Assembly (NCBI RefSeq): GCF_003206615.1
Contig: NZ_PZJW01000006.1
Location: forward strand, 434,001-498,000
Length of the DNA stretch: 64,000 nucleotides
Reading direction: 5' to 3'
DNA from: Salinicola acroporae
Lineage (GTDB): Bacteria > Pseudomonadota > Gammaproteobacteria > Pseudomonadales > Halomonadaceae
Positions 1 through 64,000 of this stretch are shown one piece after another. The notes beneath the pieces were generated by a model. That model was not told where the DNA came from and did not search any database. It saw only the letters and a list, made by a program, of their open reading frames with translations. A program made the translations under genes and the position numbers. The stretch's first letter is position 1. Each line of letters starts with the position of its first letter.

Positions 1-79
1 ATGCCCTTGCAAAGTTCCCCTGACAAGCGTTATACGCTCGCGGCAAAGCGAAATAACTCCTTGAAAGCTAAAGAACCTA

Positions 80-107
80 TTGACGCGCCCCAATAAGCTG
101 GTAGTAT
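80..107 (+). promoter_or_regulatory. sigma-70 promoter of tRNA-Ser
   Basis: TTGACG (80-85) and TAGTAT (102-107) are separated by 16 bases. This places transcription start near 114, just ahead of the tRNA 5' end at 123. It is the only good -35/-10 pair seen in the upstream 120 bases. Confidence 0.6.
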
Positions 108-122
108 TCCCCGCCGTAAGCC

Positions 123-213
123 GGAGGGATGGCAGAGCGGTTGAATGCACCGGTCTTGAAAACCGGCGTAGGTTAATAGCCTACCCAGGGTTCGAATCCC
201 TGTCCCTCCGCCA
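123..213 (+). tRNA. tRNA-Ser (anticodon UGA)
   Basis: The acceptor arm GGAGGGA (123-129) pairs with TCCCTCC (203-209), followed by discriminator G and an encoded CCA (211-213). The anticodon stem CCGGT/ACCGG encloses loop CTTGAAA with anticodon TGA at 157-159. A long variable arm (about 167-187), typical of class II tRNAs, and the T-loop TTCGAAT confirm tRNA-Ser. The gene stands alone, with its own promoter upstream and a terminator downstream. Confidence 0.97.
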
Positions 214-225
214 CCTTACATTCGA

Positions 226-260
226 AAGCCCCGTCAGCTTTATCGCTGCGGGGCTTTTTC
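226..260 (+). terminator. Rho-independent terminator of tRNA-Ser
   Basis: The stem AAGCCCCG (226-233) pairs perfectly with CGGGGCTT (249-256). The loop is 15 bases and a T tract follows (255-259). Confidence 0.9.
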
Positions 261-580
261 GTTTCTGACCCCGTCAAACCGCCCCAGGCCAGTCGTCCTT
301 GAAGGACCGGATCACGTGCGCTCCCTGAACCTTGTACCGTATAACGGCGCAGGATCAGCCCAGCTTCTCCGGGCCGTGGCAGAGAGACATCGGCGCCTAT
401 TCACCTCGATCGTTAGTCGCTACTCTCGTGACTCCCAGGATCGCATCGGCAAGCAGGGAGGGAGGGGATGGAAGCTGTATTGACGGCGTTCGTGCCAACC
501 GTCCTGGCCGGGTGTTAGAGCCAGGGTCGGGTCAGTACGCCTCGGTCACCTCGACGGACGCCTGTGGCAAGGTCGCTCGC

Positions 581-738
581 TACGATATGCCTGCGCAGCG
601 ATTTGACGAGACAGCCGGATCAATGGCATTCACGGGACGATGTCCATCCGTGAAGCGTTCGGGACGGCGATCCGAGGTACCAACCTGGAAATCGCCGATA
701 GCGAACCAGGCATTATCCGTGTCGCGATAGCGCCATAG
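581..738 (+). pseudogene. Decayed STN (secretin/TonB short N-terminal) domain gene
   Basis: One frame (581-610) reads YDMPAQRFDE, resembling the opening strand of STN domains (consensus like FDIPAQPL). A second frame (619-738, ending in TAG at 736) reads GIHGTMSIREAF, then GTNLEIADSEPGIIRVAI, resembling the second half of an STN domain (G-x-S/T-V-x-x-A-L followed by G-x-x-x-E). The halves lie in different frames, and about 20 residues normally found between them are missing, so this looks like a frameshifted, internally deleted remnant. STN domains occur in TonB-dependent transducers, FecR-type regulators and secretins. A weak hairpin, CCCCG (758-762)/CGGGG (772-776), follows the stop. No other gene is evident in 261-580. 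A profile search is needed, as the match is by eye. Confidence 0.35.
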
Positions 739-827
739 ATCCTGGGAATGCCCCCTTCCCCGCCCCTATCTCGGGGTTTGGCGGAGACCGCAGCCCAGCT
801 AGCTCAGTGAAGGAGATGCATCATCTG

Positions 828-1196
828 ATGAGCAATACCGACTTGAGTCACACCGCAAAACTCGCCGTTGCCGGACTACTGGCCATGGCCATCATGTCAG
901 CGAGCGCCACGGCCGCGCCGTTCGAGTGTTCGTCGGATAACTTGATGAAGCACGTCAGCGAGCAGACTCGGGAAATCGACGCCTATATATCGAACAGCGA
1001 CAACCCGCAGCAAACGCAACAGGCGCTGACGAGCATGGCCAGAGGGCTGCGCGAGAGCGGCCAGGTCTCCAGCCATGATGATGAGATGAAGCAGCTGGCG
1101 AGCGGCGCGGCGTTCCAGCCCTCCCAGTCATTCTGCGACGACATGCAGACCACCATGACTGCCATTCAGTCGTACATGGAGAGCCATCCGCAATAG
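828..1196 (+). CDS. Small secreted protein of unknown function
   Basis: I do not recognise a family. The 122-residue product begins with a classical signal peptide: a hydrophobic core LAVAGLLAMAIMSASA and a likely Ala-x-Ala cleavage ahead of APFEC. The mature part is about 90 residues, hydrophilic and probably helical, with two cysteines (one just after cleavage, one about 70 residues on) that could form a disulfide in the periplasm. AAGGAG at 810-815 lies 12 bases before ATG 828; an in-frame GTG at 807 would place that site inside the gene, so 828 is preferred. It is the first of four small same-strand genes. Confidence 0.65.
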   Translation: MSNTDLSHTAKLAVAGLLAMAIMSASATAAPFECSSDNLMKHVSEQTREIDAYISNSDNPQQTQQALTSMARGLRESGQVSSHDDEMKQLASGAAFQPSQSFCDDMQTTMTAIQSYMESHPQ

Positions 1197-1299
1197 GCCT
1201 AGAAACGCTCGCGGGATTCTTCTCTCGGCCCGATGACGGTTGTATTGATGCCATCTGTCGCGGATACTGTATGTATGAACAGTTATTGCGGAGCGATCG

Positions 1300-1542
1300 A
1301 TGATCATCCCCTTCCCGACGCCCGAGAGACGGCTCGTCCGGCGTATCGAGCAGTTGATTTCGCAAGCGCACGCCAACCACTTCCACCAGGTCGCGATCAG
1401 CCGAGGCGTCCACGAACCCATCCGCGAATGGGAGCGTCTCGTAGAACAGTTCGACGACAGTGATCAGGTTCGGGTCATCCATATCACCCATCACGACATT
1501 CTGCTGAGCTGGCGACTCCCCACCACCGGACTGGCTTCGTGA
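1300..1542 (+). CDS. DUF1654 domain protein
   Basis: The 80-residue product matches by eye the DUF1654 family known mainly from pseudomonads. It has an N-terminal helix with RRIEQLI, then a strand VAISRG, then EPIREWERLVEQF, then an acidic D-x-V segment, and ends with a strand closing in LLSW. No function is established for the family. GCGGAG (1288-1293) is a ribosome-binding site 6 bases before the ATG. There is no signal peptide or membrane segment, so it is cytoplasmic. The overlapping minus-strand reading frames have no family resemblance. Confidence 0.65.
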   Translation: MIIPFPTPERRLVRRIEQLISQAHANHFHQVAISRGVHEPIREWERLVEQFDDSDQVRVIHITHHDILLSWRLPTTGLAS

Positions 1543-1640
1543 GCCAAGGTTGACGACCTTGATCAAGACGCGCGGCGAAATTTTCATCAAAGGGGCGGAT
1601 GCGTTCGCAAACAGTGCTACGCTGCATCTAGCTTTCAGTG

Positions 1641-1952
1641 ATGTCGACAATGCACCGAGCGTTAATCTATTTCGTCGCCCCCCTTGTCTTGGCTGGCTGT
1701 GTGTCGGCGACGCCACGACTGACGGCGACGAACTTTCTGCGAGACAGCAACACCTGTGAACGCCAGACGCACCAGATCGCCGGCGAGCCGGAGTATCAAT
1801 TGTGCATGGCACGTCTGGGATGGCCGGATCCTCAGACGCAGGCGTCGCTGGAACAGGCCGATGATGGCCGCGACAATCAGAATGCGGGTTTCATTGATGA
1901 AGCGATCAACGGCCTTCAGTTCGGTCTGCAGTGGGACCTGGACCCGGACTGA
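1641..1952 (+). CDS. Small lipoprotein of unknown function
   Basis: The 103-residue product has a short N-region and a lipobox APLVLAGC, with the lipidated cysteine at residue 20 counting from ATG 1641. After processing the mature protein is about 84 residues, contains two further cysteines (NTCERQ and YQLCMARLGW) that could pair, and has an acidic C-terminus. Lipidation and membrane anchoring follow from the lipobox; the function is unknown. GTG 1638 and ATG 1650 are possible alternative starts, with no strong ribosome-binding site to decide. Confidence 0.6.
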   Translation: MSTMHRALIYFVAPLVLAGCVSATPRLTATNFLRDSNTCERQTHQIAGEPEYQLCMARLGWPDPQTQASLEQADDGRDNQNAGFIDEAINGLQFGLQWDLDPD

Positions 1953-2045
1953 CCTTTTTTCGCAATGAATAGCCCCATCCCTTGCCGTACCACGTCGGCA
2001 CCACAGCCAACCCGACAGCCGATGCATCTTCAGGAGGATTCGATC

Positions 2046-2261
2046 ATGGCAGAGCCATTCGTCGAGATAAGAAAGACGCACAAGCCCGGCAAGCCCGAGC
2101 AGGTATGCTATGAGGTCTATGATGGCGATACGGGAGGCAGCCTGGGCCATTTCGCGGAAGCCGCCGAGGCGAAAAAGCGAGCCGACAGCATGAACAGGAT
2201 GACCTCCCGCGAAACCGGCAAGCGGTTGGACAATCCCACCGACGATGCCGACGTCGAGTGA
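2046..2261 (+). CDS. Conserved-looking small protein, function unknown
   Basis: The 71-residue hydrophilic protein starts at ATG 2046, 8 bases after a consensus AGGAGG (2032-2037), which makes translation convincing. The sequence has EVYDGDTGG followed by an alanine-rich helix (HFAEAAEAKKRADSMN), suggesting a small alpha/beta fold. There is no signal peptide and I recognise no family. It converges with nhaP2, whose stop is only 15 bases away. Confidence 0.65.
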   Translation: MAEPFVEIRKTHKPGKPEQVCYEVYDGDTGGSLGHFAEAAEAKKRADSMNRMTSRETGKRLDNPTDDADVE

Positions 2262-2276
2262 CGCCGGCCTTCGGCC

Positions 2277-3986
2277 TCAGTGGTAGAGGCGCAACCCCAC
2301 CCTCGTCACACGATTGCCTTCCATCTCACTGACTACCCAGTGAAAGCCATGCCAGTCGACGTCATCCCCGACGACGGGATGACCGCCGACACGCAGCGCT
2401 ACGAACTCACCCAGCGTCATCTCCTGCTCCCCCGGGCTCAGGGTCAAACCATAGGCGCCGGCGACTTCCTGCATGAGCGCTTCGCCGTCCAGGGTAAAGG
2501 TACCGAAGAAGGCACGTTCGCGCTTGAGCTTCGCCTCCCCATTGAACAGCCGGTTGAGAGTTGGCAGATCACCGGTGCGCCCGATCAGGCAGATAACGTC
2601 TCCCAACCGCAAACGGGTACTGCCCTTCGGGTGCAACATGGCATGCTGGCGGAAGATCGCCGAGATCAGGGTCCCCGAGGGCAGACGCAGCAGGCGGATC
2701 GGCACGTCATCCAGCGATTCGTTCTCGACCTTGTAGACGAACATCTCGTAGTCGTTCTCCGGGAGCACGCCCAGTTGCCCCCGACGATCGGGCGTCGTGG
2801 TCTCCGGTAGCACCACGCGCATCCAGCGAGCGACGCGAGCCAAGGTAGAGCCTTGCAGCAACAGGGAGATCAGGACCACGAAGAACGCCACGTTGAAATA
2901 GAGCGTCGCGTTCTCGACCCCGCTTATCACGGGGAAGATGGCCAGCACGATGGGAACCGCGCCCCGCAGCCCGACCCAGGAGATGAAGCAAACCTCTCGC
3001 CAGCGAAAGCTGAAGAACGGGACCAGCGAAACGACGACGGCGACCGGACGTGCCAGCACGATCAGGGCGATCCCCAGGATAGCGCTCGGCACTGCGTAAT
3101 CGATCATTTCCGATGGCGTGACCAGCATACCGAGCACCAGGAACAATCCTATCTGGCTCAACCACGCCAGCCCATCGTGAACGGGAAGAATATGGTTGAG
3201 GTGGCGTCCCGGCTGGTTACCGATCATCAGGCCTGTGAGGTAGATGGCCAAAAAGCCGCTACCGCCCGCTGCGCTGGTCGCCCCGAAGATACAGAACCCC
3301 AGCGCCAGCGCCAGCAGCGAATAGAGCCCGGGTGCAAGATCCAGCCAGCGCAGCAATTTGGCGGAGACCCAACCGCCCCCCAGTCCGACGGCCAGTCCCA
3401 GCCCGAACTGCAGGGCAAATCGCATCAACGTCTCCCCGATGCCCCCCACCGCGCCCGTCAGCAACTCGGCTAGCGTGATGGTAAGAAAGATCGCCATCGG
3501 ATCGTTGGTACCGGATTCGATCTCGAGCGTCGCGCCCACTCGCTCGTTGAGATTGACGCCCTGCCCCTTCAGCATCGAGAACACCGCCGCGGCGTCGGTA
3601 GAACCGACGATCGCACCGACCAGAAGGCCCTCTGTGAGCGACAGGTCAAGCAGCCACATGGCCAGCAGCCCCATGATGCCACTGGTCAGGAACACACCGA
3701 CGGTCGCCAGCGATAGCGCCGGCTTCAGCCCAACGCGGAACGTTCGCAACCGCGTCCGAAGCCCGCCATCGAGCAGAATCATCGCCAATGCCAGGTGGCC
3801 GATCAGGAAAGCCTGGGAGTAGTCGTCGAACTTCAGCCCCAGCACGCCCTCTTCGCCGGCGAGCATGCCAAGGCCCAGGAACAGCACAAGCAGAGGCACG
3901 CCAATCCGCGATGATACGCGACTGGCCAGGATACTCAGGGCTATCAGCGCCCCGCAGACAAGGAACAGGCTATTGATCGAGTCCAA
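2277..3986 (-). CDS. nhaP2: K+/H+ antiporter NhaP2 (CvrA)
   Basis: The 569-residue inner-membrane cation/proton antiporter of the CPA1 family should export K+ in exchange for H+ and help control cell volume and cytoplasmic ions. Residues 1 to about 390 form 12-13 membrane segments, with the family's GxxxLAGEEG loop in segment 2, the ALAMILLDGGL stretch, and the EIESGTNDPMA segment bearing the ion-binding Asp. The C-terminal ~170 residues are soluble, with a TrkA-C-like regulatory domain (PIRLLRLPSGTLISAI...GDVICLIGR) and a terminal CorC/HlyC-like stretch. The start is TTG: an in-frame stop lies two codons upstream, and beginning at MDSINSLFLV matches the family N-terminus. Confidence 0.93.
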   Translation of the reverse strand: MDSINSLFLVCGALIALSILASRVSSRIGVPLLVLFLGLGMLAGEEGVLGLKFDDYSQAFLIGHLALAMILLDGGLRTRLRTFRVGLKPALSLATVGVFLTSGIMGLLAMWLLDLSLTEGLLVGAIVGSTDAAAVFSMLKGQGVNLNERVGATLEIESGTNDPMAIFLTITLAELLTGAVGGIGETLMRFALQFGLGLAVGLGGGWVSAKLLRWLDLAPGLYSLLALALGFCIFGATSAAGGSGFLAIYLTGLMIGNQPGRHLNHILPVHDGLAWLSQIGLFLVLGMLVTPSEMIDYAVPSAILGIALIVLARPVAVVVSLVPFFSFRWREVCFISWVGLRGAVPIVLAIFPVISGVENATLYFNVAFFVVLISLLLQGSTLARVARWMRVVLPETTTPDRRGQLGVLPENDYEMFVYKVENESLDDVPIRLLRLPSGTLISAIFRQHAMLHPKGSTRLRLGDVICLIGRTGDLPTLNRLFNGEAKLKRERAFFGTFTLDGEALMQEVAGAYGLTLSPGEQEMTLGEFVALRVGGHPVVGDDVDWHGFHWVVSEMEGNRVTRVGLRLYH

Positions 3987-4068
3987 GAATCAACCATCGG
4001 TTATCAATTGGGGATGCCTTAGTATGCCATGCACGGATACCGTTGCGTGGCGAAAAAGGGCTGCAAAT

Positions 4069-4935
4069 TTAATCTTTTAGCCAGTGAGGATGATGGAGGG
4101 TCCGGGCCGTTGCCCGCTCGCCATGGAGCGCCAGCAGCAGTGCCAGGGAACGCATCCCGGGACGATAGCCGGAAAGATCCGGTATGGCATGATAGCGCCG
4201 GTAGGTCGCCAAGAACGCGTCTCGCTGGGCGCCACTCTCCAGCACCAACTCGAGCAGGCACAGGTCCCACTCCAGCGGTGCCCAGACCAGCGCCTCCCAG
4301 TCGCTCCAGCGCCACTCCTGTGTCCCGGCCAGAAACTGATCACTGCGCAGATCCGGTAGCGACCAGACGACCTTCGACGGCAATGGCCACGACGGCAGGT
4401 CGGCCAGCCAGCCACGATTGGGGTGCGTCTCCATGAAATTCCGAGCCCGCCGAGGCCAGCTCGACAGCGGGAAGACGTCGCCTGCGGGATGCCCGAAGCC
4501 AGGCAGCGCTTGCCGATGCAGTCGTGCCAGTTGCGTCCCGAGCCGTGCGGCCAACGCCTCGTTCATCGGCGGTGGCGTGGCAGAGCACCAAGGCAGGCTC
4601 CAGAGCGGCGCGTTACCCAGCCGACCGACGAAGACCATCGGCAATGGCGACAGCGGCAGGCGAGCCGGCAGCGTCGAGGGAATTCGGGTCAATGCCTCGG
4701 GCGTTCTCCAGCGATCGAGACCGAAAAGCTGCTGGATCCCCCACCAGAAGCCATCGCTCGCCGGCGATCTCCTGGCCAGTTTGAACAACTGCGGTGACGC
4801 CTCTTCGCTCCGCCATAGCCAGTTGGCGCTGTCCTGCCACCGCAGCGGCAAGGGTATCAGTGACCTGCCGGCCAATCGAGAGACTCGGCGAGTCAGCTCG
4901 GGATCCGCCTGAAGGGGGGCATCGTCGATCCGCAA
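4069..4935 (-). CDS. Aminoglycoside-phosphotransferase-like protein, degenerate catalytic loop
   Basis: The 288-residue cytoplasmic protein has the C-lobe layout of the APH/choline-kinase family: LARLH (136-140), a catalytic-loop equivalent WSLPDLRSDQFL (191-202) and a metal-binding DWE (212-214) followed by WAPLEWDL. The usual H-G-D-x5-N loop reads L-P-D here with Gln replacing Asn. The catalytic Asp (D195) and metal Asp (D212) remain, but the His and Asn are lost. The N-lobe is short and lacks a clear nucleotide-binding Lys motif. It lies divergent from the TPP-riboswitch thiZXY operon, so a thiamine- or HMP-related kinase role is conceivable but unproven; it may be an inactive kinase-like protein. 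Confidence 0.6.
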   Translation of the reverse strand: MRIDDAPLQADPELTRRVSRLAGRSLIPLPLRWQDSANWLWRSEEASPQLFKLARRSPASDGFWWGIQQLFGLDRWRTPEALTRIPSTLPARLPLSPLPMVFVGRLGNAPLWSLPWCSATPPPMNEALAARLGTQLARLHRQALPGFGHPAGDVFPLSSWPRRARNFMETHPNRGWLADLPSWPLPSKVVWSLPDLRSDQFLAGTQEWRWSDWEALVWAPLEWDLCLLELVLESGAQRDAFLATYRRYHAIPDLSGYRPGMRSLALLLALHGERATARTLHHPHWLKD

Positions 4936-5002
4936 TGGTCATTATCCTCATCTCGGTGAGCCCCCTGCCGGTGGGCAGGCGGGGCTGGTCGGCGTACAAT
5001 CC

Positions 5003-5100
5003 ACTGCACTGGATAGGGGTGCCCGGTCAACGGGCTGAGAGTGCCATGCACAACCCTGGAACCTGAACCGGCTAATACCGGCGGAGGAAATGCCAGCAGT
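5003..5100 (+). promoter_or_regulatory. TPP (THI-box) riboswitch
   Basis: The conserved THI-box segments are all present in order: GGGGTGCC (5016-5023), CTGAGA (5035-5040), ACCCTGGAACCTGA (5053-5066), then CCGGCTAATACCGGCGGAGGAA (5068-5089, interrupted by the variable stem). The closing stem is ACTG-CA-CTGG (5003-5012) with CCAGCAGT (5093-5100). A TACAAT at 4995-5000 is a possible -10, though very close to the stem. The element lies 38 bases before thiZ and should shut the operon off when thiamine pyrophosphate is abundant. Confidence 0.95.
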
Positions 5101-5138
5101 TCTCGCATGACTCCGCCCGCGCCCCATTGGGAGCTGTC

Positions 5139-5882
5139 ATGCCACCGCCCGGACTCATCGTCCGCGATGCTTCGCTGACGTTCGGCGACCGCCCGCTGTT
5201 TCAAGCCCTCCAGGCGCGATTCGACGCCGGCAGTTGGACCTGCCTGCTGGGCCGTAGCGGCAGCGGCAAGAGTTCGCTGCTGCGAATGATCGCCAGCTTG
5301 AGGCTGCCAGACAACCACCATCTCGTTCTCGATACCAGCGACGGTGCCCCGCTAGGGGGGCGGCTAGCCTGGATGGCTCAGCAGGACCTTCTCGTTCCCT
5401 GGCACCGGGTGATCGGCAACGTCATGCTCAGCGCTCACTGGCGTGGCCGCCCCACCGCTCGGGATCGGCAGCGCGCCAAGCGACTGCTGGCCCAGGTCGG
5501 TCTGATCGACAAGGCCAGCCATTGGCCTGATGAACTCTCCGGCGGCCAGCGCCAGCGGGTCGCCCTTGCCCGGACCCTGTTCGAGGACGCCAGTGTGGTG
5601 CTGATGGACGAGCCTTTCTCCGCCGTCGACGCCATCACCCGACTGGAACTTCATGACCTTGCCAGTCGGCTTCTGGACGGGCGCACCGTGATCGTGGTGA
5701 CGCACGACCCGCTCGAAGCGTTGCGACTGGCTGACCGAATCCTGATCCTGCAGGGAGAACCCGCTCGACTGGTATCGATGCCTGTACCGGAAGGCCGTCG
5801 CCCCCGCTCGCTCGACAACAGCGAGCTGCCGCGTCGCCAGGCTGAACTGGTGGCCGAACTGCGGGAGATGGCGCATGCCTGA
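5139..5882 (+). CDS. thiZ: HMP/thiamine-precursor ABC transporter ATPase ThiZ
   Basis: The 247-residue cytoplasmic ABC ATPase powers import of the thiamine pyrimidine precursor. Visible motifs are Walker A LGRSGSGKSS, the signature LSGGQRQRV, Walker B VVLMDEPF with the catalytic Glu, and the switch His in VVTHD. It resembles the nitrate/taurine/HMP class of ATPases. ATG 5139 is chosen because GGGAG sits 5-6 bases upstream; an in-frame TTG at 5127 lacks a site. It is directly downstream of the TPP riboswitch and overlaps thiX by 8 bases, so it is the first gene of thiZXY and TPP-regulated. Substrate is inferred from the riboswitch and the ThiY neighbour. Confidence 0.9.
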   Translation: MPPPGLIVRDASLTFGDRPLFQALQARFDAGSWTCLLGRSGSGKSSLLRMIASLRLPDNHHLVLDTSDGAPLGGRLAWMAQQDLLVPWHRVIGNVMLSAHWRGRPTARDRQRAKRLLAQVGLIDKASHWPDELSGGQRQRVALARTLFEDASVVLMDEPFSAVDAITRLELHDLASRLLDGRTVIVVTHDPLEALRLADRILILQGEPARLVSMPVPEGRRPRSLDNSELPRRQAELVAELREMAHA

Positions 5883-6651
5883 TCGAGCGCTCTGGAGACG
5901 GTTGGCACGCCCGCTGCTGGCACTCGTCACGCTCGCGGCGATCTGGCAACTGGTGCTGACCGTGACCGGGGTCCCGCGCTACATCCTGCCCTCGCCGGCG
6001 GCTGTCGCCAACGCGCTGTTCGAACACCGCGGGCTCCTGGCTCATCACGCCGCCATCACCGCCATCGAGATCGTGACAGGGCTGATCGGCGGCATCCTGC
6101 TGGGATTGACGACGGCACTGGCACTGGCCCGGTTCCGTGCACTTCGTCGAACACTGCTACCGCTGCTGCTGATCAGTCAGGCCATTCCGCTGTTCGCGCT
6201 GGCCCCGATCCTGATGCTGTGGCTGGGTTACGGCCTGGGCCCGAAGATACTGATGGCGATGGTGATCATCTACTTCCCGGTCGCCTCCACCGGCTACGAC
6301 GGCCTGCGCCAGACGCCCCAGGGCTGGCTCGACCTGGCCCGCACCTTCGGCCTGAGCCGGCGGCAACAGCTGCTGAAGGTCCAGTTGCCGGCCGCCCTGC
6401 CGGCACTCGCTTCCGGCCTGCGCATGGCGGCAAGCGCGGCGCCGATCGGCGCGGTGATCGGCGAGTGGGTAGGCGCCAGCCAAGGGCTGGGCTACCTGAT
6501 GCTCAACGCCAACGCGCGCCTGCAGATCGACCTGATGTTCGCGGCGCTGGTGGTTCTCGTCACCTTCGCCGTACTGCTCTATTTCGGTATCGATACGGCC
6601 TTGAGAGTGGCGATGCCCTGGCAGCGGGATCGCACGACTCCCGATCAATGA
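5875..6651 (+). CDS. thiX: HMP/thiamine-precursor ABC transporter permease ThiX
   Basis: The 258-residue inner-membrane permease of the BPD_transp_1 (SsuC/TauC/ThiX) type has about six membrane helices. The loop GWLDLARTFGLSRRQQLLKVQLPAALPALASGLR is the EAA-type motif that docks to the ATPase; only its key elements (A-x3-G, then the L-P-A-A-L-P) need matching. N-terminal ILPSP is typical of this subfamily. It overlaps thiZ by 8 bases and precedes thiY by 70 bases, placing all three genes under the same TPP riboswitch. Transport of HMP or formylaminopyrimidine is inferred from that context. Confidence 0.9.
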   Translation: MPDRALWRRLARPLLALVTLAAIWQLVLTVTGVPRYILPSPAAVANALFEHRGLLAHHAAITAIEIVTGLIGGILLGLTTALALARFRALRRTLLPLLLISQAIPLFALAPILMLWLGYGLGPKILMAMVIIYFPVASTGYDGLRQTPQGWLDLARTFGLSRRQQLLKVQLPAALPALASGLRMAASAAPIGAVIGEWVGASQGLGYLMLNANARLQIDLMFAALVVLVTFAVLLYFGIDTALRVAMPWQRDRTTPDQ

Positions 6652-6721
6652 GAGACGAACGCCGCCGACCGCCACGCACCGAAACGGCTGAATAAACAGC
6701 AATGGATAAAAGGAACAGGCA

Positions 6722-7732
6722 ATGACGAAGACGTTTTCCCACCTATGGCGCCGCAGCCTGGCGACGGGCCTGGCCTTGCTCGCCCTGGCCTCGACTCCGC
6801 CCACACTGGCGCAGGAGACCGGCGACGATCTCGCGCCACCGCGGATGATCCCGCTGAGCGTGATGCTCGATTGGTACGTCAATCCCGTCCATGCGCCGAT
6901 CATCATCGCCCAGCAGCGCGGGCTATTCGAGAAACGTGGCCTGGATGTGGACATTCAGGCCCCGGCCGATCCCAGCGTTCCGCCCAAGCTCGTCGCCGCC
7001 GGACGGATCGATCTCGCCGTCAGCTATCAGCCCCAGCTCCATCTCCAGGTCGATCAAGGGCTCCCCGTCGTCCGTGTCGGCACCTTGATCGCGACACCGC
7101 TGAATGCGCTGCTGGTGCGCGCGGACAGCGGTATCGACGATATTTCCCAGCTCAAGGGGAAAAAGATCGGATACTCGGTCGGTGGCGTCGAGGAGGTACT
7201 GCTCGCGGCCATGCTGGAGCACAACGGCCTGAGCCTGGATGACGTCGAGATGGTCAACGTCAACTTTTCGCTGACGCCGGCGTTGATCAGCGAAAAGGTC
7301 GATGCCGTGACCGGGGCATTCCGTAACTTCGAACCGGCCCAGATGAAACAGGAGGGCGTCGAGGGCAAGGCGTTCTATATCGAGGAGCAGGGTGTCCCCG
7401 ACTATGACGAACTGATCTTCGTGGCCAACCGTGAAACCCTCGACCAGCACCGCGATGCGGATCGGCGATTCACGGATGCCATCGGCGAAGCGACATCCTG
7501 GATCATCAATCATCCGGATCAGGCCTGGCAAAGCTTCATCAGCTACGATCCAGCACTGGACACCCCCTTGAATGCCGCTGCCTGGAAGGCGACCCTGCCC
7601 CGTTTCGCGCTGCGCCCTGCCGCGCTGGACGCCAAGCGCTATCGCGATTTCGAGGCATTTCTGCTGGAGCGGGCCCAGGTCAAGGCACAGAGCCCCGTCT
7701 CTCGCCTGGCGGTGGATCTCAACGCGCCGTAG
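6722..7732 (+). CDS. thiY: HMP/formylaminopyrimidine-binding protein ThiY (NMT1/THI5-like)
   Basis: The 336-residue periplasmic binding protein has a signal peptide ending LASTPPTLAQ. The opening strand VMLDWYVNPVHAPIIIA is the NMT1/THI5 pyrimidine-binding signature, followed by GLFEKRGLDVD and DLAVSYQPQ, characteristic of the fold. GKKIGYSVGG and VNVNFSLTPAL line the second lobe. It should capture the thiamine pyrimidine moiety or its formylamino salvage form and deliver it to ThiX/ThiZ. It is the last gene of the riboswitch-controlled operon; ATG 6722 follows an AAAGGAA-type site (6708-6715). No clear terminator follows. Confidence 0.9.
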   Translation: MTKTFSHLWRRSLATGLALLALASTPPTLAQETGDDLAPPRMIPLSVMLDWYVNPVHAPIIIAQQRGLFEKRGLDVDIQAPADPSVPPKLVAAGRIDLAVSYQPQLHLQVDQGLPVVRVGTLIATPLNALLVRADSGIDDISQLKGKKIGYSVGGVEEVLLAAMLEHNGLSLDDVEMVNVNFSLTPALISEKVDAVTGAFRNFEPAQMKQEGVEGKAFYIEEQGVPDYDELIFVANRETLDQHRDADRRFTDAIGEATSWIINHPDQAWQSFISYDPALDTPLNAAAWKATLPRFALRPAALDAKRYRDFEAFLLERAQVKAQSPVSRLAVDLNAP

Positions 7733-7756
7733 AGAAAAATCGGCTAGATTGATGAT

Positions 7757-8656
7757 ATGACTTCAAGATCATCAGCTTACGAGCCGCTACTCTACGACCC
7801 TCGGCAGGATCCGAGCCGCATCCTGCCCAGCACGACCCTTCAGGACCTGGGCGCGTTACCCGCGCGCCCGGGAGTCTATGTCTTCTTCGGCAACAATGAA
7901 CTGCCGCTCTACGTCGGCAAGAGCGTCGACATCCGCAGCCGTGTCCGTAGCCACGTCCAGCAACCGGTATCCAGAAGGCACGCTCAGGTGGTAGCGCAGA
8001 CCCAGCGTATCGCCTGGCTGCGCACCAGCGGCGATCTTGGGGCCCAACTCCTGGAAGCGGACCTGATCAAGCGCTGGATACCGCTCTACAACCGGCAACT
8101 TCGCAAGCGAACGCGCATGGTGAGCTGGAACTGGCCCCTGGGCGAAGCACAGCCGACGCTGACCGACGGCCAGTGGGTGGTCACGGCGCGCTCACGGTTC
8201 CATGGCCTGTTTCGCAATCGTCGCGATGCCCAGATGACGTTACGGGACATTGCCAACCAGGAGTCGCTCTGCCTCCAGGTACTGGGACTGGAAAAGGGAT
8301 CGGGTCGCTGTTTCGGCTACCAGATCAGCCGCTGTCTGGGCGCATGCTGTGGTGCGGAACCTCGGGAAACCCACACCCGGAGAGCACGCGATGCGATGGA
8401 ACGGCTGCGTATCGAGAACTGGCCGTGGCCCGGTCGCGTCGCCTTCCGGGAGAGCGGGCCCGATGGCGACGTCGGGCTTCATGTCGTCGACCACTGGCAC
8501 TATCAGGGCAGCGTCAAGCGGCTCGAAAACCTGCAGGCCCTCCCCGACGCCCGTGGCTTCGACATCGACACCTACCGCATTCTCAACCGCTTCCTATCGT
8601 CGCCCGACGGCAGGATCGAGCCGATCCCGATCGATGGCGAGATCGACACGACATGA
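7757..8656 (+). CDS. cho: Cho endonuclease (UvrC-like, GIY-YIG)
   Basis: The 299-residue protein matches Cho, a UvrC homologue carrying only the N-terminal incision nuclease. It makes the 3' incision in nucleotide excision repair, often at lesions UvrC handles poorly. The GIY-YIG domain is visible at residues ~34-115: ARPGVYVFFG (GIY equivalent) and LPLYVGKSVDIRSRVRSH (YIG), then the catalytic Glu in LLEADLIKRWIPLYN. A cysteine cluster (GRCFGYQISRCLGACCG) follows as in UvrC/Cho. The length fits Cho (~295), not UvrC (~600). Cho is SOS-induced in E. coli, but I see no CTG-N10-CAG LexA box upstream. Confidence 0.9.
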   Translation: MTSRSSAYEPLLYDPRQDPSRILPSTTLQDLGALPARPGVYVFFGNNELPLYVGKSVDIRSRVRSHVQQPVSRRHAQVVAQTQRIAWLRTSGDLGAQLLEADLIKRWIPLYNRQLRKRTRMVSWNWPLGEAQPTLTDGQWVVTARSRFHGLFRNRRDAQMTLRDIANQESLCLQVLGLEKGSGRCFGYQISRCLGACCGAEPRETHTRRARDAMERLRIENWPWPGRVAFRESGPDGDVGLHVVDHWHYQGSVKRLENLQALPDARGFDIDTYRILNRFLSSPDGRIEPIPIDGEIDTT

Positions 8657-8683
8657 TGCCGGTTCGGCCGGAGAGCCGCGCTA

Positions 8684-9475
8684 TCACGAATTGGCGATGA
8701 ACCGATTGATGGCGTCCCGAAACGCGTCGGGCTGTTCGGCGTGAAGCCAATGCCCCGCGCCCTCCAGCGTCTGCCACTCGACGTTGGGCATCACCGCCTC
8801 GACCGTATCGCGCTGACGGTCCTGAACGTAGGGCGAGGCACCACCGCGAATCAACAGCGCCGGGCCCTCGAAAGGCCGGTCGCCGTCTGGTGGCGCGATG
8901 ATATCCTCGTACCCGGCACCGATTTCGTCGAGGCCGACGCGCCAGTGCATGACGCCATCGTCACCGCGAAGCAGATTGGTCGCCAGGAACTGACAGGTGG
9001 CGGCATCGTCGATCTCTTCCTGCATCAGCGCCATGGCATCGCGCCGCGAGGTCGGCCTACCCGCCTCGACCCGTCGCATCGCGGCGAAGACGTCATCGTG
9101 GCCGTGGTCGTAGGCGACAGGCGCAATATCGGCGACGATCAAATGCGCCACCCGCGCCGGGGTCGACCGGGCCAGCGTCATGGCGACCTTACCGCCCATC
9201 GAGTGGCCCAGCAGATCGAATCGCTCGATGCCGAGATCGTCCAGCAGTGCGATGACATCGGATGCCATCGCCGCATACCGCATTCCCTCGACGTGGGGCG
9301 AGCGGCCATGATTGCGCAGGTCAACCGCAACCACGCGACGATCGTTCTGCCACTGCTTGATATGGGAGCGCCAGTTGTCCGCGCTACCGAACAGTCCATG
9401 CAGCACGACCAGCGGTAACGCCGGGCTCTCCCCGTCCGATGCGCCGGTGTCGATACAGTGAAGTTGCAATGTCAT
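8684..9475 (-). CDS. ybfF: Alpha/beta-hydrolase, YbfF-type esterase
   Basis: The 263-residue alpha/beta-hydrolase has an oxyanion strand LVVLHGLFGSADNW, a nucleophile elbow GHSMGG with Ser92, and a catalytic His (H242) in GAGHWLHAEQP. DLRNHGRSPH is typical of the YbfF esterase family, which hydrolyses short acyl and acyl-CoA-type esters in vitro; the natural substrate is unknown. There is no signal peptide, so it is cytoplasmic. It is followed upstream on the same strand by yhhQ with a 70-base gap, so cotranscription is possible. Confidence 0.85.
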   Translation of the reverse strand: MTLQLHCIDTGASDGESPALPLVVLHGLFGSADNWRSHIKQWQNDRRVVAVDLRNHGRSPHVEGMRYAAMASDVIALLDDLGIERFDLLGHSMGGKVAMTLARSTPARVAHLIVADIAPVAYDHGHDDVFAAMRRVEAGRPTSRRDAMALMQEEIDDAATCQFLATNLLRGDDGVMHWRVGLDEIGAGYEDIIAPPDGDRPFEGPALLIRGGASPYVQDRQRDTVEAVMPNVEWQTLEGAGHWLHAEQPDAFRDAINRFIANS

Positions 9476-9545
9476 TCCTCCCGAGATCCGATCCGGCAGC
9501 CGGAGCGGCCACCGCTTCCCTCCCTAGAATAACAAAGGCAGCCGG

Positions 9546-10226
9546 TTATCCCCGCCCGCGTGACATGCCCGGCAGATTGGCCTGATCGCCCCGCGTCAGC
9601 AGGCGACGGCCAAGATAGGCCAGCAGGGCGCCGTAGAGTGGCAGGAAGAAGACCAGGCTGATCGATAGTTTCACCGCGTAATCGAACCAGGCGATTTCCA
9701 CCCAGTGCTCACGCATGAAGGGATCCGGGCCCTGCCAGAAGGCAATGGCGAAGAAGGCGAAGGTGTCCGCCAGATTGCCGGCGATCGTGGACAAGGTCGG
9801 TGCGACCCACCAGGCGCGAAGCCTGCGCAGCCGGTCGAACACGTGGATATCGAGCAATTGACCCAGCACGTAGGCCATGAAGCTCGCCAGCGCGATGCGT
9901 CCCACGAAGAGATTCCACTCCGTCAGCGCCTCGAGGCCCTGGAAACGCCCCTGCTGGAACAGCACGGATACCGCATAGGAAACCAGCAGCGCGGGCACCA
10001 TGACCCCGGCGACGATTCTTCTCGCCGCTGGCTTGCCGAACAGTCGCACCGTCAGATCGGTTGCCAGGAAGATGAATGGAAAGCTGAAAGCGCCCCAGGT
10101 GGTATGCAAGCCCCACAGGGTGAAAGGGAGTTGAACCAGATAGTTGCTGGCCGTGATCACCAGCAAGTGAAAGCTCACCAGGCAGAGCAAGGCGAAGCGG
10201 AATTGACGGTTGTCGAGTGCAAGCAT
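9546..10226 (-). CDS. yhhQ: Queuosine precursor (7-cyano-7-deazaguanine) transporter YhhQ
   Basis: The 226-residue inner-membrane protein with about six helices belongs to the YhhQ/QPTR family (COG1738) that imports preQ0/preQ1 for tRNA queuosine synthesis. Diagnostic stretches are FPFIFLATDLTVRLFGKPAAR, SYAVSVLFQ, ASFMAYVLGQLLDIHVFDRLR and TIAGNLADTFAFFAIAFW, all family-conserved. Length matches (~220). It has its own sigma-70 promoter (10345-10373) and a ~100-base structured leader (10239-10328), suggesting RNA-level regulation by a queuosine precursor. AAAAGG just before ATG 10226 is the ribosome-binding site. Confidence 0.92.
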   Translation of the reverse strand: MLALDNRQFRFALLCLVSFHLLVITASNYLVQLPFTLWGLHTTWGAFSFPFIFLATDLTVRLFGKPAARRIVAGVMVPALLVSYAVSVLFQQGRFQGLEALTEWNLFVGRIALASFMAYVLGQLLDIHVFDRLRRLRAWWVAPTLSTIAGNLADTFAFFAIAFWQGPDPFMREHWVEIAWFDYAVKLSISLVFFLPLYGALLAYLGRRLLTRGDQANLPGMSRGRG

Positions 10227-10238
10227 GAGAAACCTTTT

Positions 10239-10328
10239 TCGTCTGCCGTGGCGCTACGGAGGGCCATCTACCGGAGCCAGGCCGAGGGGTTAGGGAACCC
10301 TCTGGGTGATAAAGAGTGATTCAGACGA
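10239..10328 (-). promoter_or_regulatory. Structured 5' leader of yhhQ (candidate riboswitch)
   Basis: A perfect 7-bp stem, TCGTCTG (10322-10328 on the minus strand) with CAGACGA (10239-10245), closes a ~76-base loop. Inside are GAGGGTT/AACCC-C-TC with loop CCCT, and CCGT/ACGG with loop AGCGCC, plus GGCC/GGCC. The 3' strand of the outer stem abuts the AAAAGG ribosome-binding site, so ligand-dependent sequestration is plausible. It lacks the A-rich tail expected of a preQ1-I riboswitch, so class assignment is open. Confidence 0.45.
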
Positions 10329-10344
10329 TCAGCAGCGGGCGCGA

Positions 10345-10373
10345 ATTATAGGGATCCCTGCGCGCAAGCACCA
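10345..10373 (-). promoter_or_regulatory. sigma-70 promoter of yhhQ
   Basis: On the minus strand TGGTGC (10368-10373) is followed after exactly 17 bases by a perfect TATAAT (10345-10350). Transcription would start near 10337, giving a ~110-base leader that includes the whole structured element. Confidence 0.65.
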
Positions 10374-10404
10374 GCCCTGCCATCGAGAGACACATCAAAA
10401 ACCA

Positions 10405-10434
10405 TTGTAACTTTAAGTTACATTAGGCTAATAT
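10405..10434 (+). promoter_or_regulatory. Promoter of the ArsR-family gene
   Basis: TTGTAA (10405-10410) and TAATAT (10429-10434) are separated by 18 bases. The -35 box is contained in the palindromic operator at 10406-10422, so repressor binding would block RNA polymerase. Confidence 0.55.
10406..10422. promoter_or_regulatory. Perfect 17-bp palindrome, probable ArsR-family operator
   Basis: TGTAACTT-T-AAGTTACA is a perfect inverted repeat. It lies about 77 bases before the ArsR-family gene and overlaps its -35 element, the usual arrangement for autorepression. It also lies upstream of the divergent yhhQ promoter and could affect it. Confidence 0.65.
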
Positions 10435-10498
10435 CAGAAACGCCTGAACATGAGGTTCAGCAGCGGCGATCCGCCCAGCGTGCTTGGGAATTTTGACT

Positions 10499-10801
10499 AT
10501 GACGACAATGGCTGCCCCACTGGGAGACCACCAGATTGGCCCAGCGACCGCCACGCTAAAGGCCGTCGCCAACGAGAGCCGGCTACGCATACTCTGTCTT
10601 CTGATGCATGGAGAGCGCTCCGTTACCCAGATCAATCAGGAGATGACGCTTAGCCAGTCGGCGCTCTCCCAGCATCTTGCCGTGCTGCGCCAGGAGCGCC
10701 TGGTGACGACACGACGCAGCTCTCAGGTGATCTATTACTCGCTGCGTGGCAACGTGGCCGAGCGTCTGATTCGGACGCTCGGGGAACTGGATATCGCGTA
10801 G
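10499..10801 (+). CDS. ArsR/SmtB-family transcriptional repressor
   Basis: The 100-residue winged-helix regulator has the family core KAVANESRLRILCLLMHGERSV, then the recognition helix LSQSALSQHLAVLRQERLV and the wing TTRRSSQVIYYSL. It resembles the BigR/SqrR persulfide-sensing branch, including a cysteine in the ILC position. It lacks the second C-terminal cysteine of that branch and has no metal-site ELCVCDL motif, so the inducer cannot be named. ATG 10499 follows GGGA (10486-10489); the next ATG at 10508 is possible. A perfect palindrome overlaps its promoter. No target gene lies immediately downstream on the same strand. Confidence 0.85.
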   Translation: MTTMAAPLGDHQIGPATATLKAVANESRLRILCLLMHGERSVTQINQEMTLSQSALSQHLAVLRQERLVTTRRSSQVIYYSLRGNVAERLIRTLGELDIA

Positions 10802-10811
10802 CTGGCGATTG

Positions 10812-11852
10812 CTAGCGACGCTCCCAGCGCAGGTCGTCGACCCGCTGCAGCACGCGATCGATGCAGTTTTCCATACCGCCTTCCATCCCCTTGCCCAGCC
10901 TTCCCAGCAGGCCGGGACGAGATGCCAGCGACACCTTCAGTATTCGCGCTCGATCGCCCTGTCGCGCCAGTAGATAGGCGTCGCTAGTGCCCACCGCATC
11001 GACCAGTCCCGCTTCCAGGGCTTCACTCCCGTACCAGATCTCCCCGGTCGCGACTTGCTCGATATCCAGCGAAGGACGACGGGCAGCCACGTAACGCTTG
11101 AACAGATCGTGGGTGGACTCGAGGTCCTCGATGAATTTGGTCCGGCCTTCCTCGCTGTTTTCCCCCAGGACGGTCAGGGTCCGCTTGTAACGCCCCGCGG
11201 TCAGGAGCTCGACGTCCACGTCGTGCCTTTTCAGCAGACGGTGAACGTTGGGTATCTGCGCCACGACGCCGATCGAACCGATCACGGCGAAAGGCGCCGC
11301 GATGAGATGGTTGGCGCAGCAGGCCATCATGTAGCCGCCGCTGGCCGCGACCTTGTCGACGCACACCGTCAGCCGCGCTCCCGCATCACGCAGGCGATCC
11401 AGCTGTGCCGCTGCCAACCCGTAGCTGTGCACCAGCCCGCCGCCGGACTGCAGGCGCAACACGATCTCGTCTCCATCGCGAAGCTCTTCCAGCAGCAGGG
11501 ATACCAGCTCCGCCAGCGCCGGCGTGCCCGAGGCCTTGAGGTCGCCGTCGAAATCGAGCACCCACACTCGCTCCGTGTCCTGCGATGTCTCCTGCTTGTC
11601 TGCCTGCTTGGCGGATTTACGCAGCCGCTTGGCCAGCTGTCGGCGACGTGCCTTGGGCTCGGCGGCCAGGCGCAATTGTCGAGACCGGCGCTGAAACCGC
11701 TCGTCGAGCGCCGTGACCGTCAACCTGGCTTCGTTATCGCCCCGACCTCGACGCCGCCCGTGAGCCATCAGCGCCAGAATGATCCCGATGGCGACGACCA
11801 ACGTTACTGTCTTCGCCAGAAAGAGGCCGTACTCGGCCAGCCATTCGATCAC
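10812..11852 (-). CDS. sohB: SohB, S49-family membrane peptidase
   Basis: The 346-residue inner-membrane serine peptidase has an N-terminal membrane helix (residues ~10-30), a Lys/Arg-rich linker, then the S49 (SppA/ClpP-fold) domain. The nucleophile Ser is in KVAASGGYMMACCA and the general-base Lys in GRYKRTLTVLGENSEEGRTKF. LRLQSGGGLVHSYGLA and GSIGVVAQIPN are typical of SohB. E. coli SohB is a periplasm-facing protease whose overproduction suppresses loss of DegP; its normal substrates are unclear. Length is typical (~349). It is transcribed away from the SCP2 gene, with about 130 bases between starts. Confidence 0.92.
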   Translation of the reverse strand: MIEWLAEYGLFLAKTVTLVVAIGIILALMAHGRRRGRGDNEARLTVTALDERFQRRSRQLRLAAEPKARRRQLAKRLRKSAKQADKQETSQDTERVWVLDFDGDLKASGTPALAELVSLLLEELRDGDEIVLRLQSGGGLVHSYGLAAAQLDRLRDAGARLTVCVDKVAASGGYMMACCANHLIAAPFAVIGSIGVVAQIPNVHRLLKRHDVDVELLTAGRYKRTLTVLGENSEEGRTKFIEDLESTHDLFKRYVAARRPSLDIEQVATGEIWYGSEALEAGLVDAVGTSDAYLLARQGDRARILKVSLASRPGLLGRLGKGMEGGMENCIDRVLQRVDDLRWERR

Positions 11853-11980
11853 GTCACACTCCTTGGTTCGGAAACTTCTTCGGTTTGAGCAACTCGCCAG
11901 AGGCGATTAAGCTGCTCCGGCGCTTGCGTGCCGATACCGGCAATGATCTGCTTAGCGCTTCTGTCACGGGAGATGTCATC

Positions 11981-12301
11981 ATGACCGACGATCCATTGAT
12001 CGCCAAACTCAGGGCCCGATTCGACGCCAAGGCGGCCGAAGGTGTCTCGGCCGTCTATCAGTTCGATCTCGACGATGTCGACGATTACCACATGACCATC
12101 GACGACGGTTCGCTCGACATCCAGCCTGGCCGCCATCCGGATCCCGGCGTCACCATCATCAGCGACACGGCAACGCTGATGGCGCTGGTCAGGAAGGAAC
12201 TCAACTCGATGCAGGCGTTGCTTACGGGCAAGGTCAAGGTCAAAGGCGATATTGGCCTTGCGAGCCGCCTGCCCAAGCTCTTCGCCAAGTCCAGTCACTA
12301 G
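11981..12301 (+). CDS. SCP2 sterol-binding domain protein
   Basis: The 106-residue single-domain SCP2 protein has a hydrophobic ligand cavity fold of the sterol-carrier family. Visible hallmarks are the strand SAVYQFDLDD, HMTIDDGSLDIQPG, the turn DPGVTIISDTATLMALV, and the C-terminal helix pair QALLTGKVKVKGDIGLASRLPKLF, of which GKVKVKGD is the most diagnostic. Bacterial stand-alone SCP2 proteins probably bind lipids or fatty acyl-CoA. ATG 11981 follows GGGAG at 11968-11972; an in-frame upstream start at 11885 lacks a good site and adds non-family residues. It converges with nudC, 8 bases away. Confidence 0.88.
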   Translation: MTDDPLIAKLRARFDAKAAEGVSAVYQFDLDDVDDYHMTIDDGSLDIQPGRHPDPGVTIISDTATLMALVRKELNSMQALLTGKVKVKGDIGLASRLPKLFAKSSH

Positions 12302-12309
12302 GCCGCGCG

Positions 12310-13080
12310 TCAACGCATCGCGACTGCGCCGCGGTGGGTCTCGATCAACTGACGGGAAATCGAGTACGCCGGAGGCAGTTGCGGCAACGTCGCCGGACTG
12401 AACCAGGCCGCATCCACGATCTCCTGGCCATCGATATGAATATCCCGGCTGGCCGCTTCGGCGAAAAAGCCCATCATCAGCGAGTGCGGGAATGGCCAGG
12501 ACTGGCTCTTGAAAAAGCTGACCCGCCCGACGTCCACGCCCACCTCCTCCATGACCTCGCGGCGAACGGCAGCCTCCACGGCCTCCCCGGGTTCGATGAA
12601 CCCCGCCAGGGTCGAATACCGCTGGGGCGGGAAGCGAGGGCCGCGCGCCAACAGCATATCCCTGCCATGGGTCACCAGCGTGATGATGCAGGGCGAGATC
12701 CGCGGATAACCGCGCAAGCCGCAGTGATCGCACTGCATGGCGAACTCATGGGTCAAGCGCCGGGTGGCGTGGCCGCACCGCCCGCAGAAACGATGGTCGC
12801 GATCCCAGCGAGTGACCTGCAGCGCGGTCGCCAGCAGCTCGCTTTGCGTGACGCTCACCTGGGCCAACCAGTCACGGAAGCCTGGCCAGTCATCGCCGTC
12901 CGCCTCGACCACGACGGCGACTGGCTCGCCCTCCCAGTATCCCAGCCGCAGCGCCTGGTCCGGCCACCGCCGGCAGTAACCGAGCATGCTGCTCGATTCG
13001 GCCGGCGCCACCCCAGTGCCGTTCATTCGCAGCAACCAGCCGCCGACGACGTCCATCGGGGGTATTTCCCGCCGTAGCAT
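12310..13080 (-). CDS. nudC: NADH/NAD+ diphosphatase NudC
   Basis: The 256-residue Nudix hydrolase cleaves NAD(H) to NMN(H) and AMP and in E. coli also removes NAD caps from RNA. Zinc-binding cysteines are at 99, 102, 117 and 120. The Nudix box (GFIEPGEAVE... to REVMEEVGV) spans 160-182. The NADH-pyrophosphatase motif normally SQPWPFPxS reads SQSWPFPHS (192-200), a Pro-to-Ser change. The ATG at 13080 overlaps the dnaQ stop by one base (TGATG), implying translational coupling; an in-frame upstream start would lie inside dnaQ and add a non-family Gly/Ser tail. Confidence 0.92.
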   Translation of the reverse strand: MLRREIPPMDVVGGWLLRMNGTGVAPAESSSMLGYCRRWPDQALRLGYWEGEPVAVVVEADGDDWPGFRDWLAQVSVTQSELLATALQVTRWDRDHRFCGRCGHATRRLTHEFAMQCDHCGLRGYPRISPCIITLVTHGRDMLLARGPRFPPQRYSTLAGFIEPGEAVEAAVRREVMEEVGVDVGRVSFFKSQSWPFPHSLMMGFFAEAASRDIHIDGQEIVDAAWFSPATLPQLPPAYSISRQLIETHRGAVAMR

Positions 13081-13829
13081 CAGTGCTGGGTCTCCGCCGC
13101 CGCCAGCGCATCCCAGTGGCACTCGCCGGCCGCCTGCCGAATCTGCTCGAGACGCTGATGGTGAGCCTGCCACTCGGCCTCGCTGGGTCGGGTGACCGCT
13201 AGCGTCAAGCCTTCGCGGTCGATACGCCGCAGCCCGCTGGCACCGCCCGCCTCGCGATCGCCGCCCTCGTCGTTGCCTGCCAGCGACAGCGCGGTCTGCC
13301 CCCCGGTCATGGCGAGATAGACGTCGGCAAGGATCTCGGAGTCCAGCAGTGCGCCGTGCAGCACGCGCTGACCGTTGTCGATGTCGTAACGCTTGCAGAG
13401 CGCATCGAGGCTGTTGCGCTGCCCCGGGTGCATCTCGCGCGCCATCTTCAACGTATCCAGTACGCTACAGTGCTCCGCCACCGGCCCCAGCACGGGTTCG
13501 CCGCGCGCTGCTTTCAGCAGTTTGAATTCATGATCGAAGAACCCGACATCGAAAGGCGCATTGTGGATGACCAACTGCGCGCCCCGCATGAACTCCCAGA
13601 GTTCGTCGGCGATCTGCGCGAACACTGGCTCGTCGGCGACCCGCTCGTTGGTGATACCGTGAATCTCGACGGCTTCCGCCTCGATGTCCCGCTCCGGATT
13701 GACGTACTGATGATAGGTCCGCCCCGTGAACCGGCGGTTGATCAGTTCGATACCACCGATCTCGATGATGCGATGGCCTTCACGCGGATCGATGCCGGTA
13801 GTTTCCGTATCCATGACGATCTGGCGCAT
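13080..13829 (-). CDS. dnaQ: DNA polymerase III epsilon subunit (3'-5' proofreading exonuclease)
   Basis: The 249-residue DnaQ is the proofreading exonuclease of the replicative polymerase. Exo motifs are MDTETTG (D7, E9), HNAPFD (D94) and HGALLDSEILADVY (H158, D163), a DEDDh nuclease. Family features such as HGITNE and CSVLDTLKMAREMHPGQRNSLDALCKR are intact. The C-terminal ~60 residues are a linker and alpha-binding tail. It is translationally coupled to nudC and lies 53 bases downstream of rnhA, an rnhA-dnaQ arrangement common in gammaproteobacteria. Confidence 0.95.
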   Translation of the reverse strand: MRQIVMDTETTGIDPREGHRIIEIGGIELINRRFTGRTYHQYVNPERDIEAEAVEIHGITNERVADEPVFAQIADELWEFMRGAQLVIHNAPFDVGFFDHEFKLLKAARGEPVLGPVAEHCSVLDTLKMAREMHPGQRNSLDALCKRYDIDNGQRVLHGALLDSEILADVYLAMTGGQTALSLAGNDEGGDREAGGASGLRRIDREGLTLAVTRPSEAEWQAHHQRLEQIRQAAGECHWDALAAAETQH

Positions 13830-13882
13830 GGTTGTCCTCGCTGTTGTCTGGCGCTATTGCTGTCGTTGCGGACGGTAAATCG

Positions 13883-14338
13883 CTATCTGGCCGCGCGACG
13901 CCCGGCGACCACTTCATCGATCGCCTCGTTGACCAGCCGGTCGGCCGCTTCGTTGCCCTGATGTCCGCTATGGCCCTTGACCCAATGCCACTCGATGCGG
14001 TGACGGCGGGTCTCGGCAAGCAGCTCCCGCCAGAGTTCCGCGTTTTTCACCGGCTGCTTCGCCGCGGTTACCCAGCCCCGCTTCTGCCAGCCGTGGATCC
14101 ATTCGGTGATGCCCTTGCGGACATATTGGGAATCGGTCCAGAGGGAGACCCGGCACGGCCGGTCCAGCGCCCGCAGCGCCTGAATGGCGGCCATCAGTTC
14201 CATGCGGTTGTTGGTGGTCTCGGCCTCGCCGCCCTTTATCGGCTTCTCGTGTCGGCCGGAGACCAGCAAGGCCCCCCACCCACCGGGGCCCGGGTTACCG
14301 CGGCACCCACCATCGGTGTAGATCGTCACGGCAGGCAT
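13883..14338 (-). CDS. rnhA: Ribonuclease HI
   Basis: The 151-residue RNase HI degrades the RNA strand of RNA:DNA hybrids. The catalytic DEDD set is D9 ([15 protein letters not shown]), E47 (NNRMELMA), D69 (LWTDSQYV) and D133 (NEAADRL), with catalytic His H123 in WVKGHSGH. The basic handle [16 protein letters not shown] is present. ATG 14338 gives the standard N-terminus ([11 protein letters not shown]); no strong ribosome-binding site is seen, and an upstream in-frame TTG is possible. It lies upstream of dnaQ-nudC and about 100 bases downstream of a methyltransferase gene on the same strand. Confidence 0.94.
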
Positions 14339-14438
14339 CGTAGGGGATTCAGAGGTCGGGGCGGACAAGACGTACTCTCTCAGTGTCAGGCGATCTTGGG
14401 TATCTATCGGTATCGATGCGATCGGGTCTGTATCCCGC

Positions 14439-15356
14439 TCAGGCAATCGTACGGGAAGAGCCGTTGCGCATGGTGGCACGCGGTTCGCGTCGCTCCTGCC
14501 TCGATGCGGCTTCCAGACCCTCGTGATCGTTGCCCGGCGGCCACGGCAAGGGCGCGGAGGTCGCCCGGCACCTGGCACTGACCGGCGTCGGATTCGACGC
14601 CTCGCGATCGCGCGACCGACTGGGCCCGGTCTCCTTCGCCAGCCCGAGCCAGGCGCCCGACCGGCGACCCTGGAGCACCGGCTCACGCAACTTGATGGGC
14701 TGGACGGGTATATTGCGCCGACGTGCCACCAGCAGGTAGGCAGTCGCCAACGGCACGTTGTAGCGGCGACCGAGCGTTTCCAGCCGATCGCTTCCAATCG
14801 CCCGGCCAGGCAATCGAAAGCCGCAGTAGTCTACCCGCTCGATCTCGAAGTCGACAAACGCCAGCCAGTCGCGCAGCCGTCCCGGCGTCCGCCACTGACT
14901 CTGCCATGGCGCCGGACGCTTGCCCCGGCGGGCCGCGGCTGGCCCGAACGGATGCCAGCCAAACACCAGCAAGCGGCCATCGGCGCGGGTGACGCGAGCG
15001 GCTTCCTGCAGTACGTGATGCGGCCGTTCCACCGCTTCCAGCAGATGATGCAACAGCGTCAGATCGATGCTGTCGTCGGCCAATGGCAGGCTATCGGGCA
15101 GGCATATCAAGCTGTTTCGGGTGCGGACGAGATCGGGGGAAGGCGCCCAATCCAGAGCGTGTCGGATGGGGCACATATCGCTCATCAAGGGCGCCATCCC
15201 CAACTGCAGGCTCACGATGCCGCGGTGCTGTTCACAGTGCGGCCCAAGGCAGGCGCGCTCGGCTCGCCATAGCGAGAGACCTGATGCCGATTCCCAGAAC
15301 CGGCGACCCTCCCGGACGGCGGACTGCAAGCTCTGAACGGGCGACGAGATTGACAC
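14439..15356 (-). CDS. Class I SAM-dependent methyltransferase
   Basis: The 305-residue protein resembles the methyltransferase found between gloB and rnhA in many gammaproteobacteria. The core is degenerate at motif I, but [48 protein letters not shown] contains motifs II-III of a methyltransferase_11 fold (only the key stretch [18 protein letters not shown] is needed). [13 protein letters not shown] and [15 protein letters not shown] are shared by this family. The final ~70 residues are basic and low-complexity, probably disordered. The start is GTG at 15356. The substrate is unknown. Confidence 0.75.
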
Positions 15357-15537
15357 GGGCGACTTTACTCCCCAAGGTTAGCGCTTTTTGGCGATGATTC
15401 GAAGCGGCTCTCCACGTCACACGTTCGCGCCCAGACGATGATCGCCTCGGTGAACCTGCGGCCGACGTGCGGGTCACAACGACGTTCGAACCCCGACATC
15501 CGAATCTCGAGACCAACCTGCCGGAGAAGCATGCCAC

Positions 15538-16305
15538 ATGTTGACCGTGATGCCGATTCCCGCGCTCCAGGACAACTATATATGGGTGCTGCGTCAAGAT
15601 ACCCAGGATCGTGTCGCCGTTGTCGATCCCGGTGACGCCGATCCCGTGATTGCCTGGTTGGAGCAGGAGAACCTGACCCTCGACACCATCCTCGTCACCC
15701 ATCACCACAAGGATCACACAGGCGGGCTGCAAGCGCTGACCGAGCGCTACGCGCCGCAGGTCTACGGTCCCGCCAACGACGCCATTCCCGGTGTTCTCCA
15801 CCGCGTCGGCGAGGGCGATGAATGTCGGGTCCTGGGGCGGCGCTTCGAGGTCTACGCCGTTCCCGGCCACACCCTGGATCATATCGCCTTCCACGCCCCC
15901 GGCACACCAGGATTGCTGTTCGCCGGTGACACGCTCTTCTCCGGCGGCTGTGGGCGACTGTTCGAGGGCAGCCCCCTGCAAATGCAGGAATCGCTCGCCA
16001 AGCTCGACGCCCTGCCCGAGGACACACTGGTGTTCGCTGCCCACGAATACACACTGGCCAACCTCGCTTTTGCCGCTGCTGCCGAGCCCGACAACGCAAT
16101 TCGGGACAGCTACCGGAGCGAGTGCCAGAAGGCCCGCGATCTCGATCGCCCGACCTTGCCGACCACCATGGGCCGGGAGCGTCAGATCAATCCTTTCCTG
16201 CGCATCGGCAACCCAGGTCTTCTCGAAACGCTTCGTCGGCAGGGGCCGGTTGGTGACGACGCGTCGGCGTTTGCCACGCTGCGAGCCTGGAAGGACCGCT
16301 TTTGA
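15538..16305 (+). CDS. gloB: Hydroxyacylglutathione hydrolase (glyoxalase II)
   Basis: The 255-residue metallo-beta-lactamase-fold enzyme hydrolyses S-D-lactoylglutathione to D-lactate and glutathione, completing methylglyoxal detoxification. The binuclear metal motif THHHKDH spans 54-60; further ligands lie in VPGHTLDH, FAGDTLFSGGCGRLFEG and FAAHEYT. The C-terminal glutathione-binding helix domain ends NPFLR...LRAWKDRF, typical of GloB. Length matches the family. It diverges from the methyltransferase gene and is followed 77 bases later by mltD, as in many relatives. Confidence 0.95.
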   Translation: MLTVMPIPALQDNYIWVLRQDTQDRVAVVDPGDADPVIAWLEQENLTLDTILVTHHHKDHTGGLQALTERYAPQVYGPANDAIPGVLHRVGEGDECRVLGRRFEVYAVPGHTLDHIAFHAPGTPGLLFAGDTLFSGGCGRLFEGSPLQMQESLAKLDALPEDTLVFAAHEYTLANLAFAAAAEPDNAIRDSYRSECQKARDLDRPTLPTTMGRERQINPFLRIGNPGLLETLRRQGPVGDDASAFATLRAWKDRF

Positions 16306-16382
16306 TCGTCACCGTCGAAGACGGAGGTATCCACCGTCGGCCGCGTCGATTGGCCGCCGGTGTCATCAAGGATTTTGAACGC

Positions 16383-17549
16383 ATGAATTTTCGAACCCGA
16401 CGCTGTCGGATTGTCGTCGGCCTCACGGGCGGCCTGCTGTTGTCGACGCTCCCCTTCACGGCAGTGGCCAAGGAGGCTTCGGCTACCGCCAGCAGTGCCT
16501 CCCGGCACTCGTTCTGGTCCGCTCTCGCCTTGCAAAGTCGTCGCGCCCCCGATGCCTGGACCCGGCTACGCAACGGCTTTCGGCTATCTCACGAGAAGGC
16601 CAACCCTCGGGTCGCCGCATGGCTCGACTGGTATCGCGCCCATCCCCAGCACGTCGAAAGGGTCGCATCGCAGGCCAAGCCCTGGCTGCGCTGGGTGACG
16701 CAGCAGCTGGAGTCCCATCGGTTGCCCAGCGAAATCGCGCTACTGCCGTTCATCGAAAGCGGCTATGACCCGACGGCCACCAACCCCGGTGGCGCCGCTG
16801 GATTGTGGCAGTTCATGCCGGCGACCGGTGATGCGATGGGCCTGTCGCGCACCGCCTGGTACGACGGGCGCCACGACGTCGTCGCCGCCACCGACGCGGC
16901 GATGAGCTATATCCAGCAGCAGGCCGACCGCTGGTATGATGGCGATATCCCGCTGGCGCTGGCCGCGTACAACGCTGGCGCGGGCACGGTCAACGCCGCC
17001 AGAGAAGCGGCCGCCAATCGCGGAGACCCGATCGACTATTGGCATCTGCGACTGCCCGCCGAGACCATGGATTACATTCCGCGCCTGCTGGCGCTCTCCG
17101 AAGTCATCGCCGAGCCAGAGCAGTACGGCGTGGTCCTGCCGTCGATCCCGGACAAGGTCCAGTTCGCCCAGGTCGATACCGAAGGGCCTTTGACACTCTC
17201 GATGGCAGCCGATCTCGCGGGCGTCGACCCGCAGACCCTGCGAGCGCTGAACCCGGGTTTCAAACGGTCGTCGACACGACCGCGCGACGATGCCAGTATC
17301 CTGGTGCCGGCGGCGGCCAAGCAACGTTTCCTGGCCAATCTCGCCACACTACCCGACTCGGAGCGCACGGTGCTGAACCGCTATGTGGTTCGCCGCGGCG
17401 ACACGCTCTCCGCCATAGCCGCGCAATTCGGGGTCAGTGTTGGCGAGATTCAGCGCGAAAACGACCTCGACGGCAGCACCATTCGCATCGGACAGGCGTT
17501 GACCGTCCCGTCCATGGCGCTGGCCCAGAACGGCGACGCCAGACGCTAG
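16383..17549 (+). CDS. mltD: Membrane-bound lytic murein transglycosylase D
   Basis: The 388-residue peptidoglycan lytic transglycosylase cleaves MurNAc-GlcNAc bonds with 1,6-anhydro product. After a signal sequence (GLTGGLLLSTLPFTAVA) comes an SLT domain: PFIESGYDPTATNPGGAAG with the catalytic Glu, LWQFMPATG, and ALAAYNAGAGTV. The C-terminus carries one clear LysM repeat (YVVRRGDTLSAIAAQFGVS...IRIGQALTVP) for peptidoglycan binding and a weaker preceding one. MltD is a lipoprotein in E. coli; no clear lipobox is visible here, so anchoring may differ. ATG 16383 is chosen as the start of the signal peptide. Confidence 0.9.
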   Translation: MNFRTRRCRIVVGLTGGLLLSTLPFTAVAKEASATASSASRHSFWSALALQSRRAPDAWTRLRNGFRLSHEKANPRVAAWLDWYRAHPQHVERVASQAKPWLRWVTQQLESHRLPSEIALLPFIESGYDPTATNPGGAAGLWQFMPATGDAMGLSRTAWYDGRHDVVAATDAAMSYIQQQADRWYDGDIPLALAAYNAGAGTVNAAREAAANRGDPIDYWHLRLPAETMDYIPRLLALSEVIAEPEQYGVVLPSIPDKVQFAQVDTEGPLTLSMAADLAGVDPQTLRALNPGFKRSSTRPRDDASILVPAAAKQRFLANLATLPDSERTVLNRYVVRRGDTLSAIAAQFGVSVGEIQRENDLDGSTIRIGQALTVPSMALAQNGDARR

Positions 17550-17642
17550 CCCCCCGGAGCAAGTACTGTGACATCACGGTCGTTGCCGATGAAACGTAAT
17601 GGAACGCCAGGTACCCGTGCAGACCGCCGCACCGACTGGAGT

Positions 17643-19505
17643 ATGTCGACAATGGCTGGACTTCGATGGCTGCTGGTGGCCATCACGCTGGCCGCTCCGC
17701 TGGCGCTAGCCGACGACGGCCAGCTCGATGCCACCGAGCAAGCGCATCGCAATGTACCGACCGTGCACGCCATTGCGCTCTACGACGATCCGGCACTGCC
17801 CCCGGGCTTCCAGCATCTGCCATACGCCAACCCCGAGGCGCCCAGAGGCGGTACGTTGCGCCGCGCGGCCAACGGCAGCTTCGACTCGACCAATCCCTTC
17901 ATCATCCAGGGCACGCCAGCGGATGGGCTCAATCAGATCTACGACACACTGATGGAGTCCAGCGCCGACGAGCCGTTCACCATGTATGGGCTGCTGGCCG
18001 GAGGGATACGGCTCGACCCGGATCGCCACTGGATGGAGATCGATCTACGCCCCGAAGCGCATTTTCACGACGGCCATCCCGTCACCGCCGAGGACGTGGT
18101 GTTCAGCTTCGAGCTGCTGCGCGACAAGGGCTCGCCCTTCTATCGCGCCTACTACGCCAGCGTGGAGTCGGTCTCGGCGGTGAGCGAACGAACGGTGCGA
18201 TTCGAGTTCTCGAACAACCAGTCGAGAGAGCTGCCGTTGATCCTGGGTCAACTGCCGATATTGCCGGAGCACTACTGGCGGGAGCGCGAGTTCACGCGGC
18301 CCACGCTCGACAAGCTTCTGGGCTCCGGTCCCTACGAGATTGCCGAGATCGACCCCGGCCGGCGCATCGTCTACCGACGGGTCGACGACTACTGGGGCCG
18401 CGACCTGCCGCTGAACCGGGGCCGCTACAATATCGACCGCCTGGTCTACGACTATTTTCGTGATCAGTCGGTCGCCCTGGAAGCCTTCATGGCCGGGGCA
18501 CTGGACATGCGTATCGAAAGCAGCGCCAAGAACTGGGCGACGGCCTATGACACGCCAGCGGTCGAGGATGGCGCCATCCAGCGGGTGATCGTCCCGGATG
18601 GGCAGCCCGCCGGCATGCAGGGCTACGTGATCAACACCCGTCGAGCGCAGCTCGACGATCCACGGGTCCGCCGCGCGCTGGGCCTCGCGTTCGATTTCGA
18701 CTGGGTCAACCAACACCTGTTCTACGGCGCCTATCAGCGCACCGAGAGCTACTTCCAGAACTCGGAGATGGCGGCCAGGGGGCTGCCCGGAGACGAGGAA
18801 CTGGCGTTGCTCGATCCGTATCGCGACCAACTGCCTGCCGCGGTGTTCGATCAGCCACTACCGATATCGCAACCGGAAGCGCTCCGTCCGCGCCTGCGGG
18901 AGGCACTCGGGCTGTTGCGTCAAGCTGGCTATGACGTGCGCGACGGCACTCTGGTGAACCTCGAGACCGGTCGACCATTTACCCTGGAGTTCCTGCTCTA
19001 CGATAGCCAGTGGGAACGTATCACCCAGCCCTTCGTCCGTAACCTGGAACGGCTCGGTATCCGCAGCAAGATTCGGGTGGTCGACGTCAATCAATACCTC
19101 GACCGGCTGAGACGCTTCCAGTTCGACATGATCGTCGGCAACTTCCCGCAGTCGGCCAATCCGGGTAACGAGCAGCGGGATTTCTGGACCAGCGAATACG
19201 CCGATGTCCCCCAGAGCCGAAACCTGGCCGGCGTGCGAGACCCAGTCGTCGACGCCCTGGTCGATGATTTGATTCGTGCGGACAGTCGCGAAAAACTGGA
19301 TACTGCCTCGCGAGCACTGGATCGCGTCCTGCAATGGGGCTTCTACGTCGTGCCGCAATGGAATTTCGATGGTACCCGCGTCGCGGTGTGGAACAAATTC
19401 GCTTATCCCCGACCTTTCCCGCGCTATACGCCCGATTTCTCGGTCTGGTGGGTCGACCCCGAACGGGCTGGCGCCATTGCCGCCCGTCAGCGCGGACAGG
19501 AGTGA
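17643..19505 (+). CDS. yejA: Peptide/microcin C ABC transporter substrate-binding protein YejA
   Basis: The 620-residue periplasmic family-5 solute-binding protein has a signal peptide (LLVAITLAAPLALA). YejA hallmarks include LPYANPEAPRGGTLRRA, NPFIIQGTPADGLNQIYDTLM, FHDGHPVTAEDVVFSFE and the C-terminal WWVDPERA. In E. coli YejABEF imports the peptide antibiotic microcin C and other oligopeptides. CTGGAG at 17636-17641 fits ATG 17652 (10 bases) better than 17643 (2 bases), so the precise start is uncertain; an ATG at 17589 would give a longer N-region. It is the first gene of yejABEF. Confidence 0.92.
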   Translation: MSTMAGLRWLLVAITLAAPLALADDGQLDATEQAHRNVPTVHAIALYDDPALPPGFQHLPYANPEAPRGGTLRRAANGSFDSTNPFIIQGTPADGLNQIYDTLMESSADEPFTMYGLLAGGIRLDPDRHWMEIDLRPEAHFHDGHPVTAEDVVFSFELLRDKGSPFYRAYYASVESVSAVSERTVRFEFSNNQSRELPLILGQLPILPEHYWREREFTRPTLDKLLGSGPYEIAEIDPGRRIVYRRVDDYWGRDLPLNRGRYNIDRLVYDYFRDQSVALEAFMAGALDMRIESSAKNWATAYDTPAVEDGAIQRVIVPDGQPAGMQGYVINTRRAQLDDPRVRRALGLAFDFDWVNQHLFYGAYQRTESYFQNSEMAARGLPGDEELALLDPYRDQLPAAVFDQPLPISQPEALRPRLREALGLLRQAGYDVRDGTLVNLETGRPFTLEFLLYDSQWERITQPFVRNLERLGIRSKIRVVDVNQYLDRLRRFQFDMIVGNFPQSANPGNEQRDFWTSEYADVPQSRNLAGVRDPVVDALVDDLIRADSREKLDTASRALDRVLQWGFYVVPQWNFDGTRVAVWNKFAYPRPFPRYTPDFSVWWVDPERAGAIAARQRGQE

Positions 19506-19514
19506 TTGCCGATC

Positions 19515-20588
19515 ATGGCCAGCTATGTCGTTCGCCGTCTGCTGTTGATGATTCCGACGCTGCTGGGAATCCTGCTGCTCAATTTCATCATCGTCCAGGC
19601 GGCGCCTGGCGGCCCCATCGATCAGATGATGGCCCGCTTCGAGGGCTTGAGCAGCACCGCGAGCACCGGCCTCGAGGGCGGTGGCGGAGATAGCGTCGGC
19701 GGCAACGACTCTCGGCGCCTCCAGGGCGTCAACGACCAGTTGCGCCAGACGCTGACCGAGGAGTTCGGGTTCGACAAACCGGCCTGGGAGCGCTTCGCTC
19801 TCATGCTACGTGACTACGCCACGTTCGATCTCGGTGACAGCCTGTTTCGGGGACAGTCGGTTACCGCCCTGATTCTGGATCGGCTGCCGGTGTCGATCTC
19901 GTTGGGCCTTTGGACCACCCTGCTCGTCTACCTGATCTCGATCCCTCTGGGCATTCGCAAGGCGCTACGCCATGGCAGCGCCTTCGATATCTGGTCCTCG
20001 GGGGTGGTGATCGTCGGCTATGCCATCCCTGGCTTCCTGTTCGCCATCCTGTTGATCGTGGTATTCGCGGGGGGCAGCTACCTCAACTGGTTTCCCCTGC
20101 GCGGGCTGACCTCGGTCGATTTCGGCGAGCTGTCCCTGCTGGGCAAGATCCAGGACTACTTCTGGCACATCACGCTGCCCGTGGCCGCCTCGGCGATCGG
20201 CAGCTTCGCCACGCTGACGATGCTGACCAAGAACAGCTTCCTGGACGAGATCCACAAGCAGTATGTGCTGACCGCGCGCGCCAAGGGCGCCTCCGACCGG
20301 CGCGTGCTCTACGGCCATGTCTTCCGCAATGCCATGCTGATCATCATCGCCGGCATGCCGGCGGCACTGATCGGCATCTTCTTCACCGGCTCACTGCTGA
20401 TCGAGGTGATCTTCTCGCTCAACGGCCTGGGGCTGCTTGGTTTCGAAGCCGTGATGCAGCGTGATTATCCGTTGATCTTCGGTACGCTCTATCTCTATAC
20501 CCTGATCGGCCTGCTGCTGAAACTGGTCTCCGACCTGACCTATGTCTGGGTCGACCCACGCATCGACTTTGCTACCCGGGAGTCGTGA
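19515..20588 (+). CDS. yejB: Peptide/microcin C ABC transporter permease YejB
   Basis: The 357-residue inner-membrane permease of the DppB/OppB type has about six helices. The N-terminus ([21 protein letters not shown]) and a long periplasmic segment with a Gly/Ser-rich stretch ([16 protein letters not shown]) are typical of YejB. The EAA loop [23 protein letters not shown] contacts the ATPase. ATG 19515 lies 12 bases from AGGAG (19498-19502); the in-frame TTG at 19506 is too close. The stop overlaps the yejE start (TGATG). Confidence 0.93.
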
Positions 20589-21691
20589 TGACACCGAATC
20601 GACGTCAGCGACTCTCGCCGATCACCCGGCGCCGGCTCCAGGTGTTCCGGCGTCACAGGCGCGCTTACTGGTCGCTGTGGCTCTTCGGACTACTGTTCGC
20701 GTTCAGCCTCGCCGCGGAACTGGTCGCCAACGACAAGCCGATCGTGATGGAGTATCAGGGCGAGTGGTACATCCCCATGCTGGTGGATTACCCGGAGACC
20801 GAGTTTGGCGGGTTTCTCCCCACCACCGCCGACTACCGCGACCCTTTCGTGCACGAGCAGATCGAGCGCCACGGCTGGATGCTCTGGCCACCGGTCCCCT
20901 TCTCCTACCAGACCCTCGATCGCGACGTTCAAGGCCCGGTTCCCTCCCCGCCGGGGGCACGCCACTGGCTGGGAACCGACGACCAGGGGCGCGACGTGTT
21001 CGCGCGGGTACTCTACGGTTTCCGCCTGTCGGTGACATTCGCCCTGGCCCTGACCGTGGGATCGATCCTGCTCGGCGTCCTCATCGGCGGCGCGCAGGGG
21101 TACTACGGCGGCAAGATCGACCTGTTCGGCCAGCGCCTGATCGAGATCTGGTCGGGACTGCCCGTGCTGTTCCTGCTGATCATCCTGGCCAGCCTGGTCG
21201 AACCCAACATCTGGTGGCTGCTCGGCATCATGCTGCTGTTCTCCTGGCTGGGCCTGGTCGACATCGTGCGTGCTGAATTCCTGCGTGCCAGGAACCTCGA
21301 GTACGTCAAGGCGGCCCGAGCCATGGGCCTGCCGTCCCGGTTGATCATGCGGCGCCATGTGCTGCCCAACGCCATGGTTGCCACCCTCACCTTCATCCCG
21401 TTCCTGTTCACCGGTGCCATCACCACCCTGACTGCGCTCGACTTTCTCGGTTTTGGCCTGCCACCGGGCTCGCCATCGCTGGGCGAACTGGTGGCCCAGG
21501 GTAAGAACAACCTGCAGGCGCCATGGCTCGGCATCACCGCCTTTCTCTCCCTCAGCGTAATGCTGTCGCTGCTGGTGTTCATCGGCGAAGGCCTTCGCGA
21601 CGCCTTCGACCCGCGCCATATCGTGACGTCGACGACTACGGCGCGACCTCCACTAGCGGCAACGACCCACGCACAGGAGAGCCAGCCATGA
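20588..21691 (+). CDS. yejE: Peptide/microcin C ABC transporter permease YejE
   Basis: The 367-residue second permease of the DppC/OppC type has an N-terminal OppC_N segment (RRLQVFRRHRRAYWSLWLF), a large periplasmic insert with PVPSPPGARHWLGTDDQGRD, which is diagnostic of YejE, and an EAA loop EYVKAARAMGLPSRLIMRRH. About six membrane helices are visible. It starts one base into the yejB stop and its stop overlaps yejF (ATGA), so the four genes are translationally coupled. Confidence 0.93.
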   Translation: MTPNRRQRLSPITRRRLQVFRRHRRAYWSLWLFGLLFAFSLAAELVANDKPIVMEYQGEWYIPMLVDYPETEFGGFLPTTADYRDPFVHEQIERHGWMLWPPVPFSYQTLDRDVQGPVPSPPGARHWLGTDDQGRDVFARVLYGFRLSVTFALALTVGSILLGVLIGGAQGYYGGKIDLFGQRLIEIWSGLPVLFLLIILASLVEPNIWWLLGIMLLFSWLGLVDIVRAEFLRARNLEYVKAARAMGLPSRLIMRRHVLPNAMVATLTFIPFLFTGAITTLTALDFLGFGLPPGSPSLGELVAQGKNNLQAPWLGITAFLSLSVMLSLLVFIGEGLRDAFDPRHIVTSTTTARPPLAATTHAQESQP

Positions 21692-23271
21692 GTGAAACGC
21701 CCCTGTTTGAACTGCGTCGGTTCTCGGTCCACTTCGGTGAGGCGCAGGCAGTGTCCGAGCTTGATCTGCATGTGGATCACGGCGAGACCGTGGCCATCGT
21801 GGGCGAGTCCGGTTCGGGCAAGTCGGTCAGTGTGCTCGGCGCGCTGGGGCTGCTCCCGCCCGGGAGTCAGGTGACGGGGACGCGCACCTTCGCCGGCCGC
21901 GACCTGGATCGGTTGAGCCGGCGCGAATGGAACGAGCTTCGCGGCGGCAGCATCGGTTTCGTCTTTCAGGAGCCGATGACCTCGCTCAATCCACTGCACA
22001 CTATCGGCAAGCAACTGCGGGAAACGCTGCGTCTGCACCAGGGGTTGCGTGGCAACGTTGCGACGCGACGCGCCCGGGAGCTGCTGACGCAGGTCGAGCT
22101 TCCCAGAGTCGACGAGCTGATGGCTGCCTGGCCTCACCAGCTCTCCGGGGGCCAACGTCAGCGGGTCATGATCGCCATGGCGATCGCCAACGAGCCACAG
22201 CTGCTGATCGCCGACGAACCGACCACGGCATTGGATGTCACGGTGCAGCGGCAGGTTCTGGCGTTGCTGGACGAGCTCCGCCAGCGCCTCGGCATGGGCC
22301 TGCTGTTGATCAGCCACGATCTCAATCTGGTCCGGCGCCACGCCGACCGGGTGGTCGTCATGCAACAGGGCGAGCAGGTGGAGAGCGGCCCGGCTCAAAC
22401 ACTCTTCGAGACACCGCAGGCGGCCTATACGCGCCAGTTGATCGATGCCGTGCCCTCTGGCCGCCCCAGGCCGCTGCCACCGCAGAGTGAGCTGCTGCTG
22501 AGTGCCAGCGATTTCAGCGTAACGTTCAAGCGGGCCAAGCCGCTGCTGCGGCCCCGCCCCCCTGCTTTCGTCGCCGTCGAACCACTGTCGCTGGAACTCC
22601 GCCGCGGCGAGACGCTCGGCGTGGTCGGCGAGTCCGGATCGGGCAAGTCGACCCTGGCCTCGGCACTCATTCGACTACTGCCCTCCAGCGGTGAAATCCA
22701 CTTCGCCGACCAGCGTCTGGACCAGCTGGGCGGAGAGGCACTTCGACGCCAGCGGCGAGCGCTCCAGATCGTGTTCCAGGATCCCTACGGCTCGCTTTCG
22801 CCGCGCCTGTCGGTTGCCGACATCATCAGCGAAGGGCTACGCTTTCATCACCCCGAGCTGGCGCCGCCGGAGGTAGCGGGCCGTGTCGCCGAGGCCCTTC
22901 ACGACGTTGACCTGCCGGCGGATTGCGGCCACCGCTATCCTCATGAATTCTCCGGCGGTCAACGCCAGCGTATCGCCATTGCCCGCGCGCTGATCCTGAA
23001 ACCCAGACTGCTGATCCTCGATGAACCGACCTCGGCATTGGATCGAACGGTACAGAAGCAGTTGATCGAGCTGTTGCGTGACGTCCAGGCGAAGCATGAC
23101 CTCACCTACTTGTTCATAAGCCACGATCTCGCCGTGGTACGTGCGATGGCACATCGGATTCTGGTGCTCAAGGATGGCAAGGTCATGGAACAGGGCGACT
23201 GCGAAACGCTGCTCCGCTCGCCCCAAACCACCTATACGCGAGCCCTCATCGAAGCCTCTTCGCTGACCTGA
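21688..23271 (+). CDS. yejF: Peptide/microcin C ABC transporter dual ATPase YejF
   Basis: The 527-residue protein has two ABC ATPase domains in one chain. Domain 1 has Walker A GESGSGKSV, signature LSGGQRQRV, Walker B LLIADEPTTALD and switch His ISHDL. Domain 2 (from about residue 285) has GESGSGKST, FSGGQRQRI and LLILDEPTSALD. Each domain has the oligopeptide-type C-terminal extension. It pairs with YejB/YejE to drive peptide uptake. ATG 21688 follows AGGAGAGCC and overlaps the yejE stop. It is the last gene of the operon and converges on rsuA; no strong terminator is visible in the 71-base gap. Confidence 0.94.
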   Translation: MSETPLFELRRFSVHFGEAQAVSELDLHVDHGETVAIVGESGSGKSVSVLGALGLLPPGSQVTGTRTFAGRDLDRLSRREWNELRGGSIGFVFQEPMTSLNPLHTIGKQLRETLRLHQGLRGNVATRRARELLTQVELPRVDELMAAWPHQLSGGQRQRVMIAMAIANEPQLLIADEPTTALDVTVQRQVLALLDELRQRLGMGLLLISHDLNLVRRHADRVVVMQQGEQVESGPAQTLFETPQAAYTRQLIDAVPSGRPRPLPPQSELLLSASDFSVTFKRAKPLLRPRPPAFVAVEPLSLELRRGETLGVVGESGSGKSTLASALIRLLPSSGEIHFADQRLDQLGGEALRRQRRALQIVFQDPYGSLSPRLSVADIISEGLRFHHPELAPPEVAGRVAEALHDVDLPADCGHRYPHEFSGGQRQRIAIARALILKPRLLILDEPTSALDRTVQKQLIELLRDVQAKHDLTYLFISHDLAVVRAMAHRILVLKDGKVMEQGDCETLLRSPQTTYTRALIEASSLT

Positions 23272-23342
23272 TAACGCTTGGACCGTCTATTTTGAGTTGA
23301 AAGACAAAGATAACGGTATAAATCTATCGGCCGCTGACGCGA

Positions 23343-24047
23343 TCATTCGAAGGCCGCGACTTCTTCCGGACGTAGATGGCGACACTCCCCCGGCGCCAGC
23401 TCCGGATCCAGCACCAAGGGGCCGATGGATTCACGATGCAAGGTCACCACCGTATAACCGACCGCCGTCAGCATCCGGCGAATCTGGTGGTAACGTCCCT
23501 CGGTCACTCCGACGATAACCTCGGACTCGCCAACGGCCTCGAAAGTCGCAGGCTTCGTCGGTTTCTCGTCGCCATTCAACATGACTCCCTCCGCGAACTG
23601 CCTCGCCACGCGCGCCGCGTCGGTGGCGGACAGGATTTCGCCCAGTGTCGCCCTGTAGCGCTTCTCGCAAGCGTGGCTGGGCGAGGTCACGCGATGGGTC
23701 CACTTGCCATCATCGCTGATCAGCAGCAGTCCCGAGGTATCGACATCCAGCCGCCCTACCGGATGCAGGCGCTCGATCTGCTCGATCTCGATCAAGCTCA
23801 TCACCGAGGGATGGTGGGCCGGGCGCAGCGAGCACTCCACTCCGACCGGCTTGTGCATCATCAGATAACGCCAGCCGATCCGTGTCAGCGCGGCCCCCTG
23901 CCAGCGAATGTCCTGGGTATCGGATACCTGGCGCGAGGCGTCGCGCACGGTCTCGCCATCGACGCTGACTTCCAATTGGCGCAGGGCACGCTTGGCCTGG
24001 CTGCGCGTCAGCTCGGTGGCTTCACTGAGAAATCGGTCCAACCGCAT
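23343..24047 (-). CDS. rsuA: 16S rRNA pseudouridine(516) synthase RsuA
   Basis: The 234-residue enzyme makes pseudouridine 516 in 16S rRNA. It has an N-terminal S4 RNA-binding domain (MRLDRFLSEATELTRSQAKRAL) and the RsuA-type catalytic domain with HPVGRLDVDTSGLLL, where Asp101 is the nucleophile, plus MMHKPVGV and EGRYHQIRRM. Length matches RsuA rather than the larger RluB/RluE proteins with extra tails. It lies on the minus strand with corA and yafV upstream, 31 bases from corA. Confidence 0.9.
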   Translation of the reverse strand: MRLDRFLSEATELTRSQAKRALRQLEVSVDGETVRDASRQVSDTQDIRWQGAALTRIGWRYLMMHKPVGVECSLRPAHHPSVMSLIEIEQIERLHPVGRLDVDTSGLLLISDDGKWTHRVTSPSHACEKRYRATLGEILSATDAARVARQFAEGVMLNGDEKPTKPATFEAVGESEVIVGVTEGRYHQIRRMLTAVGYTVVTLHRESIGPLVLDPELAPGECRHLRPEEVAAFE

Positions 24048-24078
24048 GGGTTCGAGTCACTCCTGGATGGGCGGCAGG

Positions 24079-25026
24079 TTACAGCCAACCGCGATATTTG
24101 AAGTAGAGATAGGGAGAGATCCCCGACAGCGCCATCAGACCGATCGCCAACGGATAGCCGAAGCTCCAGTTGAGCTCCGGCATCACCTCGAAGTTCATCC
24201 CGTAGATACTCGCGATCATGGTCGGCGGCAGAAACACCACCGAGGCGATGGAGAAGATCTTGATGATCTGGTTCTGCTCGATGTTGATGAACCCCTGCGT
24301 GGTATCCATCAGGAAGTTGACCTTGTCGGACAGGAAAGTGCTGTGCGACATCAGTACCTCGACGTCCTGCAGCGCCTCCTTGGCCTGCTCCTGCAGCTCG
24401 GCGTGATAGCGCAGATGGCGAATGAGGAAGTAGAGCGAGCGCTGGGTATCCATCAGGCACAGGCGGATCTTGCCCACGCTGTCCTCGACCTTGGCCAGTC
24501 GATCGATCGCCTCTTCCAGGTCAGCATCCTCGATCTCCAGCACCATATGGCTGACCTGCTCGAGGTCGCGGTGCATATCCTCGATGCTGTCGGCAAGGTT
24601 CTCGACCTTCTGCTCGAACAGCGTGACGATCAGCGACTGTGGTGAATGAGCCTCGGTCTGACCGCGCCGTGCGCGCAACCGGAACAGGCGGAAATCGGCC
24701 AGGTCGTCCTCGCGCAGCGACAACAGCCGCTGAGACTGGAGAATGAAGACCACGGTGTTGGTCTGATGCTTGCCCTCGTTGCGGGACAGAAACAGCGAGT
24801 GGACGTGCAGGCCGTCGGTATCGGTGAAGAAACGCGCCGACGACTCGATCTCCTCGATATCGGTGTTGGCCGGCAGCTCCTCGGCGAGGAACGGTTTCAG
24901 TGCCTCGCGGTCATCATCACCGAGGTCGTAGGCATCGATCCAGTTGGCCTCCAGCAGGCGTTCGGCGATGGCGCCGTCGCTAAGCTCCTGAAAATCGGTC
25001 TGGTCGAGGCGAAAGGTGCGGATCAT
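24079..25026 (-). CDS. corA: CorA-family magnesium/cobalt transporter
   Basis: The 315-residue protein belongs to the CorA pentameric Mg2+ channel family. It has a long cytoplasmic N-terminal domain ending in the pore helix, then two C-terminal membrane segments; the first ends in the signature YGMNF, followed by the PELNWSFGYP periplasmic loop, and the C-terminus is basic (YFKYRGWL). VFLPPTMIASIYGMNF is the conserved pore region. Closest to the E. coli CorA subtype by length and loop sequence. It is 13 bases downstream of yafV and so probably cotranscribed. Confidence 0.92.
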   Translation of the reverse strand: MIRTFRLDQTDFQELSDGAIAERLLEANWIDAYDLGDDDREALKPFLAEELPANTDIEEIESSARFFTDTDGLHVHSLFLSRNEGKHQTNTVVFILQSQRLLSLREDDLADFRLFRLRARRGQTEAHSPQSLIVTLFEQKVENLADSIEDMHRDLEQVSHMVLEIEDADLEEAIDRLAKVEDSVGKIRLCLMDTQRSLYFLIRHLRYHAELQEQAKEALQDVEVLMSHSTFLSDKVNFLMDTTQGFINIEQNQIIKIFSIASVVFLPPTMIASIYGMNFEVMPELNWSFGYPLAIGLMALSGISPYLYFKYRGWL

Positions 25027-25039
25027 TGCCCATCCTTAT

Positions 25040-25861
25040 TCATGGCAGGTGATCGTCGAGGTCGATCAACGCGAAGGCATCCGCGTCTCTCCAGGCAGGG
25101 AAGGTATCGCGAAACGATGACAGCGCCGCCGCCGACAAGGTTACCGTCTCCACGAACGGCGTGTCGGTCGGATGATCGATCATCAGCTCGCCCTTGAAGT
25201 CCACGACCATCGAGTCACCCGCATACGTCAGCCCGTTGCCGTCCCGCCCCACGCGGTTGACGCCAATGACGTAACCGAGATTCTCGATCGCCCTGGCCTG
25301 GAGCAGGGTCCGCCAGGGCCGTCTGCGCGGCGCCGGCCAATTGGCGACACACAATAATGCATCGTATTCGAAAGGTTCGGGCGCGCTCGGTCGCTGCCGC
25401 AGCCAGACCGGGAACCGCAGGTCGTAACAGACCGACAGCAGCAGCCGAAACCCCTTCAGCTCCACGATCTTGCGGGCCTGCCCCATCGAGTAGTGCAACG
25501 GCTCGTCACCCATCCGAAACAGATGGCGCTTGTCGTAGTGTTCGACACCGCCATCCGGTGTCACCCAGTAGAGCCGATTGTATCGGGCGCCACCATCGGC
25601 AATCGCCAGGCTGCCGGCGATCGCGCAATCACGCTCTCGCGCCTGGCGTCGCATCCAGTCGAGCGTGGGGCTTGCCTCGGCCGGCTCCGCCATCCCTTCG
25701 GCATTCATGGTAAAACCGGTGGCGAACATCTCCGGCAGCACGATCAGGTCCGTGCGACTGCCGTCCAGCGTGCCCATGCGGTGATCCAGCAGCCGCCGAT
25801 TGGCCTCGGGACTTTCCCACTCGAGCTCGCTCTGGACGAGGCTGACTCGTAGCTCGTTCAT
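25040..25861 (-). CDS. yafV: Nitrilase-superfamily omega-amidase YafV
   Basis: The 273-residue carbon-nitrogen hydrolase has the Glu-Lys-Cys triad at E44 (LPEMFATGF), K111 (YDKRHLF) and C145 (LLSVCYDLRFPVWLR). YafV/Nit2-type omega-amidases hydrolyse alpha-ketoglutaramate and related omega-amides, a metabolite-repair step. The residues around the Cys and RHLFRMGDE match this branch rather than aliphatic nitrilases. There is no signal peptide. It leads a likely three-gene minus-strand unit with corA and rsuA. Confidence 0.88.
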   Translation of the reverse strand: MNELRVSLVQSELEWESPEANRRLLDHRMGTLDGSRTDLIVLPEMFATGFTMNAEGMAEPAEASPTLDWMRRQARERDCAIAGSLAIADGGARYNRLYWVTPDGGVEHYDKRHLFRMGDEPLHYSMGQARKIVELKGFRLLLSVCYDLRFPVWLRQRPSAPEPFEYDALLCVANWPAPRRRPWRTLLQARAIENLGYVIGVNRVGRDGNGLTYAGDSMVVDFKGELMIDHPTDTPFVETVTLSAAALSSFRDTFPAWRDADAFALIDLDDHLP

Positions 25862-25964
25862 GGCACTTCCTCCTGCCGCCTGTCGGGATCCATCAATTCG
25901 TCAATGCGAATGGCTGTCATGATAGATTACCCGGCCTCCAAACCCGAGAACCACGAGTCGCGAC

Positions 25965-26945
25965 ATGTCGGCATCCCCCTCAGACGAGACCCCGCCAGGC
26001 AACGTGAAGCCAGTGACCGATGCCCCACGCCACGAGGCCCGTCGCGGCGTCGGTTACGGCGTTACCGCCTACGCCCTCTGGGGATGCTTTCCGCTCTTCT
26101 TTTCGCTGTTCGACGGGGTCCCGGCCTTCGAGGTGCTGATCCAGAGAATTCTCTGGTCTTGCATCTTCCTGATCGTCGTGGTCACGCTGATGGGGCGCTG
26201 GCCCGCCATCCGCAGCGGTTTCCCGGGGCAGCGGGAAACGATCCGCGGGCTGGGCTGGATTCTGGGCTGCGCGCTGCTCATCGCGCTGAACTGGGGGCTC
26301 TACATCTACGCGGTGGAAACGCATCGGGTGCTGCAGGCGAGTCTGGGCTATTTCATGACGCCGCTGGTCAACGTCGCACTGGGCATGCTGGTCCTGCGCG
26401 AACGGCTCGGCCGCTGGCAAAAGATGGCGATAGGGCTGGCACTGGCGGCCGTGATACTGCAACTCGTCCTGCTGGGGACCCTGCCCTGGATCAGCCTGGT
26501 GTTGGCCATGACGTTCGGCAGCTACGGTCTGCTGCGCAAGCGCGTGCCACTGGATGCGCTATCCGGCCTGCTGGTGGAGACCAGCCTGCTGCTGCCGCTG
26601 AGTCTGGCGACCCTGGCCTGGCTGGCATGGCACGGGCAGTCCCATTTCGGTGCCAGCCTCGATGTCACAGCGCTGATGATCGTCAGCGGCGTGGTAACCA
26701 CCCTGCCGCTGCTCGCCTTCGCCGGCGCCACCAAGCGCCTGACCCTATCCACCATCGGCTTCCTGATGTATCTCAACCCCACGCTGCAGTTTCTGCTGGC
26801 GCTGTGGATTTTCGGCGAGCCCCTCGTCTGGCCTCAGTTGCTGACCTTTGCATTGATCTGGATCAGCCTCGGGCTCTACTCGGTGGGGGCGTGGCAGAGC
26901 CATCGCAAGGCTCTCGCCCATGGCCCCGATCGAGTGGCGGGATGA
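25965..26945 (+). CDS. rarD: RarD, EamA-family transporter
   Basis: The 326-residue inner-membrane protein of the drug/metabolite transporter superfamily has about ten helices in two EamA repeats. RarD hallmarks are GVGYGVTAYALWGCFPLFF, IQRILWSCIFL, NWGLYIYAVETHRVLQASLGYFMTPLVNV (key part NWGLYIYAV) and SLGLYS at the C-terminus. Linked originally to chloramphenicol sensitivity in name only; the substrate is unknown. A ~20-residue polar N-terminal extension precedes helix 1. It converges with fliE, separated by a hairpin-rich 108-base spacer. Confidence 0.9.
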   Translation: MSASPSDETPPGNVKPVTDAPRHEARRGVGYGVTAYALWGCFPLFFSLFDGVPAFEVLIQRILWSCIFLIVVVTLMGRWPAIRSGFPGQRETIRGLGWILGCALLIALNWGLYIYAVETHRVLQASLGYFMTPLVNVALGMLVLRERLGRWQKMAIGLALAAVILQLVLLGTLPWISLVLAMTFGSYGLLRKRVPLDALSGLLVETSLLLPLSLATLAWLAWHGQSHFGASLDVTALMIVSGVVTTLPLLAFAGATKRLTLSTIGFLMYLNPTLQFLLALWIFGEPLVWPQLLTFALIWISLGLYSVGAWQSHRKALAHGPDRVAG

Positions 26946-26947
26946 AT

Positions 26948-27001
26948 GCCCCGGGTCGACTTCCGCCGCGGGGGAACGCGGCAGGGATGCCCACCCGGGG
27001 C
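26948..27001. terminator. Nested inverted repeats between rarD and fliE
   Basis: GCCCCGGGT (26948-26956) pairs perfectly with ACCCGGGGC (26993-27001). Nested inside is GCCGCG (26965-26970)/CGCGGC (26977-26982) with a six-base loop GGGGAA. The element sits between converging genes and probably ends transcription, but it lacks a T tract on either strand. Confidence 0.4.
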
Positions 27002-27053
27002 CGGCGGTGCCTGGGCACGAACCGGAAGATCGCAGGGCAGACATCACCGAGCG

Positions 27054-27380
27054 CTAGACTTGCAGACCCATGATCTCTTTATAGGCAGTTACCAGGCGGT
27101 TACGCACCTGAACCCCCATGTCGAAGGAGACACTCGCCTTCTGCATGTCGATCATCACGTCATTCAGTGCCACGTTCGGATCCCCGGCCTGGAATGACAT
27201 CGCCTGCTGGTTGGCGACCTGCTGCATCTGATTGATTCGTCCAAGCGATGCCTGGAGCTCACCGGCAAAACTGCCACCGTTCTCGGTCAGTGCTTGCGGC
27301 GATGCCGCGGCCTGGCCGCTTGCCTGGGTCGATAGCGCCTGCATCTGCTGAAGCGCTGCTTGAATGGCTGGAGCACTCAT
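27054..27380 (-). CDS. fliE: Flagellar hook-basal body protein FliE
   Basis: The 108-residue FliE links the MS ring to the proximal rod. The C-terminal two thirds carry the family pattern: [20 protein letters not shown] and [29 protein letters not shown] 27380 gives the standard N-terminus [10 protein letters not shown]; longer in-frame starts add unrelated residues. It stands alone, divergent from fliF by 305 bases, the same arrangement as in enterobacteria. Confidence 0.92.
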
Positions 27381-27685
27381 TTGGGGTCCCTGTATGACGA
27401 TGCTCACGGTCATGATGCCGGGAGCCGTCGTGGTAATCGACGCTGGCAGCCTATCAACAGCGTGACTACGACCATCGCGGTAAATGCGTGCGAAAACACC
27501 GGCTTTTCCCACCTTCAGCGTTAACAGACCGACACATAATGGCTGCCATCAAACTAACGCCCCGGCCAGAGCCACATCGGAGCAGCATCCCGAGCGTGTC
27601 GAGGTACGGATGAGCAGACGCGTTGCAGGGAGCAGACTACTGCCATGTTGTCGAGTTGCACCACGTGCCATGATCGGAGCACGAC
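27381..27685. other. Divergent fliE-fliF intergenic region
   Basis: This 305-base spacer should carry the promoters for fliE and for fliFGHIJK. I find no convincing sigma-54, sigma-28 or sigma-70 match. A TGGCAC...TGCA element on the minus strand (27657-27670) has sigma-54-like halves but two bases too little spacing. No gene is evident. Confidence 0.5.
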
Positions 27686-29524
27686 ATGAGCACGGCCACG
27701 TCGCCCAACGACACCACAAGCCCAGGTAATTCGTCCGCACGGCCATCGACCCGGCAAACCGCGTCGGAGACTGCCGCTGGCGGACGCGACTGGTTGAGCA
27801 AGCTGCAGGGAAACCCGCGCATACCGCTCATCGTGGCCGGCGCCGCAGCCGTCGCCGTCGTGATCGCGCTGCTGCTCTGGGCTCGCGCGCCGGAGTACCG
27901 CGTCCTCTACTCTACCCTGACCGATGCCGACGGCGGTCGCATCATCAATCAGCTCGACGCCATGGGCGTTCCCTACCAATTCAGCGAAGGCGGTCAGGCG
28001 CTGCTGGTCCCCGCCGACCAGGTCAGGCCCATTCGCCTCAAGCTGGCGGAGCAGGGTCTGCCCGAGGCCAGCGGCGTCGGCTTCGAGCTGATGGACGATC
28101 AGGCCTTCGGCATCAGCCAATTCGCCGAGCAGGTCAACTACCAGCGCGCGCTGGAGGGCGAACTGGCCCGCACCATCGGTACGCTGGGCAGCGTCGCCCG
28201 GGCCCGCGTCCATCTCGCCATGGCCAAGCCGTCGGTATTCGTCCGCGAGAGTCAGCCCGCCACCGCCTCCGTCGTACTTGATCTCCAGCCGGGCCGGGTC
28301 CTGGGCGAGGGTCAGGTCAATGCCATCGTGCACATGGTTTCCAGCAGCGTGCCCCAACTGGCCGTAGACGATGTCACCGTAATCGACCAGAACGGCGACC
28401 TGCTCAGCCGCCCCGCCAGCAACGCCAGCCAACTCGACGGCAGCCAGCTCGATTACGTCAGCAACCTCGAGAACCAGTATGCCGATCGCATCGAGGCGAT
28501 CCTCGCTCCCATCGTCGGCGCGCGCAACGTCCGGGCACAGGTCACCGCCCAGGTCGACTTTTCCCAGCGGGAGCAGACGGCGGAACGCTATGGTCCCAAT
28601 CAGGCACCGAACGAGGCAGCGGTTCGCAGCCAGCAGAGCAGCGCTTCGTTCCAGAGCAACGGCGATCTCGCCATGGGCATCCCCGGTGCCTTGAGCAACC
28701 AGCCGCCGGGTACCGTCGCCTCGCCGATCAACGCTGCGGCAACCCAGGCTCCGGACCCGGATCAGAACGCCGCCGACGACAACGGCAACCAGGCCGACGG
28801 TCAGGCAACGGACACCCAGGGCACGGACACCCAGACCGCGAGCAATACCGACACTGGCCAAGTGCATCGTGACAGTACGATCAACTACGAAGTGGATCGC
28901 ACCGTCGAACACGTCAAGCAGCATAGTGGCGACATCGACCGTCTCTCGGTCGCGGTCGTGGTCAACTATCGCGACGGCGTCGATGATGCGGGCAACCCGA
29001 CCCGCGTCGCCCTGAGCGACACGGAGATGGACCAGATCCGTGGCCTCGTGCGGCAGGCGATGGGCTTCTCGGAGGCACGCGGCGACGACCTCGCGGTCGT
29101 CAACAGCCCCTTCCAGGCCAATGCGCCGGAGTTCAACACGCAGCCGTGGTGGCAGACGCCGGAGGTCTGGAGCCTTGCCAAGAGCGTGCTGAAATATCTC
29201 GTCGTGGCGCTGGTCGCACTGTTCCTGTGGTTCAAGCTGGTCAAGCCGTTGATTCGTCGCCAGACCCGCGAACCGGTGCCGGCACAAGCGGCTTCGCCGA
29301 TGTCCGCCAGCGATGCGGCGGCCGCGGCGGCAAGCTACCAGAGTGTCGGCGGGGGCGCCGGTGTCGACAGCGCGAGCCGCACCGGTGGTGCGTCGCGTGG
29401 ACGAGATCGCAACCGGCGCGGTGCCTCGAGTTACGAGCAGGATCTCAAGGACGTCCGTGAAATCGCCCAGGAAGACCCGCGCCTGGTCGCCATGGTCGTC
29501 AGAAGCTGGATGGATAAATCATGA
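27686..29524 (+). CDS. fliF: Flagellar MS-ring protein FliF
   Basis: The 612-residue inner-membrane protein forms the MS ring, the foundation of the basal body. An N-terminal membrane helix ([20 protein letters not shown]) is followed by the YscJ/FliF domain ([20 protein letters not shown]) and RBM regions with [18 protein letters not shown] low-complexity Asp/Gln/Thr-rich linker sits near residues 350-395. A second membrane helix ([20 protein letters not shown]) precedes a cytoplasmic tail ending [20 protein letters not shown], the FliG-binding motif. GGAGC precedes ATG 27686. The stop overlaps fliG (ATGA). Confidence 0.96.
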
Positions 29525-30519
29525 CGACGGCAATGACCGGCGCCCGACGTGGCGCCATCCTACTGCTCTCATTGGACGAGGATAGCGCGGCCGAGGTATT
29601 CAAGTACCTCTCGAGCCGCGAGGTGCAGGACATCAGCCAGGAGATGGCCAAGTTGGGGCAGGTCTCCCACGAGGAGATGGCGCTCGTTCTGCGGGAGTTC
29701 CACGACGAGACCGAGCAGTTCACCGCCATCAACCTGCACTCCAACGATCATATCCGCGCGGTACTGACCAAGGCCCTGGGCAGCGAGCGCGCCAGCAGTC
29801 TGATCGAGGACATCCTGGAGAGCTCCAACACGGCCTCCGGTATCGATTCGCTCAATCTGATGGAGGCGTCGATGGTGGCAGAACTGATCCGCGACGAGCA
29901 TCCGCAGATCATCGCCACCATCCTGGTGCACCTGGAGCGCGGCCAGGCTGCCGATATCCTCGAGCTGTTCGACGAGAAACAGCGCGATGACATCATGCTG
30001 CGCATCGCCACATTCAGCGGCGTGCAGCCGGCGGCACTGCAGGAGCTCACCGAGGTGCTCAGCTCGATGCTGGACGGCACCAATCTCAAGCGCAGCAAGA
30101 TGGGCGGCGTGAGAACCGCGGCCGAAATTCTCAACCTGATGAATTCCGCGCAGGAGGAGCAGGTCATCAACGTGGTCCGCGCCCACAGCGAAGATCTGGC
30201 GCAACGCATCATCGACGAGATGTTCCTGTTCGAGAACCTGCTGGATATCGACGACCGTGGCATCCAGCTGGTGCTACGCGAGATCGAGACCAACTCGCTG
30301 GTCATCGCGCTGCGGGGCGCGGAGGACGCGCTGATCGACAAGTTCACGCGCAACATGTCCCAGCGTGCGGCACAACTGATGCGCGAAGACATGGAAAATC
30401 GCGGGCCGGTGCGCCTATCCCAGGTGGAGAACGAACAGAAAGCGATCCTCGGGGTCGTGCGGCGACTGGCGGACTCCGGCGAAATCGCCCTGAGCGGTGG
30501 CGACGATGGCTACGTCTGA
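29521..30519 (+). CDS. fliG: Flagellar motor switch protein FliG
   Basis: The 332-residue rotor protein binds FliF by its N-domain and interacts with MotA by its C-domain. Conserved features include [24 protein letters not shown], the EHPQ motif in [38 protein letters not shown] and the charged torque helix [21 protein letters not shown]. The C-terminus ([24 protein letters not shown]) is intact. It starts within the fliF stop and overlaps fliH by 14 bases. Confidence 0.97.
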
Positions 30520-31291
30520 TCGTGACAGCCACCCCACGTCCGGCGCCCATGGCGAGTGGCACCGGTGGCAGATGGAGGAGCTGGGCTACCCGCCCGCTTC
30601 CGAGCCGTCCGCCACGCATGCCGACGCTCGCCGGCGTCGCCAGCGTCAGGATGCCGAGGCCAAGGCACGCCGGAGCATCGCAGAAAAAGCCCGACTCGAG
30701 GGGCTCGAGCAGGGCTACCGCGAGGGACACGAGCAAGGCTACCAGGCTGGCTACAGCGGGGGTGTCAAGGAGGGTAACGCCGCCGCCGAGCTGGAGTTCA
30801 ACAAGCGGCTGGACATGTCGCTGGCCCCACTCGCCGGCCTGGCCGACAATTTTCGCTTGGCGCTGGCGTCGCTCGACGCCGAGATCGCGGACCAACTGGT
30901 CGAACTGGCGCTGATCGCCGGTCGCCAGTTGGCCGGCGAATCGCTGGCTGCCAAGCCCGAACATATCCTCAGCGTGGTGCGGGAACTGCTCGATGCCGAC
31001 ACCACGCTGAACGGCAAGCCTCGGCTCTGGCTGAACCCGCAGGATCTCGAACTGGTGAAGTCGACGATGAGCGATACGCTCGAGGCCAGCGGCTGGGAAT
31101 GCCACGCCGACCCGACGCTGGAGCGTGGCGGCTGCCGCGCCACCAGCGCCGGCGGCGGCCTGGATGCGAGCCTGAGCACCCAGTGGAAGGCCATTCTCGA
31201 TCAGCGCCGACGCTCGCGAACCGGTTCGGCCTCCACGGAGTCAACGCTCGTGAAGGGAAATTCCGATGACGGAGAAGCGCCCGGTGAGTGA
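30506..31291 (+). CDS. fliH: Flagellar export regulator FliH
   Basis: The 261-residue cytoplasmic protein forms the stator-like FliH dimer that binds FliI ATPase and docks it at the C-ring. The N-terminus has the Trp/hydrophobic motif [10 protein letters not shown] GxxxG-rich region [19 protein letters not shown] follows, diagnostic for FliH, then the conserved C-domain ([24 protein letters not shown]). ATG 30506 lies inside the end of fliG; GTG 30497 is an alternative. It overlaps fliI by 26 bases. Confidence 0.92.
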
Positions 31292-32705
31292 CATCGGCCA
31301 GTCGTCAAAGGCACCGGAAGTGGCCTCCCATCATCAACGCTGGCGCCTGGCGCTTGACAAGGTCACCCAGCGGGTCGAATCGCTCTCCCACTACCGTTAC
31401 GAGGGGCGGGTCACCCGCGCCACCGGACTGGTGCTGGAGGCCGTAGGTATCCGTCTTCCCCTGGGCAGCGCCTGCCTGATAGAACTCTCTGCCGGCACCG
31501 GGAACGGCGAGGGCGAACGGTTTGCGGAAGCCGAAGTCGTCGGCTTTTCCGGGGACAAGTTGTTCCTGATGCCACTGGCCGACACCAGCGGCCTGCTCCC
31601 CGGCGCCCGCGTACTGGCACTCAGCGGCAACCGCCTAGACGTTGCCAGCGCGAGACGCTTTCCGCTGGGCGACGGGCTGCTGGGGCGCGTCGTCGACGGC
31701 AATGGCCGCCCTCTCGACGACCACGGCCCCCTCGAGCAGTTGCCACACGCCCCCCTCGAGACACCCCCCATCAACCCCTTGGCCCGAGCCCCCATCGACA
31801 CCACCATCGATGTCGGGATTCGCGCCATCAACGGCCTGCTGACCGTGGGTCGCGGCCAGCGCATGGGCCTGTTCGCGGGCTCCGGGGTGGGCAAGAGCGT
31901 ACTGCTGGGCATGATGGCCCGCTACACCGACGCCGACGTCATCGTCGTCGGCCTGATCGGCGAGCGCGGGCGCGAGGTCCAGGATTTCATCGAGAACATC
32001 CTCGGAGAGCAAGGATTGGCCCGCGCCGTGGTGGTGGCGGCCCCCGCCGACACCTCGCCGCTGCAACGCATGCAAGGCGCCGCCTATGCCACGCGCCTGG
32101 CGGAGGATTTCCGCGACCAGGGGCGCAACGTGCTACTGATCATGGATTCGCTGACGCGATACGCCATGGCCGCTCGAGAGATCGCCCTGGCGATCGGAGA
32201 GCCTCCGGCCACCAAGGGCTATCCCCCGTCGGTATTCGCCAAGTTGCCGGCGCTGGTCGAACGAGCCGGCAACGGCAAGCGCGGCGGCGGCTCGATCACC
32301 GCGTTCTACACCGTCCTGACGGAAGGCGACGACCAGCAGGATCCGATCGCCGATTCCGCTCGCGCCATCCTCGACGGCCATATCGTCCTATCGCGGCAGC
32401 TGGCGGAGAGCGGCCACTACCCCGCGATCGATATCGAAGCCTCGATCAGCCGCGCCATGCCGGCGGTAGTCGATACCAGGCGTCTGCGTCAGGCCCAGGG
32501 GTTCAAGCAGATGATCTCCCGCTACCAGCGCAACCGCGACCTGATCAACGTCGGCGCCTATGTCAGCGGCCAGGATCCTCAACTCGACCGCGCCGTCGCC
32601 CTCTATCCAAGGCTGGAGACGTTCCTGCAGCAACGGATGAACGAGACGGCTGGAATCGACCATACCCACACCGAGCTCGACCGGCTCATCCCGATCAACG
32701 ACTGA
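31266..32705 (+). CDS. fliI: Flagellum-specific ATPase FliI
   Basis: The 479-residue ATPase energises flagellar type III export and is related to F1 beta. Walker A is [16 protein letters not shown]; Walker B lies in [23 protein letters not shown], with [23 protein letters not shown] and [14 protein letters not shown] downstream, all FliI-specific. AAGGGA precedes ATG 31266. FliH is directly upstream, FliJ follows after a 164-base gap, which could hold a promoter. Confidence 0.97.
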
Positions 32706-32869
32706 CCTGTGATCCTGGCGCATCGTCCCCTACCCCCTGATCTCGAACGGGAATAGTGGCTTTTTTTAGCGCTTATCGAACCTTTGGGGTGGCATCGGCG
32801 CGGTCACAATGAGAGCCGTTGAATTCTCCCGTCGCCATGATGACGGACGAATGGATAGGAGGTAACGCT

Positions 32870-33334
32870 TTGGCCAACATGCAAGCCATGGAGATGCTCC
32901 GAGACCTGGCACAACGCAGTAGTGACAAGGCCGTGGAGAGTCTCGGCCAGTTACAGCGTCAGCAGCAGGAAGCCCAGACCCAACTGGGTCAACTCCAGCG
33001 CTATCGGGAAGAGTACCAGCGCAAGCTGCACGACAGCCTGACGCAAGGCGTTTCCTCCAGCCAGTGGCGCGACTACCAACAGTTCATCGGCTCTCTCGAC
33101 AAGGCGATCGAACAGCAGCAGCGACGGCTCGGCGAGCACCAGACGCGGGTCGACAGCGGCAGGCAGCATTGGCAGGGCGAACGCCGCAAGCTCAACGCCT
33201 ATGAGACGCTGCATGCTCGGGGAGAGCGCGATGCCGCCTATCGTCAGGCTCGCCAGGAGCAGCGTCACAGCGACGAGATGGCCGCGCAGCTGCTACGTCG
33301 CCAGCAAGACGCCCGACACTCGCAGCAAAGCTGA
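32870..33334 (+). CDS. fliJ: Flagellar export chaperone FliJ
   Basis: The 154-residue, almost entirely helical coiled-coil protein is the FliI-associated stalk of the export ATPase. SGQWRDYQQFI-type sequence (SSSQWRDYQQFIGSLDKAIEQQ) matches FliJ. The start is TTG 32870: a consensus AGGAGG (32857-32862) is 7 bases upstream, and the resulting MANMQAMEMLRDLA matches FliJ N-termini. An upstream in-frame TTG at 32819 and ATGs lack comparable sites. Composition is Gln/Arg-rich. Confidence 0.88.
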   Translation: MANMQAMEMLRDLAQRSSDKAVESLGQLQRQQQEAQTQLGQLQRYREEYQRKLHDSLTQGVSSSQWRDYQQFIGSLDKAIEQQQRRLGEHQTRVDSGRQHWQGERRKLNAYETLHARGERDAAYRQARQEQRHSDEMAAQLLRRQQDARHSQQS

Positions 33335-33408
33335 ATTAGAGATTCGGCGCACCGAATCGAGGCCTGATCCGAAGCGTCACCCGACCACGAAACCGACGGC
33401 CCCCGCCC

Positions 33409-34809
33409 ATGGAACTTTCTGCAATCACTGCCCTGACCTCGCCCCCGGATCGTAGCGCGAGTACCAAAGACAGGGCCTCCAGCGAGAGCGCCCCCTTCGC
33501 CGACTCCCTGCAGCGGGCGACGGCCGAAAAATCACCGCGACCGGCCGCACAGGCCGGCGCGAGCGCCGCGAAGGCACCAAATTCGGACGCCAATGGCCGG
33601 GCGAGCGGTGATCTGGCGAACGCCGTGGCGGCACAATCGCCTGCCACCGAGGAGGCCGAGGCCGGCAGCGCGCCGCCGGTCGCGCCTGCCGTTCCCGTTC
33701 TGCGGGGGCTCGACGAGGAGGACATGTCCAACCTTCGGGCCATCCTGGCCAGCCTCTCGCCCGCTGCCGACGATCCGTCGGACACGAAAGCGATCGATGG
33801 GGAGTCGAGCCCGCTCGATGCCGAATCTCTGGCGGCCATGGTCGCCGGCTTGCCGCTCGCCGTGGTGTCGCAGCCACCGAATGCCGCGAGCGGCAATGGG
33901 CCCGCCTTGCCGAACGTTGGGCAACGGGCCCTGGCACAGCAGATCCTCAAGGCCACCGCCACTGCATCGCCGGCCGATGGTCCCGCCGCACTCGAGGCAT
34001 CACCCGTCGACGTCGATCAGGCTGGAACCCCGGATCGCGCCAAGGCACCGACCAGCCCGCCAGGATTCGGGGGGTTGCTGTCAGCCGTCGATAGCCGGCG
34101 CAGCGATGGCACCATGCCAGGGGCCAATCCCGGCGTTACCGCCATGAATGGTCAAGCGCCCGTCCTTCCCGGCGCGCCGGACAGCGCGGCCGTGGCCACG
34201 GCCAGCCAGATTGGCGATGCCGCATCGATCAGCCTGCCCGAGCGAAATACCCAGGATGCCGGCCCCGTTCCGACGCCCCGCTCGGATTTCGGCTCGTTGG
34301 CGAACGCCACTACGTCACCGACCGGCGCGGCGAGCCCCGCATCGGCGGGCTCCTCGACGCCCGGCTTGATCAATGCCCCGGTACAGTCTCCCCAGTGGCC
34401 AGCGTCCTTCGGCCAACAGGTACTGCAGATGCACCAGCGCGGCGACCAGCAGATGTCGCTTCGCCTTCATCCCCAGGAACTGGGGCCACTGAGCGTCTCC
34501 CTGACGGTCCAGGATCAGCAGGCACAGCTTCAGATCCTGTCGACGCACGCCCCAGTTCGCGCCGCCGTCGAAGCGGCAATCCCCCAGTTGCGTCAGGCGT
34601 TGGCCGATAGCGGCATCGCGCTGGGCGAGACGATGGTGGGCGATCAAGGCCACTTCCAGCAGGGTCACTCCTCCGGCGATGACCGTCCGAACCGCGGCGG
34701 GAGCGCTGCCGGCTCTTTGTTGACGGCGACGGGCATCGAGCCGGTCGATGACGTCACGGCGCGCGGTATCACGTTGACCGGCAATGGCAACATCAACCTT
34801 TACGCCTGA
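33409..34809 (+). CDS. fliK: Flagellar hook-length control protein FliK
   Basis: The 466-residue exported molecular ruler controls hook length and switches export specificity at FlhB. The N-terminal ~320 residues are an Ala/Pro/Ser-rich low-complexity ruler. The C-terminal Flg_hook domain is clear: FGQQVLQMHQRGDQQMSLRLHPQELGPLSVSLTV (core LRLHPQELGPLSVSL) followed by VRAAVEAAIPQLRQALADSGIALGE. Between fliJ and fliL, as expected. A sigma-28-like -10 motif lies just after its stop. Confidence 0.93.
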   Translation: MELSAITALTSPPDRSASTKDRASSESAPFADSLQRATAEKSPRPAAQAGASAAKAPNSDANGRASGDLANAVAAQSPATEEAEAGSAPPVAPAVPVLRGLDEEDMSNLRAILASLSPAADDPSDTKAIDGESSPLDAESLAAMVAGLPLAVVSQPPNAASGNGPALPNVGQRALAQQILKATATASPADGPAALEASPVDVDQAGTPDRAKAPTSPPGFGGLLSAVDSRRSDGTMPGANPGVTAMNGQAPVLPGAPDSAAVATASQIGDAASISLPERNTQDAGPVPTPRSDFGSLANATTSPTGAASPASAGSSTPGLINAPVQSPQWPASFGQQVLQMHQRGDQQMSLRLHPQELGPLSVSLTVQDQQAQLQILSTHAPVRAAVEAAIPQLRQALADSGIALGETMVGDQGHFQQGHSSGDDRPNRGGSAAGSLLTATGIEPVDDVTARGITLTGNGNINLYA

Positions 34810-34817
34810 CCGGCGCT

Positions 34818-34825
34818 GCCGATAA
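34818..34825 (+). promoter_or_regulatory. sigma-28-like -10 element upstream of fliL
   Basis: GCCGATAA is a perfect FliA -10 octamer. It sits in a 15-base block, GGCGCTGCCGATAAC (34812-34826), identical to the block upstream of flgM (51200-51214). The -35 position is poor (2 of 8 matches), and the site is ~190 bases before fliL, so its activity is uncertain. Confidence 0.4.
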
Positions 34826-35012
34826 CACGGATGACGGTTGGCCCGTGCCAGCCGTGACACCACGTCGTGCGGTGAGCCGACGACCGCAGCTTCCCTCCCT
34901 GTAGCACCGTGACACGAAAGGGGAAGTTGACCGACCGGAAGGCGTCTTTTCCGTCGATCGCCAGGTCTCCTGCCACCGCATAATCCGCTGCAACTTCCAG
35001 AGATGACCCGTA

Positions 35013-35495
35013 ATGGCAGAAGCGATGGCCGCACCCCGTAAAAGTCGATCCCTACTCGTGGTAGGGCTCCTGATCGTCCTGCTGGCGATCGCGAGTTCGA
35101 TCGCCGTGTACTTTTTCCTCGACGCCCGTGGTGGCAGCGAGGCGACCGATGTCGTCGAGGAGCAGCCGACCGAACCTCCGATGCCGATATTCGTGACCAT
35201 CCAACCGTTCACGGTCAACTTGCAGAGCGACTACGGCGACCGACTGCTCTACGTGGGTCTGTCGCTGCGCGTCAACGACGATCAGACCAGTGAGTTTCTG
35301 ACCCAGCACATGCCGGAAGTTCGCAGCCGGTTGCTGATGCTGCTGTCCGGCAAGAGTGCGGAGGAGCTGATCAAGCCCGAGGGCAAGATCAAGTTGAAGC
35401 AGCAGATTCTCGGTCTGTTCGACGACCCGATCACCACGCCACAGCCCACGTTATCCATCAGTGACGTGCTGTTCTCCGATTTCATCGTGCAGTAA
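35013..35495 (+). CDS. fliL: Flagellar basal-body associated protein FliL
   Basis: The 160-residue bitopic inner-membrane protein has one membrane helix near residues 14-36 (LLVVGLLIVLLAIASSIAVYFFL) and a periplasmic domain with MPIFVTIQPFTVNLQSDYGDRLLYVGLSLRV, the FliL core (key part FTVNLQ). It associates with MotAB stators and supports torque. It opens the fliLMNOPQR block after a ~200-base gap from fliK, probably with its own promoter. The short spacer to fliM is 18 bases. Confidence 0.92.
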   Translation: MAEAMAAPRKSRSLLVVGLLIVLLAIASSIAVYFFLDARGGSEATDVVEEQPTEPPMPIFVTIQPFTVNLQSDYGDRLLYVGLSLRVNDDQTSEFLTQHMPEVRSRLLMLLSGKSAEELIKPEGKIKLKQQILGLFDDPITTPQPTLSISDVLFSDFIVQ

Positions 35496-35513
35496 GCGGA
35501 CGCCAGGCCAACC

Positions 35514-36521
35514 ATGTCCCAAGACGACCTGTTATCGCAGGAAGAGATCGATGCCCTCCTCAACGGCGTCAGCGGCGATGACGACAAGCCCGCCGACGAG
35601 CCGCAAGGCGAGCGTCGCACCCGCCCCTTCGATCCGGCAAATCAGCATCGGGTCGTTCGCGAGCGCCTGCAGGCGCTGGACATCATCAACGAGCGTTTCG
35701 CGCGCCTGTTTCGGGTCGCGCTGTTCAACCTGATTCGACGCAGTGCCGACATCACCGTCTCCGGCGTGCGCTACCAGAGCTATAGCGAGTTCGCGCGCAA
35801 CCTGCCGGTACCGACCAACCTCAACCTGATCAGCCTCAGGCCGCTGAAGGGAACGGCTCTGCTGGTGTTCCCGCCGGGCCTGGTCTTCATGGTGGTGGAC
35901 AACCTGTTCGGTGGCGACGGGCGATTCCTGACCAAGTCGGACGGTCGCGAATTCACGGCCACCGAACAGCGGATCATCCAGCGCCTGATGTCGTTGGCAC
36001 TGGAGGGCTACAGCGATGCCTGGAAATCGATCTATCCCCTGGAGATCGATTACATGCGCTCGGAGATGCAGGTGCGCTTCGCCAACATCACCAATTCGCC
36101 GAACGAGATCGTCGTCAACAGCACGTTTCATCTCGAAGTCGGCAATCTGGCCAGCGACTTCAACATCTGCATACCGTTTTCCATGATCGAACCGATTCGG
36201 GACATTCTCTCCAGCCCGATCGGCACGCTCGACAGTGACGATACGCAATGGGAATCGCGCATGGCAGGCGAGATCAAGCAGACCCAGGTCGAGCTGATCG
36301 CCGATTTCGTCAAGATCCCCTCGACCATTGGCGACGTGCTGTCGCTGGAGGTCGGGGATGTTCTTCCCATCGACATTCCCAAGGCCATCGACGTGCGCGT
36401 CGACGGTGTGCCGGTCATGACCTGCGAGTACGGTAACCGACAAGGCCAGCGCGCACTGCGGGTGAAACATCTTATCGACCATGGTACGTACTCCGCCATG
36501 AAGGACTTCGACAATGAGTGA
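35514..36521 (+). CDS. fliM: Flagellar motor switch protein FliM
   Basis: The 335-residue C-ring protein binds phosphorylated CheY at its N-terminus (DLLSQEEIDALLNGV) and links FliG to FliN. The middle domain has LRPLKGTALLVFPPGLVFMVVDNLFGG, and the C-terminal SpoA/FliMN_C domain ends with DVRVDGVPVMTCEYGNRQGQRALRV. Length and motifs are standard. It overlaps fliN by 8 bases. Confidence 0.97.
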   Translation: MSQDDLLSQEEIDALLNGVSGDDDKPADEPQGERRTRPFDPANQHRVVRERLQALDIINERFARLFRVALFNLIRRSADITVSGVRYQSYSEFARNLPVPTNLNLISLRPLKGTALLVFPPGLVFMVVDNLFGGDGRFLTKSDGREFTATEQRIIQRLMSLALEGYSDAWKSIYPLEIDYMRSEMQVRFANITNSPNEIVVNSTFHLEVGNLASDFNICIPFSMIEPIRDILSSPIGTLDSDDTQWESRMAGEIKQTQVELIADFVKIPSTIGDVLSLEVGDVLPIDIPKAIDVRVDGVPVMTCEYGNRQGQRALRVKHLIDHGTYSAMKDFDNE

Positions 36522-37047
36522 CGATCAAAAACCGGGATCCCAGAAGGGAGCCTCCGACACGGCCGGCGACAGCCAGCAGGAAGCCGAGGATCTGTGGGCC
36601 GCGGCGATGGCGGAACAGGGCGTGGAGCCCGAGACCGAAGAGACTGAAGCGCAGGCTGCCGAGACAGAGCCCGCCCAGGCACCCGATGTCGACGCCAAGG
36701 CGAAATCGACGCCCGCGACGGCAAGCTCGGTGGATGCCGGTATCTTCCAGTCCTTCGATCAGGGGGGAAGCGATACTCGCCAGCCCCGCGACCTGGGCGT
36801 GGTGATGGACATCCCGGTCAAGCTCTCGGTGGAGCTGGGCAGAACCCGCATCACCATCAAGCAGCTGCTGGAGCTCGCCCAGGGCTCGGTCGTGGAGCTG
36901 GACGGTCTCGCCGGCGAACCCATGGACATCCTGATCAACGGCTACCTCATCGCTCAGGGCGAAGTGGTGGTCGTGGATGACAAGTACGGGATTCGAATCA
37001 CCGAGATCATCACGCCGTCCGAGCGCGTCCAGAAATTGAACCGATGA
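36514..37047 (+). CDS. fliN: Flagellar motor switch protein FliN
   Basis: The 177-residue protein completes the C-ring and helps dock FliH. The C-terminal SpoA domain is clear: MDIPVKLSVELGRTRITIKQLLELAQGSVVELD (core KLSVELGRT) then NGYLIAQGEVVVVDDKYGIRITEII. The N-terminal ~95 residues are acidic and Glu/Ala-rich, about 40 residues longer than the E. coli protein, probably a disordered extension. Four-base overlap with fliO follows. Confidence 0.95.
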   Translation: MSDDQKPGSQKGASDTAGDSQQEAEDLWAAAMAEQGVEPETEETEAQAAETEPAQAPDVDAKAKSTPATASSVDAGIFQSFDQGGSDTRQPRDLGVVMDIPVKLSVELGRTRITIKQLLELAQGSVVELDGLAGEPMDILINGYLIAQGEVVVVDDKYGIRITEIITPSERVQKLNR

Positions 37048-37472
37048 ACGAAGCTACCCTGCAGCAGGCTACCCAGGGCGGCGGCGGTGACAGCATCGGT
37101 CTGCTGATGATGGGCAAGACCGCGGTCTCCCTGCTGGTTGTCGTCGCGATCATCCTGGCCTGCGCCTGGCTGCTCAAGCGCCTAGGCCCCAATCGGCGGG
37201 CAGGTACCCAGCATCTTCGCGTGGTGGCCAGTACGCCGGTGGGACAGCGCGAACGCGTGGTGATCGTCGCCGTCGCGGATCGCTGGCTGGTGCTGGGGGT
37301 CGGAGGCGGACAGGTGACCAGACTGGACACTCTCGAGCCACCGACGACGCCCGACGTCGAGCCCCCGGGATCAGCGCCTGGCGGCTCCTTCGCCAGCCGC
37401 TTCGCCCAGGCGCTGAAGCAGAATGCCCGGGGCGCGGTTCGCGGCCGGCAGAATGGACGGGACGGCAGCTAG
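37044..37472 (+). CDS. fliO: Flagellar biosynthetic protein FliO
   Basis: The 142-residue bitopic membrane protein helps assemble the FliPQR export gate. It has one membrane helix ([22 protein letters not shown]) and a short cytoplasmic domain with [26 protein letters not shown], the FliO family core (key part GQRERVVIV). The C-terminus is basic. It overlaps fliN by four bases and abuts fliP. Confidence 0.9.
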
Positions 37473-37477
37473 TGGTG

Positions 37478-38242
37478 ATGACGCTCCGACTCAACCCACG
37501 CCACCTCGCCGCCGGCCTGGTGGCGGCGCTGGCAATGACCGCAAGCCAGTGGGCGCTGGCGCAGGCCCTGCCCGGCATCGTCAGTGAGCCAATGCCCGAT
37601 GGCGGCCAGCGCTGGTCGCTGAGCCTGCAGACCCTGCTGTTCCTGTCGTCGCTCGCCTTCCTGCCGGCGATGCTGCTGATGATGACCTGCTTCACCCGAA
37701 TCATCATCGTCCTGGGGCTTTTGCGCACGGCCATGAGCACGCCGTCGGCACCGCCTACCCAGGTCCTGCTGGGACTTGCGCTGTTTCTCACCTTCTTCAT
37801 CATGTCGCCGGTGCTCGACCGGGTCTACGACGAGGCCTGGCAGCCCTTCTCGGCCGAGCAGATTTCACTGGAGGAGGCACTCGACCGGGGTAGCCAGCCA
37901 TTCCGTGAATTCATGTTCGCGCAGACCCGCGAGGCCGACCTGGCGATGTTCGCCCGCATCGCCGACATCGGCGCAATGCAGGGCCCGGAGGACGTTCCGA
38001 TGCGGATCCTGGTACCGGCATACGTCACCAGCGAATTGAAGACGGCATTCCAGATCGGCTTCACGATCTTCATTCCGTTCCTGATCATCGATCTCGTGGT
38101 GGCCAGCGTGCTGATGGCGCTGGGGATGATGATGGTGCCACCGGCCACGATCTCGCTGCCGTTCAAGTTGATGCTGTTCGTGCTGGTCGACGGCTGGCAG
38201 CTCCTGATCGGTTCGTTGACCCAGAGCTTCTATTTTTCCTGA
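37478..38242 (+). CDS. fliP: Flagellar export gate protein FliP
   Basis: The 254-residue polytopic protein is the main component of the flagellar type III export gate. It has a cleavable signal peptide ([13 protein letters not shown]), then [47 protein letters not shown] (signatures [12 protein letters not shown] and [18 protein letters not shown]) and [25 protein letters not shown] 37478 is preferred over GTG 37472, which is embedded in the fliO stop. Confidence 0.95.
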
Positions 38243-38299
38243 GTTCCTGACATGAATCGCGTCGTGATGGCATGTCCCGGGACCGCAAGGAGGTGAGCA

Positions 38300-38569
38300 A
38301 TGTCTCCCGAGATGGTAATGAGCCTCGCCTATCAGGGCATGAAGGTGACTCTGATGATGGCCGCGCCGCTGCTGCTGACCGCGCTGCTGATCGGCCTGTT
38401 GGTGAGCCTGTTCCAGGCCGCGACGCAGATCAACGAGATGACCCTCTCCTTCATCCCCAAGATCCTCGGTGTCTTCGCCATGCTGATCGTGTCCGGCGCC
38501 TGGATCATCCAACTGCTGGTCAACTTCACCCGGGAACTGCTGCAGAACATTCCCCAGATGGTCAGTTGA
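38300..38569 (+). CDS. fliQ: Flagellar export gate protein FliQ
   Basis: The 89-residue protein with two membrane helices is part of the FliPQR gate. SPEMVMSLAYQGMKVTLMM, LVSLFQAATQINEMTLSFIPKI and the C-terminal second helix match FliQ closely. AGGAGG lies 7-8 bases before ATG 38300 (38288-38293). Confidence 0.95.
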   Translation: MSPEMVMSLAYQGMKVTLMMAAPLLLTALLIGLLVSLFQAATQINEMTLSFIPKILGVFAMLIVSGAWIIQLLVNFTRELLQNIPQMVS

Positions 38570-38585
38570 GACGCTGCCGCCGGCG

Positions 38586-39377
38586 ATGATCGACATCACC
38601 TCCGACCAGTGGCTGGGCTGGCTGCAGCTGTTCTTCTGGCCCACCGTTCGCATCCTCGCGTTCTTCATGGCCTCTCCGCTATGGAGCCTTCCCAGCGTAC
38701 CCACGCCGGTCAAGGCCCTGTTCGGCGCCGCCATCGCCATCGCTATCGCGCCGTCACTGCCAGCGATGCCGACGATCCCGCTGTTCTCGCTGGAAAGCCT
38801 CGGCATCATGATGCAGCAGATCCTGATTGGCATTTCCATGGGGATGGTGCTGCGGATCATGATCGCCGTGGTGCAGACCGCCGGCGAATTCATCAGCATG
38901 CAGATGGGGCTGGCATTCGCCACGTTCTATCAGCCGGATGCCGGTACCAACACCATGGTGCTGTCGCGAATGCTGGAGATGCTGACACTGCTGATGTTCC
39001 TTGCGATGAACGGGCACCTGATCACCATCGAGATCCTGGCCTGGACCTTTGAGGCGCTGCCCGTCGGCGCGACCTCGATCGATGCCAGCTTTGCCGAGAC
39101 CCTGGCCCGCTGGGGAGGCACCATCTTCTCCTCGGGCCTGCTGATGGCCATCCCTATCGTCACCGCTCTGCTGCTGATCAATCTGTCGCTGGGCATCCTC
39201 AACCGGGCTTCTCCGCAGCTGTCGATCTTTTCCGTGGGTTTCCCGATGACGCTGACTGCCGGCCTGGTACTGATCACCGCACTCATGCCGGATCTTGGCG
39301 GGTTCTGGAACGACCTGTTCACCCAGCAACTGCGCTTCATGCAAGGCATGATCGAGCAGATGGGGGGTACACCCTGA
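38586..39377 (+). CDS. fliR: Flagellar export gate protein FliR
   Basis: The 263-residue polytopic protein completes the export gate. About six helices are visible, with family stretches FFWPTVRILAFFMASPLWS, GEFISMQMGLAFATFYQPDAGTNTMVLSRML (core GLAFATFYQP) and NRASPQLSIFSVGFPMTLTAG. It ends the fliLMNOPQR block and faces flgL across a strong terminator. flhB does not follow, unlike in some polar-flagellated bacteria. Confidence 0.95.
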   Translation: MIDITSDQWLGWLQLFFWPTVRILAFFMASPLWSLPSVPTPVKALFGAAIAIAIAPSLPAMPTIPLFSLESLGIMMQQILIGISMGMVLRIMIAVVQTAGEFISMQMGLAFATFYQPDAGTNTMVLSRMLEMLTLLMFLAMNGHLITIEILAWTFEALPVGATSIDASFAETLARWGGTIFSSGLLMAIPIVTALLLINLSLGILNRASPQLSIFSVGFPMTLTAGLVLITALMPDLGGFWNDLFTQQLRFMQGMIEQMGGTP

Positions 39378-39444
39378 GACGACGGGGTCGGCCCGAAAGT
39401 CATCGCCCCCATGGGCACGATGCCACTGTCGAAAGACACCAACG

Positions 39445-39475
39445 AGAAGGGCGCACCCACTGGATGCGCCCTTCT
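39445..39475. terminator. Bidirectional terminator between fliR and flgL
   Basis: An 11-bp perfect stem, AGAAGGGCGCA (39445-39455) with TGCGCCCTTCT (39465-39475), has a nine-base loop. It lies between converging operons and would act on both strands. T tracts are short. Confidence 0.75.
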
Positions 39476-39543
39476 TGCTGCTATCGCCCTGCCGCTCCCG
39501 CCCTCGACCGCTACCCCAACCGGCCGCCGGAGCGCCTGTATGC

Positions 39544-40755
39544 TCACATCATCTCGAACAACGACGTTCCCTGGAGGTCGACGAAGGCTTTCTGCGCTGC
39601 CTGCAGCCCGACCTGGCGCAGCACGTAATCGGAGATCGCGGTGGTGTAGTCGAGATCGATCAAATCGCTCTGGGTCTGGGTGTAGCTGATCTTGCGATCG
39701 CTGCCCACGGTATCGAGTGTGTCCAACTCGTTGAGGCGCGCGCCGACGGAAGCCCGAACGGTCAGCACGTTATCCAGCGCGTTGTCCATCTCGCGGCTGG
39801 AAGTCGACAGCGTATTGGCGAAGGCAGCCTTGTCGGCGTCGGAATCGAGCGGGTTCTCCAGCGCCGAGAGCATGTTCTCCAGCGTGGTGAAGACATCCGG
39901 ATTCATGTTCTTCGCGGTGCGGACGTCCAGCGCATCACCATCTGCCGGCGTGCCTTCCAGGGTGAGACGTATCCCGCCGAACTCCAGGGTGGCGCTGGTG
40001 CCGTCGTAATTGCCGGTGGTGTCGCCATCCGGTCCGCTGATCGTGTAGTCGAAAGTGCCATCGCCATTGGCACTGAACGAAATGGCGTAATCGTCACCAT
40101 ACCCCGGCGCAGTGGTATCGACGACTTGCGGGCCAGTGAACGTCAGTGCCCCGGCGTTATCGGCGCCGGCCCTGGCGACATAGCCGGCCCCTCCCGCCAC
40201 GGTCTGGAATACGTCCCGGCCGGTATTGCCCACTTCCATCAGGCGCGAGGAATCCACTTTCTGCTGGCGAACCTGATCGGAGCCGGCATACTGCACCGCG
40301 CCGGAAGCATCCTTGACGAAAGGCTCGGCTCCGTCCTGATAGCCACCGAACAGATAGCTGCCGTTACCGTCGGTCGAGTTGGCCTGGCCGAGAAGCGCTT
40401 CGTAGACGCCGCGCATCTCGGTCGCCATCGACTGGCGATCCGCATCGCTCATAGTGCCGTTGCCGGCCTGGATCATGAGTTCCTTGGCACGGGACAGCGA
40501 GTCGGAGACGCTGTTGAGAACGCTCTCCTCCTGGCTCAGCGAGTTGCGTGCGGTGATCCGGCTGTCATTCTGCTGGGCGTTGGAAGCCAACGACTGCGAC
40601 ACGCCGACCGCACGCGAGGCGGCCTGGGGATCGTCGGAGGGACGCACCACGCGCTTGCCGGAGGCGATCTGTTCGCCCACCTGCATGAAGGCGCCCTGCT
40701 GGCGGTTCATCGAGCTGACACTGCGCTCGAACATCATCACGGTGCTGACACGCAC
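39544..40755 (-). CDS. flgL: Hook-filament junction protein FlgL (HAP3)
   Basis: The 403-residue exported junction protein connects hook (via FlgK) to filament. The N-terminal flagellin-like D0 domain RVSTVMMFERSVSSMNRQQGAF and C-terminal DYTTAISDYVLRQVGLQAAQKAFVDLQG are conserved. The start is GTG 40755, with AGGAG seven bases upstream; it restores the standard MRVSTVMMF N-terminus, whereas an upstream start adds 13 unrelated residues. The middle D2/D3 region is about 80 residues longer than in E. coli. It lies 85 bases downstream of flgK. Confidence 0.93.
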   Translation of the reverse strand: MRVSTVMMFERSVSSMNRQQGAFMQVGEQIASGKRVVRPSDDPQAASRAVGVSQSLASNAQQNDSRITARNSLSQEESVLNSVSDSLSRAKELMIQAGNGTMSDADRQSMATEMRGVYEALLGQANSTDGNGSYLFGGYQDGAEPFVKDASGAVQYAGSDQVRQQKVDSSRLMEVGNTGRDVFQTVAGGAGYVARAGADNAGALTFTGPQVVDTTAPGYGDDYAISFSANGDGTFDYTISGPDGDTTGNYDGTSATLEFGGIRLTLEGTPADGDALDVRTAKNMNPDVFTTLENMLSALENPLDSDADKAAFANTLSTSSREMDNALDNVLTVRASVGARLNELDTLDTVGSDRKISYTQTQSDLIDLDYTTAISDYVLRQVGLQAAQKAFVDLQGTSLFEMM

Positions 40756-40840
40756 GGCTCTCTCCTCGAAGGCGCCTCGACTCGGCGCACTCAATGGCTA
40801 TTCAATAACGACGCGAGGTCGGCTCTTGGCGATCACTGGA

Positions 40841-42469
40841 TCAGGCCCGCAGGCCCAGGATCGTATCCAGGATGGTCGAGCCCGCCTCGATGATCTTGGC
40901 GTTCGCCGAGTAGTACTGCTGGTACTGCAGCAAGTTGGCGTACTCTTCATCCAGGTTCACGCCCGAGTCGGCCTGCTGGTAGGCGAAGAGCTGGTCGCTC
41001 AACCCCGTTTGCGTGGTGAGGTTGGCCTGGGTGATCGCGGCCCGATTACCGACATCGCTGACCAGCGAGGCGTAGCCCCCGCTGAATGTCTTGCTGCCGC
41101 CGACCAACCTCTGATTCTGCAGGTCAAGCAGTGCCAAGGCGTTGCGGTTATCGCCGCTACCGCCACTGTCGGCATCCGCGGCGGCAATCTTGTCGGTATC
41201 GGCTACCGCCACCTCGAACACGCCCGCGGCGTTGCGCGTCGGCTGGAGCATGAAAACGTCACCCTCGGCGGGCGTGCCACTCGGCGTCAGGGTCACGCCA
41301 CCGACGGATAGCGTGCCATCTCCCGCTGGCAATACCGAACGGATCTCGCCGCTACCGAGGTTCTCTACCGAATAGCTGCCGTCCGCCTGATAGGTGAGCC
41401 GATAATCGTCAGCCGTCAGCTCGCTGACATCACCATACTCGGCGGCCAGCGAACCGGTTCCGTTATTGACCGCACTGCTGATGACGGTCGGGCTGCCGAT
41501 GGCGAAGAACGCCTCGCCGGCATCGCCGTTCAGATCCACCCCGGCTTCATGCTGGGCGTTGAAGCTGCGGGCCAGCGTCACCGCCAGCTGGCCGAGCTGA
41601 TTCTGGGCGCTATCGAGGGTTTCGCTACGGAAACTGAGCAATCCGCCCAGCTCGCCTCCCTTGATGACGGATTCCTTGAGCGCAGAGCGCGTTCCACCGC
41701 CATCTTCATAACCAAGCGTGATGGACGAGGGATCTTCATTGTCCTTCATCGCCACCAGATCGAACGACTTGTTGCCCGCGACCAACGGCATGCCGTTGGA
41801 GAGCGATACCTGGTAAGTGGACCCGTCCTGCACCTGAACGTTGACGTCGACCAGATCGCCGAGATCGCTGACCAGCTTGTCGCGCTGATCGAGCAGGGCA
41901 TTGGGCTCTTCACCGCTACGGGCCCGCGCCAGCGTCACCTGCTTGTTGAGATCGGCGATCTGGTCGCTGAGGTTGTTGACCTGAGTGACCACGTCGCCAA
42001 TCTGGCCGTTGATGCCCTCGCGCATGTCGCTGAGATAGCCGTCATAGGCACGGAACTGCGCCGCCATGCTGCGAGACGTACCCAACACACCTTCCCGAGC
42101 CGCCGCATCTGCCGGCGAACCGGTCAGATCCTCGACACTGGAGAAAAAACCCTGCATCAGCGTCGTCAGGCCAGAGTCGCTGTCCGCCAGCAGATCGTCG
42201 ATCTGATTGACCTGGCTCTGGTAGGTCTCCAGTGCCGACTGCCGGCTGTTGACCTGATTGAGCTGCGAGCTGATATAGCTGTTGTACTGGCGCTGGATAC
42301 CGTCGACGCTGACGCCGGATCCGGCGCCGCCGCCACTGGCATTCTGGCCCAGTAACGTCAGTTGTCGACTATAGCCATCGGTATAGACATTGCTGATGTT
42401 GTTGCTGGTGGTGGACAGCGCGTTCTGTGCTGCGCTCAACCCACTGAGACCAATCGAAAACAGGCTCAT
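40841..42469 (-). CDS. flgK: Hook-filament junction protein FlgK (HAP1)
   Basis: The 542-residue exported protein is the first junction protein at the hook tip. The N-terminus SLFSIGLSGLSAAQNALSTTSNNISN and C-terminus GVNLDEEYANLLQYQQYYSANAKIIEAGSTILDTIL (key SGVNLDEEYANL and YQQYYSANAK) are hallmarks. The central region is variable and Asp/Gly-rich. A sigma-28 promoter lies 61-87 bases upstream, so flgK-flgL are expressed late, after basal body and hook assembly. Confidence 0.96.
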   Translation of the reverse strand: MSLFSIGLSGLSAAQNALSTTSNNISNVYTDGYSRQLTLLGQNASGGGAGSGVSVDGIQRQYNSYISSQLNQVNSRQSALETYQSQVNQIDDLLADSDSGLTTLMQGFFSSVEDLTGSPADAAAREGVLGTSRSMAAQFRAYDGYLSDMREGINGQIGDVVTQVNNLSDQIADLNKQVTLARARSGEEPNALLDQRDKLVSDLGDLVDVNVQVQDGSTYQVSLSNGMPLVAGNKSFDLVAMKDNEDPSSITLGYEDGGGTRSALKESVIKGGELGGLLSFRSETLDSAQNQLGQLAVTLARSFNAQHEAGVDLNGDAGEAFFAIGSPTVISSAVNNGTGSLAAEYGDVSELTADDYRLTYQADGSYSVENLGSGEIRSVLPAGDGTLSVGGVTLTPSGTPAEGDVFMLQPTRNAAGVFEVAVADTDKIAAADADSGGSGDNRNALALLDLQNQRLVGGSKTFSGGYASLVSDVGNRAAITQANLTTQTGLSDQLFAYQQADSGVNLDEEYANLLQYQQYYSANAKIIEAGSTILDTILGLRA

Positions 42470-42529
42470 ATCGCTATCCCGTGAAACGCCATCAAGAGTC
42501 CGGCGCGGATCCGTGCAAAGTTATGATTT

Positions 42530-42556
42530 CTATCGGCTGTATCCGCCATTTCTTGA
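42530..42556 (-). promoter_or_regulatory. sigma-28 (FliA) promoter of flgKL
   Basis: On the minus strand TCAAGAAA (42549-42556) and GCCGATAG (42530-42537) are separated by 11 bases. The -10 matches 7 of 8 bases of the FliA consensus GCCGATAA and the -35 matches 4 of 8 including the AAG core. The position fits a class III flagellar promoter. Confidence 0.6.
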
Positions 42557-42615
42557 ATCCTGGCCGGGGCGATTTCGCAACGTTTTGTTACTGCGCACCG
42601 CCATTCGGACAAGTC

Positions 42616-43707
42616 CTAGAAAATCGCGGAAGGTAACGTATCCGGACCGAAGGGGTTGTCGTCATCGCTGGCGGCGGCCGCCAGTAACCCGCGGTCAGGG
42701 ATGACGTCCAATCCGCCCAATTGCGCCATGATCGCCTGGAGCTTCGTGGCATATCGCGGATCCGTGGCGTAGCCGCCCTGCTGCAACGCCAGGGCCGCCT
42801 CGTCGGGCGACGAAGCCGCCACCACCCCTTGATAGCGGGGGTTGTCTCCGATCAATCTGGCGTAGTCGGCGAACGCCTCCGTATAGGAGTCGTAAACGCG
42901 GAACCGGTCGGCCATCTTGATCGGCCGGCCGTTCACGTATTCGGTGGTGGTGATTTCCGTGGTGGCGCCCTGCCAGGACCGGCCGGCCTTGATGCCGAAC
43001 AGGTTGTGACTGTTTCCACCCCCTGCCGTGGGGATCTCACGCTGCCCCCAACCGGTCTCGAGTGCGGCCTGGGCGAGGATCAGTTGGGCCGGCACACCCG
43101 AGGACTGCTCGGCGCGTTGGGCCGGCCCAGCCAACTGCTCGAGGAAGGCACGAACGTGGGCCGGGCGGTCGTCGAAGTCGGCGCCCGACATCCCGGTTGT
43201 CCCTGCAGCCGCGAACTCGCTGGCGGTCGCGCCGCCACCGGAGGACCCGGGCACCGCCATGTCGTGCCGGGACACGTCCGGCGCGAATCCGGGGGTACGC
43301 AGGCCGCCGTGCAGCAGCCGCGGCGTGCCGCGGGGGATACCGGCAATCAAGGTCGAGGCGTCATCCCCCTTGCTGGCGGTCGGCAGCGCCGATGTCCCGG
43401 GCAAACCGCTACCCTCGAGTTGCTGCATGAGTTGATCGGCCAGTCCCAGCCCCTTTCCCGCCAACTGCTGGGCCCACTGCTGATCCTGCATCGATCGCAT
43501 CATGTCCATCTGATGGCTCTGCAGCAGCCCGGACTTGGGACTGGCATCGCGCATGCTCTTGAGCATCATCTGCAGAAAGACGGCCTCGAACTGGCGCGAC
43601 GCTTCCTTGAGGCTGCCCTGCGGAGAATTCGCCGCGCTGTACTTGAGCCGCTGGACGCTCTGGACATCGAGCGCGAACTGGCCGGAGAGATCGTTGCCCA
43701 GTGCCAT
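42616..43707 (-). CDS. flgJ: Flagellar rod-cap/muramidase FlgJ
   Basis: The 363-residue two-domain protein has an N-terminal rod-assembly domain (SRQFEAVFLQMMLKSMRDASPK) and a C-terminal glucosaminidase domain (LILAQAALETGWGQREIP, SHNLFGIKAGRSWQG, FRVYDSYTEAFADYARLI), which hydrolyses peptidoglycan to let the rod through. The catalytic Glu is in ALETGWG. The linker of ~80 residues is Gly/Ser/Ala-rich. Its ATG overlaps the flgI stop by one base. The sigma-28 promoter for flgK lies downstream of it. Confidence 0.95.
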   Translation of the reverse strand: MALGNDLSGQFALDVQSVQRLKYSAANSPQGSLKEASRQFEAVFLQMMLKSMRDASPKSGLLQSHQMDMMRSMQDQQWAQQLAGKGLGLADQLMQQLEGSGLPGTSALPTASKGDDASTLIAGIPRGTPRLLHGGLRTPGFAPDVSRHDMAVPGSSGGGATASEFAAAGTTGMSGADFDDRPAHVRAFLEQLAGPAQRAEQSSGVPAQLILAQAALETGWGQREIPTAGGGNSHNLFGIKAGRSWQGATTEITTTEYVNGRPIKMADRFRVYDSYTEAFADYARLIGDNPRYQGVVAASSPDEAALALQQGGYATDPRYATKLQAIMAQLGGLDVIPDRGLLAAAASDDDNPFGPDTLPSAIF

Positions 43708-44852
43708 CAGATGATATCCAGTTCAGCGTTGAGCGAACCTGCGGACTTCAGCGCCTGCAGGATCGACATCAGATCCTGTGGCGAGGCCCCCAGGGCATTC
43801 AGTGCATTGACGACATCCATCAGGTCGGCGCTGGTCTGGACCACCTGCAGTGCCCCACCCTCCTGCTGCACGCTGATATCGGCGTTCGGCACCACGACCG
43901 TATCGCCACCGGCCAGCGCGTTGGGCTGACTGACCTGTGGATTGGAGTCGATGACGATCGACAGGTTGCCGTGGGCGACCGCCGCGCGGTTCAACGTCAC
44001 GGTATCCGACAGCACCACGGAGCCGGTGCGGGCATTGACGATTACCTTGGCGGGGCCGCGCTCGGTGGTGACGTTGACCCCCTGCACCCGGGCCAGGAAG
44101 GTGACGCGATCGTTGCTGTTGGCCGGTAGCTTGAGCTGTACCGTCCGCCCATCGAGCGCGGCCGCCACCGGCGCGCCGAACTCCTGGTTGATCGCCGCCA
44201 CCATCCGGCGTGCGTTCTCGAAATCGGACTGTTTGAGGAACAGGTCCAGCGTGCCGCTGGCGTCGCCCAGGCGCACCGGCACCTCCTGCTCGACCAGCCC
44301 GCCCCCCGGAATTCGTCCCGCCGCCAGGTGGTTGACGGACACGCTGCTGCCGGCCGCCTGGGCACCGGCGCCCCCGACGTAGACGTTGCCCTGGGCCAGG
44401 GCATAGACACGACCGTCCGCGCCCTTGAGCGGTGTCATCAGCAGCGTACCGCCCCGCAGACTGTCGGCGTTGCCGACGGAAGAGACGGTGACGTCAATCT
44501 CTTGCCCCTGGCGCGAGAACGGTGGCAACTTCGCGGTCACCATGACTGCGGCGACATTACGCAGCTGCATGTTGGTGCCAGCCGGAATCGTCACCCCCAG
44601 TTGCGACAGCAGGTTGGTGATGCTCTGGCCGGTGAACGGGGCCTGGGTGGTCTGGTCTCCCGTACCGTCGAGACCGACCACCAATCCATAGCCGACCAGC
44701 GGGTTGTCACGCACGCCCGAGAAGTTGGCGAGATCCTGGATGCGCTGGGCCTGCGCACCGAGGCTGAGCAGCAGCATCGTCACCAGCACCAATGTTTGCG
44801 CCAGCGACGGGCGGCAGGACCGGATAGAACGAAACAGGCGGATCATAGGCAT
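43707..44852 (-). CDS. flgI: Flagellar P-ring protein FlgI
   Basis: The 381-residue periplasmic protein forms the P ring in peptidoglycan. The signal peptide ends LLLSLGAQA, then QRIQDLANFSGVRDNPLVGYGLVVGLDGTGDQT (core NPLVGYGLVVGL), RNVAAVMVTAKLPPF and LNALGASPQDLMSILQALKSAGSLNAEL are family hallmarks. ATG 44852 overlaps the flgH stop (TGATG), and longer in-frame starts lie within flgH. Secretion is by Sec, unlike the rod and hook proteins. Confidence 0.95.
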   Translation of the reverse strand: MPMIRLFRSIRSCRPSLAQTLVLVTMLLLSLGAQAQRIQDLANFSGVRDNPLVGYGLVVGLDGTGDQTTQAPFTGQSITNLLSQLGVTIPAGTNMQLRNVAAVMVTAKLPPFSRQGQEIDVTVSSVGNADSLRGGTLLMTPLKGADGRVYALAQGNVYVGGAGAQAAGSSVSVNHLAAGRIPGGGLVEQEVPVRLGDASGTLDLFLKQSDFENARRMVAAINQEFGAPVAAALDGRTVQLKLPANSNDRVTFLARVQGVNVTTERGPAKVIVNARTGSVVLSDTVTLNRAAVAHGNLSIVIDSNPQVSQPNALAGGDTVVVPNADISVQQEGGALQVVQTSADLMDVVNALNALGASPQDLMSILQALKSAGSLNAELDII

Positions 44853-45550
44853 CAGAAAGGCGAGACGTTGAGGAAGAAGCGCTGCAGCCAACCCATGGTC
44901 TGCGCTTCATTGATATAGCCGTCACCGATGTACTCGATGCGGGCATCGGCGACCTGGGTCGACTGCACGGTATTGGCACCGGTGATCGCCCGGGGGTTGA
45001 CCACGCCGGAGAACCGGATGTACTCGGTGCCCTGGTTTATCGCGATCTGTTTCTCCCCCCGGACCTTGAGGTTGCCATTGGCCAGCAGGTCGTAAACGGT
45101 CACGGTGATCGTCCCGGTAAAGGTGTTGTTGGCATTTGCCCCCCCGGAACCGTTGAACACGTTCTCGCCCGCCAGATCCGTGCCGTACCTTTCGAGGAAG
45201 TCGATCGGGTTGGGCACCACCCCCGGCGTGAAGGTGGTGGATCCGTTGCGAGTGGCGTTCGCGGCGGAGTTCTTGCTGGCGCTGACCTGCTCGTCGAGCA
45301 CGATGGTGATGATGTCGCCGACCTGGCGCGGGCGCCGATCCTCGAACAGTGGCTGGAAACCAAAGCGCGCCTGGTAGATGGAGCCGTTGGCCTGGGCCGG
45401 CGGCGTCGAGGGAATTTCCACCGGTGCGGAATTCTCGACCACGGAGTGCCTGGGGATCTGCGCACAGCCCGCCACGACCAGCGCCAGCCCCAGGCTGATC
45501 AGCATCATCACTCTGCGCCACGTCGTGGCTAGTTCTGCGGTCAGCAACAC
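44852..45550 (-). CDS. flgH: Flagellar L-ring lipoprotein FlgH
   Basis: The 232-residue outer-membrane lipoprotein forms the L ring. A lipobox LVVAGC is present, and [30 protein letters not shown] (core [16 protein letters not shown]), [28 protein letters not shown] and [16 protein letters not shown] are conserved. The likely start is GTG 45550 with GGGGAAG upstream; it provides the WRR positive charges ahead of the signal core, which the later ATG (45508) lacks. It lies 14 bases after flgG. Confidence 0.95.
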
Positions 45551-45564
45551 GCGACTTCCCCGGT

Positions 45565-46347
45565 TTATAGCTGCGTCAGACGCTGGAGCATCTGATCGGA
45601 CGTTTCGACGGCCTTGCTGTTGATCTCGTAGGCACGTTGCGTCTCGATCATGCTGACCATCTCCTCGACCACATTGACGTTGGAGGTCTCGACATAGCCC
45701 TGGTAGAGCTTGCCAGCGCCATCCAGGCCCGGGTTGAGGTCGGTACGTGGACCCGAAGCATCGGTCTCGAGGTACAGGTTCTGGCCGATGCTCTGGAGTC
45801 CTGTCGGATTGATGAAGGTGGAGAGCATGATCTGCCCCACTTCATTGCTCTGGGACGTTCCCGGCTGGGTGACGGATACGGCACCGTCCTGACTGACGGT
45901 GATCGAGAGCGCGTTCTGCGGGATTACGATCGGCGGATCGACGGGATAGCCGCTGGCGGTGACCAGTTGGCCGTTCTCGTTGACCTGGAAACTGCCGTCG
46001 CGAGTGTAGCCGGTGGTACCGTCCGGCATCTGCACGGCGAAGAACCCCTTGCCGTTGATCGCCAGGTCGCGGGAGTTTTCGGTATTCTGCAAGCCACCCT
46101 GGGTATGCAGTCGCTCGGTCGCCACGGGGCGAACACCGGTACCCACCTGCATGCCGGAGGGCAAGGTATCGACTACCGACGACTGAGCGCCTGGCTGGCG
46201 CACGTTCTGGTAGAGCAGATCCTCGAACACCGCGCGAGATCGCTTGAAGCCGTTGGTCGAGACGTTGGCCAGGTTGTTGGAAATCACATCCAGTTTGACC
46301 TGTTGCGACTCCAGACCGGTCTTGGCCGTCCATAGAGATTTGATCAT
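45565..46347 (-). CDS. flgG: Flagellar distal rod protein FlgG
   Basis: The 260-residue exported distal rod protein has the rod N-terminal motif [38 protein letters not shown] (core [18 protein letters not shown]) and C-terminal [31 protein letters not shown]-type sequence. Length is exactly that of typical FlgG. The gene is in the normal flgF-flgG-flgH order. Confidence 0.97.
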
Positions 46348-46408
46348 GACAGGAACCTCACTATCGGTGCGCTAGCGCGGGGGCCGGCACCGCTGGTCGA
46401 AATTGGCA

Positions 46409-47176
46409 TCAGCTGGTCAGCGAAAGCAGACTGTTGGCGCGCTGCTCGTTCTCGTCCGCGCTTTCGATCACTTTCATATGCATGTCGTAGCGCCGGGCGC
46501 TGTCGATCATCGAGATCATCGCGTCGGTCGGGGTGACGTTGCTGCCCTCGAGCGCCCCGGGAACCAGCCGCCGGGTATCGTCGGCCGGCAACGGGGCCGC
46601 GACGTCCTCGCCTTCTGCCGGCACCCTGCGGAACAGGCCATCTTCCCCGCGCACCAGATTGTCATTGCCCGGAACCACCATCTTCAGGCGCGCCAGCGGT
46701 GCCACGGCGTCCGGGTTCTGGCCCGGCTCCAGCACGCTGATCGAACCGTCCGCCGCGATCGTCACGTCGCCCCCGAGCGGCACCACAATAGCCTGGCCAT
46801 TGTCGGAGAGGACCGGGTTGCCGAGCGACGTCAGCAGGCCGGTGGCGTCGACCTGGAGATCGCCGCGCCGGGTGTAGGCCTCGCCGCCGTCCGGCGACTG
46901 CAACGCCAGCCAGGTGTCGCCGCCCTGCAGCGCGACGTCGAGGCTGCGCCCGGTGGTACTGATGGTGCCCGGCGTGAAATCGGCGCCGGGCGTGGTCATC
47001 ATCGAAGCGATGCGCGTCGGCAGGCGCGCGTCGCCCTCCACGGGCACCGCGCGGAAAGCCATCAGCTCGCCACGAAACCCAGGGGTACTGACGTTGGCCA
47101 GGTTGTTGTTGACCACCGACTGCTGAGCCATGGTCTGGCTTGCGCCACCCCCGGCGGTATAGAGAATCCGGTCCAT
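46409..47176 (-). CDS. flgF: Flagellar proximal rod protein FlgF
   Basis: The 255-residue exported rod protein has the FlgF-type N-terminus MDRILYTAGGGASQTMAQQ followed by [20 protein letters not shown], and a C-terminus ALEGSNVTPTDAMISMIDSARRYDMHMKVIE. The middle domain has the DVALQGGDTWLALQSPDGGEAYTRRGDLQVDATG pattern (core YTRRGDLQVDATG). Order and spacing are normal between flgE and flgG. Confidence 0.95.
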   Translation of the reverse strand: MDRILYTAGGGASQTMAQQSVVNNNLANVSTPGFRGELMAFRAVPVEGDARLPTRIASMMTTPGADFTPGTISTTGRSLDVALQGGDTWLALQSPDGGEAYTRRGDLQVDATGLLTSLGNPVLSDNGQAIVVPLGGDVTIAADGSISVLEPGQNPDAVAPLARLKMVVPGNDNLVRGEDGLFRRVPAEGEDVAAPLPADDTRRLVPGALEGSNVTPTDAMISMIDSARRYDMHMKVIESADENEQRANSLLSLTS

Positions 47177-47237
47177 GCTGAAACCCTTTGGATGCGAGGT
47201 GGCTGCCGGTCAAGACATGACCGGCAGCGAGCCGTTG

Positions 47238-48530
47238 TCAGCGCAGCTGGGCGATCTGATCCATGACTTCGGACTGCGTACGGATCGAATTGGTGTTGGC
47301 CTGGTAGTTGCGCTGCGCAATGATCAGGTTGACCAGTTCCTGGGTCAGATCGACATTGGAAGCTTCCAGCGTCTCGGCCTCGATCGATCCCAGCGTGCCC
47401 GTCCCGGCGATACCCAGCAGTTCGTTGCCGGAGGTGGCGGTCGCCGCGAACAGGTTCCCACCAGAAGGCGACAGCCCCTCGGGGTTGCGGAAGGTGGCCA
47501 ACGCGATCTGACCGAGATCGACGGTCTTCTCGTTCGAGTAGCTGCCGACGACGGAGCCGTCATCGGCAAAGCTGACGCCCACCAGGGCGCCGGACGCGTA
47601 ACCATCCTGCGCCAGGCTCTTGACCGTGGAGTCGTTGGAGAACTGGGTACTGCCCGCCATGTTGAAGGTCGCGCTGATCGGATCGACGCCGTCGCCCAGC
47701 TCGTTGTCGGTGAATGCCAGGTTCGGCCAATTGACCGGATTGGCGGTGGCGTCTGCACCGTCGATGGTGGCCAGCTTGCCGGCGCTATCGAACGTCGCGG
47801 TGAGCGTCTGATCGGTGAGCACGCCGTCCAGCGCCGTGCGGGCGCTCCAGGCATTGTCTCCGGTCTTCTGGAAATACAGCGTGGCGTTGTGCTGCGCGCC
47901 CTGCGAGTCGTACACCGTGAAGCTGGTGGAATAGTTGTAGGCGATGGATGTCTGCTGGGTGGTGTCTTCCGCCGTCTTGGCCGCGAGATTGTCGTAGAGC
48001 ACGGCGGTCGAGGAGTCGTCGGCCACGGTGGAAGCATCCAGGTTGAACTGAATGTTGATCCCCGTTCCGGTGGCACCGGTAGCGCTGGCCGGCATGTCTG
48101 CCGCCGGCACGTTGAGCACCTGCGGCTGGCCACCGACGACAACACCGGAGTTGACGTTGGTGGCATCCGCCAGGCCGTAGCCCATCAGCCGGGCGCCCTG
48201 GGCGTTTTCCAGAAATCCGTCGGCGGTCAGCGTCAACTGGCCGTTGCGCGAGTAGCCGACCTCGCCCTCCTGCTGAAAGCGCAGGAAGCCGTCGCCGCTG
48301 ATGGCGATGTCCAGGTTGCGTCCGGTGGACTCGAGGCTGCCGGTGCTGAAGTCCTGGAGCACGCCGGAGACCCGAGTACCCAGGCCCACGGCGCTATTGG
48401 CGAATACGTCCGAGAACTGGACCGATCCGCTCTTGAACCCCTTGGTCTGGGAGTTTGAAATATTGTTGCCGATTACATCCAACTGCTGGGAAGCGGCGTT
48501 GACGCCACTCAATGCCTGCGAAAAGCCCAT
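47238..48530 (-). CDS. flgE: Flagellar hook protein FlgE
   Basis: The 430-residue exported protein polymerises into the hook. The N-terminal GFSQALSGVNAASQQLDVIGNNISNSQTKGFK and C-terminal EASNVDLTQELVNLIIAQRNYQANTNSIRTQSEVMD are canonical (cores LDVIGNNISNSQTKGFK and LIIAQRNYQANT). The central domain includes TSFTVYDSQGAQHNATLYFQKT. Length is near that of E. coli FlgE (402). Position after flgD is standard. Confidence 0.97.
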   Translation of the reverse strand: MGFSQALSGVNAASQQLDVIGNNISNSQTKGFKSGSVQFSDVFANSAVGLGTRVSGVLQDFSTGSLESTGRNLDIAISGDGFLRFQQEGEVGYSRNGQLTLTADGFLENAQGARLMGYGLADATNVNSGVVVGGQPQVLNVPAADMPASATGATGTGINIQFNLDASTVADDSSTAVLYDNLAAKTAEDTTQQTSIAYNYSTSFTVYDSQGAQHNATLYFQKTGDNAWSARTALDGVLTDQTLTATFDSAGKLATIDGADATANPVNWPNLAFTDNELGDGVDPISATFNMAGSTQFSNDSTVKSLAQDGYASGALVGVSFADDGSVVGSYSNEKTVDLGQIALATFRNPEGLSPSGGNLFAATATSGNELLGIAGTGTLGSIEAETLEASNVDLTQELVNLIIAQRNYQANTNSIRTQSEVMDQIAQLR

Positions 48531-48594
48531 GACTGATCCCCTACGTTTATCGGTTGCGTCCGCTAGAACGGTTGATGTCGTTACTGAAACTCAC

Positions 48595-49296
48595 TCAGAG
48601 AATCTGACGTACTTCCGAGAGCGCCACGGGATCCTGAGCGTATCCCAAGTCGAGCTGGGCGCCGCTCGCCCCCTGAATCACCCCGTTGACCAGGGCGTAG
48701 TTCAGCGCAGCCGGCGCGTAGGTCTCATCCCCCACGATGCCGGTCAGGGAAGCCGTGTAGGTGCTGTTGACGGCGGCGCTGGAGCCATCGGCCAACTTGC
48801 CATCCCAGGTAAAGCTGTGGACGCCTGCGGCCAGGGGCCCGGTTGAGAAGCTGTCGATGATCTCGCCGCTGGCACCGCGAATATCGATCTGCAGATCCTC
48901 GACGGCACTATCCAGCTCTACGCCGATCGGCGTGGTGACCACGCCATTGGCGTCATCGGAAGATCCCACCAGGATCCTGTTTCCCGGCACCATCACGCCC
49001 TGACCGATCAACGCCGTGGCCTGCAACGCCTGGCCCGCGTCGATCTGGTCGGTAATCGCGGACAGGCTGTCATTGAGTTTCTCGATGCCGCTGACGGTGT
49101 TGATCTGAGCCAGTTGCGCCGTCATGTCCGAATTTTCCATCGGGCTGGTCGGATCCTGGTTCTTCAACTGCGTCACCAGCAGCGTCATGAAACGATCATT
49201 GAGCTCGCTGCCGGAGTCGACCCCCGTGGCAGAGCTCTTGGTGGCCGCACCATTGATGTTGGCCAAGGTACTGTTGCCGATCACCGGACTGGACAT
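48595..49296 (-). CDS. flgD: Flagellar hook-cap protein FlgD
   Basis: The 233-residue exported scaffolding protein caps the growing hook. The N-domain motif FMTLLVTQLKNQDPTSPMENSDMTAQLAQI is diagnostic (core LLVTQLKNQDPTSPMEN). The C-terminal FlgD Ig/Tudor part includes SFTWDGKLADGSSA. It is between flgC and flgE with normal spacing. Confidence 0.96.
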   Translation of the reverse strand: MSSPVIGNSTLANINGAATKSSATGVDSGSELNDRFMTLLVTQLKNQDPTSPMENSDMTAQLAQINTVSGIEKLNDSLSAITDQIDAGQALQATALIGQGVMVPGNRILVGSSDDANGVVTTPIGVELDSAVEDLQIDIRGASGEIIDSFSTGPLAAGVHSFTWDGKLADGSSAAVNSTYTASLTGIVGDETYAPAALNYALVNGVIQGASGAQLDLGYAQDPVALSEVRQIL

Positions 49297-49325
49297 GACA
49301 TCTCCTCGCTATGGACCGACACCGA

Positions 49326-49736
49326 TCAGCCTTCGCCGATGGTGAGTGTTTTCGTCATCAGCGTCTTGGCGGTGTTCATGACCTCGACGTTGGCTTGGTA
49401 GGAGCGAGAGGCGGCGATCATGTCCACCATCTCGTTGACTGGGTCGACGTTGGGCATCGTCACGTAGCCCTGGTCGTCCGCCAGAGGATGCCCCGGCCGA
49501 TACTCCATCCGCATCGGCGTGGTGTTGTCCTCGATCACGCCGTTGACGCGAACACCGCCGGCACTGCCGCCCTGCTGGCTCATCGCCTGGAACATCACCT
49601 GCCTGGCGTGATAAGGCTGCCCGTCAGGACCGGCGACACTATCCGCGTTGGCCAGGTTGCTGGCCGTCACGTTCATCCGCTGTGAATTGGCGGACAGCGC
49701 CGAGCCGGAAATTTCGAATACGCTGAACATCGACAT
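49326..49736 (-). CDS. flgC: Flagellar proximal rod protein FlgC
   Basis: The 136-residue exported rod protein has the FlgC N-terminus [30 protein letters not shown] and C-terminus [33 protein letters not shown] (core [19 protein letters not shown]). It lies four bases after flgB and 29 before flgD. Confidence 0.97.
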
Positions 49737-49740
49737 CGTG

Positions 49741-50160
49741 TTACTCCGATTGCATGGCTTTCTTCAGCCCTTGGATCTTGCGACTGACGAAAGTGACATC
49801 CGCCTGATAACGCAACGAATTGTCGGCAAAGGCCGAGCGCTCCCTATCCATGTCGACCGTATTGCCATCAAGGCTGGGCTGATCCGGCACCCGATAGAGC
49901 AGATATCGGACGCCCGTCCCGCCAACGGCCTGCCCGGGAATGTGCCGGGCAGAGGTCCGCGCCAGTGACAGCCCACCGGAAGCCTCGCTGCGGCCCTGCT
50001 CCATCACCCGATTCAACTCGGCGCGAAAATTGAAATCCCGGGCCTTGAAGTTGGGCGTATCGGCGTTGGCGATGTTATTGGCCAGCACCTGCTGGCGCTC
50101 CGCACGAAGGTTGATGGCCTCCTGCTGGAAGCGCAGCGCGTTATCCAACTTGTCGAACAT
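49741..50160 (-). CDS. flgB: Flagellar proximal rod protein FlgB
   Basis: The 139-residue exported rod protein has FlgB hallmarks [35 protein letters not shown] (core [17 protein letters not shown]) and [23 protein letters not shown] at the C-terminus. ATG 50160 follows GAGGTG by six bases, giving MFDKLDNAL; the in-frame GTG three codons upstream is less likely. It is the first gene of the minus-strand flgBCDEFGHIJ unit. Confidence 0.95.
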
Positions 50161-50369
50161 GCCGTGCACCTCGAGTGGCGTTCGCTGGAAAATTGACAGA
50201 GTGGAGAATAGCGGCGGGATGTTCGTGGCAATTGTGTAAACAGACCCTTAATTGCGCGCCATTTTTATCAATGCCTGGCGGCGGGCCCGTTTAAAATCGC
50301 TTCCACTATGGGGAATTCCGTCGATCGACGCAGTACACCGCGAGCCTGCCAGCCACCGAGGTCCATGCC
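50161..50369. promoter_or_regulatory. Divergent flgB-flgA regulatory region
   Basis: This 209-base region must hold the promoters for the flgB operon and for flgA, as in enterobacteria where FlhDC acts on both. TTTAAAAT (50289-50296) is a plausible -10 for flgA. No clear sigma-28 box is visible. No gene is seen in it. Confidence 0.45.
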
Positions 50370-51143
50370 ATGCGAGCAGATCCGTCCGAAACGTTTCAGC
50401 GCGCCCGGTCGAAGTGCCGCCCCGGTCTGCGCCGGGTCGCCTGGACCACAGCCATGACGCTGATGGCGCTACTGTTCGCGCTGTCGCTGTTGCCAATACC
50501 CTCGATATCGCAGGCGGATACGCAGGTCCCACCGGACGATGCGATCAGCACGAGTGTGACGCACTTCCTTCAACAGCAAACCGCGTCTCTCGGAGATCAA
50601 GTCAAGATAGCGCTTCAGGATCGAGCAGCCGATCTCGGGGATTGTCCGACGCCCCAACCTTTTCTGCCTCGACCTGGGGTCCCCCAAGGCCGGGTAACCG
50701 TGGGCGTGCACTGCGGCAGCGACAGCAGCCGCACCCGCTATGTGCAGGCAACGGTTTCCGCGGTCGTCCGTCATCTGGTGGCCAGCCAACCTATCGAGCC
50801 GGGGCAAAGGATCGACGCAATGGCGCTGGACTGGCAGCAGACGGACATTTCCCGTCTCCGCCGTGGCTATCTGGACGATCCCGCCGAGGCGGCCGGCATG
50901 GTCGCCACCCGTCGCATACCGCCGGGCACCACCCTGACCGAGAGCATGGTGCGCAAGCCCTGGATGGTGAAACGTGGCGACACGGTGGTGCTCACCGCCG
51001 TCGGCCAGGGCTTTAGTGTGAGTCGTAACGTCGAGGCACTGGACAACGGTGGGCTGGGGAGTACGATTCGTCTCAAGACCGAGAACAATCAGATCCTTCA
51101 GGGGCGAGTGACGGGACAGGATCGACTGCGGGTCGACTTCTAG
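50370..51143 (+). CDS. flgA: Flagellar P-ring assembly chaperone FlgA
   Basis: The 257-residue Sec-exported periplasmic chaperone assists FlgI polymerisation. A signal-peptide-like core (MTLMALLFALSLLPIPSISQA) is preceded by ~27 mainly basic residues. The C-terminal SAF/ChapFlgA domain is clear: LVASQPIEPGQRIDAMALDW, ATRRIPPGTTLTESMVRKPWMVKRGDTV (core IPPGTTLTESMVRKPW). It diverges from flgB and is followed by flgMN. Confidence 0.93.
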   Translation: MRADPSETFQRARSKCRPGLRRVAWTTAMTLMALLFALSLLPIPSISQADTQVPPDDAISTSVTHFLQQQTASLGDQVKIALQDRAADLGDCPTPQPFLPRPGVPQGRVTVGVHCGSDSSRTRYVQATVSAVVRHLVASQPIEPGQRIDAMALDWQQTDISRLRRGYLDDPAEAAGMVATRRIPPGTTLTESMVRKPWMVKRGDTVVLTAVGQGFSVSRNVEALDNGGLGSTIRLKTENNQILQGRVTGQDRLRVDF

Positions 51144-51186
51144 CGTGCCCGGATAAATTTCTTAACAAAACTCTTCCTTAATTGCT

Positions 51187-51213
51187 TTCAGCTTCCGCGG
51201 GCGCTGCCGATAA
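51187..51213 (+). promoter_or_regulatory. sigma-28 (FliA) promoter of flgM
   Basis: TTCAGCTT (51187-51194), an 11-base spacer and a perfect GCCGATAA (51206-51213) match FliA promoters (5 of 8 and 8 of 8). Its position 45 bases before flgM fits the known FliA-dependent expression of the anti-sigma factor. Confidence 0.75.
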
Positions 51214-51258
51214 CGTAGGAAACCCCGTCATCGTGCATCCAGCCATGAGGTAACGACT

Positions 51259-51534
51259 TTGAAAATCGACCAGACACAGCCGCTGACTCGCCCCACGCAG
51301 AACGAAGCCGCCGAGCAGCGCAAGAGTGTTGAATCGCTGGGAAACGCCAAGACGGCGGCCGGTTCGACCACGACGTTGAGCCAGATCCCGACCTCTGACG
51401 ATAGCGGCGACATCGACACTGCTCGCGTCAACGACATTCGCCAGGCCATCTCCGAGGGCCGGCTCGAACTCGATACCGGCAAGATCGCCGACGGCCTGAT
51501 CCAGAGCGTCCGCGACATGCTGGGTGAGCGTTAA
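51259..51534 (+). CDS. flgM: Anti-sigma-28 factor FlgM
   Basis: The 91-residue largely disordered protein binds and inhibits FliA until the hook is complete, then is exported. The N-terminus (MKIDQTQPLTRP) and C-terminal FliA-binding helices (DTARVNDIRQAISEGRLELDTGKIADGLIQS, core VNDIRQAISEGRLELD) are typical. The start codon is TTG 51259, eight bases after GAGG (51247-51250); no other start gives the family N-terminus. A sigma-28 promoter lies upstream. Confidence 0.94.
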   Translation: MKIDQTQPLTRPTQNEAAEQRKSVESLGNAKTAAGSTTTLSQIPTSDDSGDIDTARVNDIRQAISEGRLELDTGKIADGLIQSVRDMLGER

Positions 51535-51573
51535 TCATCTGACTGACTTCAGGTCCGGACTCAGGAATCTTCC

Positions 51574-52026
51574 ATGACGCCAGCCGAATTGCTCCGCGAA
51601 CAACAAGCCCTGCTGCAAGCTTTCGCCGAAACGCTGGATGCCGAGGCCACTTGCCTCGGCTCGGGTAACGCCGATGGCGAACGCCTCAGCACGCTGGCGG
51701 CGTCGAAGCAAAAGCAACTGAGCGAGCTTGATCGACTTGAAGCGCTACGCAGGGAGCAGCAACGGTCGCAGGGATTTGGCGTCGGCAGCCAAGGCGCGGC
51801 CCAGTTCGCCAATGCGACCGGCATGGATGAGACCTGGCAGCGGATTCGACGATTGGCGGAGCAGGTTCGCCAAACCAACCGGCTCAACGGCCATATCATC
51901 TCCCAGCGGCTGGAGCATAACCAACAGGCTATCGATTTCCTGAATCGGGCCATTGGTGGCAGCGTCTATGGGCCAAGCGGCCAATCCCGACATGGCGGCT
52001 TCGGCGGCATCAGTTCCAAGGCCTAG
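51574..52026 (+). CDS. flgN: Flagellar chaperone FlgN
   Basis: The 150-residue helical export chaperone serves FlgK and FlgL. Helical FlgN pattern with LLREQQALLQAFAETLDAE, ASKQKQLSELDRLEALRREQQ and NRLNGHIISQRLEHNQQAIDFL is visible. The Gly-rich C-terminus (YGPSGQ...GGFGG) is typical, resembling the region that binds cargo and FlhA. It lies 39 bases after flgM in the usual flgAMN order. Confidence 0.92.
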   Translation: MTPAELLREQQALLQAFAETLDAEATCLGSGNADGERLSTLAASKQKQLSELDRLEALRREQQRSQGFGVGSQGAAQFANATGMDETWQRIRRLAEQVRQTNRLNGHIISQRLEHNQQAIDFLNRAIGGSVYGPSGQSRHGGFGGISSKA

Positions 52027-52031
52027 AAAGC

Positions 52032-52067
52032 AAAACCCTCCACCAAAACGATGGCAGAGGGCTCTTT
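52032..52067. terminator. Terminator-like hairpin between flgN and mvaT
   Basis: CCCTCCACCA (52036-52045) pairs with TGGCAGAGGG (52052-52061) apart from two internal mismatches. On the minus strand a TTTT follows the stem and on the plus strand CTCTTT follows, so it may serve both converging genes. Confidence 0.5.
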
Positions 52068-52096
52068 CGACCAAGCGCAGTAACAATGGTAAATGT

Positions 52097-52474
52097 TTAG
52101 TCTTCCGTTCTGACGACCCAAGATTCGACGGTATCGCCGCCGTGCTCGTCCTTCCAGGCCTTCAAGGTCTTGTGATTGCCGCCACGCGTCTCGACGACTT
52201 CACCCGTCTTGGGGTTCTTGTAGATTTTTAGCTTGCGCTTGCGGCGTCCTCCCGCGGAGCTCGCCGGCGTTGCAGAGGCCTGGGAGCCCTCGGCAGGACT
52301 CAGCAACTCAATGACGTCCCGCGTCGTCTTGCCGTATTCCGCCATCAGTGCCTCGAGCTTCTCCTTGAACTCGAGTTCGGATTTCAGGCGCTGATCACCC
52401 TCCATGCGTTTCAGCTCTTCTTCAAGCTGCTTCAGAAGCTGTTCTTTCTTGACATAATCGCTGAGTAGAGACAT
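52097..52474 (-). CDS. mvaT: MvaT-family nucleoid-associated xenogeneic silencer
   Basis: The 125-residue H-NS-like protein binds AT-rich DNA and represses horizontally acquired genes. The N-terminal coiled-coil (EQLLKQLEEELKRMEGDQRLKSELEF) and the C-terminal DNA-binding domain (KLKIYKNPKTGEVVETRGGNHKTLKAWKDEHG, core YKNPKTGEVVETRGGNHKTL) match MvaT/MvaU rather than H-NS. A basic Ala/Ser linker joins them. Its upstream DNA is AT-rich and carries a repeated motif, consistent with autoregulation. Confidence 0.93.
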   Translation of the reverse strand: MSLLSDYVKKEQLLKQLEEELKRMEGDQRLKSELEFKEKLEALMAEYGKTTRDVIELLSPAEGSQASATPASSAGGRRKRKLKIYKNPKTGEVVETRGGNHKTLKAWKDEHGGDTVESWVVRTED

Positions 52475-52509
52475 TCGTCGTTCCGTTGCGGATTGGTTTA
52501 AGCGAAGAC

Positions 52510-52537
52510 ATTATTGCCGATATTTACAAAGTTGCAA
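52510..52537 (-). promoter_or_regulatory. sigma-70 promoter of mvaT
   Basis: On the minus strand TTGCAA (52532-52537) and AATAAT (52510-52515) are 16 bases apart. Transcription would begin ~25-30 bases before the mvaT start codon. Confidence 0.5.
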
Positions 52538-52583
52538 GGCTTGTCGGGATGATTTTTTTACGCATCCCAATTACCGATATTTA
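52513..52583. repeat. 14-base direct repeat upstream of mvaT
   Basis: ATTGCCGATATTTA (52513-52526) and ATTACCGATATTTA (52570-52583) differ by one base and are 57 bases apart. The first overlaps the mvaT promoter. They may be regulator binding sites. Confidence 0.5.
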
Positions 52584-52651
52584 TTAACTCACGATCCTTT
52601 TCACTTCATATCCGCGAACCGACTCCAGGCTATGACGGACCAGCATTTGCC

Positions 52652-52816
52652 ATGAGATCAAAACGCCATCGCCAAACTCGGCGCCATATTCGTCTCGGCA
52701 AAAAACAGCACAAGGGATATTTCGGTGCCAGTTTGATTGTTAAGACTTTATCCGAACAAGCAGCCCTCAAGATTACCAGCCTGCAAAATCTGGATAAGCG
52801 CTCGCTAAATCAATGA
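52652..52816 (+). CDS. Candidate 54-residue basic protein
   Basis: I do not recognise a family. ATG 52652 to TGA 52814 would encode a 54-residue protein with a very basic N-terminus (MRSKRHRQTRRHIRLGKK) and a helical C-terminal half (LSEQAALKITSLQNLDKR). The ribosome-binding site is weak. The start of the sequence superficially resembles short ribosome-associated proteins such as YggL. The composition is plausible for nucleic-acid binding, but the reading frame may be chance in AT-rich DNA. Confidence 0.3.
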   Translation: MRSKRHRQTRRHIRLGKKQHKGYFGASLIVKTLSEQAALKITSLQNLDKRSLNQ

Positions 52817-52980
52817 CATCTAATTACTTATGGTTCCGGCGATAGCGCTACAGTTAGCCCACGGAACGTCGATATTGAACTGGAGACCACGCGTATTCCC
52901 GCCTCGGCACGAATGGGTGCGCGTTTCACTCACCCGACGACGGACTGCGGTCTTCGGCAACCAGGACATCGGTTCAAGAC

Positions 52981-53931
52981 ATGCCGAAAATGAAAAATCA
53001 CTTATCGATCCGGGCATTGGGGGTCCTCGCCGGGATCTGGATAGGCAGCTCGCTTGGCACACTGACGGCGGCCTGGCTCGTGACGACCGCTGGCGGGACG
53101 TTCGTGACGGTCGTACTGGCCGGCCTACCTGTCGGGCTCGCGGGGCTGGCGGCCACGCTGTGGCTGATAAACCAGCAACTGCTGATGCCAGTCAGACGCA
53201 TGGCCGATCATGTCCGCCTCGAACATGACTTCAGCACCACGCCTCGTGAAATGCCCTTCGACCTCTCCAGCCGTGCCGATGCCGTAGGTCTGCTGGCACG
53301 GCAACTGCAGCGTTTGATCGAGGAGTCGAGAAGCCACCACGCGGCGCTGCTGGAGCAGACCCTCAACGACCCGCTGACGGGACTCGGCAATCGTCGAATG
53401 CTGAAAAAGCGCCTGGATATGCTGGTCCCGCTCAGTCGCCGGCTGAGCTGTACGGTATCGGCGATGATGGTCGACGTGGATCACTTCAAGGCATACAACG
53501 ACAATTATGGTCATCCGGCAGGCGACAGCTGCCTCGTGGATATTGCCGGGGTGTTGAGGGATACTTTTCGTCGAGATACCGATGTCGTGGTGCGTCTCGG
53601 TGGTGAAGAGTTTCTGGTGCTGCTGATCAATACCGGCAATGAAGAAGCCCGGGCTTTGGCAGACGCGATGCGAGGCATGATCCAGGCGCTGGGATTGCCA
53701 CATGAGTACTCCCCCGTTGCCCCTGTCGTCACCGTCAGCGTTGGCGTAGTCACGAGTCCCAATGGCTTGCTGATCGATATCGACGAAATGATCAATCACG
53801 CAGACCAGGCACTGTACGACTGCAAGGAACACGGACGAAATCGGGTGGCTGCGAGACTGATCGGTGCCGACAACACGCCGGCAGCGAATACCGCCGCCGT
53901 CGAGCCGGTCGCTCGGCCATCGGAGGGATAA
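52981..53931 (+). CDS. Membrane diguanylate cyclase (GGDEF)
   Basis: The 316-residue protein has two N-terminal membrane helices (about residues 10-62), a short HAMP-like linker (LLMPVRRMADHV) and a coiled-coil, then a GGDEF domain. The catalytic motif is GGEEF (207-211), an active variant; DPLTGLGNRR precedes it, and VDVDHFKAYNDNYGH binds metal and GTP. An RxxD inhibitory site (RDTD, 198-201) lies five residues upstream of GGEEF, the right spacing for product inhibition. It should make cyclic di-GMP from GTP. It is located beside the flagellar cluster and mvaT. ATG 52990 is an alternative start. Confidence 0.9.
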   Translation: MPKMKNHLSIRALGVLAGIWIGSSLGTLTAAWLVTTAGGTFVTVVLAGLPVGLAGLAATLWLINQQLLMPVRRMADHVRLEHDFSTTPREMPFDLSSRADAVGLLARQLQRLIEESRSHHAALLEQTLNDPLTGLGNRRMLKKRLDMLVPLSRRLSCTVSAMMVDVDHFKAYNDNYGHPAGDSCLVDIAGVLRDTFRRDTDVVVRLGGEEFLVLLINTGNEEARALADAMRGMIQALGLPHEYSPVAPVVTVSVGVVTSPNGLLIDIDEMINHADQALYDCKEHGRNRVAARLIGADNTPAANTAAVEPVARPSEG

Positions 53932-53947
53932 CAAAATTTACAAGCAT

Positions 53948-53969
53948 GTACTGGATAGACATCCAGTAC
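53948..53969. terminator. Hairpin after the diguanylate cyclase gene
   Basis: GTACTGGAT (53948-53956) and ATCCAGTAC (53961-53969) form a perfect 9-bp stem with loop AGAC, 17 bases after the stop. A proper T tract is lacking, so termination is only suggested. Confidence 0.5.
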
Positions 53970-54011
53970 TCGTTTACCTTCATCTTATTGATATCTTCAG
54001 CGCTCTGCGCT

Positions 54012-54061
54012 AATAGCTTTTTTTATGCATAAGCGTAAAAATAGCTTTTTTATACTATAAT
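54012..54061 (+). promoter_or_regulatory. AT-rich upstream region of the satD operon with a direct repeat
   Basis: AATAGCTTTTTT occurs at 54012-54023 and 54040-54051, separated by 16 bases. TATAAT (54056-54061) is a possible -10, though no -35 is convincing. AAGGAG (54089-54094 region, immediately before ATG 54097) is the ribosome-binding site of the next gene. Confidence 0.45.
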
Positions 54062-54096
54062 CTAACCACCTAAGCTGGATATCGATAAGGAGTCTC

Positions 54097-54729
54097 ATGA
54101 CATCGATCGGCGTGCTCAGTGGAGACATCGTGGCTTCCCGCGATATTGCCGACAAACGCAAGTTGCGCGGCGCGATCGATACCGGTATCGAGCGGCTCGG
54201 CCAGACGTTTGACGCGGTGGGCACGCGGTTCCGTGGCGACGCCTTTCAACTGGCCGTTCCGAGGATCGAGGACACCATCTTCGCGGCCGTTCTCATGCGT
54301 GCCAGCCTGCTCGAGCACTCTCCTTCTCGACGCCAGACCTGGGACGCACGAATCGCCATCGGTATCGGCGAGGGCGAAGTGCCCGCGCCGGACGACTTCA
54401 TCAATGCGGATGGGGAGGCATTCGTGCGCTCCGGTCAGGGCCTGGACGCGTTGGGCCAAGGCCATCAACGGCTGGGCCTGTTCCTCCCATCACCCCAACC
54501 GGATCTGAATCTGCTGATCCAGTTTGCCGATGACATCATCAGTCACTGGAGCCACAACGCCGCGGAAGTGGTTCGCCTGAGCCTAACCTCCGATCACTCC
54601 CAAAGTGAACTGGCCAAACGCCTGGAACGCTCTCAACCGACCATCAATCGCCGCCTGAGCGCAGCACGCTGGTCGCTGATCCACGCCTTTCTCGAGTTCA
54701 CCCGGGAACGCCTGGAGGCCATGAAATGA
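54097..54729 (+). CDS. satD: SatD-family protein: cyclase-like domain plus HTH
   Basis: The 210-residue protein fits the SatD family. By eye the N-terminal 130 residues follow class III nucleotidyl-cyclase motifs: GDIVASR (9-15, compare ADIVGFT), RFRGDAFQLAV (44-54, compare KTIGDAFMAVF), RIAIGIGEGEV (85-95) and GEAFVRSGQGLDAL (106-119, compare GEAVNLAARLEAL). The two metal Asp positions (D10, D48) are kept, while the catalytic Asn/Arg pair is not evident. The C-terminal 165-198 (SQSELAKRLERSQPTINRRLSAARW) is a helix-turn-helix. It overlaps DUF3307 by four bases. Function is unknown; a cyclase-derived sensor-regulator is inferred. Confidence 0.65.
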   Translation: MTSIGVLSGDIVASRDIADKRKLRGAIDTGIERLGQTFDAVGTRFRGDAFQLAVPRIEDTIFAAVLMRASLLEHSPSRRQTWDARIAIGIGEGEVPAPDDFINADGEAFVRSGQGLDALGQGHQRLGLFLPSPQPDLNLLIQFADDIISHWSHNAAEVVRLSLTSDHSQSELAKRLERSQPTINRRLSAARWSLIHAFLEFTRERLEAMK

Positions 54730-55472
54730 GCGAGAACGGTCTGTCGCTGCTCCTGGCGCTGCTGCTGTCGCACACCGTCGCCGATTTCATTCTGCAGAGT
54801 GACGCCTGGGCGCGCCAGAAGCAGCAACACCATTTCCGCGCGCGCTCGCTCTACTGGCATGTCGGCATTCACATGTTGCTGTGCCTGGCCATCCTGATCG
54901 CTTTTGGCATTCCCTTGCGTGAGGCCTTGATCAGCACGGGAATCGTGGGTTTGACCCACTGGATGATCGACACGCTGAAAAGCTACATGCCAGCCCACCG
55001 CGTCAGCTTTTTCGTTTTCGACCAACTTCTCCACCTTCTGGTTCTGGTCGTCGTCTGGTGGTGGGTCATCGGTGGCAGCGCCCTGCCCCTCGCCATCGAT
55101 ACGAGCCTGTTGTGGCAACCCCCAACGCTGCTGACTGCCCTGGCGTATCTGCTGGTCCTGCGCCCGTCTTCGGTCCTGATCGCGCTGATCATGCGTCGCT
55201 GGAGCGAGGGCGTCGATACCCGTGGCACCCTGGCCGACGCGGGCGCCCGAATCGGCATGCTGGAGCGTTTTCTCATTCTGACATTCGTGCTGAGCAACCA
55301 GATGGCCGCGATCGGCTTTCTCCTGACCGCCAAGTCGGTGCTGCGTTTCGGCGACCTCTACGAAGATCGCGACCGGAAGCTCACTGAATACGTGCTGTTG
55401 GGCACGATGTTGAGCTTCTCGATCACCCTCACACTGGGCCTACTGACACGTTATCTGCTGAGTGTGCTATGA
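54726..55472 (+). CDS. DUF3307 membrane protein
   Basis: The 248-residue protein has about six to seven membrane helices. The family signature is at the N-terminus: LSHTVADFILQSD, then WHVGIHMLLCLAILIAF, and HWMIDTLKSY. Function is unknown. DUF3307 genes are often next to satD-type genes; here ATGA overlaps couple it to satD upstream and amiD downstream, implying one translation unit. It may be a membrane partner or effector of the SatD regulator. Confidence 0.8.
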   Translation: MSENGLSLLLALLLSHTVADFILQSDAWARQKQQHHFRARSLYWHVGIHMLLCLAILIAFGIPLREALISTGIVGLTHWMIDTLKSYMPAHRVSFFVFDQLLHLLVLVVVWWWVIGGSALPLAIDTSLLWQPPTLLTALAYLLVLRPSSVLIALIMRRWSEGVDTRGTLADAGARIGMLERFLILTFVLSNQMAAIGFLLTAKSVLRFGDLYEDRDRKLTEYVLLGTMLSFSITLTLGLLTRYLLSVL

Positions 55473-56425
55473 AGCTCCCTGGCACGCGGTCGCTGCACCA
55501 ACTCATCGCCCCGCTTGTGGCCCTGCTATCGCTGGCAGCGTTGGCCGGCTGTGCCGGTTCATCGAACATGGAGATCCGGCCAGGGTATGTGGCGGACCAC
55601 ACCTACCAGTCGCGGGCCTACAATCACCGCGTCCGCTACCTGATCCTGCACTACACCGATTCTGAAGCGCCTCGCGCCCTTAGCACACTGCTTGGCCCTC
55701 ATGTCAGCTCGCACTATCTGGTGGCTCGGCACCCGGGGGCCGAAGGCGGCGGCCCCCGAGTGTGGCAGCTGGTCGACGAGAACGATCGGGCCTGGCACGC
55801 CGGGCTCAGCGCCTGGGAAGACCGCACTCAACTCAACGACACGTCCATCGGCGTCGAGATCGTCAATCGTGGGCCTCGCGAAACGGCTGCGGGTAGGCAG
55901 TGGCAGTCCTATCCGGCCCCGCAGATCGAGGCAGTCATCGCCTTGGCGAGAGATATCATCCAGCGCTATGACCTTCCTCCGACCTCGATTCTCGGCCATT
56001 CGGACATCGCGCCCTCGCGCAAGATCGACCCGGGGCCGCGCTTTCCGTGGAAGAGGCTGCACGAAGCCGGCGTGGGAGCCTGGCCCGACGATGAAGACAC
56101 CGACACCTATCGGCGTCGTTTCGCCCACTGCTCGCCAACCATGGCGCAATACCAACACGCGCTGAGCGCCTACGGCTATCGACTCGCGGCGACGGGCATC
56201 CTCGACGAGGAGACCCGCGACGTCACCAGAGCGTTCCAGATGCACTTTCGACCCGCCAGCTATGCCGGCCAACCGGACGACGAGACCGCCGCCATTCTCT
56301 GGGCGCTGCTGGCCCGCTATCGGCCACAGGCGCTGGTGGAGACCGATCTGGCGGTGCCGAGGGGCTGTCTCGAGCCGAAGCAAGAGACAGTCGACAGCGC
56401 CCGGGTACAGCAATTCACGCACTGA
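55469..56425 (+). CDS. amiD: N-acetylmuramoyl-L-alanine amidase AmiD lipoprotein
   Basis: The 318-residue outer-membrane lipoprotein cleaves the amide between MurNAc and the stem peptide. A lipobox (LAALAGC) ends the signal peptide. The amidase_2 zinc site is in RYLILHYTDSEAPRAL (His), and HSDIAPSRKIDPGPRFPWKRL holds a second His, the catalytic region. A C-terminal PGRP/peptidoglycan-binding-like domain follows (YQHALSAYGYRLAATGILDEETRDVTRAFQMHFRP). Its last 11 bases overlap ydcN on the other strand. It is coupled to the DUF3307 gene. Confidence 0.9.
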   Translation: MKLPGTRSLHQLIAPLVALLSLAALAGCAGSSNMEIRPGYVADHTYQSRAYNHRVRYLILHYTDSEAPRALSTLLGPHVSSHYLVARHPGAEGGGPRVWQLVDENDRAWHAGLSAWEDRTQLNDTSIGVEIVNRGPRETAAGRQWQSYPAPQIEAVIALARDIIQRYDLPPTSILGHSDIAPSRKIDPGPRFPWKRLHEAGVGAWPDDEDTDTYRRRFAHCSPTMAQYQHALSAYGYRLAATGILDEETRDVTRAFQMHFRPASYAGQPDDETAAILWALLARYRPQALVETDLAVPRGCLEPKQETVDSARVQQFTH

Positions 56426-56966
56426 AAGGATAGTGAATCAGATCGTGAACCTTTGCTGGCGCCCGCCCCCGGTTGCGATACCCATGCGGCTGGTCCGCCG
56501 CGAAGCGCAGCACTTCCCCTGCCGCCAGCGTTTGCCACTCCCCCTCGACGAAAAGCTCCATCTCGCCTTCCAGCACGACCACGTGCTCGATCACCCCCGG
56601 AGCATGCGGCGACGACTCGCTCAGACAGCCCTGAGACAGCTCGATCGCAAACATCTCGAATCCGAGCATCGGGTCGAACGCGAACAGCGGTGTGACGATC
56701 ATGCCGGAGGCATCACGGTGCCTGGGAGGTGAGGTCGGGCGATGCACGACACCGCTTTCACCAACCAGGAAACGCGATAGCGGTGCCTGCAGTCCGCTGG
56801 CGATCTTCCACAGCGTCGCGATGGTTGGGGTCGACTCGCCCCGCTCGATCTGACCCAGCATTGCCTTGCTGACGCCGCAGAGCCTGGCGACCCGGTCAAG
56901 GCTCAGGCCGCGCTCAGTGCGGAACTGCCTCATGCGCTGCCCGATGGCCGCAAGATCTGGACTCAT
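56415..56966 (-). CDS. ydcN: XRE-family regulator with C-terminal cupin (YdcN-like)
   Basis: The 183-residue regulator has an N-terminal HTH_XRE (MRQFRTERGLSLDRVARLCGVSKAMLGQIERGESTPT, core LCGVSKAMLGQIERGES) and a C-terminal cupin (HVVVLEGEMELFVEGEWQTLAAGEVLRFAADQPHGYRN). Such proteins sense small molecules and repress adjacent transporters. ATG 56966 has GGGAGGG five bases upstream; an in-frame TTG at 56978 is also present. It is divergent from ydcO, as in E. coli, with a perfect palindrome between them. Confidence 0.88.
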   Translation of the reverse strand: MSPDLAAIGQRMRQFRTERGLSLDRVARLCGVSKAMLGQIERGESTPTIATLWKIASGLQAPLSRFLVGESGVVHRPTSPPRHRDASGMIVTPLFAFDPMLGFEMFAIELSQGCLSESSPHAPGVIEHVVVLEGEMELFVEGEWQTLAAGEVLRFAADQPHGYRNRGRAPAKVHDLIHYPFSA

Positions 56967-57066
56967 GATCCCTCCCAATGCTTATACCCCCGGCGCCAGG
57001 TCCAGGCCGCCGCCCTGGACCGCTTCCGTTGTGCCACTTCGCCAGTGTCGTGCGCGATAGCGGAGA

Positions 57067-57095
57067 TTGTCGAAATTCGCGATGTGCGTTATAAC
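57067..57095 (+). promoter_or_regulatory. sigma-70 promoter of ydcO
   Basis: TTGTCG (57067-57072) and TATAAC (57090-57095) have the ideal 17-base spacing. The -10 lies inside the operator palindrome, so YdcN binding would block it. Confidence 0.65.
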
Positions 57096-57102
57096 GCACA
57101 TC
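57081..57102. promoter_or_regulatory. Perfect 22-bp palindrome, probable YdcN operator
   Basis: The half-site GATGTGCGTTA is followed immediately by its exact reverse complement TAACGCACATC. It spans the ydcO -10 in the divergent ydcN-ydcO spacer. Confidence 0.75.
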
Positions 57103-57125
57103 CCATCTCGATTTCGAGCATTGAC

Positions 57126-58319
57126 ATGGCACCTCCCCCGGCCAAGCGCCAATCCCCTCCGCCTCTATTCACCGCCTCGCACATCACGGCGGGATTCGTC
57201 GCCGTGCTGGTCGGCTACACCAGCTCCGCGGTGATCATTTTCCAGGCAGCGGCGGCAGCAGGCGCGTCGCCGGCGCAGATCGGTGGCTGGCTGAGCGCGC
57301 TCGGTCTCGCCATGGGCCTCACGTCGATCGGCCTCTCCCTGCACTTTCGGCAACCGATTCTGACGGCCTGGTCGACGCCGGGGGCGGCCCTGCTGGCTAC
57401 CAGCCTGCCCGGCCTGCCACTGAGCGAAGCCATCGGTATCTTCCTGTTCAGCGCCGCAATGGTCGTCGTGTGCGGCGTCACCGGTTGGTTTGCCAGACTG
57501 ATGCAGATCATCCCCCAGTCCATCGCCGCCGCCATGCTGGCGGGCGTTCTACTGCGCTTCGGCCTCGACGCCTTTGCGTCGATGGAGACCGACTTCATCC
57601 TGGTGCTGTCGATGTTTCTGACCTACCTCGCCGCCCGGCACTGGCTGCGTCGGTACGCCATCCTGCTCGTGCTGGTGGTGGCGCTCGGCGTCGCCGCCCT
57701 GCTGGGAGAGATCGACGCGGCGGGAACCCATCTGATCCTGACGCTGCCACAACCCATCTGGCCGACTTTCTCGTTGTCCAGCCTGATCGGCGTGGGCATT
57801 CCACTCTTCGTGGTGACGATGGCCTCTCAAAACGCACCCGGTGTGGCGACGCTGCGGGCAGCCGGCTACGATACCCCGGTATCGCCGTTGATGATCTGGA
57901 CCGGGCTGACAACGCTTCTGTTGGCGCCGTTCGGCGCATTCAGCATCTGCCTGGCGGCCATCACAGCGGCCATCTGCATGGGACCCGACGTCCATCCGGA
58001 GGCCGACAAACGTTATCCCGCGGCCATGTGGGCAGGCGGATTCTATTTGCTGGCAGGTCTCTTCGGCGGCTCGATCGGGACGCTCTTCGACGCCTTGCCC
58101 CCGGGGCTCGTACTGGCGATAGCCGGGCTCGCGCTGCTGCCAACCATCGGGAGCAGTCTTCATCGCGCGCTATTGGAGGCCCACCAGCGTGAGGCCGCCC
58201 TGGTGACCTTCCTGGTCACCGGTTCCGGCGTCACGCTGTTCGGCGTGGGTGCCGCATTCTGGGGGCTCGTGGCCGGCATGCTGGTACTGATCACCGCCTC
58301 CCCGCAGCGCCCGACCTGA
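57126..58319 (+). CDS. ydcO: BenE-family benzoate/H+ symporter-like transporter YdcO
   Basis: The 397-residue inner-membrane protein has about 11-12 helices and is of the BenE family (benzoate:H+ symporters). Hallmarks include TAGFVAVLVGYTSSAVIIFQAA, LTAWSTPGAALLATSLPG (the conserved PGAAL), FSLSSLIGVGIPLFVVTMASQNAPGVA (core TMASQNAPG) and FGAFSICLAAITAAICMGPDVHPEADKRY. Natural substrate of the E. coli homologue YdcO is not established. ATG 57126 is chosen by homology. It faces ydcN and ends three bases from the converging transglutaminase gene. Confidence 0.92.
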   Translation: MAPPPAKRQSPPPLFTASHITAGFVAVLVGYTSSAVIIFQAAAAAGASPAQIGGWLSALGLAMGLTSIGLSLHFRQPILTAWSTPGAALLATSLPGLPLSEAIGIFLFSAAMVVVCGVTGWFARLMQIIPQSIAAAMLAGVLLRFGLDAFASMETDFILVLSMFLTYLAARHWLRRYAILLVLVVALGVAALLGEIDAAGTHLILTLPQPIWPTFSLSSLIGVGIPLFVVTMASQNAPGVATLRAAGYDTPVSPLMIWTGLTTLLLAPFGAFSICLAAITAAICMGPDVHPEADKRYPAAMWAGGFYLLAGLFGGSIGTLFDALPPGLVLAIAGLALLPTIGSSLHRALLEAHQREAALVTFLVTGSGVTLFGVGAAFWGLVAGMLVLITASPQRPT

Positions 58320-58321
58320 CC

Positions 58322-59224
58322 TCAGATACCGCTCAAGGCGCCTTGCCGGAAGCCTTCCCCGGGGCTCTCGATCGGCTCGACATCCACCGCCACCTCGAGT
58401 TCGTGGGCGCCGCCGCCGTTCATGACCCCTTTGAGCGGCGGCACATCACCGTAATCCCGCCCCCACCCCAGCACGAGATGGCGCTCGCCCGGCACACTGC
58501 CGTTGGTGGGGTCGTACTCGAGCCACCCCCAATTCGGAATGTGCACCGCCACCCAGGCATGCGAGGCATCGGCGCCAACCAAGCGCGGCTGTCCGGGCGG
58601 CGGCAGCGTCTCGAGGTAGCCGCTGACGTAGCGTGCCGACAACCCCAGAGAGCGCAGGCATCCAATCATCAGGTGCGCAAAGTCCTGGCAGACACCCCGC
58701 CGCGCTTCCAGCACCGTCAGCACCGGGGTAGCCAGCGACGAGAACTCGGGATCGTAGGTGAAATTCTCGAATATCCTGCGGTTGAGATCGTCCACACCCT
58801 CTCTCAGCGACCGACCCGCCGGAAAGCTGGGCGCGGCGAACGCGCGCAGTGCAGGCTCGCGGGATACGAACGGAGAATCCAGCTGGAACTGCCGCAGTTC
58901 CGGCGTACGGCCGGCATGACGCGCCGCGGATTGCCAGTCATCGTCGATCTCTTCCGGCGGCAGCGGCCGTCCCAGTGTCTCCAGACAGGTGATGGCCGTG
59001 ACCGACAACGCCATATGAATCTCCTGGACACTGAAGAAGTTCACCCGATTGCCGAAGAAGTCGACCCGCTGATGGCTGACCGCGGGGCGCGGCACGATAT
59101 CGAGCTCGGTGCCATCGACCCTCTGCCAGGAGAGCGCTCGGGGCACTACTCGTGCCTCGTTGTGACACAGTGATACCGGCGCGGCGTAATCGTAACGAGT
59201 CGAGTGGCGGACACGGTAACGCAT
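58322..59224 (-). CDS. Transglutaminase-family protein
   Basis: The 300-residue protein has a transglutaminase N-terminal bundle (MRYRVRHSTRYDYAAPVSLCHNEARVVPR) and a catalytic core with triad C179 (RRGVCQDFAHL), H222 (ASHAWVAVHI) and D238 (WLEYDPTNG). This matches the transglutaminase-like cysteine protease class (COG1305) found beside circularly permuted ATP-grasp genes. There is no signal peptide. It is 28 bases downstream of the ATP-grasp/alpha-E gene and converges with ydcO. It likely processes peptide or amide bonds made by the ligases; this is inferred. Confidence 0.88.
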   Translation of the reverse strand: MRYRVRHSTRYDYAAPVSLCHNEARVVPRALSWQRVDGTELDIVPRPAVSHQRVDFFGNRVNFFSVQEIHMALSVTAITCLETLGRPLPPEEIDDDWQSAARHAGRTPELRQFQLDSPFVSREPALRAFAAPSFPAGRSLREGVDDLNRRIFENFTYDPEFSSLATPVLTVLEARRGVCQDFAHLMIGCLRSLGLSARYVSGYLETLPPPGQPRLVGADASHAWVAVHIPNWGWLEYDPTNGSVPGERHLVLGWGRDYGDVPPLKGVMNGGGAHELEVAVDVEPIESPGEGFRQGALSGI

Positions 59225-59252
59225 GACGAAATCCTGTAACGGTAGACGTGGC

Positions 59253-61781
59253 CTATGGCGCCTGCATGGGGACCAACTGACGCGGCGTTTCGACGTGGCT
59301 GAAATGGCTGTGCTCGATGGCGAGCGAAAGGCTGCCGAGCGGCGCGGCCAGCGCATCCAGCAGCACCGCCAGGGCCTGCCTGGCATCGTCGTCGTCATCC
59401 AGTCTCGAGAGCCGTTCCAGATCGGCCAGGTGCAGCGCCGAACGCGCCTGGATCAGCAGGCGGGCCTCTTCACTTCGGTAAGGGGTGTTGCTGGGCTGCG
59501 GCAGGCGCTCGATCTGGCGCTCCAGGCGCTTGAACATGTAGCCTACCGAGCGCGGGTTGGCCTCGTCGAACAGCAGCAGATCGAGAATGGCTGCGGGATG
59601 AAGCTCGCTCCGATAGCGTCGCCGGTAAGCTGTCGCATTGTCGGTCGTGGCCAGGACCACGTCCCACAGTGACTCGCCGGCATGAGCCGAATCGATCAGC
59701 GCCAGTCTCAGCAGAGTCAATGTCGCCAGGGAGCGCTCGAGGAAACGCCCGATATCCATGAAACGCCAGCCGAAATGGTGCGGCATGGTCTCGTTGCAAA
59801 GCCCGAAAAAGGCAGCGAGTTGCGTGATCACCGTCTCCACCGATCGACGCCCCTGATCGATGCCCGCCAGGGGGAGGCGGCCCGACTCCTGCCGCAGTTG
59901 ATTGAAGACCCGCCAGGCATCGTCACCGAGATGATCGCGCACCGCGCGACAGTTGTTGGCCATGCGTGAGACGAGCGTCGGCAGGCTGCCGTCCCGGTCC
60001 TGCTGGAACAGCGCCAGCAGGCGTTCGCGATACGCGGAGAAGCGTTCCTCCGACATCTCGTCGGGTGAGAGTGCCTCCGGCTCCATCAGGTGCAGGATAT
60101 CGGCCAGCGTGTCATCCGCGAGCCCTTCTTGATCCTGCTCGAGCAGTCGGTAGAGCGCTTCGCGCAGCAGCCGGGAGCGGACATCGAGACGCTCGCCATA
60201 ACGCCCCACCCAGAACAGACTATCGGCAACGCGACTGGGAAGATCGGCACCGTCACGCGTCACCACCAGAGGCTGTCGCGAACGTCGCAACCGGCTGACG
60301 TGGGGCTGCGGTTCGTAGGCGGTAACCCAGACGTCCTTGACGCACTGGCTGGACCGCATGGCAGTCTCCGGCGCGCCCTGCCAGGCCACGCCGCCGGGCA
60401 TTACCTCGTAGTCGCTGAAGCGGTAGTCCGCATCGAAGACCGCCTGGCTGAAGCAGCGGACATTGAATGTCGAAGGCGCCAGGCGGGCGCAGTCGCGGCT
60501 GAAAAACGGCGCGGTGGCGGCGACCAGCGGCTGCTGGGCCACATACCGGTCCGGTTGGGCAACGATCGACTGGCGCAGGCGTCCGGCCGCCTCTTCGCTG
60601 AGACCGGCGGGAGAGACCCAATTCCGATCGCCGTCGAGGCGCTGGAAGTCCAGCGTCTCGAAGCCCGCCATCGCCCAGGCGAGCCCTTCCGGTTGCCCGC
60701 ACCAGTGGCGTTCGGGGCTGCCGATCTGCAACGTCTCGCCGAGCAACCGCTCGCACAGTGACGGCAGGTAGGCGGCGATCAGGGGATGCTCCAGCGCTCC
60801 CACCCCCGGCGGGTTGGCGACTCCGACGCCACCCGCCCGTATCGCCTCCAGCAGGCCCGGCACGCCGATCAGCGAGTCGCCACGCAGTTCCAGCGGATCG
60901 ACCCAGCCGTCGCCAATATGGCGCAGCAGCACGTCGACGGGCTGGAGGCCACCCAGCGTGCGCATCCAGAGCCGTGAATCCCGCACCACCAGATCCCCGC
61001 CTTCCACCAGCGCCAGATTGAGATAGTTGGCCAGATAGGCGTGTTCGAAATAACTGTCGTGGCCAGGCCCAGGCGCCAGCAGCGCGATGGTGGGATGATC
61101 GAGATTGAATCGTGACAGCGACGACAGAGAATGGTGTTGCGCGCCGAGAAACCCGGCGAGTCGCTTCAGCGGTGCGTTGCGGTAGAGGTCCGGCAGCGCG
61201 CGGGCCATGGCGATACGGTTCTCGAGAGCGAATCCCATCCCCGAAGGAGACTGGACACGGTCGGCCAGCACCTGCCACTGACCCTCGGCGTTCCGGGTCA
61301 GATCCACGCCGTGCAACAGCAAGCCCGAGTCGTCGTCGCTGAAGAGTTGATCGCATGGAAGCAGAAAGGCAGGGTTGGCATACAGCGCATCGGCCGGCAG
61401 AATGCCCTCCGCCAGCATCCGGCGGGGGCCGTACATATCCTTGAGCACGGCGGCCAGCAGCCGGCTGCGTTGACGCAAGCCCTGCTCGAGGCGTTTCCAT
61501 TCCCGAGGAGAGATCACCAGAGGCAGCGGATCCAACCACCACTGCCGGCGACTGCCCGCTTCGTCATTGGGCAGGTTGTAAGTCACGCCATTCTCGTGCA
61601 GCAGGTGCTGCACTTCCTCCGCTCGCTGAACCAGCGACTCCCGCCCCAGTCGTTCCAACTGGTGGAGCAGCGGCAGCCAGCGGCGGCGCACCGAGCCATC
61701 GGAAGCGACCAGCGCATCGTGGACATCGCCGGAGGTATAGGTCTCCAGCCAGGAAGGGCGAAGCGTCTCGGTTACTACCAT
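59253..61781 (-). CDS. Circularly permuted ATP-grasp + alpha-E fusion protein
   Basis: The 842-residue protein fuses two usually separate proteins. Residues ~1-490 are a circularly permuted ATP-grasp domain (LKDMYGPRRMLAEGILPADALYANPAFL, LVEGGDLVVRDSRLWMRTLGGLQPVDVLLRH and NPPGVGALEHPLIAAYLPSLC, with cores MYGPRRMLAEGILP and ANPPGVGALEHP). Residues ~505-840 are an alpha-E helical domain (VADSLFWVGRYGERLDVRSRLL, NNCRAVRDHLGDDAWRVFNQL and MPHHFGWRFMDIGRFLERS). ATP-grasp members join carboxylates to amines with ATP; the substrate here is unknown. Comparative genomics has proposed a role in peptide tagging or peptide synthesis with transglutaminase and GS-like partners, which flank it here. Confidence 0.9.
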   Translation of the reverse strand: MVVTETLRPSWLETYTSGDVHDALVASDGSVRRRWLPLLHQLERLGRESLVQRAEEVQHLLHENGVTYNLPNDEAGSRRQWWLDPLPLVISPREWKRLEQGLRQRSRLLAAVLKDMYGPRRMLAEGILPADALYANPAFLLPCDQLFSDDDSGLLLHGVDLTRNAEGQWQVLADRVQSPSGMGFALENRIAMARALPDLYRNAPLKRLAGFLGAQHHSLSSLSRFNLDHPTIALLAPGPGHDSYFEHAYLANYLNLALVEGGDLVVRDSRLWMRTLGGLQPVDVLLRHIGDGWVDPLELRGDSLIGVPGLLEAIRAGGVGVANPPGVGALEHPLIAAYLPSLCERLLGETLQIGSPERHWCGQPEGLAWAMAGFETLDFQRLDGDRNWVSPAGLSEEAAGRLRQSIVAQPDRYVAQQPLVAATAPFFSRDCARLAPSTFNVRCFSQAVFDADYRFSDYEVMPGGVAWQGAPETAMRSSQCVKDVWVTAYEPQPHVSRLRRSRQPLVVTRDGADLPSRVADSLFWVGRYGERLDVRSRLLREALYRLLEQDQEGLADDTLADILHLMEPEALSPDEMSEERFSAYRERLLALFQQDRDGSLPTLVSRMANNCRAVRDHLGDDAWRVFNQLRQESGRLPLAGIDQGRRSVETVITQLAAFFGLCNETMPHHFGWRFMDIGRFLERSLATLTLLRLALIDSAHAGESLWDVVLATTDNATAYRRRYRSELHPAAILDLLLFDEANPRSVGYMFKRLERQIERLPQPSNTPYRSEEARLLIQARSALHLADLERLSRLDDDDDARQALAVLLDALAAPLGSLSLAIEHSHFSHVETPRQLVPMQAP

Positions 61782-61956
61782 CGTCTTTTATCTAGGTATG
61801 CGCCGGGACTCCTTCCCAGCGGCCATTCATCACCGGGCTCCTGCCGGTGTCGTGGGGCCGGCCAGATCGCCGCCCCTCTCTCCACTGTAACGCGCTGGAC
61901 TAGCAACGCTCGATTCAAAAAACTTGCGCCCGACGGATGATGGGCTGGAACCGAAC

Positions 61957-64000
61957 CTAGCCGATCCCCGTCGTCCGTTCACGTAGATCCAGGGTGAACG
62001 GATAATCGTCACTGATCGATGCGTCGGGCACGTCATGGGTGCCCTGGCGGTGGCCGTGAGGCTGGAACCGGGCCAGGCGACGCGCCTCGGCCTCATTGGC
62101 ATTGACCGGGAAAGTCTCGAAGTTGCGCCCGGCCGGATGCGAGACGTGATAGCGGCAGCCGCCGATCGAGCGCCGATTCCAGGTGTCGATGATGTCGAAC
62201 ACCAGCGGCGCGTGAACCGGGATCAGGGGATGGAGCGCCGACGGCGGCTGCCAGGCCCGGTAGCGTACCCCGGCCACCGCCTCGCCATTGCGCTCCGTGG
62301 CCCTCAACGGCACGCGGTGTCCATTGCAGGTCACCACGTAGCGATCGCCGCTCATCCCGCCTACCTTCACCTGCAGACGCTCCACCGAGGAGTCCACGTA
62401 GCGCGAGGTGCCACCCCCGGCGGCCTCCTCGCCAAGCACGTGCCATGGCTCGATCGCCTGACGTAGCTCCAATTCAACGCCCTGATACTGCACGCGCCCG
62501 AGAACCGGGCAACGAAACTCCAGGAACGGGGCGAACCACTCCGGCTCGAAGACCATTCCATCGTTGCCGAGTTCGACCAGTATCTCCTCGAGGTCGCGCC
62601 AGAGATAGTGCGGCAACATCCAGCGATCATGCAGCGCCGTGCCCCAACGTACCAGATTGCCGTATGCCGGGCGGTCCCAGAAGCGCGCAACCAGCGCACG
62701 GATCAGCAAGCCCTGCATCAGGCTCAGGCGGGGGTGCGGCGGCATCTCGAACCCGCGCAACTCGAGCAGCCCCAGCCGGCCGGTGTCGCTATCCGGCGAG
62801 TAGAGCTTGTCGATGCAGAATTCGGCACGGTGGGTATTGCCGGTGAGGTCGGTCAGCAGATGGCGGAAGAGCCGATCCACCAGCCAGGGCTGCGCGGCCT
62901 CCTCCCGACTCAATTGACCCAGCGCGATCTCGAGCTCGTGAAGCGACTCGTGACGTGCCTCGTCCACGCGCGGGGCCTGACTGGTGGGGCCGACGAACAA
63001 TCCCGAGAAGAGGTAGGAGAGCACTGGATGCCGCTGCCAATAACTGACCAGGCTACCGAGCAGCGCTGGCCGACGCAGGAACGGCGACTCCGCCGGTGTC
63101 GCTCCACCCAAGGTCACGTGATTACCGCCACCGGTGCCGGTGTGGCGGCCGTCGAGCATGAACTTTTCGGCCCCCAGACGCGTCTGTCGGGCCTCTTCGT
63201 AGAGGATCTCGGTCTGGGCGACCAGTGCCGCCCAGCTCGGCGCCGGCATGATATTGACCTCGATCACCCCGGGATCCGGGGTGATCATGAACTGTCTGAG
63301 GCGCGCATCGGCGGGCGGCGGATAGCCCTCGACGAACACCGGCATCTCAAGTTCCGCAGCCGTATGCTCGATCGCCGCGATCAACGCCAGATAGTGGTCG
63401 ATCTCCGTCACCGGCGGCACGAAGACGTAGAGCTGGCCATCGCGCGTTTCCAGGCACAGGCTGGTACCGATGACGTCGGGCTGGTCGTTGACCGCAGTGG
63501 CTTCGGCACTCCCGGCAGCATGGCGGTTACTGCTCAAGGCGTTGTAAGGCAGACTCTCGGCGCTCTCCAGCCGCCCATCGGTTTCCGCGTCGGGCCTCGC
63601 CATGGCATGCCTCACTGCGTGGTAACGACGCGTCACACCAAAGTGCGGGTCGGCCATGGCCAATGGCGGCGCCCACAGCGACCGTGGCTGATCGACACCT
63701 CTGAACGCCGACTGGGGTAGCGACGACAGCGGCAACCGCAGCCCCATCGGCGAATCGCCCGGAATCAGGTAGAGATGATCGCGCCGCAGCGGCCACTCGC
63801 CACTCTGCCAGCCACCCAGCCGGGGGGCGTAGCGCAGCGGTAGCGCATACCCCGTCACGGTGCCGAGCCCCCTTTCCAGTAGCCGGGCCAGCCGGCGGCG
63901 CTCTTCATCGTCGTCGAGATCGTGCTCGCGAGGATCCACATCCACCGCCAGCGTCTGCTCGCGCCACAGATAGTAGATGGCATCCTCGTAGCCCGGCAGC
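61957..64000 (-). CDS. DUF2126 protein (transglutaminase/GS-like amidoligase), partial
   Basis: About 680 C-terminal residues are present; the gene continues past the right edge. The upstream reading frame stays open to the edge and reads LPGYEDAIYYLWREQTLAVDVDPREH, typical of the family interior. The GS-like part carries KFMLDGRHTGTGGGNHVTLGG (key HTGTGGGNHVTLGG), and family segments RRPALLGSLVSYWQRHPVLSYLFSG and RFWDRPAYGNLVRWGTALHDRWMLPHYLW are visible. Known full-length members are ~1,100 residues with an N-terminal transglutaminase domain. A GTG at 63945 is internal, not the start. It is 175 bases upstream of the ATP-grasp gene on the same strand. Confidence 0.88.
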   Translation of the reverse strand, partial: LPGYEDAIYYLWREQTLAVDVDPREHDLDDDEERRRLARLLERGLGTVTGYALPLRYAPRLGGWQSGEWPLRRDHLYLIPGDSPMGLRLPLSSLPQSAFRGVDQPRSLWAPPLAMADPHFGVTRRYHAVRHAMARPDAETDGRLESAESLPYNALSSNRHAAGSAEATAVNDQPDVIGTSLCLETRDGQLYVFVPPVTEIDHYLALIAAIEHTAAELEMPVFVEGYPPPADARLRQFMITPDPGVIEVNIMPAPSWAALVAQTEILYEEARQTRLGAEKFMLDGRHTGTGGGNHVTLGGATPAESPFLRRPALLGSLVSYWQRHPVLSYLFSGLFVGPTSQAPRVDEARHESLHELEIALGQLSREEAAQPWLVDRLFRHLLTDLTGNTHRAEFCIDKLYSPDSDTGRLGLLELRGFEMPPHPRLSLMQGLLIRALVARFWDRPAYGNLVRWGTALHDRWMLPHYLWRDLEEILVELGNDGMVFEPEWFAPFLEFRCPVLGRVQYQGVELELRQAIEPWHVLGEEAAGGGTSRYVDSSVERLQVKVGGMSGDRYVVTCNGHRVPLRATERNGEAVAGVRYRAWQPPSALHPLIPVHAPLVFDIIDTWNRRSIGGCRYHVSHPAGRNFETFPVNANEAEARRLARFQPHGHRQGTHDVPDASISDDYPFTLDLRERTTGIG

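Follow-up and report, generated by a model that had tools for sequence, protein, structure and literature searches.

What does a circularly permuted ATP-grasp domain do when it is fused to Alpha-E and encoded among transglutaminases: does it work as a ligase, and does its locus tag proteins or build something smaller? In the window, meaning the whole 64,000-nucleotide stretch of Salinicola acroporae DNA analysed here, three neighbouring minus-strand genes had been proposed, and ORF analysis found each of them where it had been placed. These encode a stand-alone transglutaminase-fold enzyme of 300 residues (58322..59224, assigned with Pfam), an 842-residue fusion of a circularly permuted ATP-grasp fold with Alpha-E (59253..61781, examined with Pfam, AlphaFold2, Foldseek, a residue comparison and a tree), and the 3' part of a transglutaminase-DUF2126 gene (61957..64000, from ORFs, Pfam and a DUF2126 search of the organism's own genome). 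The window edge cuts this last gene and its remainder lies, as anticipated, beyond the right edge, where the whole minus-strand gene (L002:4958-8332, extrapolated window position 61957-65331; ORFs and Pfam) encodes 1124 residues including an N-terminal transglutaminase domain. Just outside the window, ORFs and Pfam also identified a divergent plus-strand pair formed of an intact circularly permuted ATP-grasp (L002:8459-10006) and a second, stand-alone Alpha-E (L002:9960-11009), with a minus-strand Zn-ribbon metallopeptidase, Pfam Peptidase_Mx (L002:11140-12282), beyond them. For comparison we used 150 sampled genomes of the same phylum for genome counts and 141 neighbourhoods for locus counts.

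We examined the fusion at the level of fold and of individual residues. Pfam placed CP_ATPgrasp_2 at residues 87-466 (3.4e-113) and Alpha-E at residues 514-827 (1.9e-64), with the ATP-grasp fold covering about residues 1-490 and the helical Alpha-E domain about 514-827. An AlphaFold2 model of the fusion (mean pLDDT 84) matched 3n6x in Foldseek (E 3.3e-28, TM 0.82 on target), and glutathione synthetases were matched too. Among the best 50 of 368 PDB matches, 42 fell below E 0.001, and these comprised 3n6x, glutathione and homoglutathione synthetases and similar proteins, glutathionylspermidine synthetase, trypanothione synthetase, YgiC/YjfC and Cp1B; within the same best 50 of 368 no non-ATP-grasp match lay below E 0.078, and Alpha-E therefore has no solved relative there to guide its function. 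The entry 3n6x is named a putative glutathionylspermidine synthase.

The original prediction that residues 1-490 are an ATP-grasp thus stood for the fold, but not for the nucleotide- and metal-site residues, the loss of which it had itself counted against the assignment. We compared nine active-site-type residues, whose ATP and metal roles we take to be those of the glutathione-synthetase family, and the window fusion keeps 0/9: relative to the stand-alone enzymes, A173 and R175 replace the Glu and Asn of the EDN motif, Q380 replaces a Lys, and the GGYG loop has lost its glycines. All nine residues are kept in 79/79 stand-alone relatives, whereas 120 fused proteins keep none (43 proteins), one (52), two (23) or three (2). 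The Glu and the Asn of EDN, the Asp of DLR and the Asn of NSSQ each occur in 79/79 stand-alone proteins but in 1, 0, 0 and 0 of the 120 fused ones, respectively, and the strings GGYG and NSSQGGG occur in 79/79 stand-alone versus 0/120 fused proteins. The single fused protein with the Glu of EDN kept is L172. In an unrooted tree the 120 fused and 79 stand-alone ATP-grasps split exactly, with support 1.0, and the fused proteins form one clade. The expectation of a working ligase did not survive the residue comparison in the window copy, and we infer from sequence that the fused ATP-grasp has probably lost its activity and become a pseudo-ligase. The Pfam descriptions of CP_ATPgrasp_1 and Alpha-E reportedly recognise active and inactive ATP-grasp versions, with fusion to Alpha-E frequent among the inactive ones.

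An ATP-grasp with an intact predicted active site is encoded next door: all compared residues are present in the stand-alone protein at L002:8459-10006, which matched 3n6x at 4.6e-161 by sequence. Likewise, a stand-alone CP_ATPgrasp_2 was also present in 43 of the 44 fusion-bearing genomes among the 150 sampled (shorter-frame matches, judged by eye), and a second Alpha-E match, shorter-frame or partial, was seen by eye in 44/44. The lone genome with no stand-alone ATP-grasp (G149) is 74% complete and has its locus at a contig end. Two Alpha-E copies, fused and stand-alone, scored over the Pfam cut-off in the organism's own genome and were the only two found, and the conserved ER motif of Alpha-E is present, with E34/R35 and E184/R185 (L002 numbering) among the positions conserved in at least 95% of stand-alone copies. 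The earlier suggestion that ATP-grasp and Alpha-E are held in a complex of fixed stoichiometry is not supported: the single chain ties Alpha-E to a pseudo-ligase, and the intact ATP-grasp and second Alpha-E are encoded by separate, divergent genes. Alpha-E occurs in 83/150 and DUF2126 in 46/150 sampled genomes; 40 genomes have both the fusion and DUF2126, 4 have the fusion alone and 6 have DUF2126 alone (Fisher 2e-25, with no correction for relatedness), a strong co-occurrence that agrees with the proposed assignment of these genes to the published amidoligase/transglutaminase/Alpha-E prediction.

The stand-alone transglutaminase contains Bact_transglu_N (1.8e-23) and Transglut_core (3.7e-20), as scored by Pfam on a 358-residue ORF whose longer ORF-finder start overlaps the upstream gene. 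Counted from the Met at 59224, its catalytic triad C179/H222/D238 is intact and numbered exactly as had been claimed, corresponding to C237/H280/D296 in the 358-residue frame (offset 58). Across the proteins so labelled in the 141 neighbourhoods, Cys was kept in 134/135, His in 133/135 and Asp in 135/135, and in the transglutaminase domain of DUF2126 proteins Cys and His were each kept in 92/92 with letters and Asp in 92/93, with one X. The locus has both a stand-alone transglutaminase and a transglutaminase-DUF2126 protein, a feature that marks members of the system. A model of the transglutaminase-DUF2126 homologue from Salinicola socius (pLDDT 74) matched glutamine synthetases at a weak E of 0.11-0.14, which weakly supports a GS-like fold for DUF2126. 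The Pfam name for DUF2126, 'putative amidoligase', is a label.

The locus belongs to a widespread, already predicted bacterial enzyme set thought to make amide bonds. Iyer et al. 2009 are said to have predicted a system of amidoligase, transglutaminase, Alpha-E and NTN-hydrolase, with which the locus shares a circularly permuted ATP-grasp, Alpha-E, a transglutaminase and a transglutaminase fused to a predicted GS-like ligase; however, a search of this genome gave no NTN-hydrolase (Anbu), both halves lie here in one divergent locus, and a Peptidase_Mx metallopeptidase stands at its end. Glutathione synthetase, glutathionylspermidine synthetase and the YgiC/YjfC group have the fold of the ATP-grasp half, although the catalytic residues, retained by the neighbouring intact copy, are missing from the fused copy in the window. 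The passages on the four-gene Anbu operon of Y. bercovieri (PMC6376114) describe the same ATP-grasp, Alpha-E and transglutaminase families and report no stable complex among its proteins, which counts against the two-part module proposed below; compared with that operon, no Anbu was found here, and the present locus also carries transglutaminase-DUF2126 and the pseudo-ATP-grasp/Alpha-E fusion. B. cenocepacia I35_5080-5083 likewise cluster DUF404/407, DUF403 (Alpha-E), a transglutaminase and a large transglutaminase-like protein, and the relevant passages (PMC5491218) name no fusion and do not specify if the large one is a DUF2126 protein. We set aside the rlo operon of P. aeruginosa, described in passages of PMC12239564 as an ATP-grasp protein with an inactive transglutaminase, as being of other make-up and not the same system. 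No related literature was found by locus tag for the Mycobacterium tuberculosis homologues, and the literature searched yielded no study of what the DUF2126 form does; PMC10697835 and PMC12096838 were unrelated or marginal to the system.

We would put at about an even chance the reading that these genes form a two-part amide-bond-forming module, the product of which would most likely be a small peptide or amine conjugate and not a protein tag. One part, divergent and outside the window, would comprise the glutathione-synthetase-type ATP-grasp ligase and the stand-alone Alpha-E, and the other, in the window, transglutaminase-DUF2126 (a predicted glutamine-synthetase-like ligase), the pseudo-ATP-grasp/Alpha-E fusion and the second transglutaminase. 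The intact ATP-grasp would activate a carboxylate to an acyl phosphate and then join it to an amine, with the fused pseudo-ligase perhaps recruiting Alpha-E and serving as a scaffold, as a regulatory subunit or as one that binds substrate. A further amide would then be added or capped by the DUF2126 ligase, both Cys-His-Asp transglutaminases may transfer or hydrolyse the amide via a thioester, and the conjugate might be built and dismantled under nitrogen shortage. We know of no protein-tagging enzyme among the structural matches of the fused model.

Gamma-glutamylation primes putrescine for use, and by analogy the locus might serve nitrogen scavenging, in which the transglutaminase folds would act mainly as amidases or isopeptidases, while the ligases would use ATP to prime inert amines or amides for breakdown. 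We regard this as rather unlikely, although relatives of the system look nitrogen-regulated, which would suit it as well as the two-part module: sigma-54-like sites scoring at least 14 precede 24/112 system operon starts in relatives versus 5/608 control starts. Published passages agree, with B. cenocepacia I35_5080-5083 being NtrC/sigma-54 dependent and the homologues listed at -6.0 to -9.4 in an ntrC-mutant table (PMC5491218), the P. putida Anbu and ATP-grasp genes rising by 4.44 and 3.99 log2 on nitrate versus ammonium (PMC8050072), a sigma-54 site listed in Bradyrhizobium ahead of a CP_ATPgrasp_1 gene (PMC13207237), and, also in favour of scavenging, an association of these domains with urea-metabolism domains in metagenomes (PMC3597751). 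The nitrogen papers deal with stand-alone-type or Anbu-type genes, and none of their passages names the fusion; an S. meliloti GWAS (PMC8407117) and a sigma-54 survey (PMC12316311) merely mention COG2308 and COG3484. However, the intergenic region of the window locus yielded no sigma-54-like site, its best scores being 5.0 and -2.2; this counts against scavenging and against the two-part module alike, and nitrogen control may for this reason not hold in the window species. A pseudomurein endoisopeptidase, to which the transglutaminase-DUF2126 model has a weak structural match (E 0.07), would fit a hydrolytic role. When 1295 flanking ORFs of at least 110 residues were clustered and the 25 largest clusters judged by eye, the largest were an aldehyde dehydrogenase (12/141 loci) and an ABC ATPase (9/141), which would also fit but whose recurrence we judged to be near the genome base rate; the remaining clusters reflected synteny among close relatives or shadow ORFs, and none of the 25 was an evident gene of urea or amine use or of amine oxidation, which argues against scavenging and likewise against the module.

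Protein tagging, in which the ligases would build or attach a peptide tag, the transglutaminases form isopeptide links and Anbu or another peptidase remove the tag, has been proposed in the literature as told in passages of PMC6376114 and PMC5666114. It is in our view unlikely, and nothing in this analysis favours it. Alpha-E is present in 51/52 genomes with Anbu, as tagging would have it, yet the Anbu gene expected beyond the window edge was found neither in the neighbouring 15 kb nor elsewhere in the genome by an Anbu profile (A4) that was positive in 52/150 genomes, so the locus is not an Anbu operon. The sole proteasome-family match in the organism's own genome is HslV, beside HslU. PF00227 was rejected as an Anbu detector for being too insensitive, giving for example no match in G036, where A4 identifies Anbu. 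Likewise, no Anbu was found in 20/46 DUF2126 genomes, and because of this we treat it as accessory, not defining, in the DUF2126 form. Peptidase_Mx is associated with the system, with Alpha-E in 21/22 genomes having it (p 1.3e-5, relatedness not corrected). We rejected it as a replacement for Anbu, since the metallopeptidase occurs in 10/26 DUF2126 genomes with Anbu and 5/20 without; among 97 DUF2126 neighbourhoods 14 have the metallopeptidase, 13 Anbu and none both, which is not telling as only about 1.9 would be expected. Small ORFs of 30-115 residues within 2.5 kb of core genes yielded no widespread tag candidate among the 12 largest of 192 clusters, the two largest (23 and 13 loci) overlapping Anbu genes and the others spanning at most 6 loci, each of those among the 12 being a set of close relatives; the clustering used BLAST at 1e-4, which has little power for proteins of this size, and a gene for a tag might be located in another part of the genome. 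Furthermore, the structural relatives of the ATP-grasp half among the Foldseek matches act on free peptides and polyamines, which also speaks against tagging.

That the fused ATP-grasp retains ligase activity by way of other residues seems very improbable given the near-complete loss described above, even though the Asp of EDN (117/120), the Arg of DLR (119/120) and the late Lys of KD (105/120) are retained and a ligand site may remain.

Returning to the two-part module, we tentatively suggest, as a somewhat doubtful extension, that the DUF2126 half could be a distinct, Anbu-independent pathway of many phyla, in which an ancient dead ATP-grasp would be the obligate partner of a separately encoded live one and a small amide conjugate would be made and unmade under nitrogen limitation. 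For this common gene set, the residue comparison shows which ATP-grasp to assay, the evidence that the DUF2126 form can do without Anbu guides the choice of mutant, and the nitrogen-regulated look of the relatives points to a condition in which to seek the missing product.

The three neighbouring minus-strand genes of the original prediction are present in the window, which corresponds to G000:C29:434001-498000 of the 4.37 Mb source genome, and in transcription order these encode a 1124-residue transglutaminase-DUF2126 protein (window part 61957-64000), an 842-residue ATP-grasp/Alpha-E fusion (59253-61781) and a 300-residue transglutaminase (58322-59224). Past the right edge of the window, in the extended locus L002, divergent genes encode ATP-grasp (circularly permuted; L002:8459-10006) and Alpha-E (L002:9960-11009) as stand-alone proteins, with the latter convergent with a minus-strand gene (L002:11140-12282) for a Zn-ribbon and HEIGH metallopeptidase matching Pfam Peptidase_Mx (1.2e-82). 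Across the whole genome two Alpha-E copies were found, fused and stand-alone, with no others, and the nearest named relative found for the fused protein is from Salinicola socius (85% identity). On the left, a plus-strand gene (57045-58319) for a membrane transporter, BenE-like by eye, is convergent with the transglutaminase gene and stops 2 bases short of it, and we also assigned by eye a SatD-like protein, a membrane protein, an AmpD-like amidase and an XRE-cupin regulator (54097-55472 and 55469-56978).

For the fused ATP-grasp the fold was upheld, but the active-site residues were found to be lost. AlphaFold2 produced a confident model of the fused protein (pLDDT 84, pTM 0.81), which Foldseek matched to 3n6x and glutathione synthetases. 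We compared 79 stand-alone and 120 fused ATP-grasps drawn from 141 neighbourhoods, with the contrast initially detected on smaller sets of 42 and 40 sequences, respectively. The Glu and Asn of the EDN motif, the GGYG and NSSQGGG strings and the Asp of DLR are present in all 79 stand-alone proteins, versus 1, 0, 0, 0 and 0 of the 120 fused proteins, while the Lys preceding the loop is found in 79/79 and 57/120, respectively. Every stand-alone protein retains all nine active-site-type residues, whereas the fused proteins keep none (43 proteins), one (52), two (23) or three (2). The window protein has A173, R175 and Q380 at compared positions, and the loop glycines are deleted. Based on glutathione-synthetase family roles, we take the Glu and Asn of EDN to bind Mg, and the Lys and loop to bind ATP. 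A ligand site may nonetheless persist in the fused proteins, since the Asp of EDN (117/120), the Arg of DLR (119/120) and a late Lys (105/120) are retained. An unrooted FastTree tree split fused from stand-alone ATP-grasps exactly, with support of 1.0 and a long branch. Eighty named loci, retrieved using an Alpha-E-half motif rather than the state of the ATP-grasp half, belong by record title to Pseudomonadota, Acidobacteria, Verrucomicrobia, Gemmata, Bacteroidota groups and others. By its residues the fused ATP-grasp looks like a pseudo-ligase, and it is not likely to be the working ligase; an intact one lies nearby. A pseudo-ligase state is already mentioned in the Pfam family text, and for this reason we do not claim it as novel. 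One genome with both the fusion and a stand-alone copy has an additional CP_ATPgrasp_2 match (G069:C1:12316-13440; 437 bits, 485-residue frame).

The transglutaminase sites are well kept, with the Cys, His and Asp present in 134, 133 and 135 of 135 stand-alone transglutaminases, and in 92/92, 92/92 and 92/93 (one X) of the DUF2126 transglutaminase domains with letters there. The DUF2126 proteins are highly conserved (54-68% identity to the S. socius protein in 28 sequences), and their many invariant positions include E721, H768, R818 and R889 (S. socius numbering), which we infer may be tied to a glutamine synthetase (GS) site. Modelling of the S. socius protein gave middling quality (pLDDT 74), with its transglutaminase half matching 3isr (4.8e-13) and glutamine synthetases matched at E 0.11-0.14 only.

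Among 150 genomes sampled from the phylum, Alpha-E is found in 83, DUF2126 in 46 and the fusion, judged by eye from frame length, in 44. DUF2126 is also present in 40 of the 44 fusion genomes (Fisher 2e-25, kinship ignored), Alpha-E in every DUF2126 and every fusion genome, and a stand-alone ATP-grasp (a shorter-frame CP_ATPgrasp_2 match) in 43/44, the lone exception, G149, being an incomplete genome (74%) whose locus lies where a contig ends. Four genomes have the fusion without DUF2126 (G024, G114, G126 and G149) and six the reverse; in G049, G085 and G097 the DUF2126 match is at or near a contig end, and G036, G064 and G076 seem genuinely to be without the fusion. At the loci of these last three (L075, L076 and L071, respectively) transglutaminase-DUF2126 adjoins Anbu, the NTN-hydrolase peptidase of the system, with no fusion in the stretches and no fused-length Alpha-E match in the genomes. 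The 141 neighbourhoods were picked for DUF2126, Alpha-E or the fusion, so are not a random sample, and many contigs are short; 120 contain the fusion, a same-strand transglutaminase then follows in 114, a co-oriented transglutaminase-DUF2126 gene precedes the fusion by no more than 400 bases in 75/120, and 27/120 have no DUF2126 within the stretch covered. At L123, L146, L168 and L170 DUF2126 is absent from the stretch covered, and ATP-grasp, Alpha-E, fusion and transglutaminase make up a single run; nor is there a DUF2126 match in G126, the genome of L123. At L135 (Vreelandella zhaodongensis) the fusion is preceded by a gene (8879-9781) encoding only a 300-residue transglutaminase, with no DUF2126 part found and the other cluster genes present.

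An Anbu or proteasome-like gene had been suggested beyond the window, but a profile built from 18 Anbu proteins had no match anywhere in the source genome (99.99% complete), where the sole PF00227 match is HslV, adjoining HslU. The profile was positive in 52/150 genomes, with no match in G050, a member of the same family with the whole cluster. Alpha-E is present in 51/52 Anbu genomes, but 20 of the 46 DUF2126 genomes, some of them incomplete, lack Anbu and 26 have it; Anbu is therefore a frequent companion of Alpha-E yet dispensable for the DUF2126 form. The Anbu gene separates the fusion from DUF2126 in some families (e.g. L102 and L103). Replacement of Anbu by Peptidase_Mx was rejected on genome-level co-occurrence. 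Peptidase_Mx is itself associated with Alpha-E (21/22 Peptidase_Mx genomes) and occurs in 15/141 neighbourhoods, and in Saccharospirillum (L126) it occupies the position between DUF2126 and the fusion that Anbu has in some other families.

Published data touch on nitrogen. The B. cenocepacia cluster I35_5080-5083 is listed at -6.0 to -9.4 in an ntrC-mutant table (PMC5491218), and in P. putida PP_2685 (Anbu-type) and PP_2688 (ATP-grasp) are given as up 4.44 and 3.99 log2, respectively, on nitrate versus ammonium (PMC8050072). A passage of PMC5666114 cites Anbu induction in P. putida under nitrogen limitation, and gives no change in its expression under other conditions. In addition, an association of the system's domains with those of urea metabolism is described for marine metagenomes (PMC3597751), and a sigma-54 site is listed for a Bradyrhizobium CP_ATPgrasp_1 gene (PMC13207237). 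Using an approximate weight table, sigma-54-like sites scoring at least 14 were found at 24/112 system operon starts (20 distinct) versus 5/608 control starts, which were other starts in the same stretches and include some possibly spurious ORFs (p = 2.6e-16, inflated by related sequences). Such sites are present at L080, L134 and L181, loci of the same family type, while the intergenic region of the window locus lacks them (best scores 5.0 and -2.2). Nitrogen control appears common among relatives, but is not evident in the window species.

The glutathione-synthetase group, to which the intact ATP-grasp belongs, has solved members that ligate amino acids, peptides and polyamines. Besides the glutathione, glutathionylspermidine and trypanothione synthetases, these include YgiC/YjfC, described as peptide-spermidine ligases in a reference title within PMC12568646, and Cp1B, termed pseudodipeptide-forming in PMC12568646 itself. 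By analogy we favour a small conjugate over a protein tag as the product. The fused pseudo-ligase would probably pair with the live ATP-grasp, supplying Alpha-E, with DUF2126 forming a second amide that the transglutaminases might transfer or hydrolyse.

The locus belongs to a known system whose function is so far a prediction, and to which our analysis adds that the fusion is unlikely to be the working ligase, that an intact ligase is nearby, that Anbu is dispensable for the DUF2126 form, and that nitrogen control appears common in relatives, though it is not evident in the window species.
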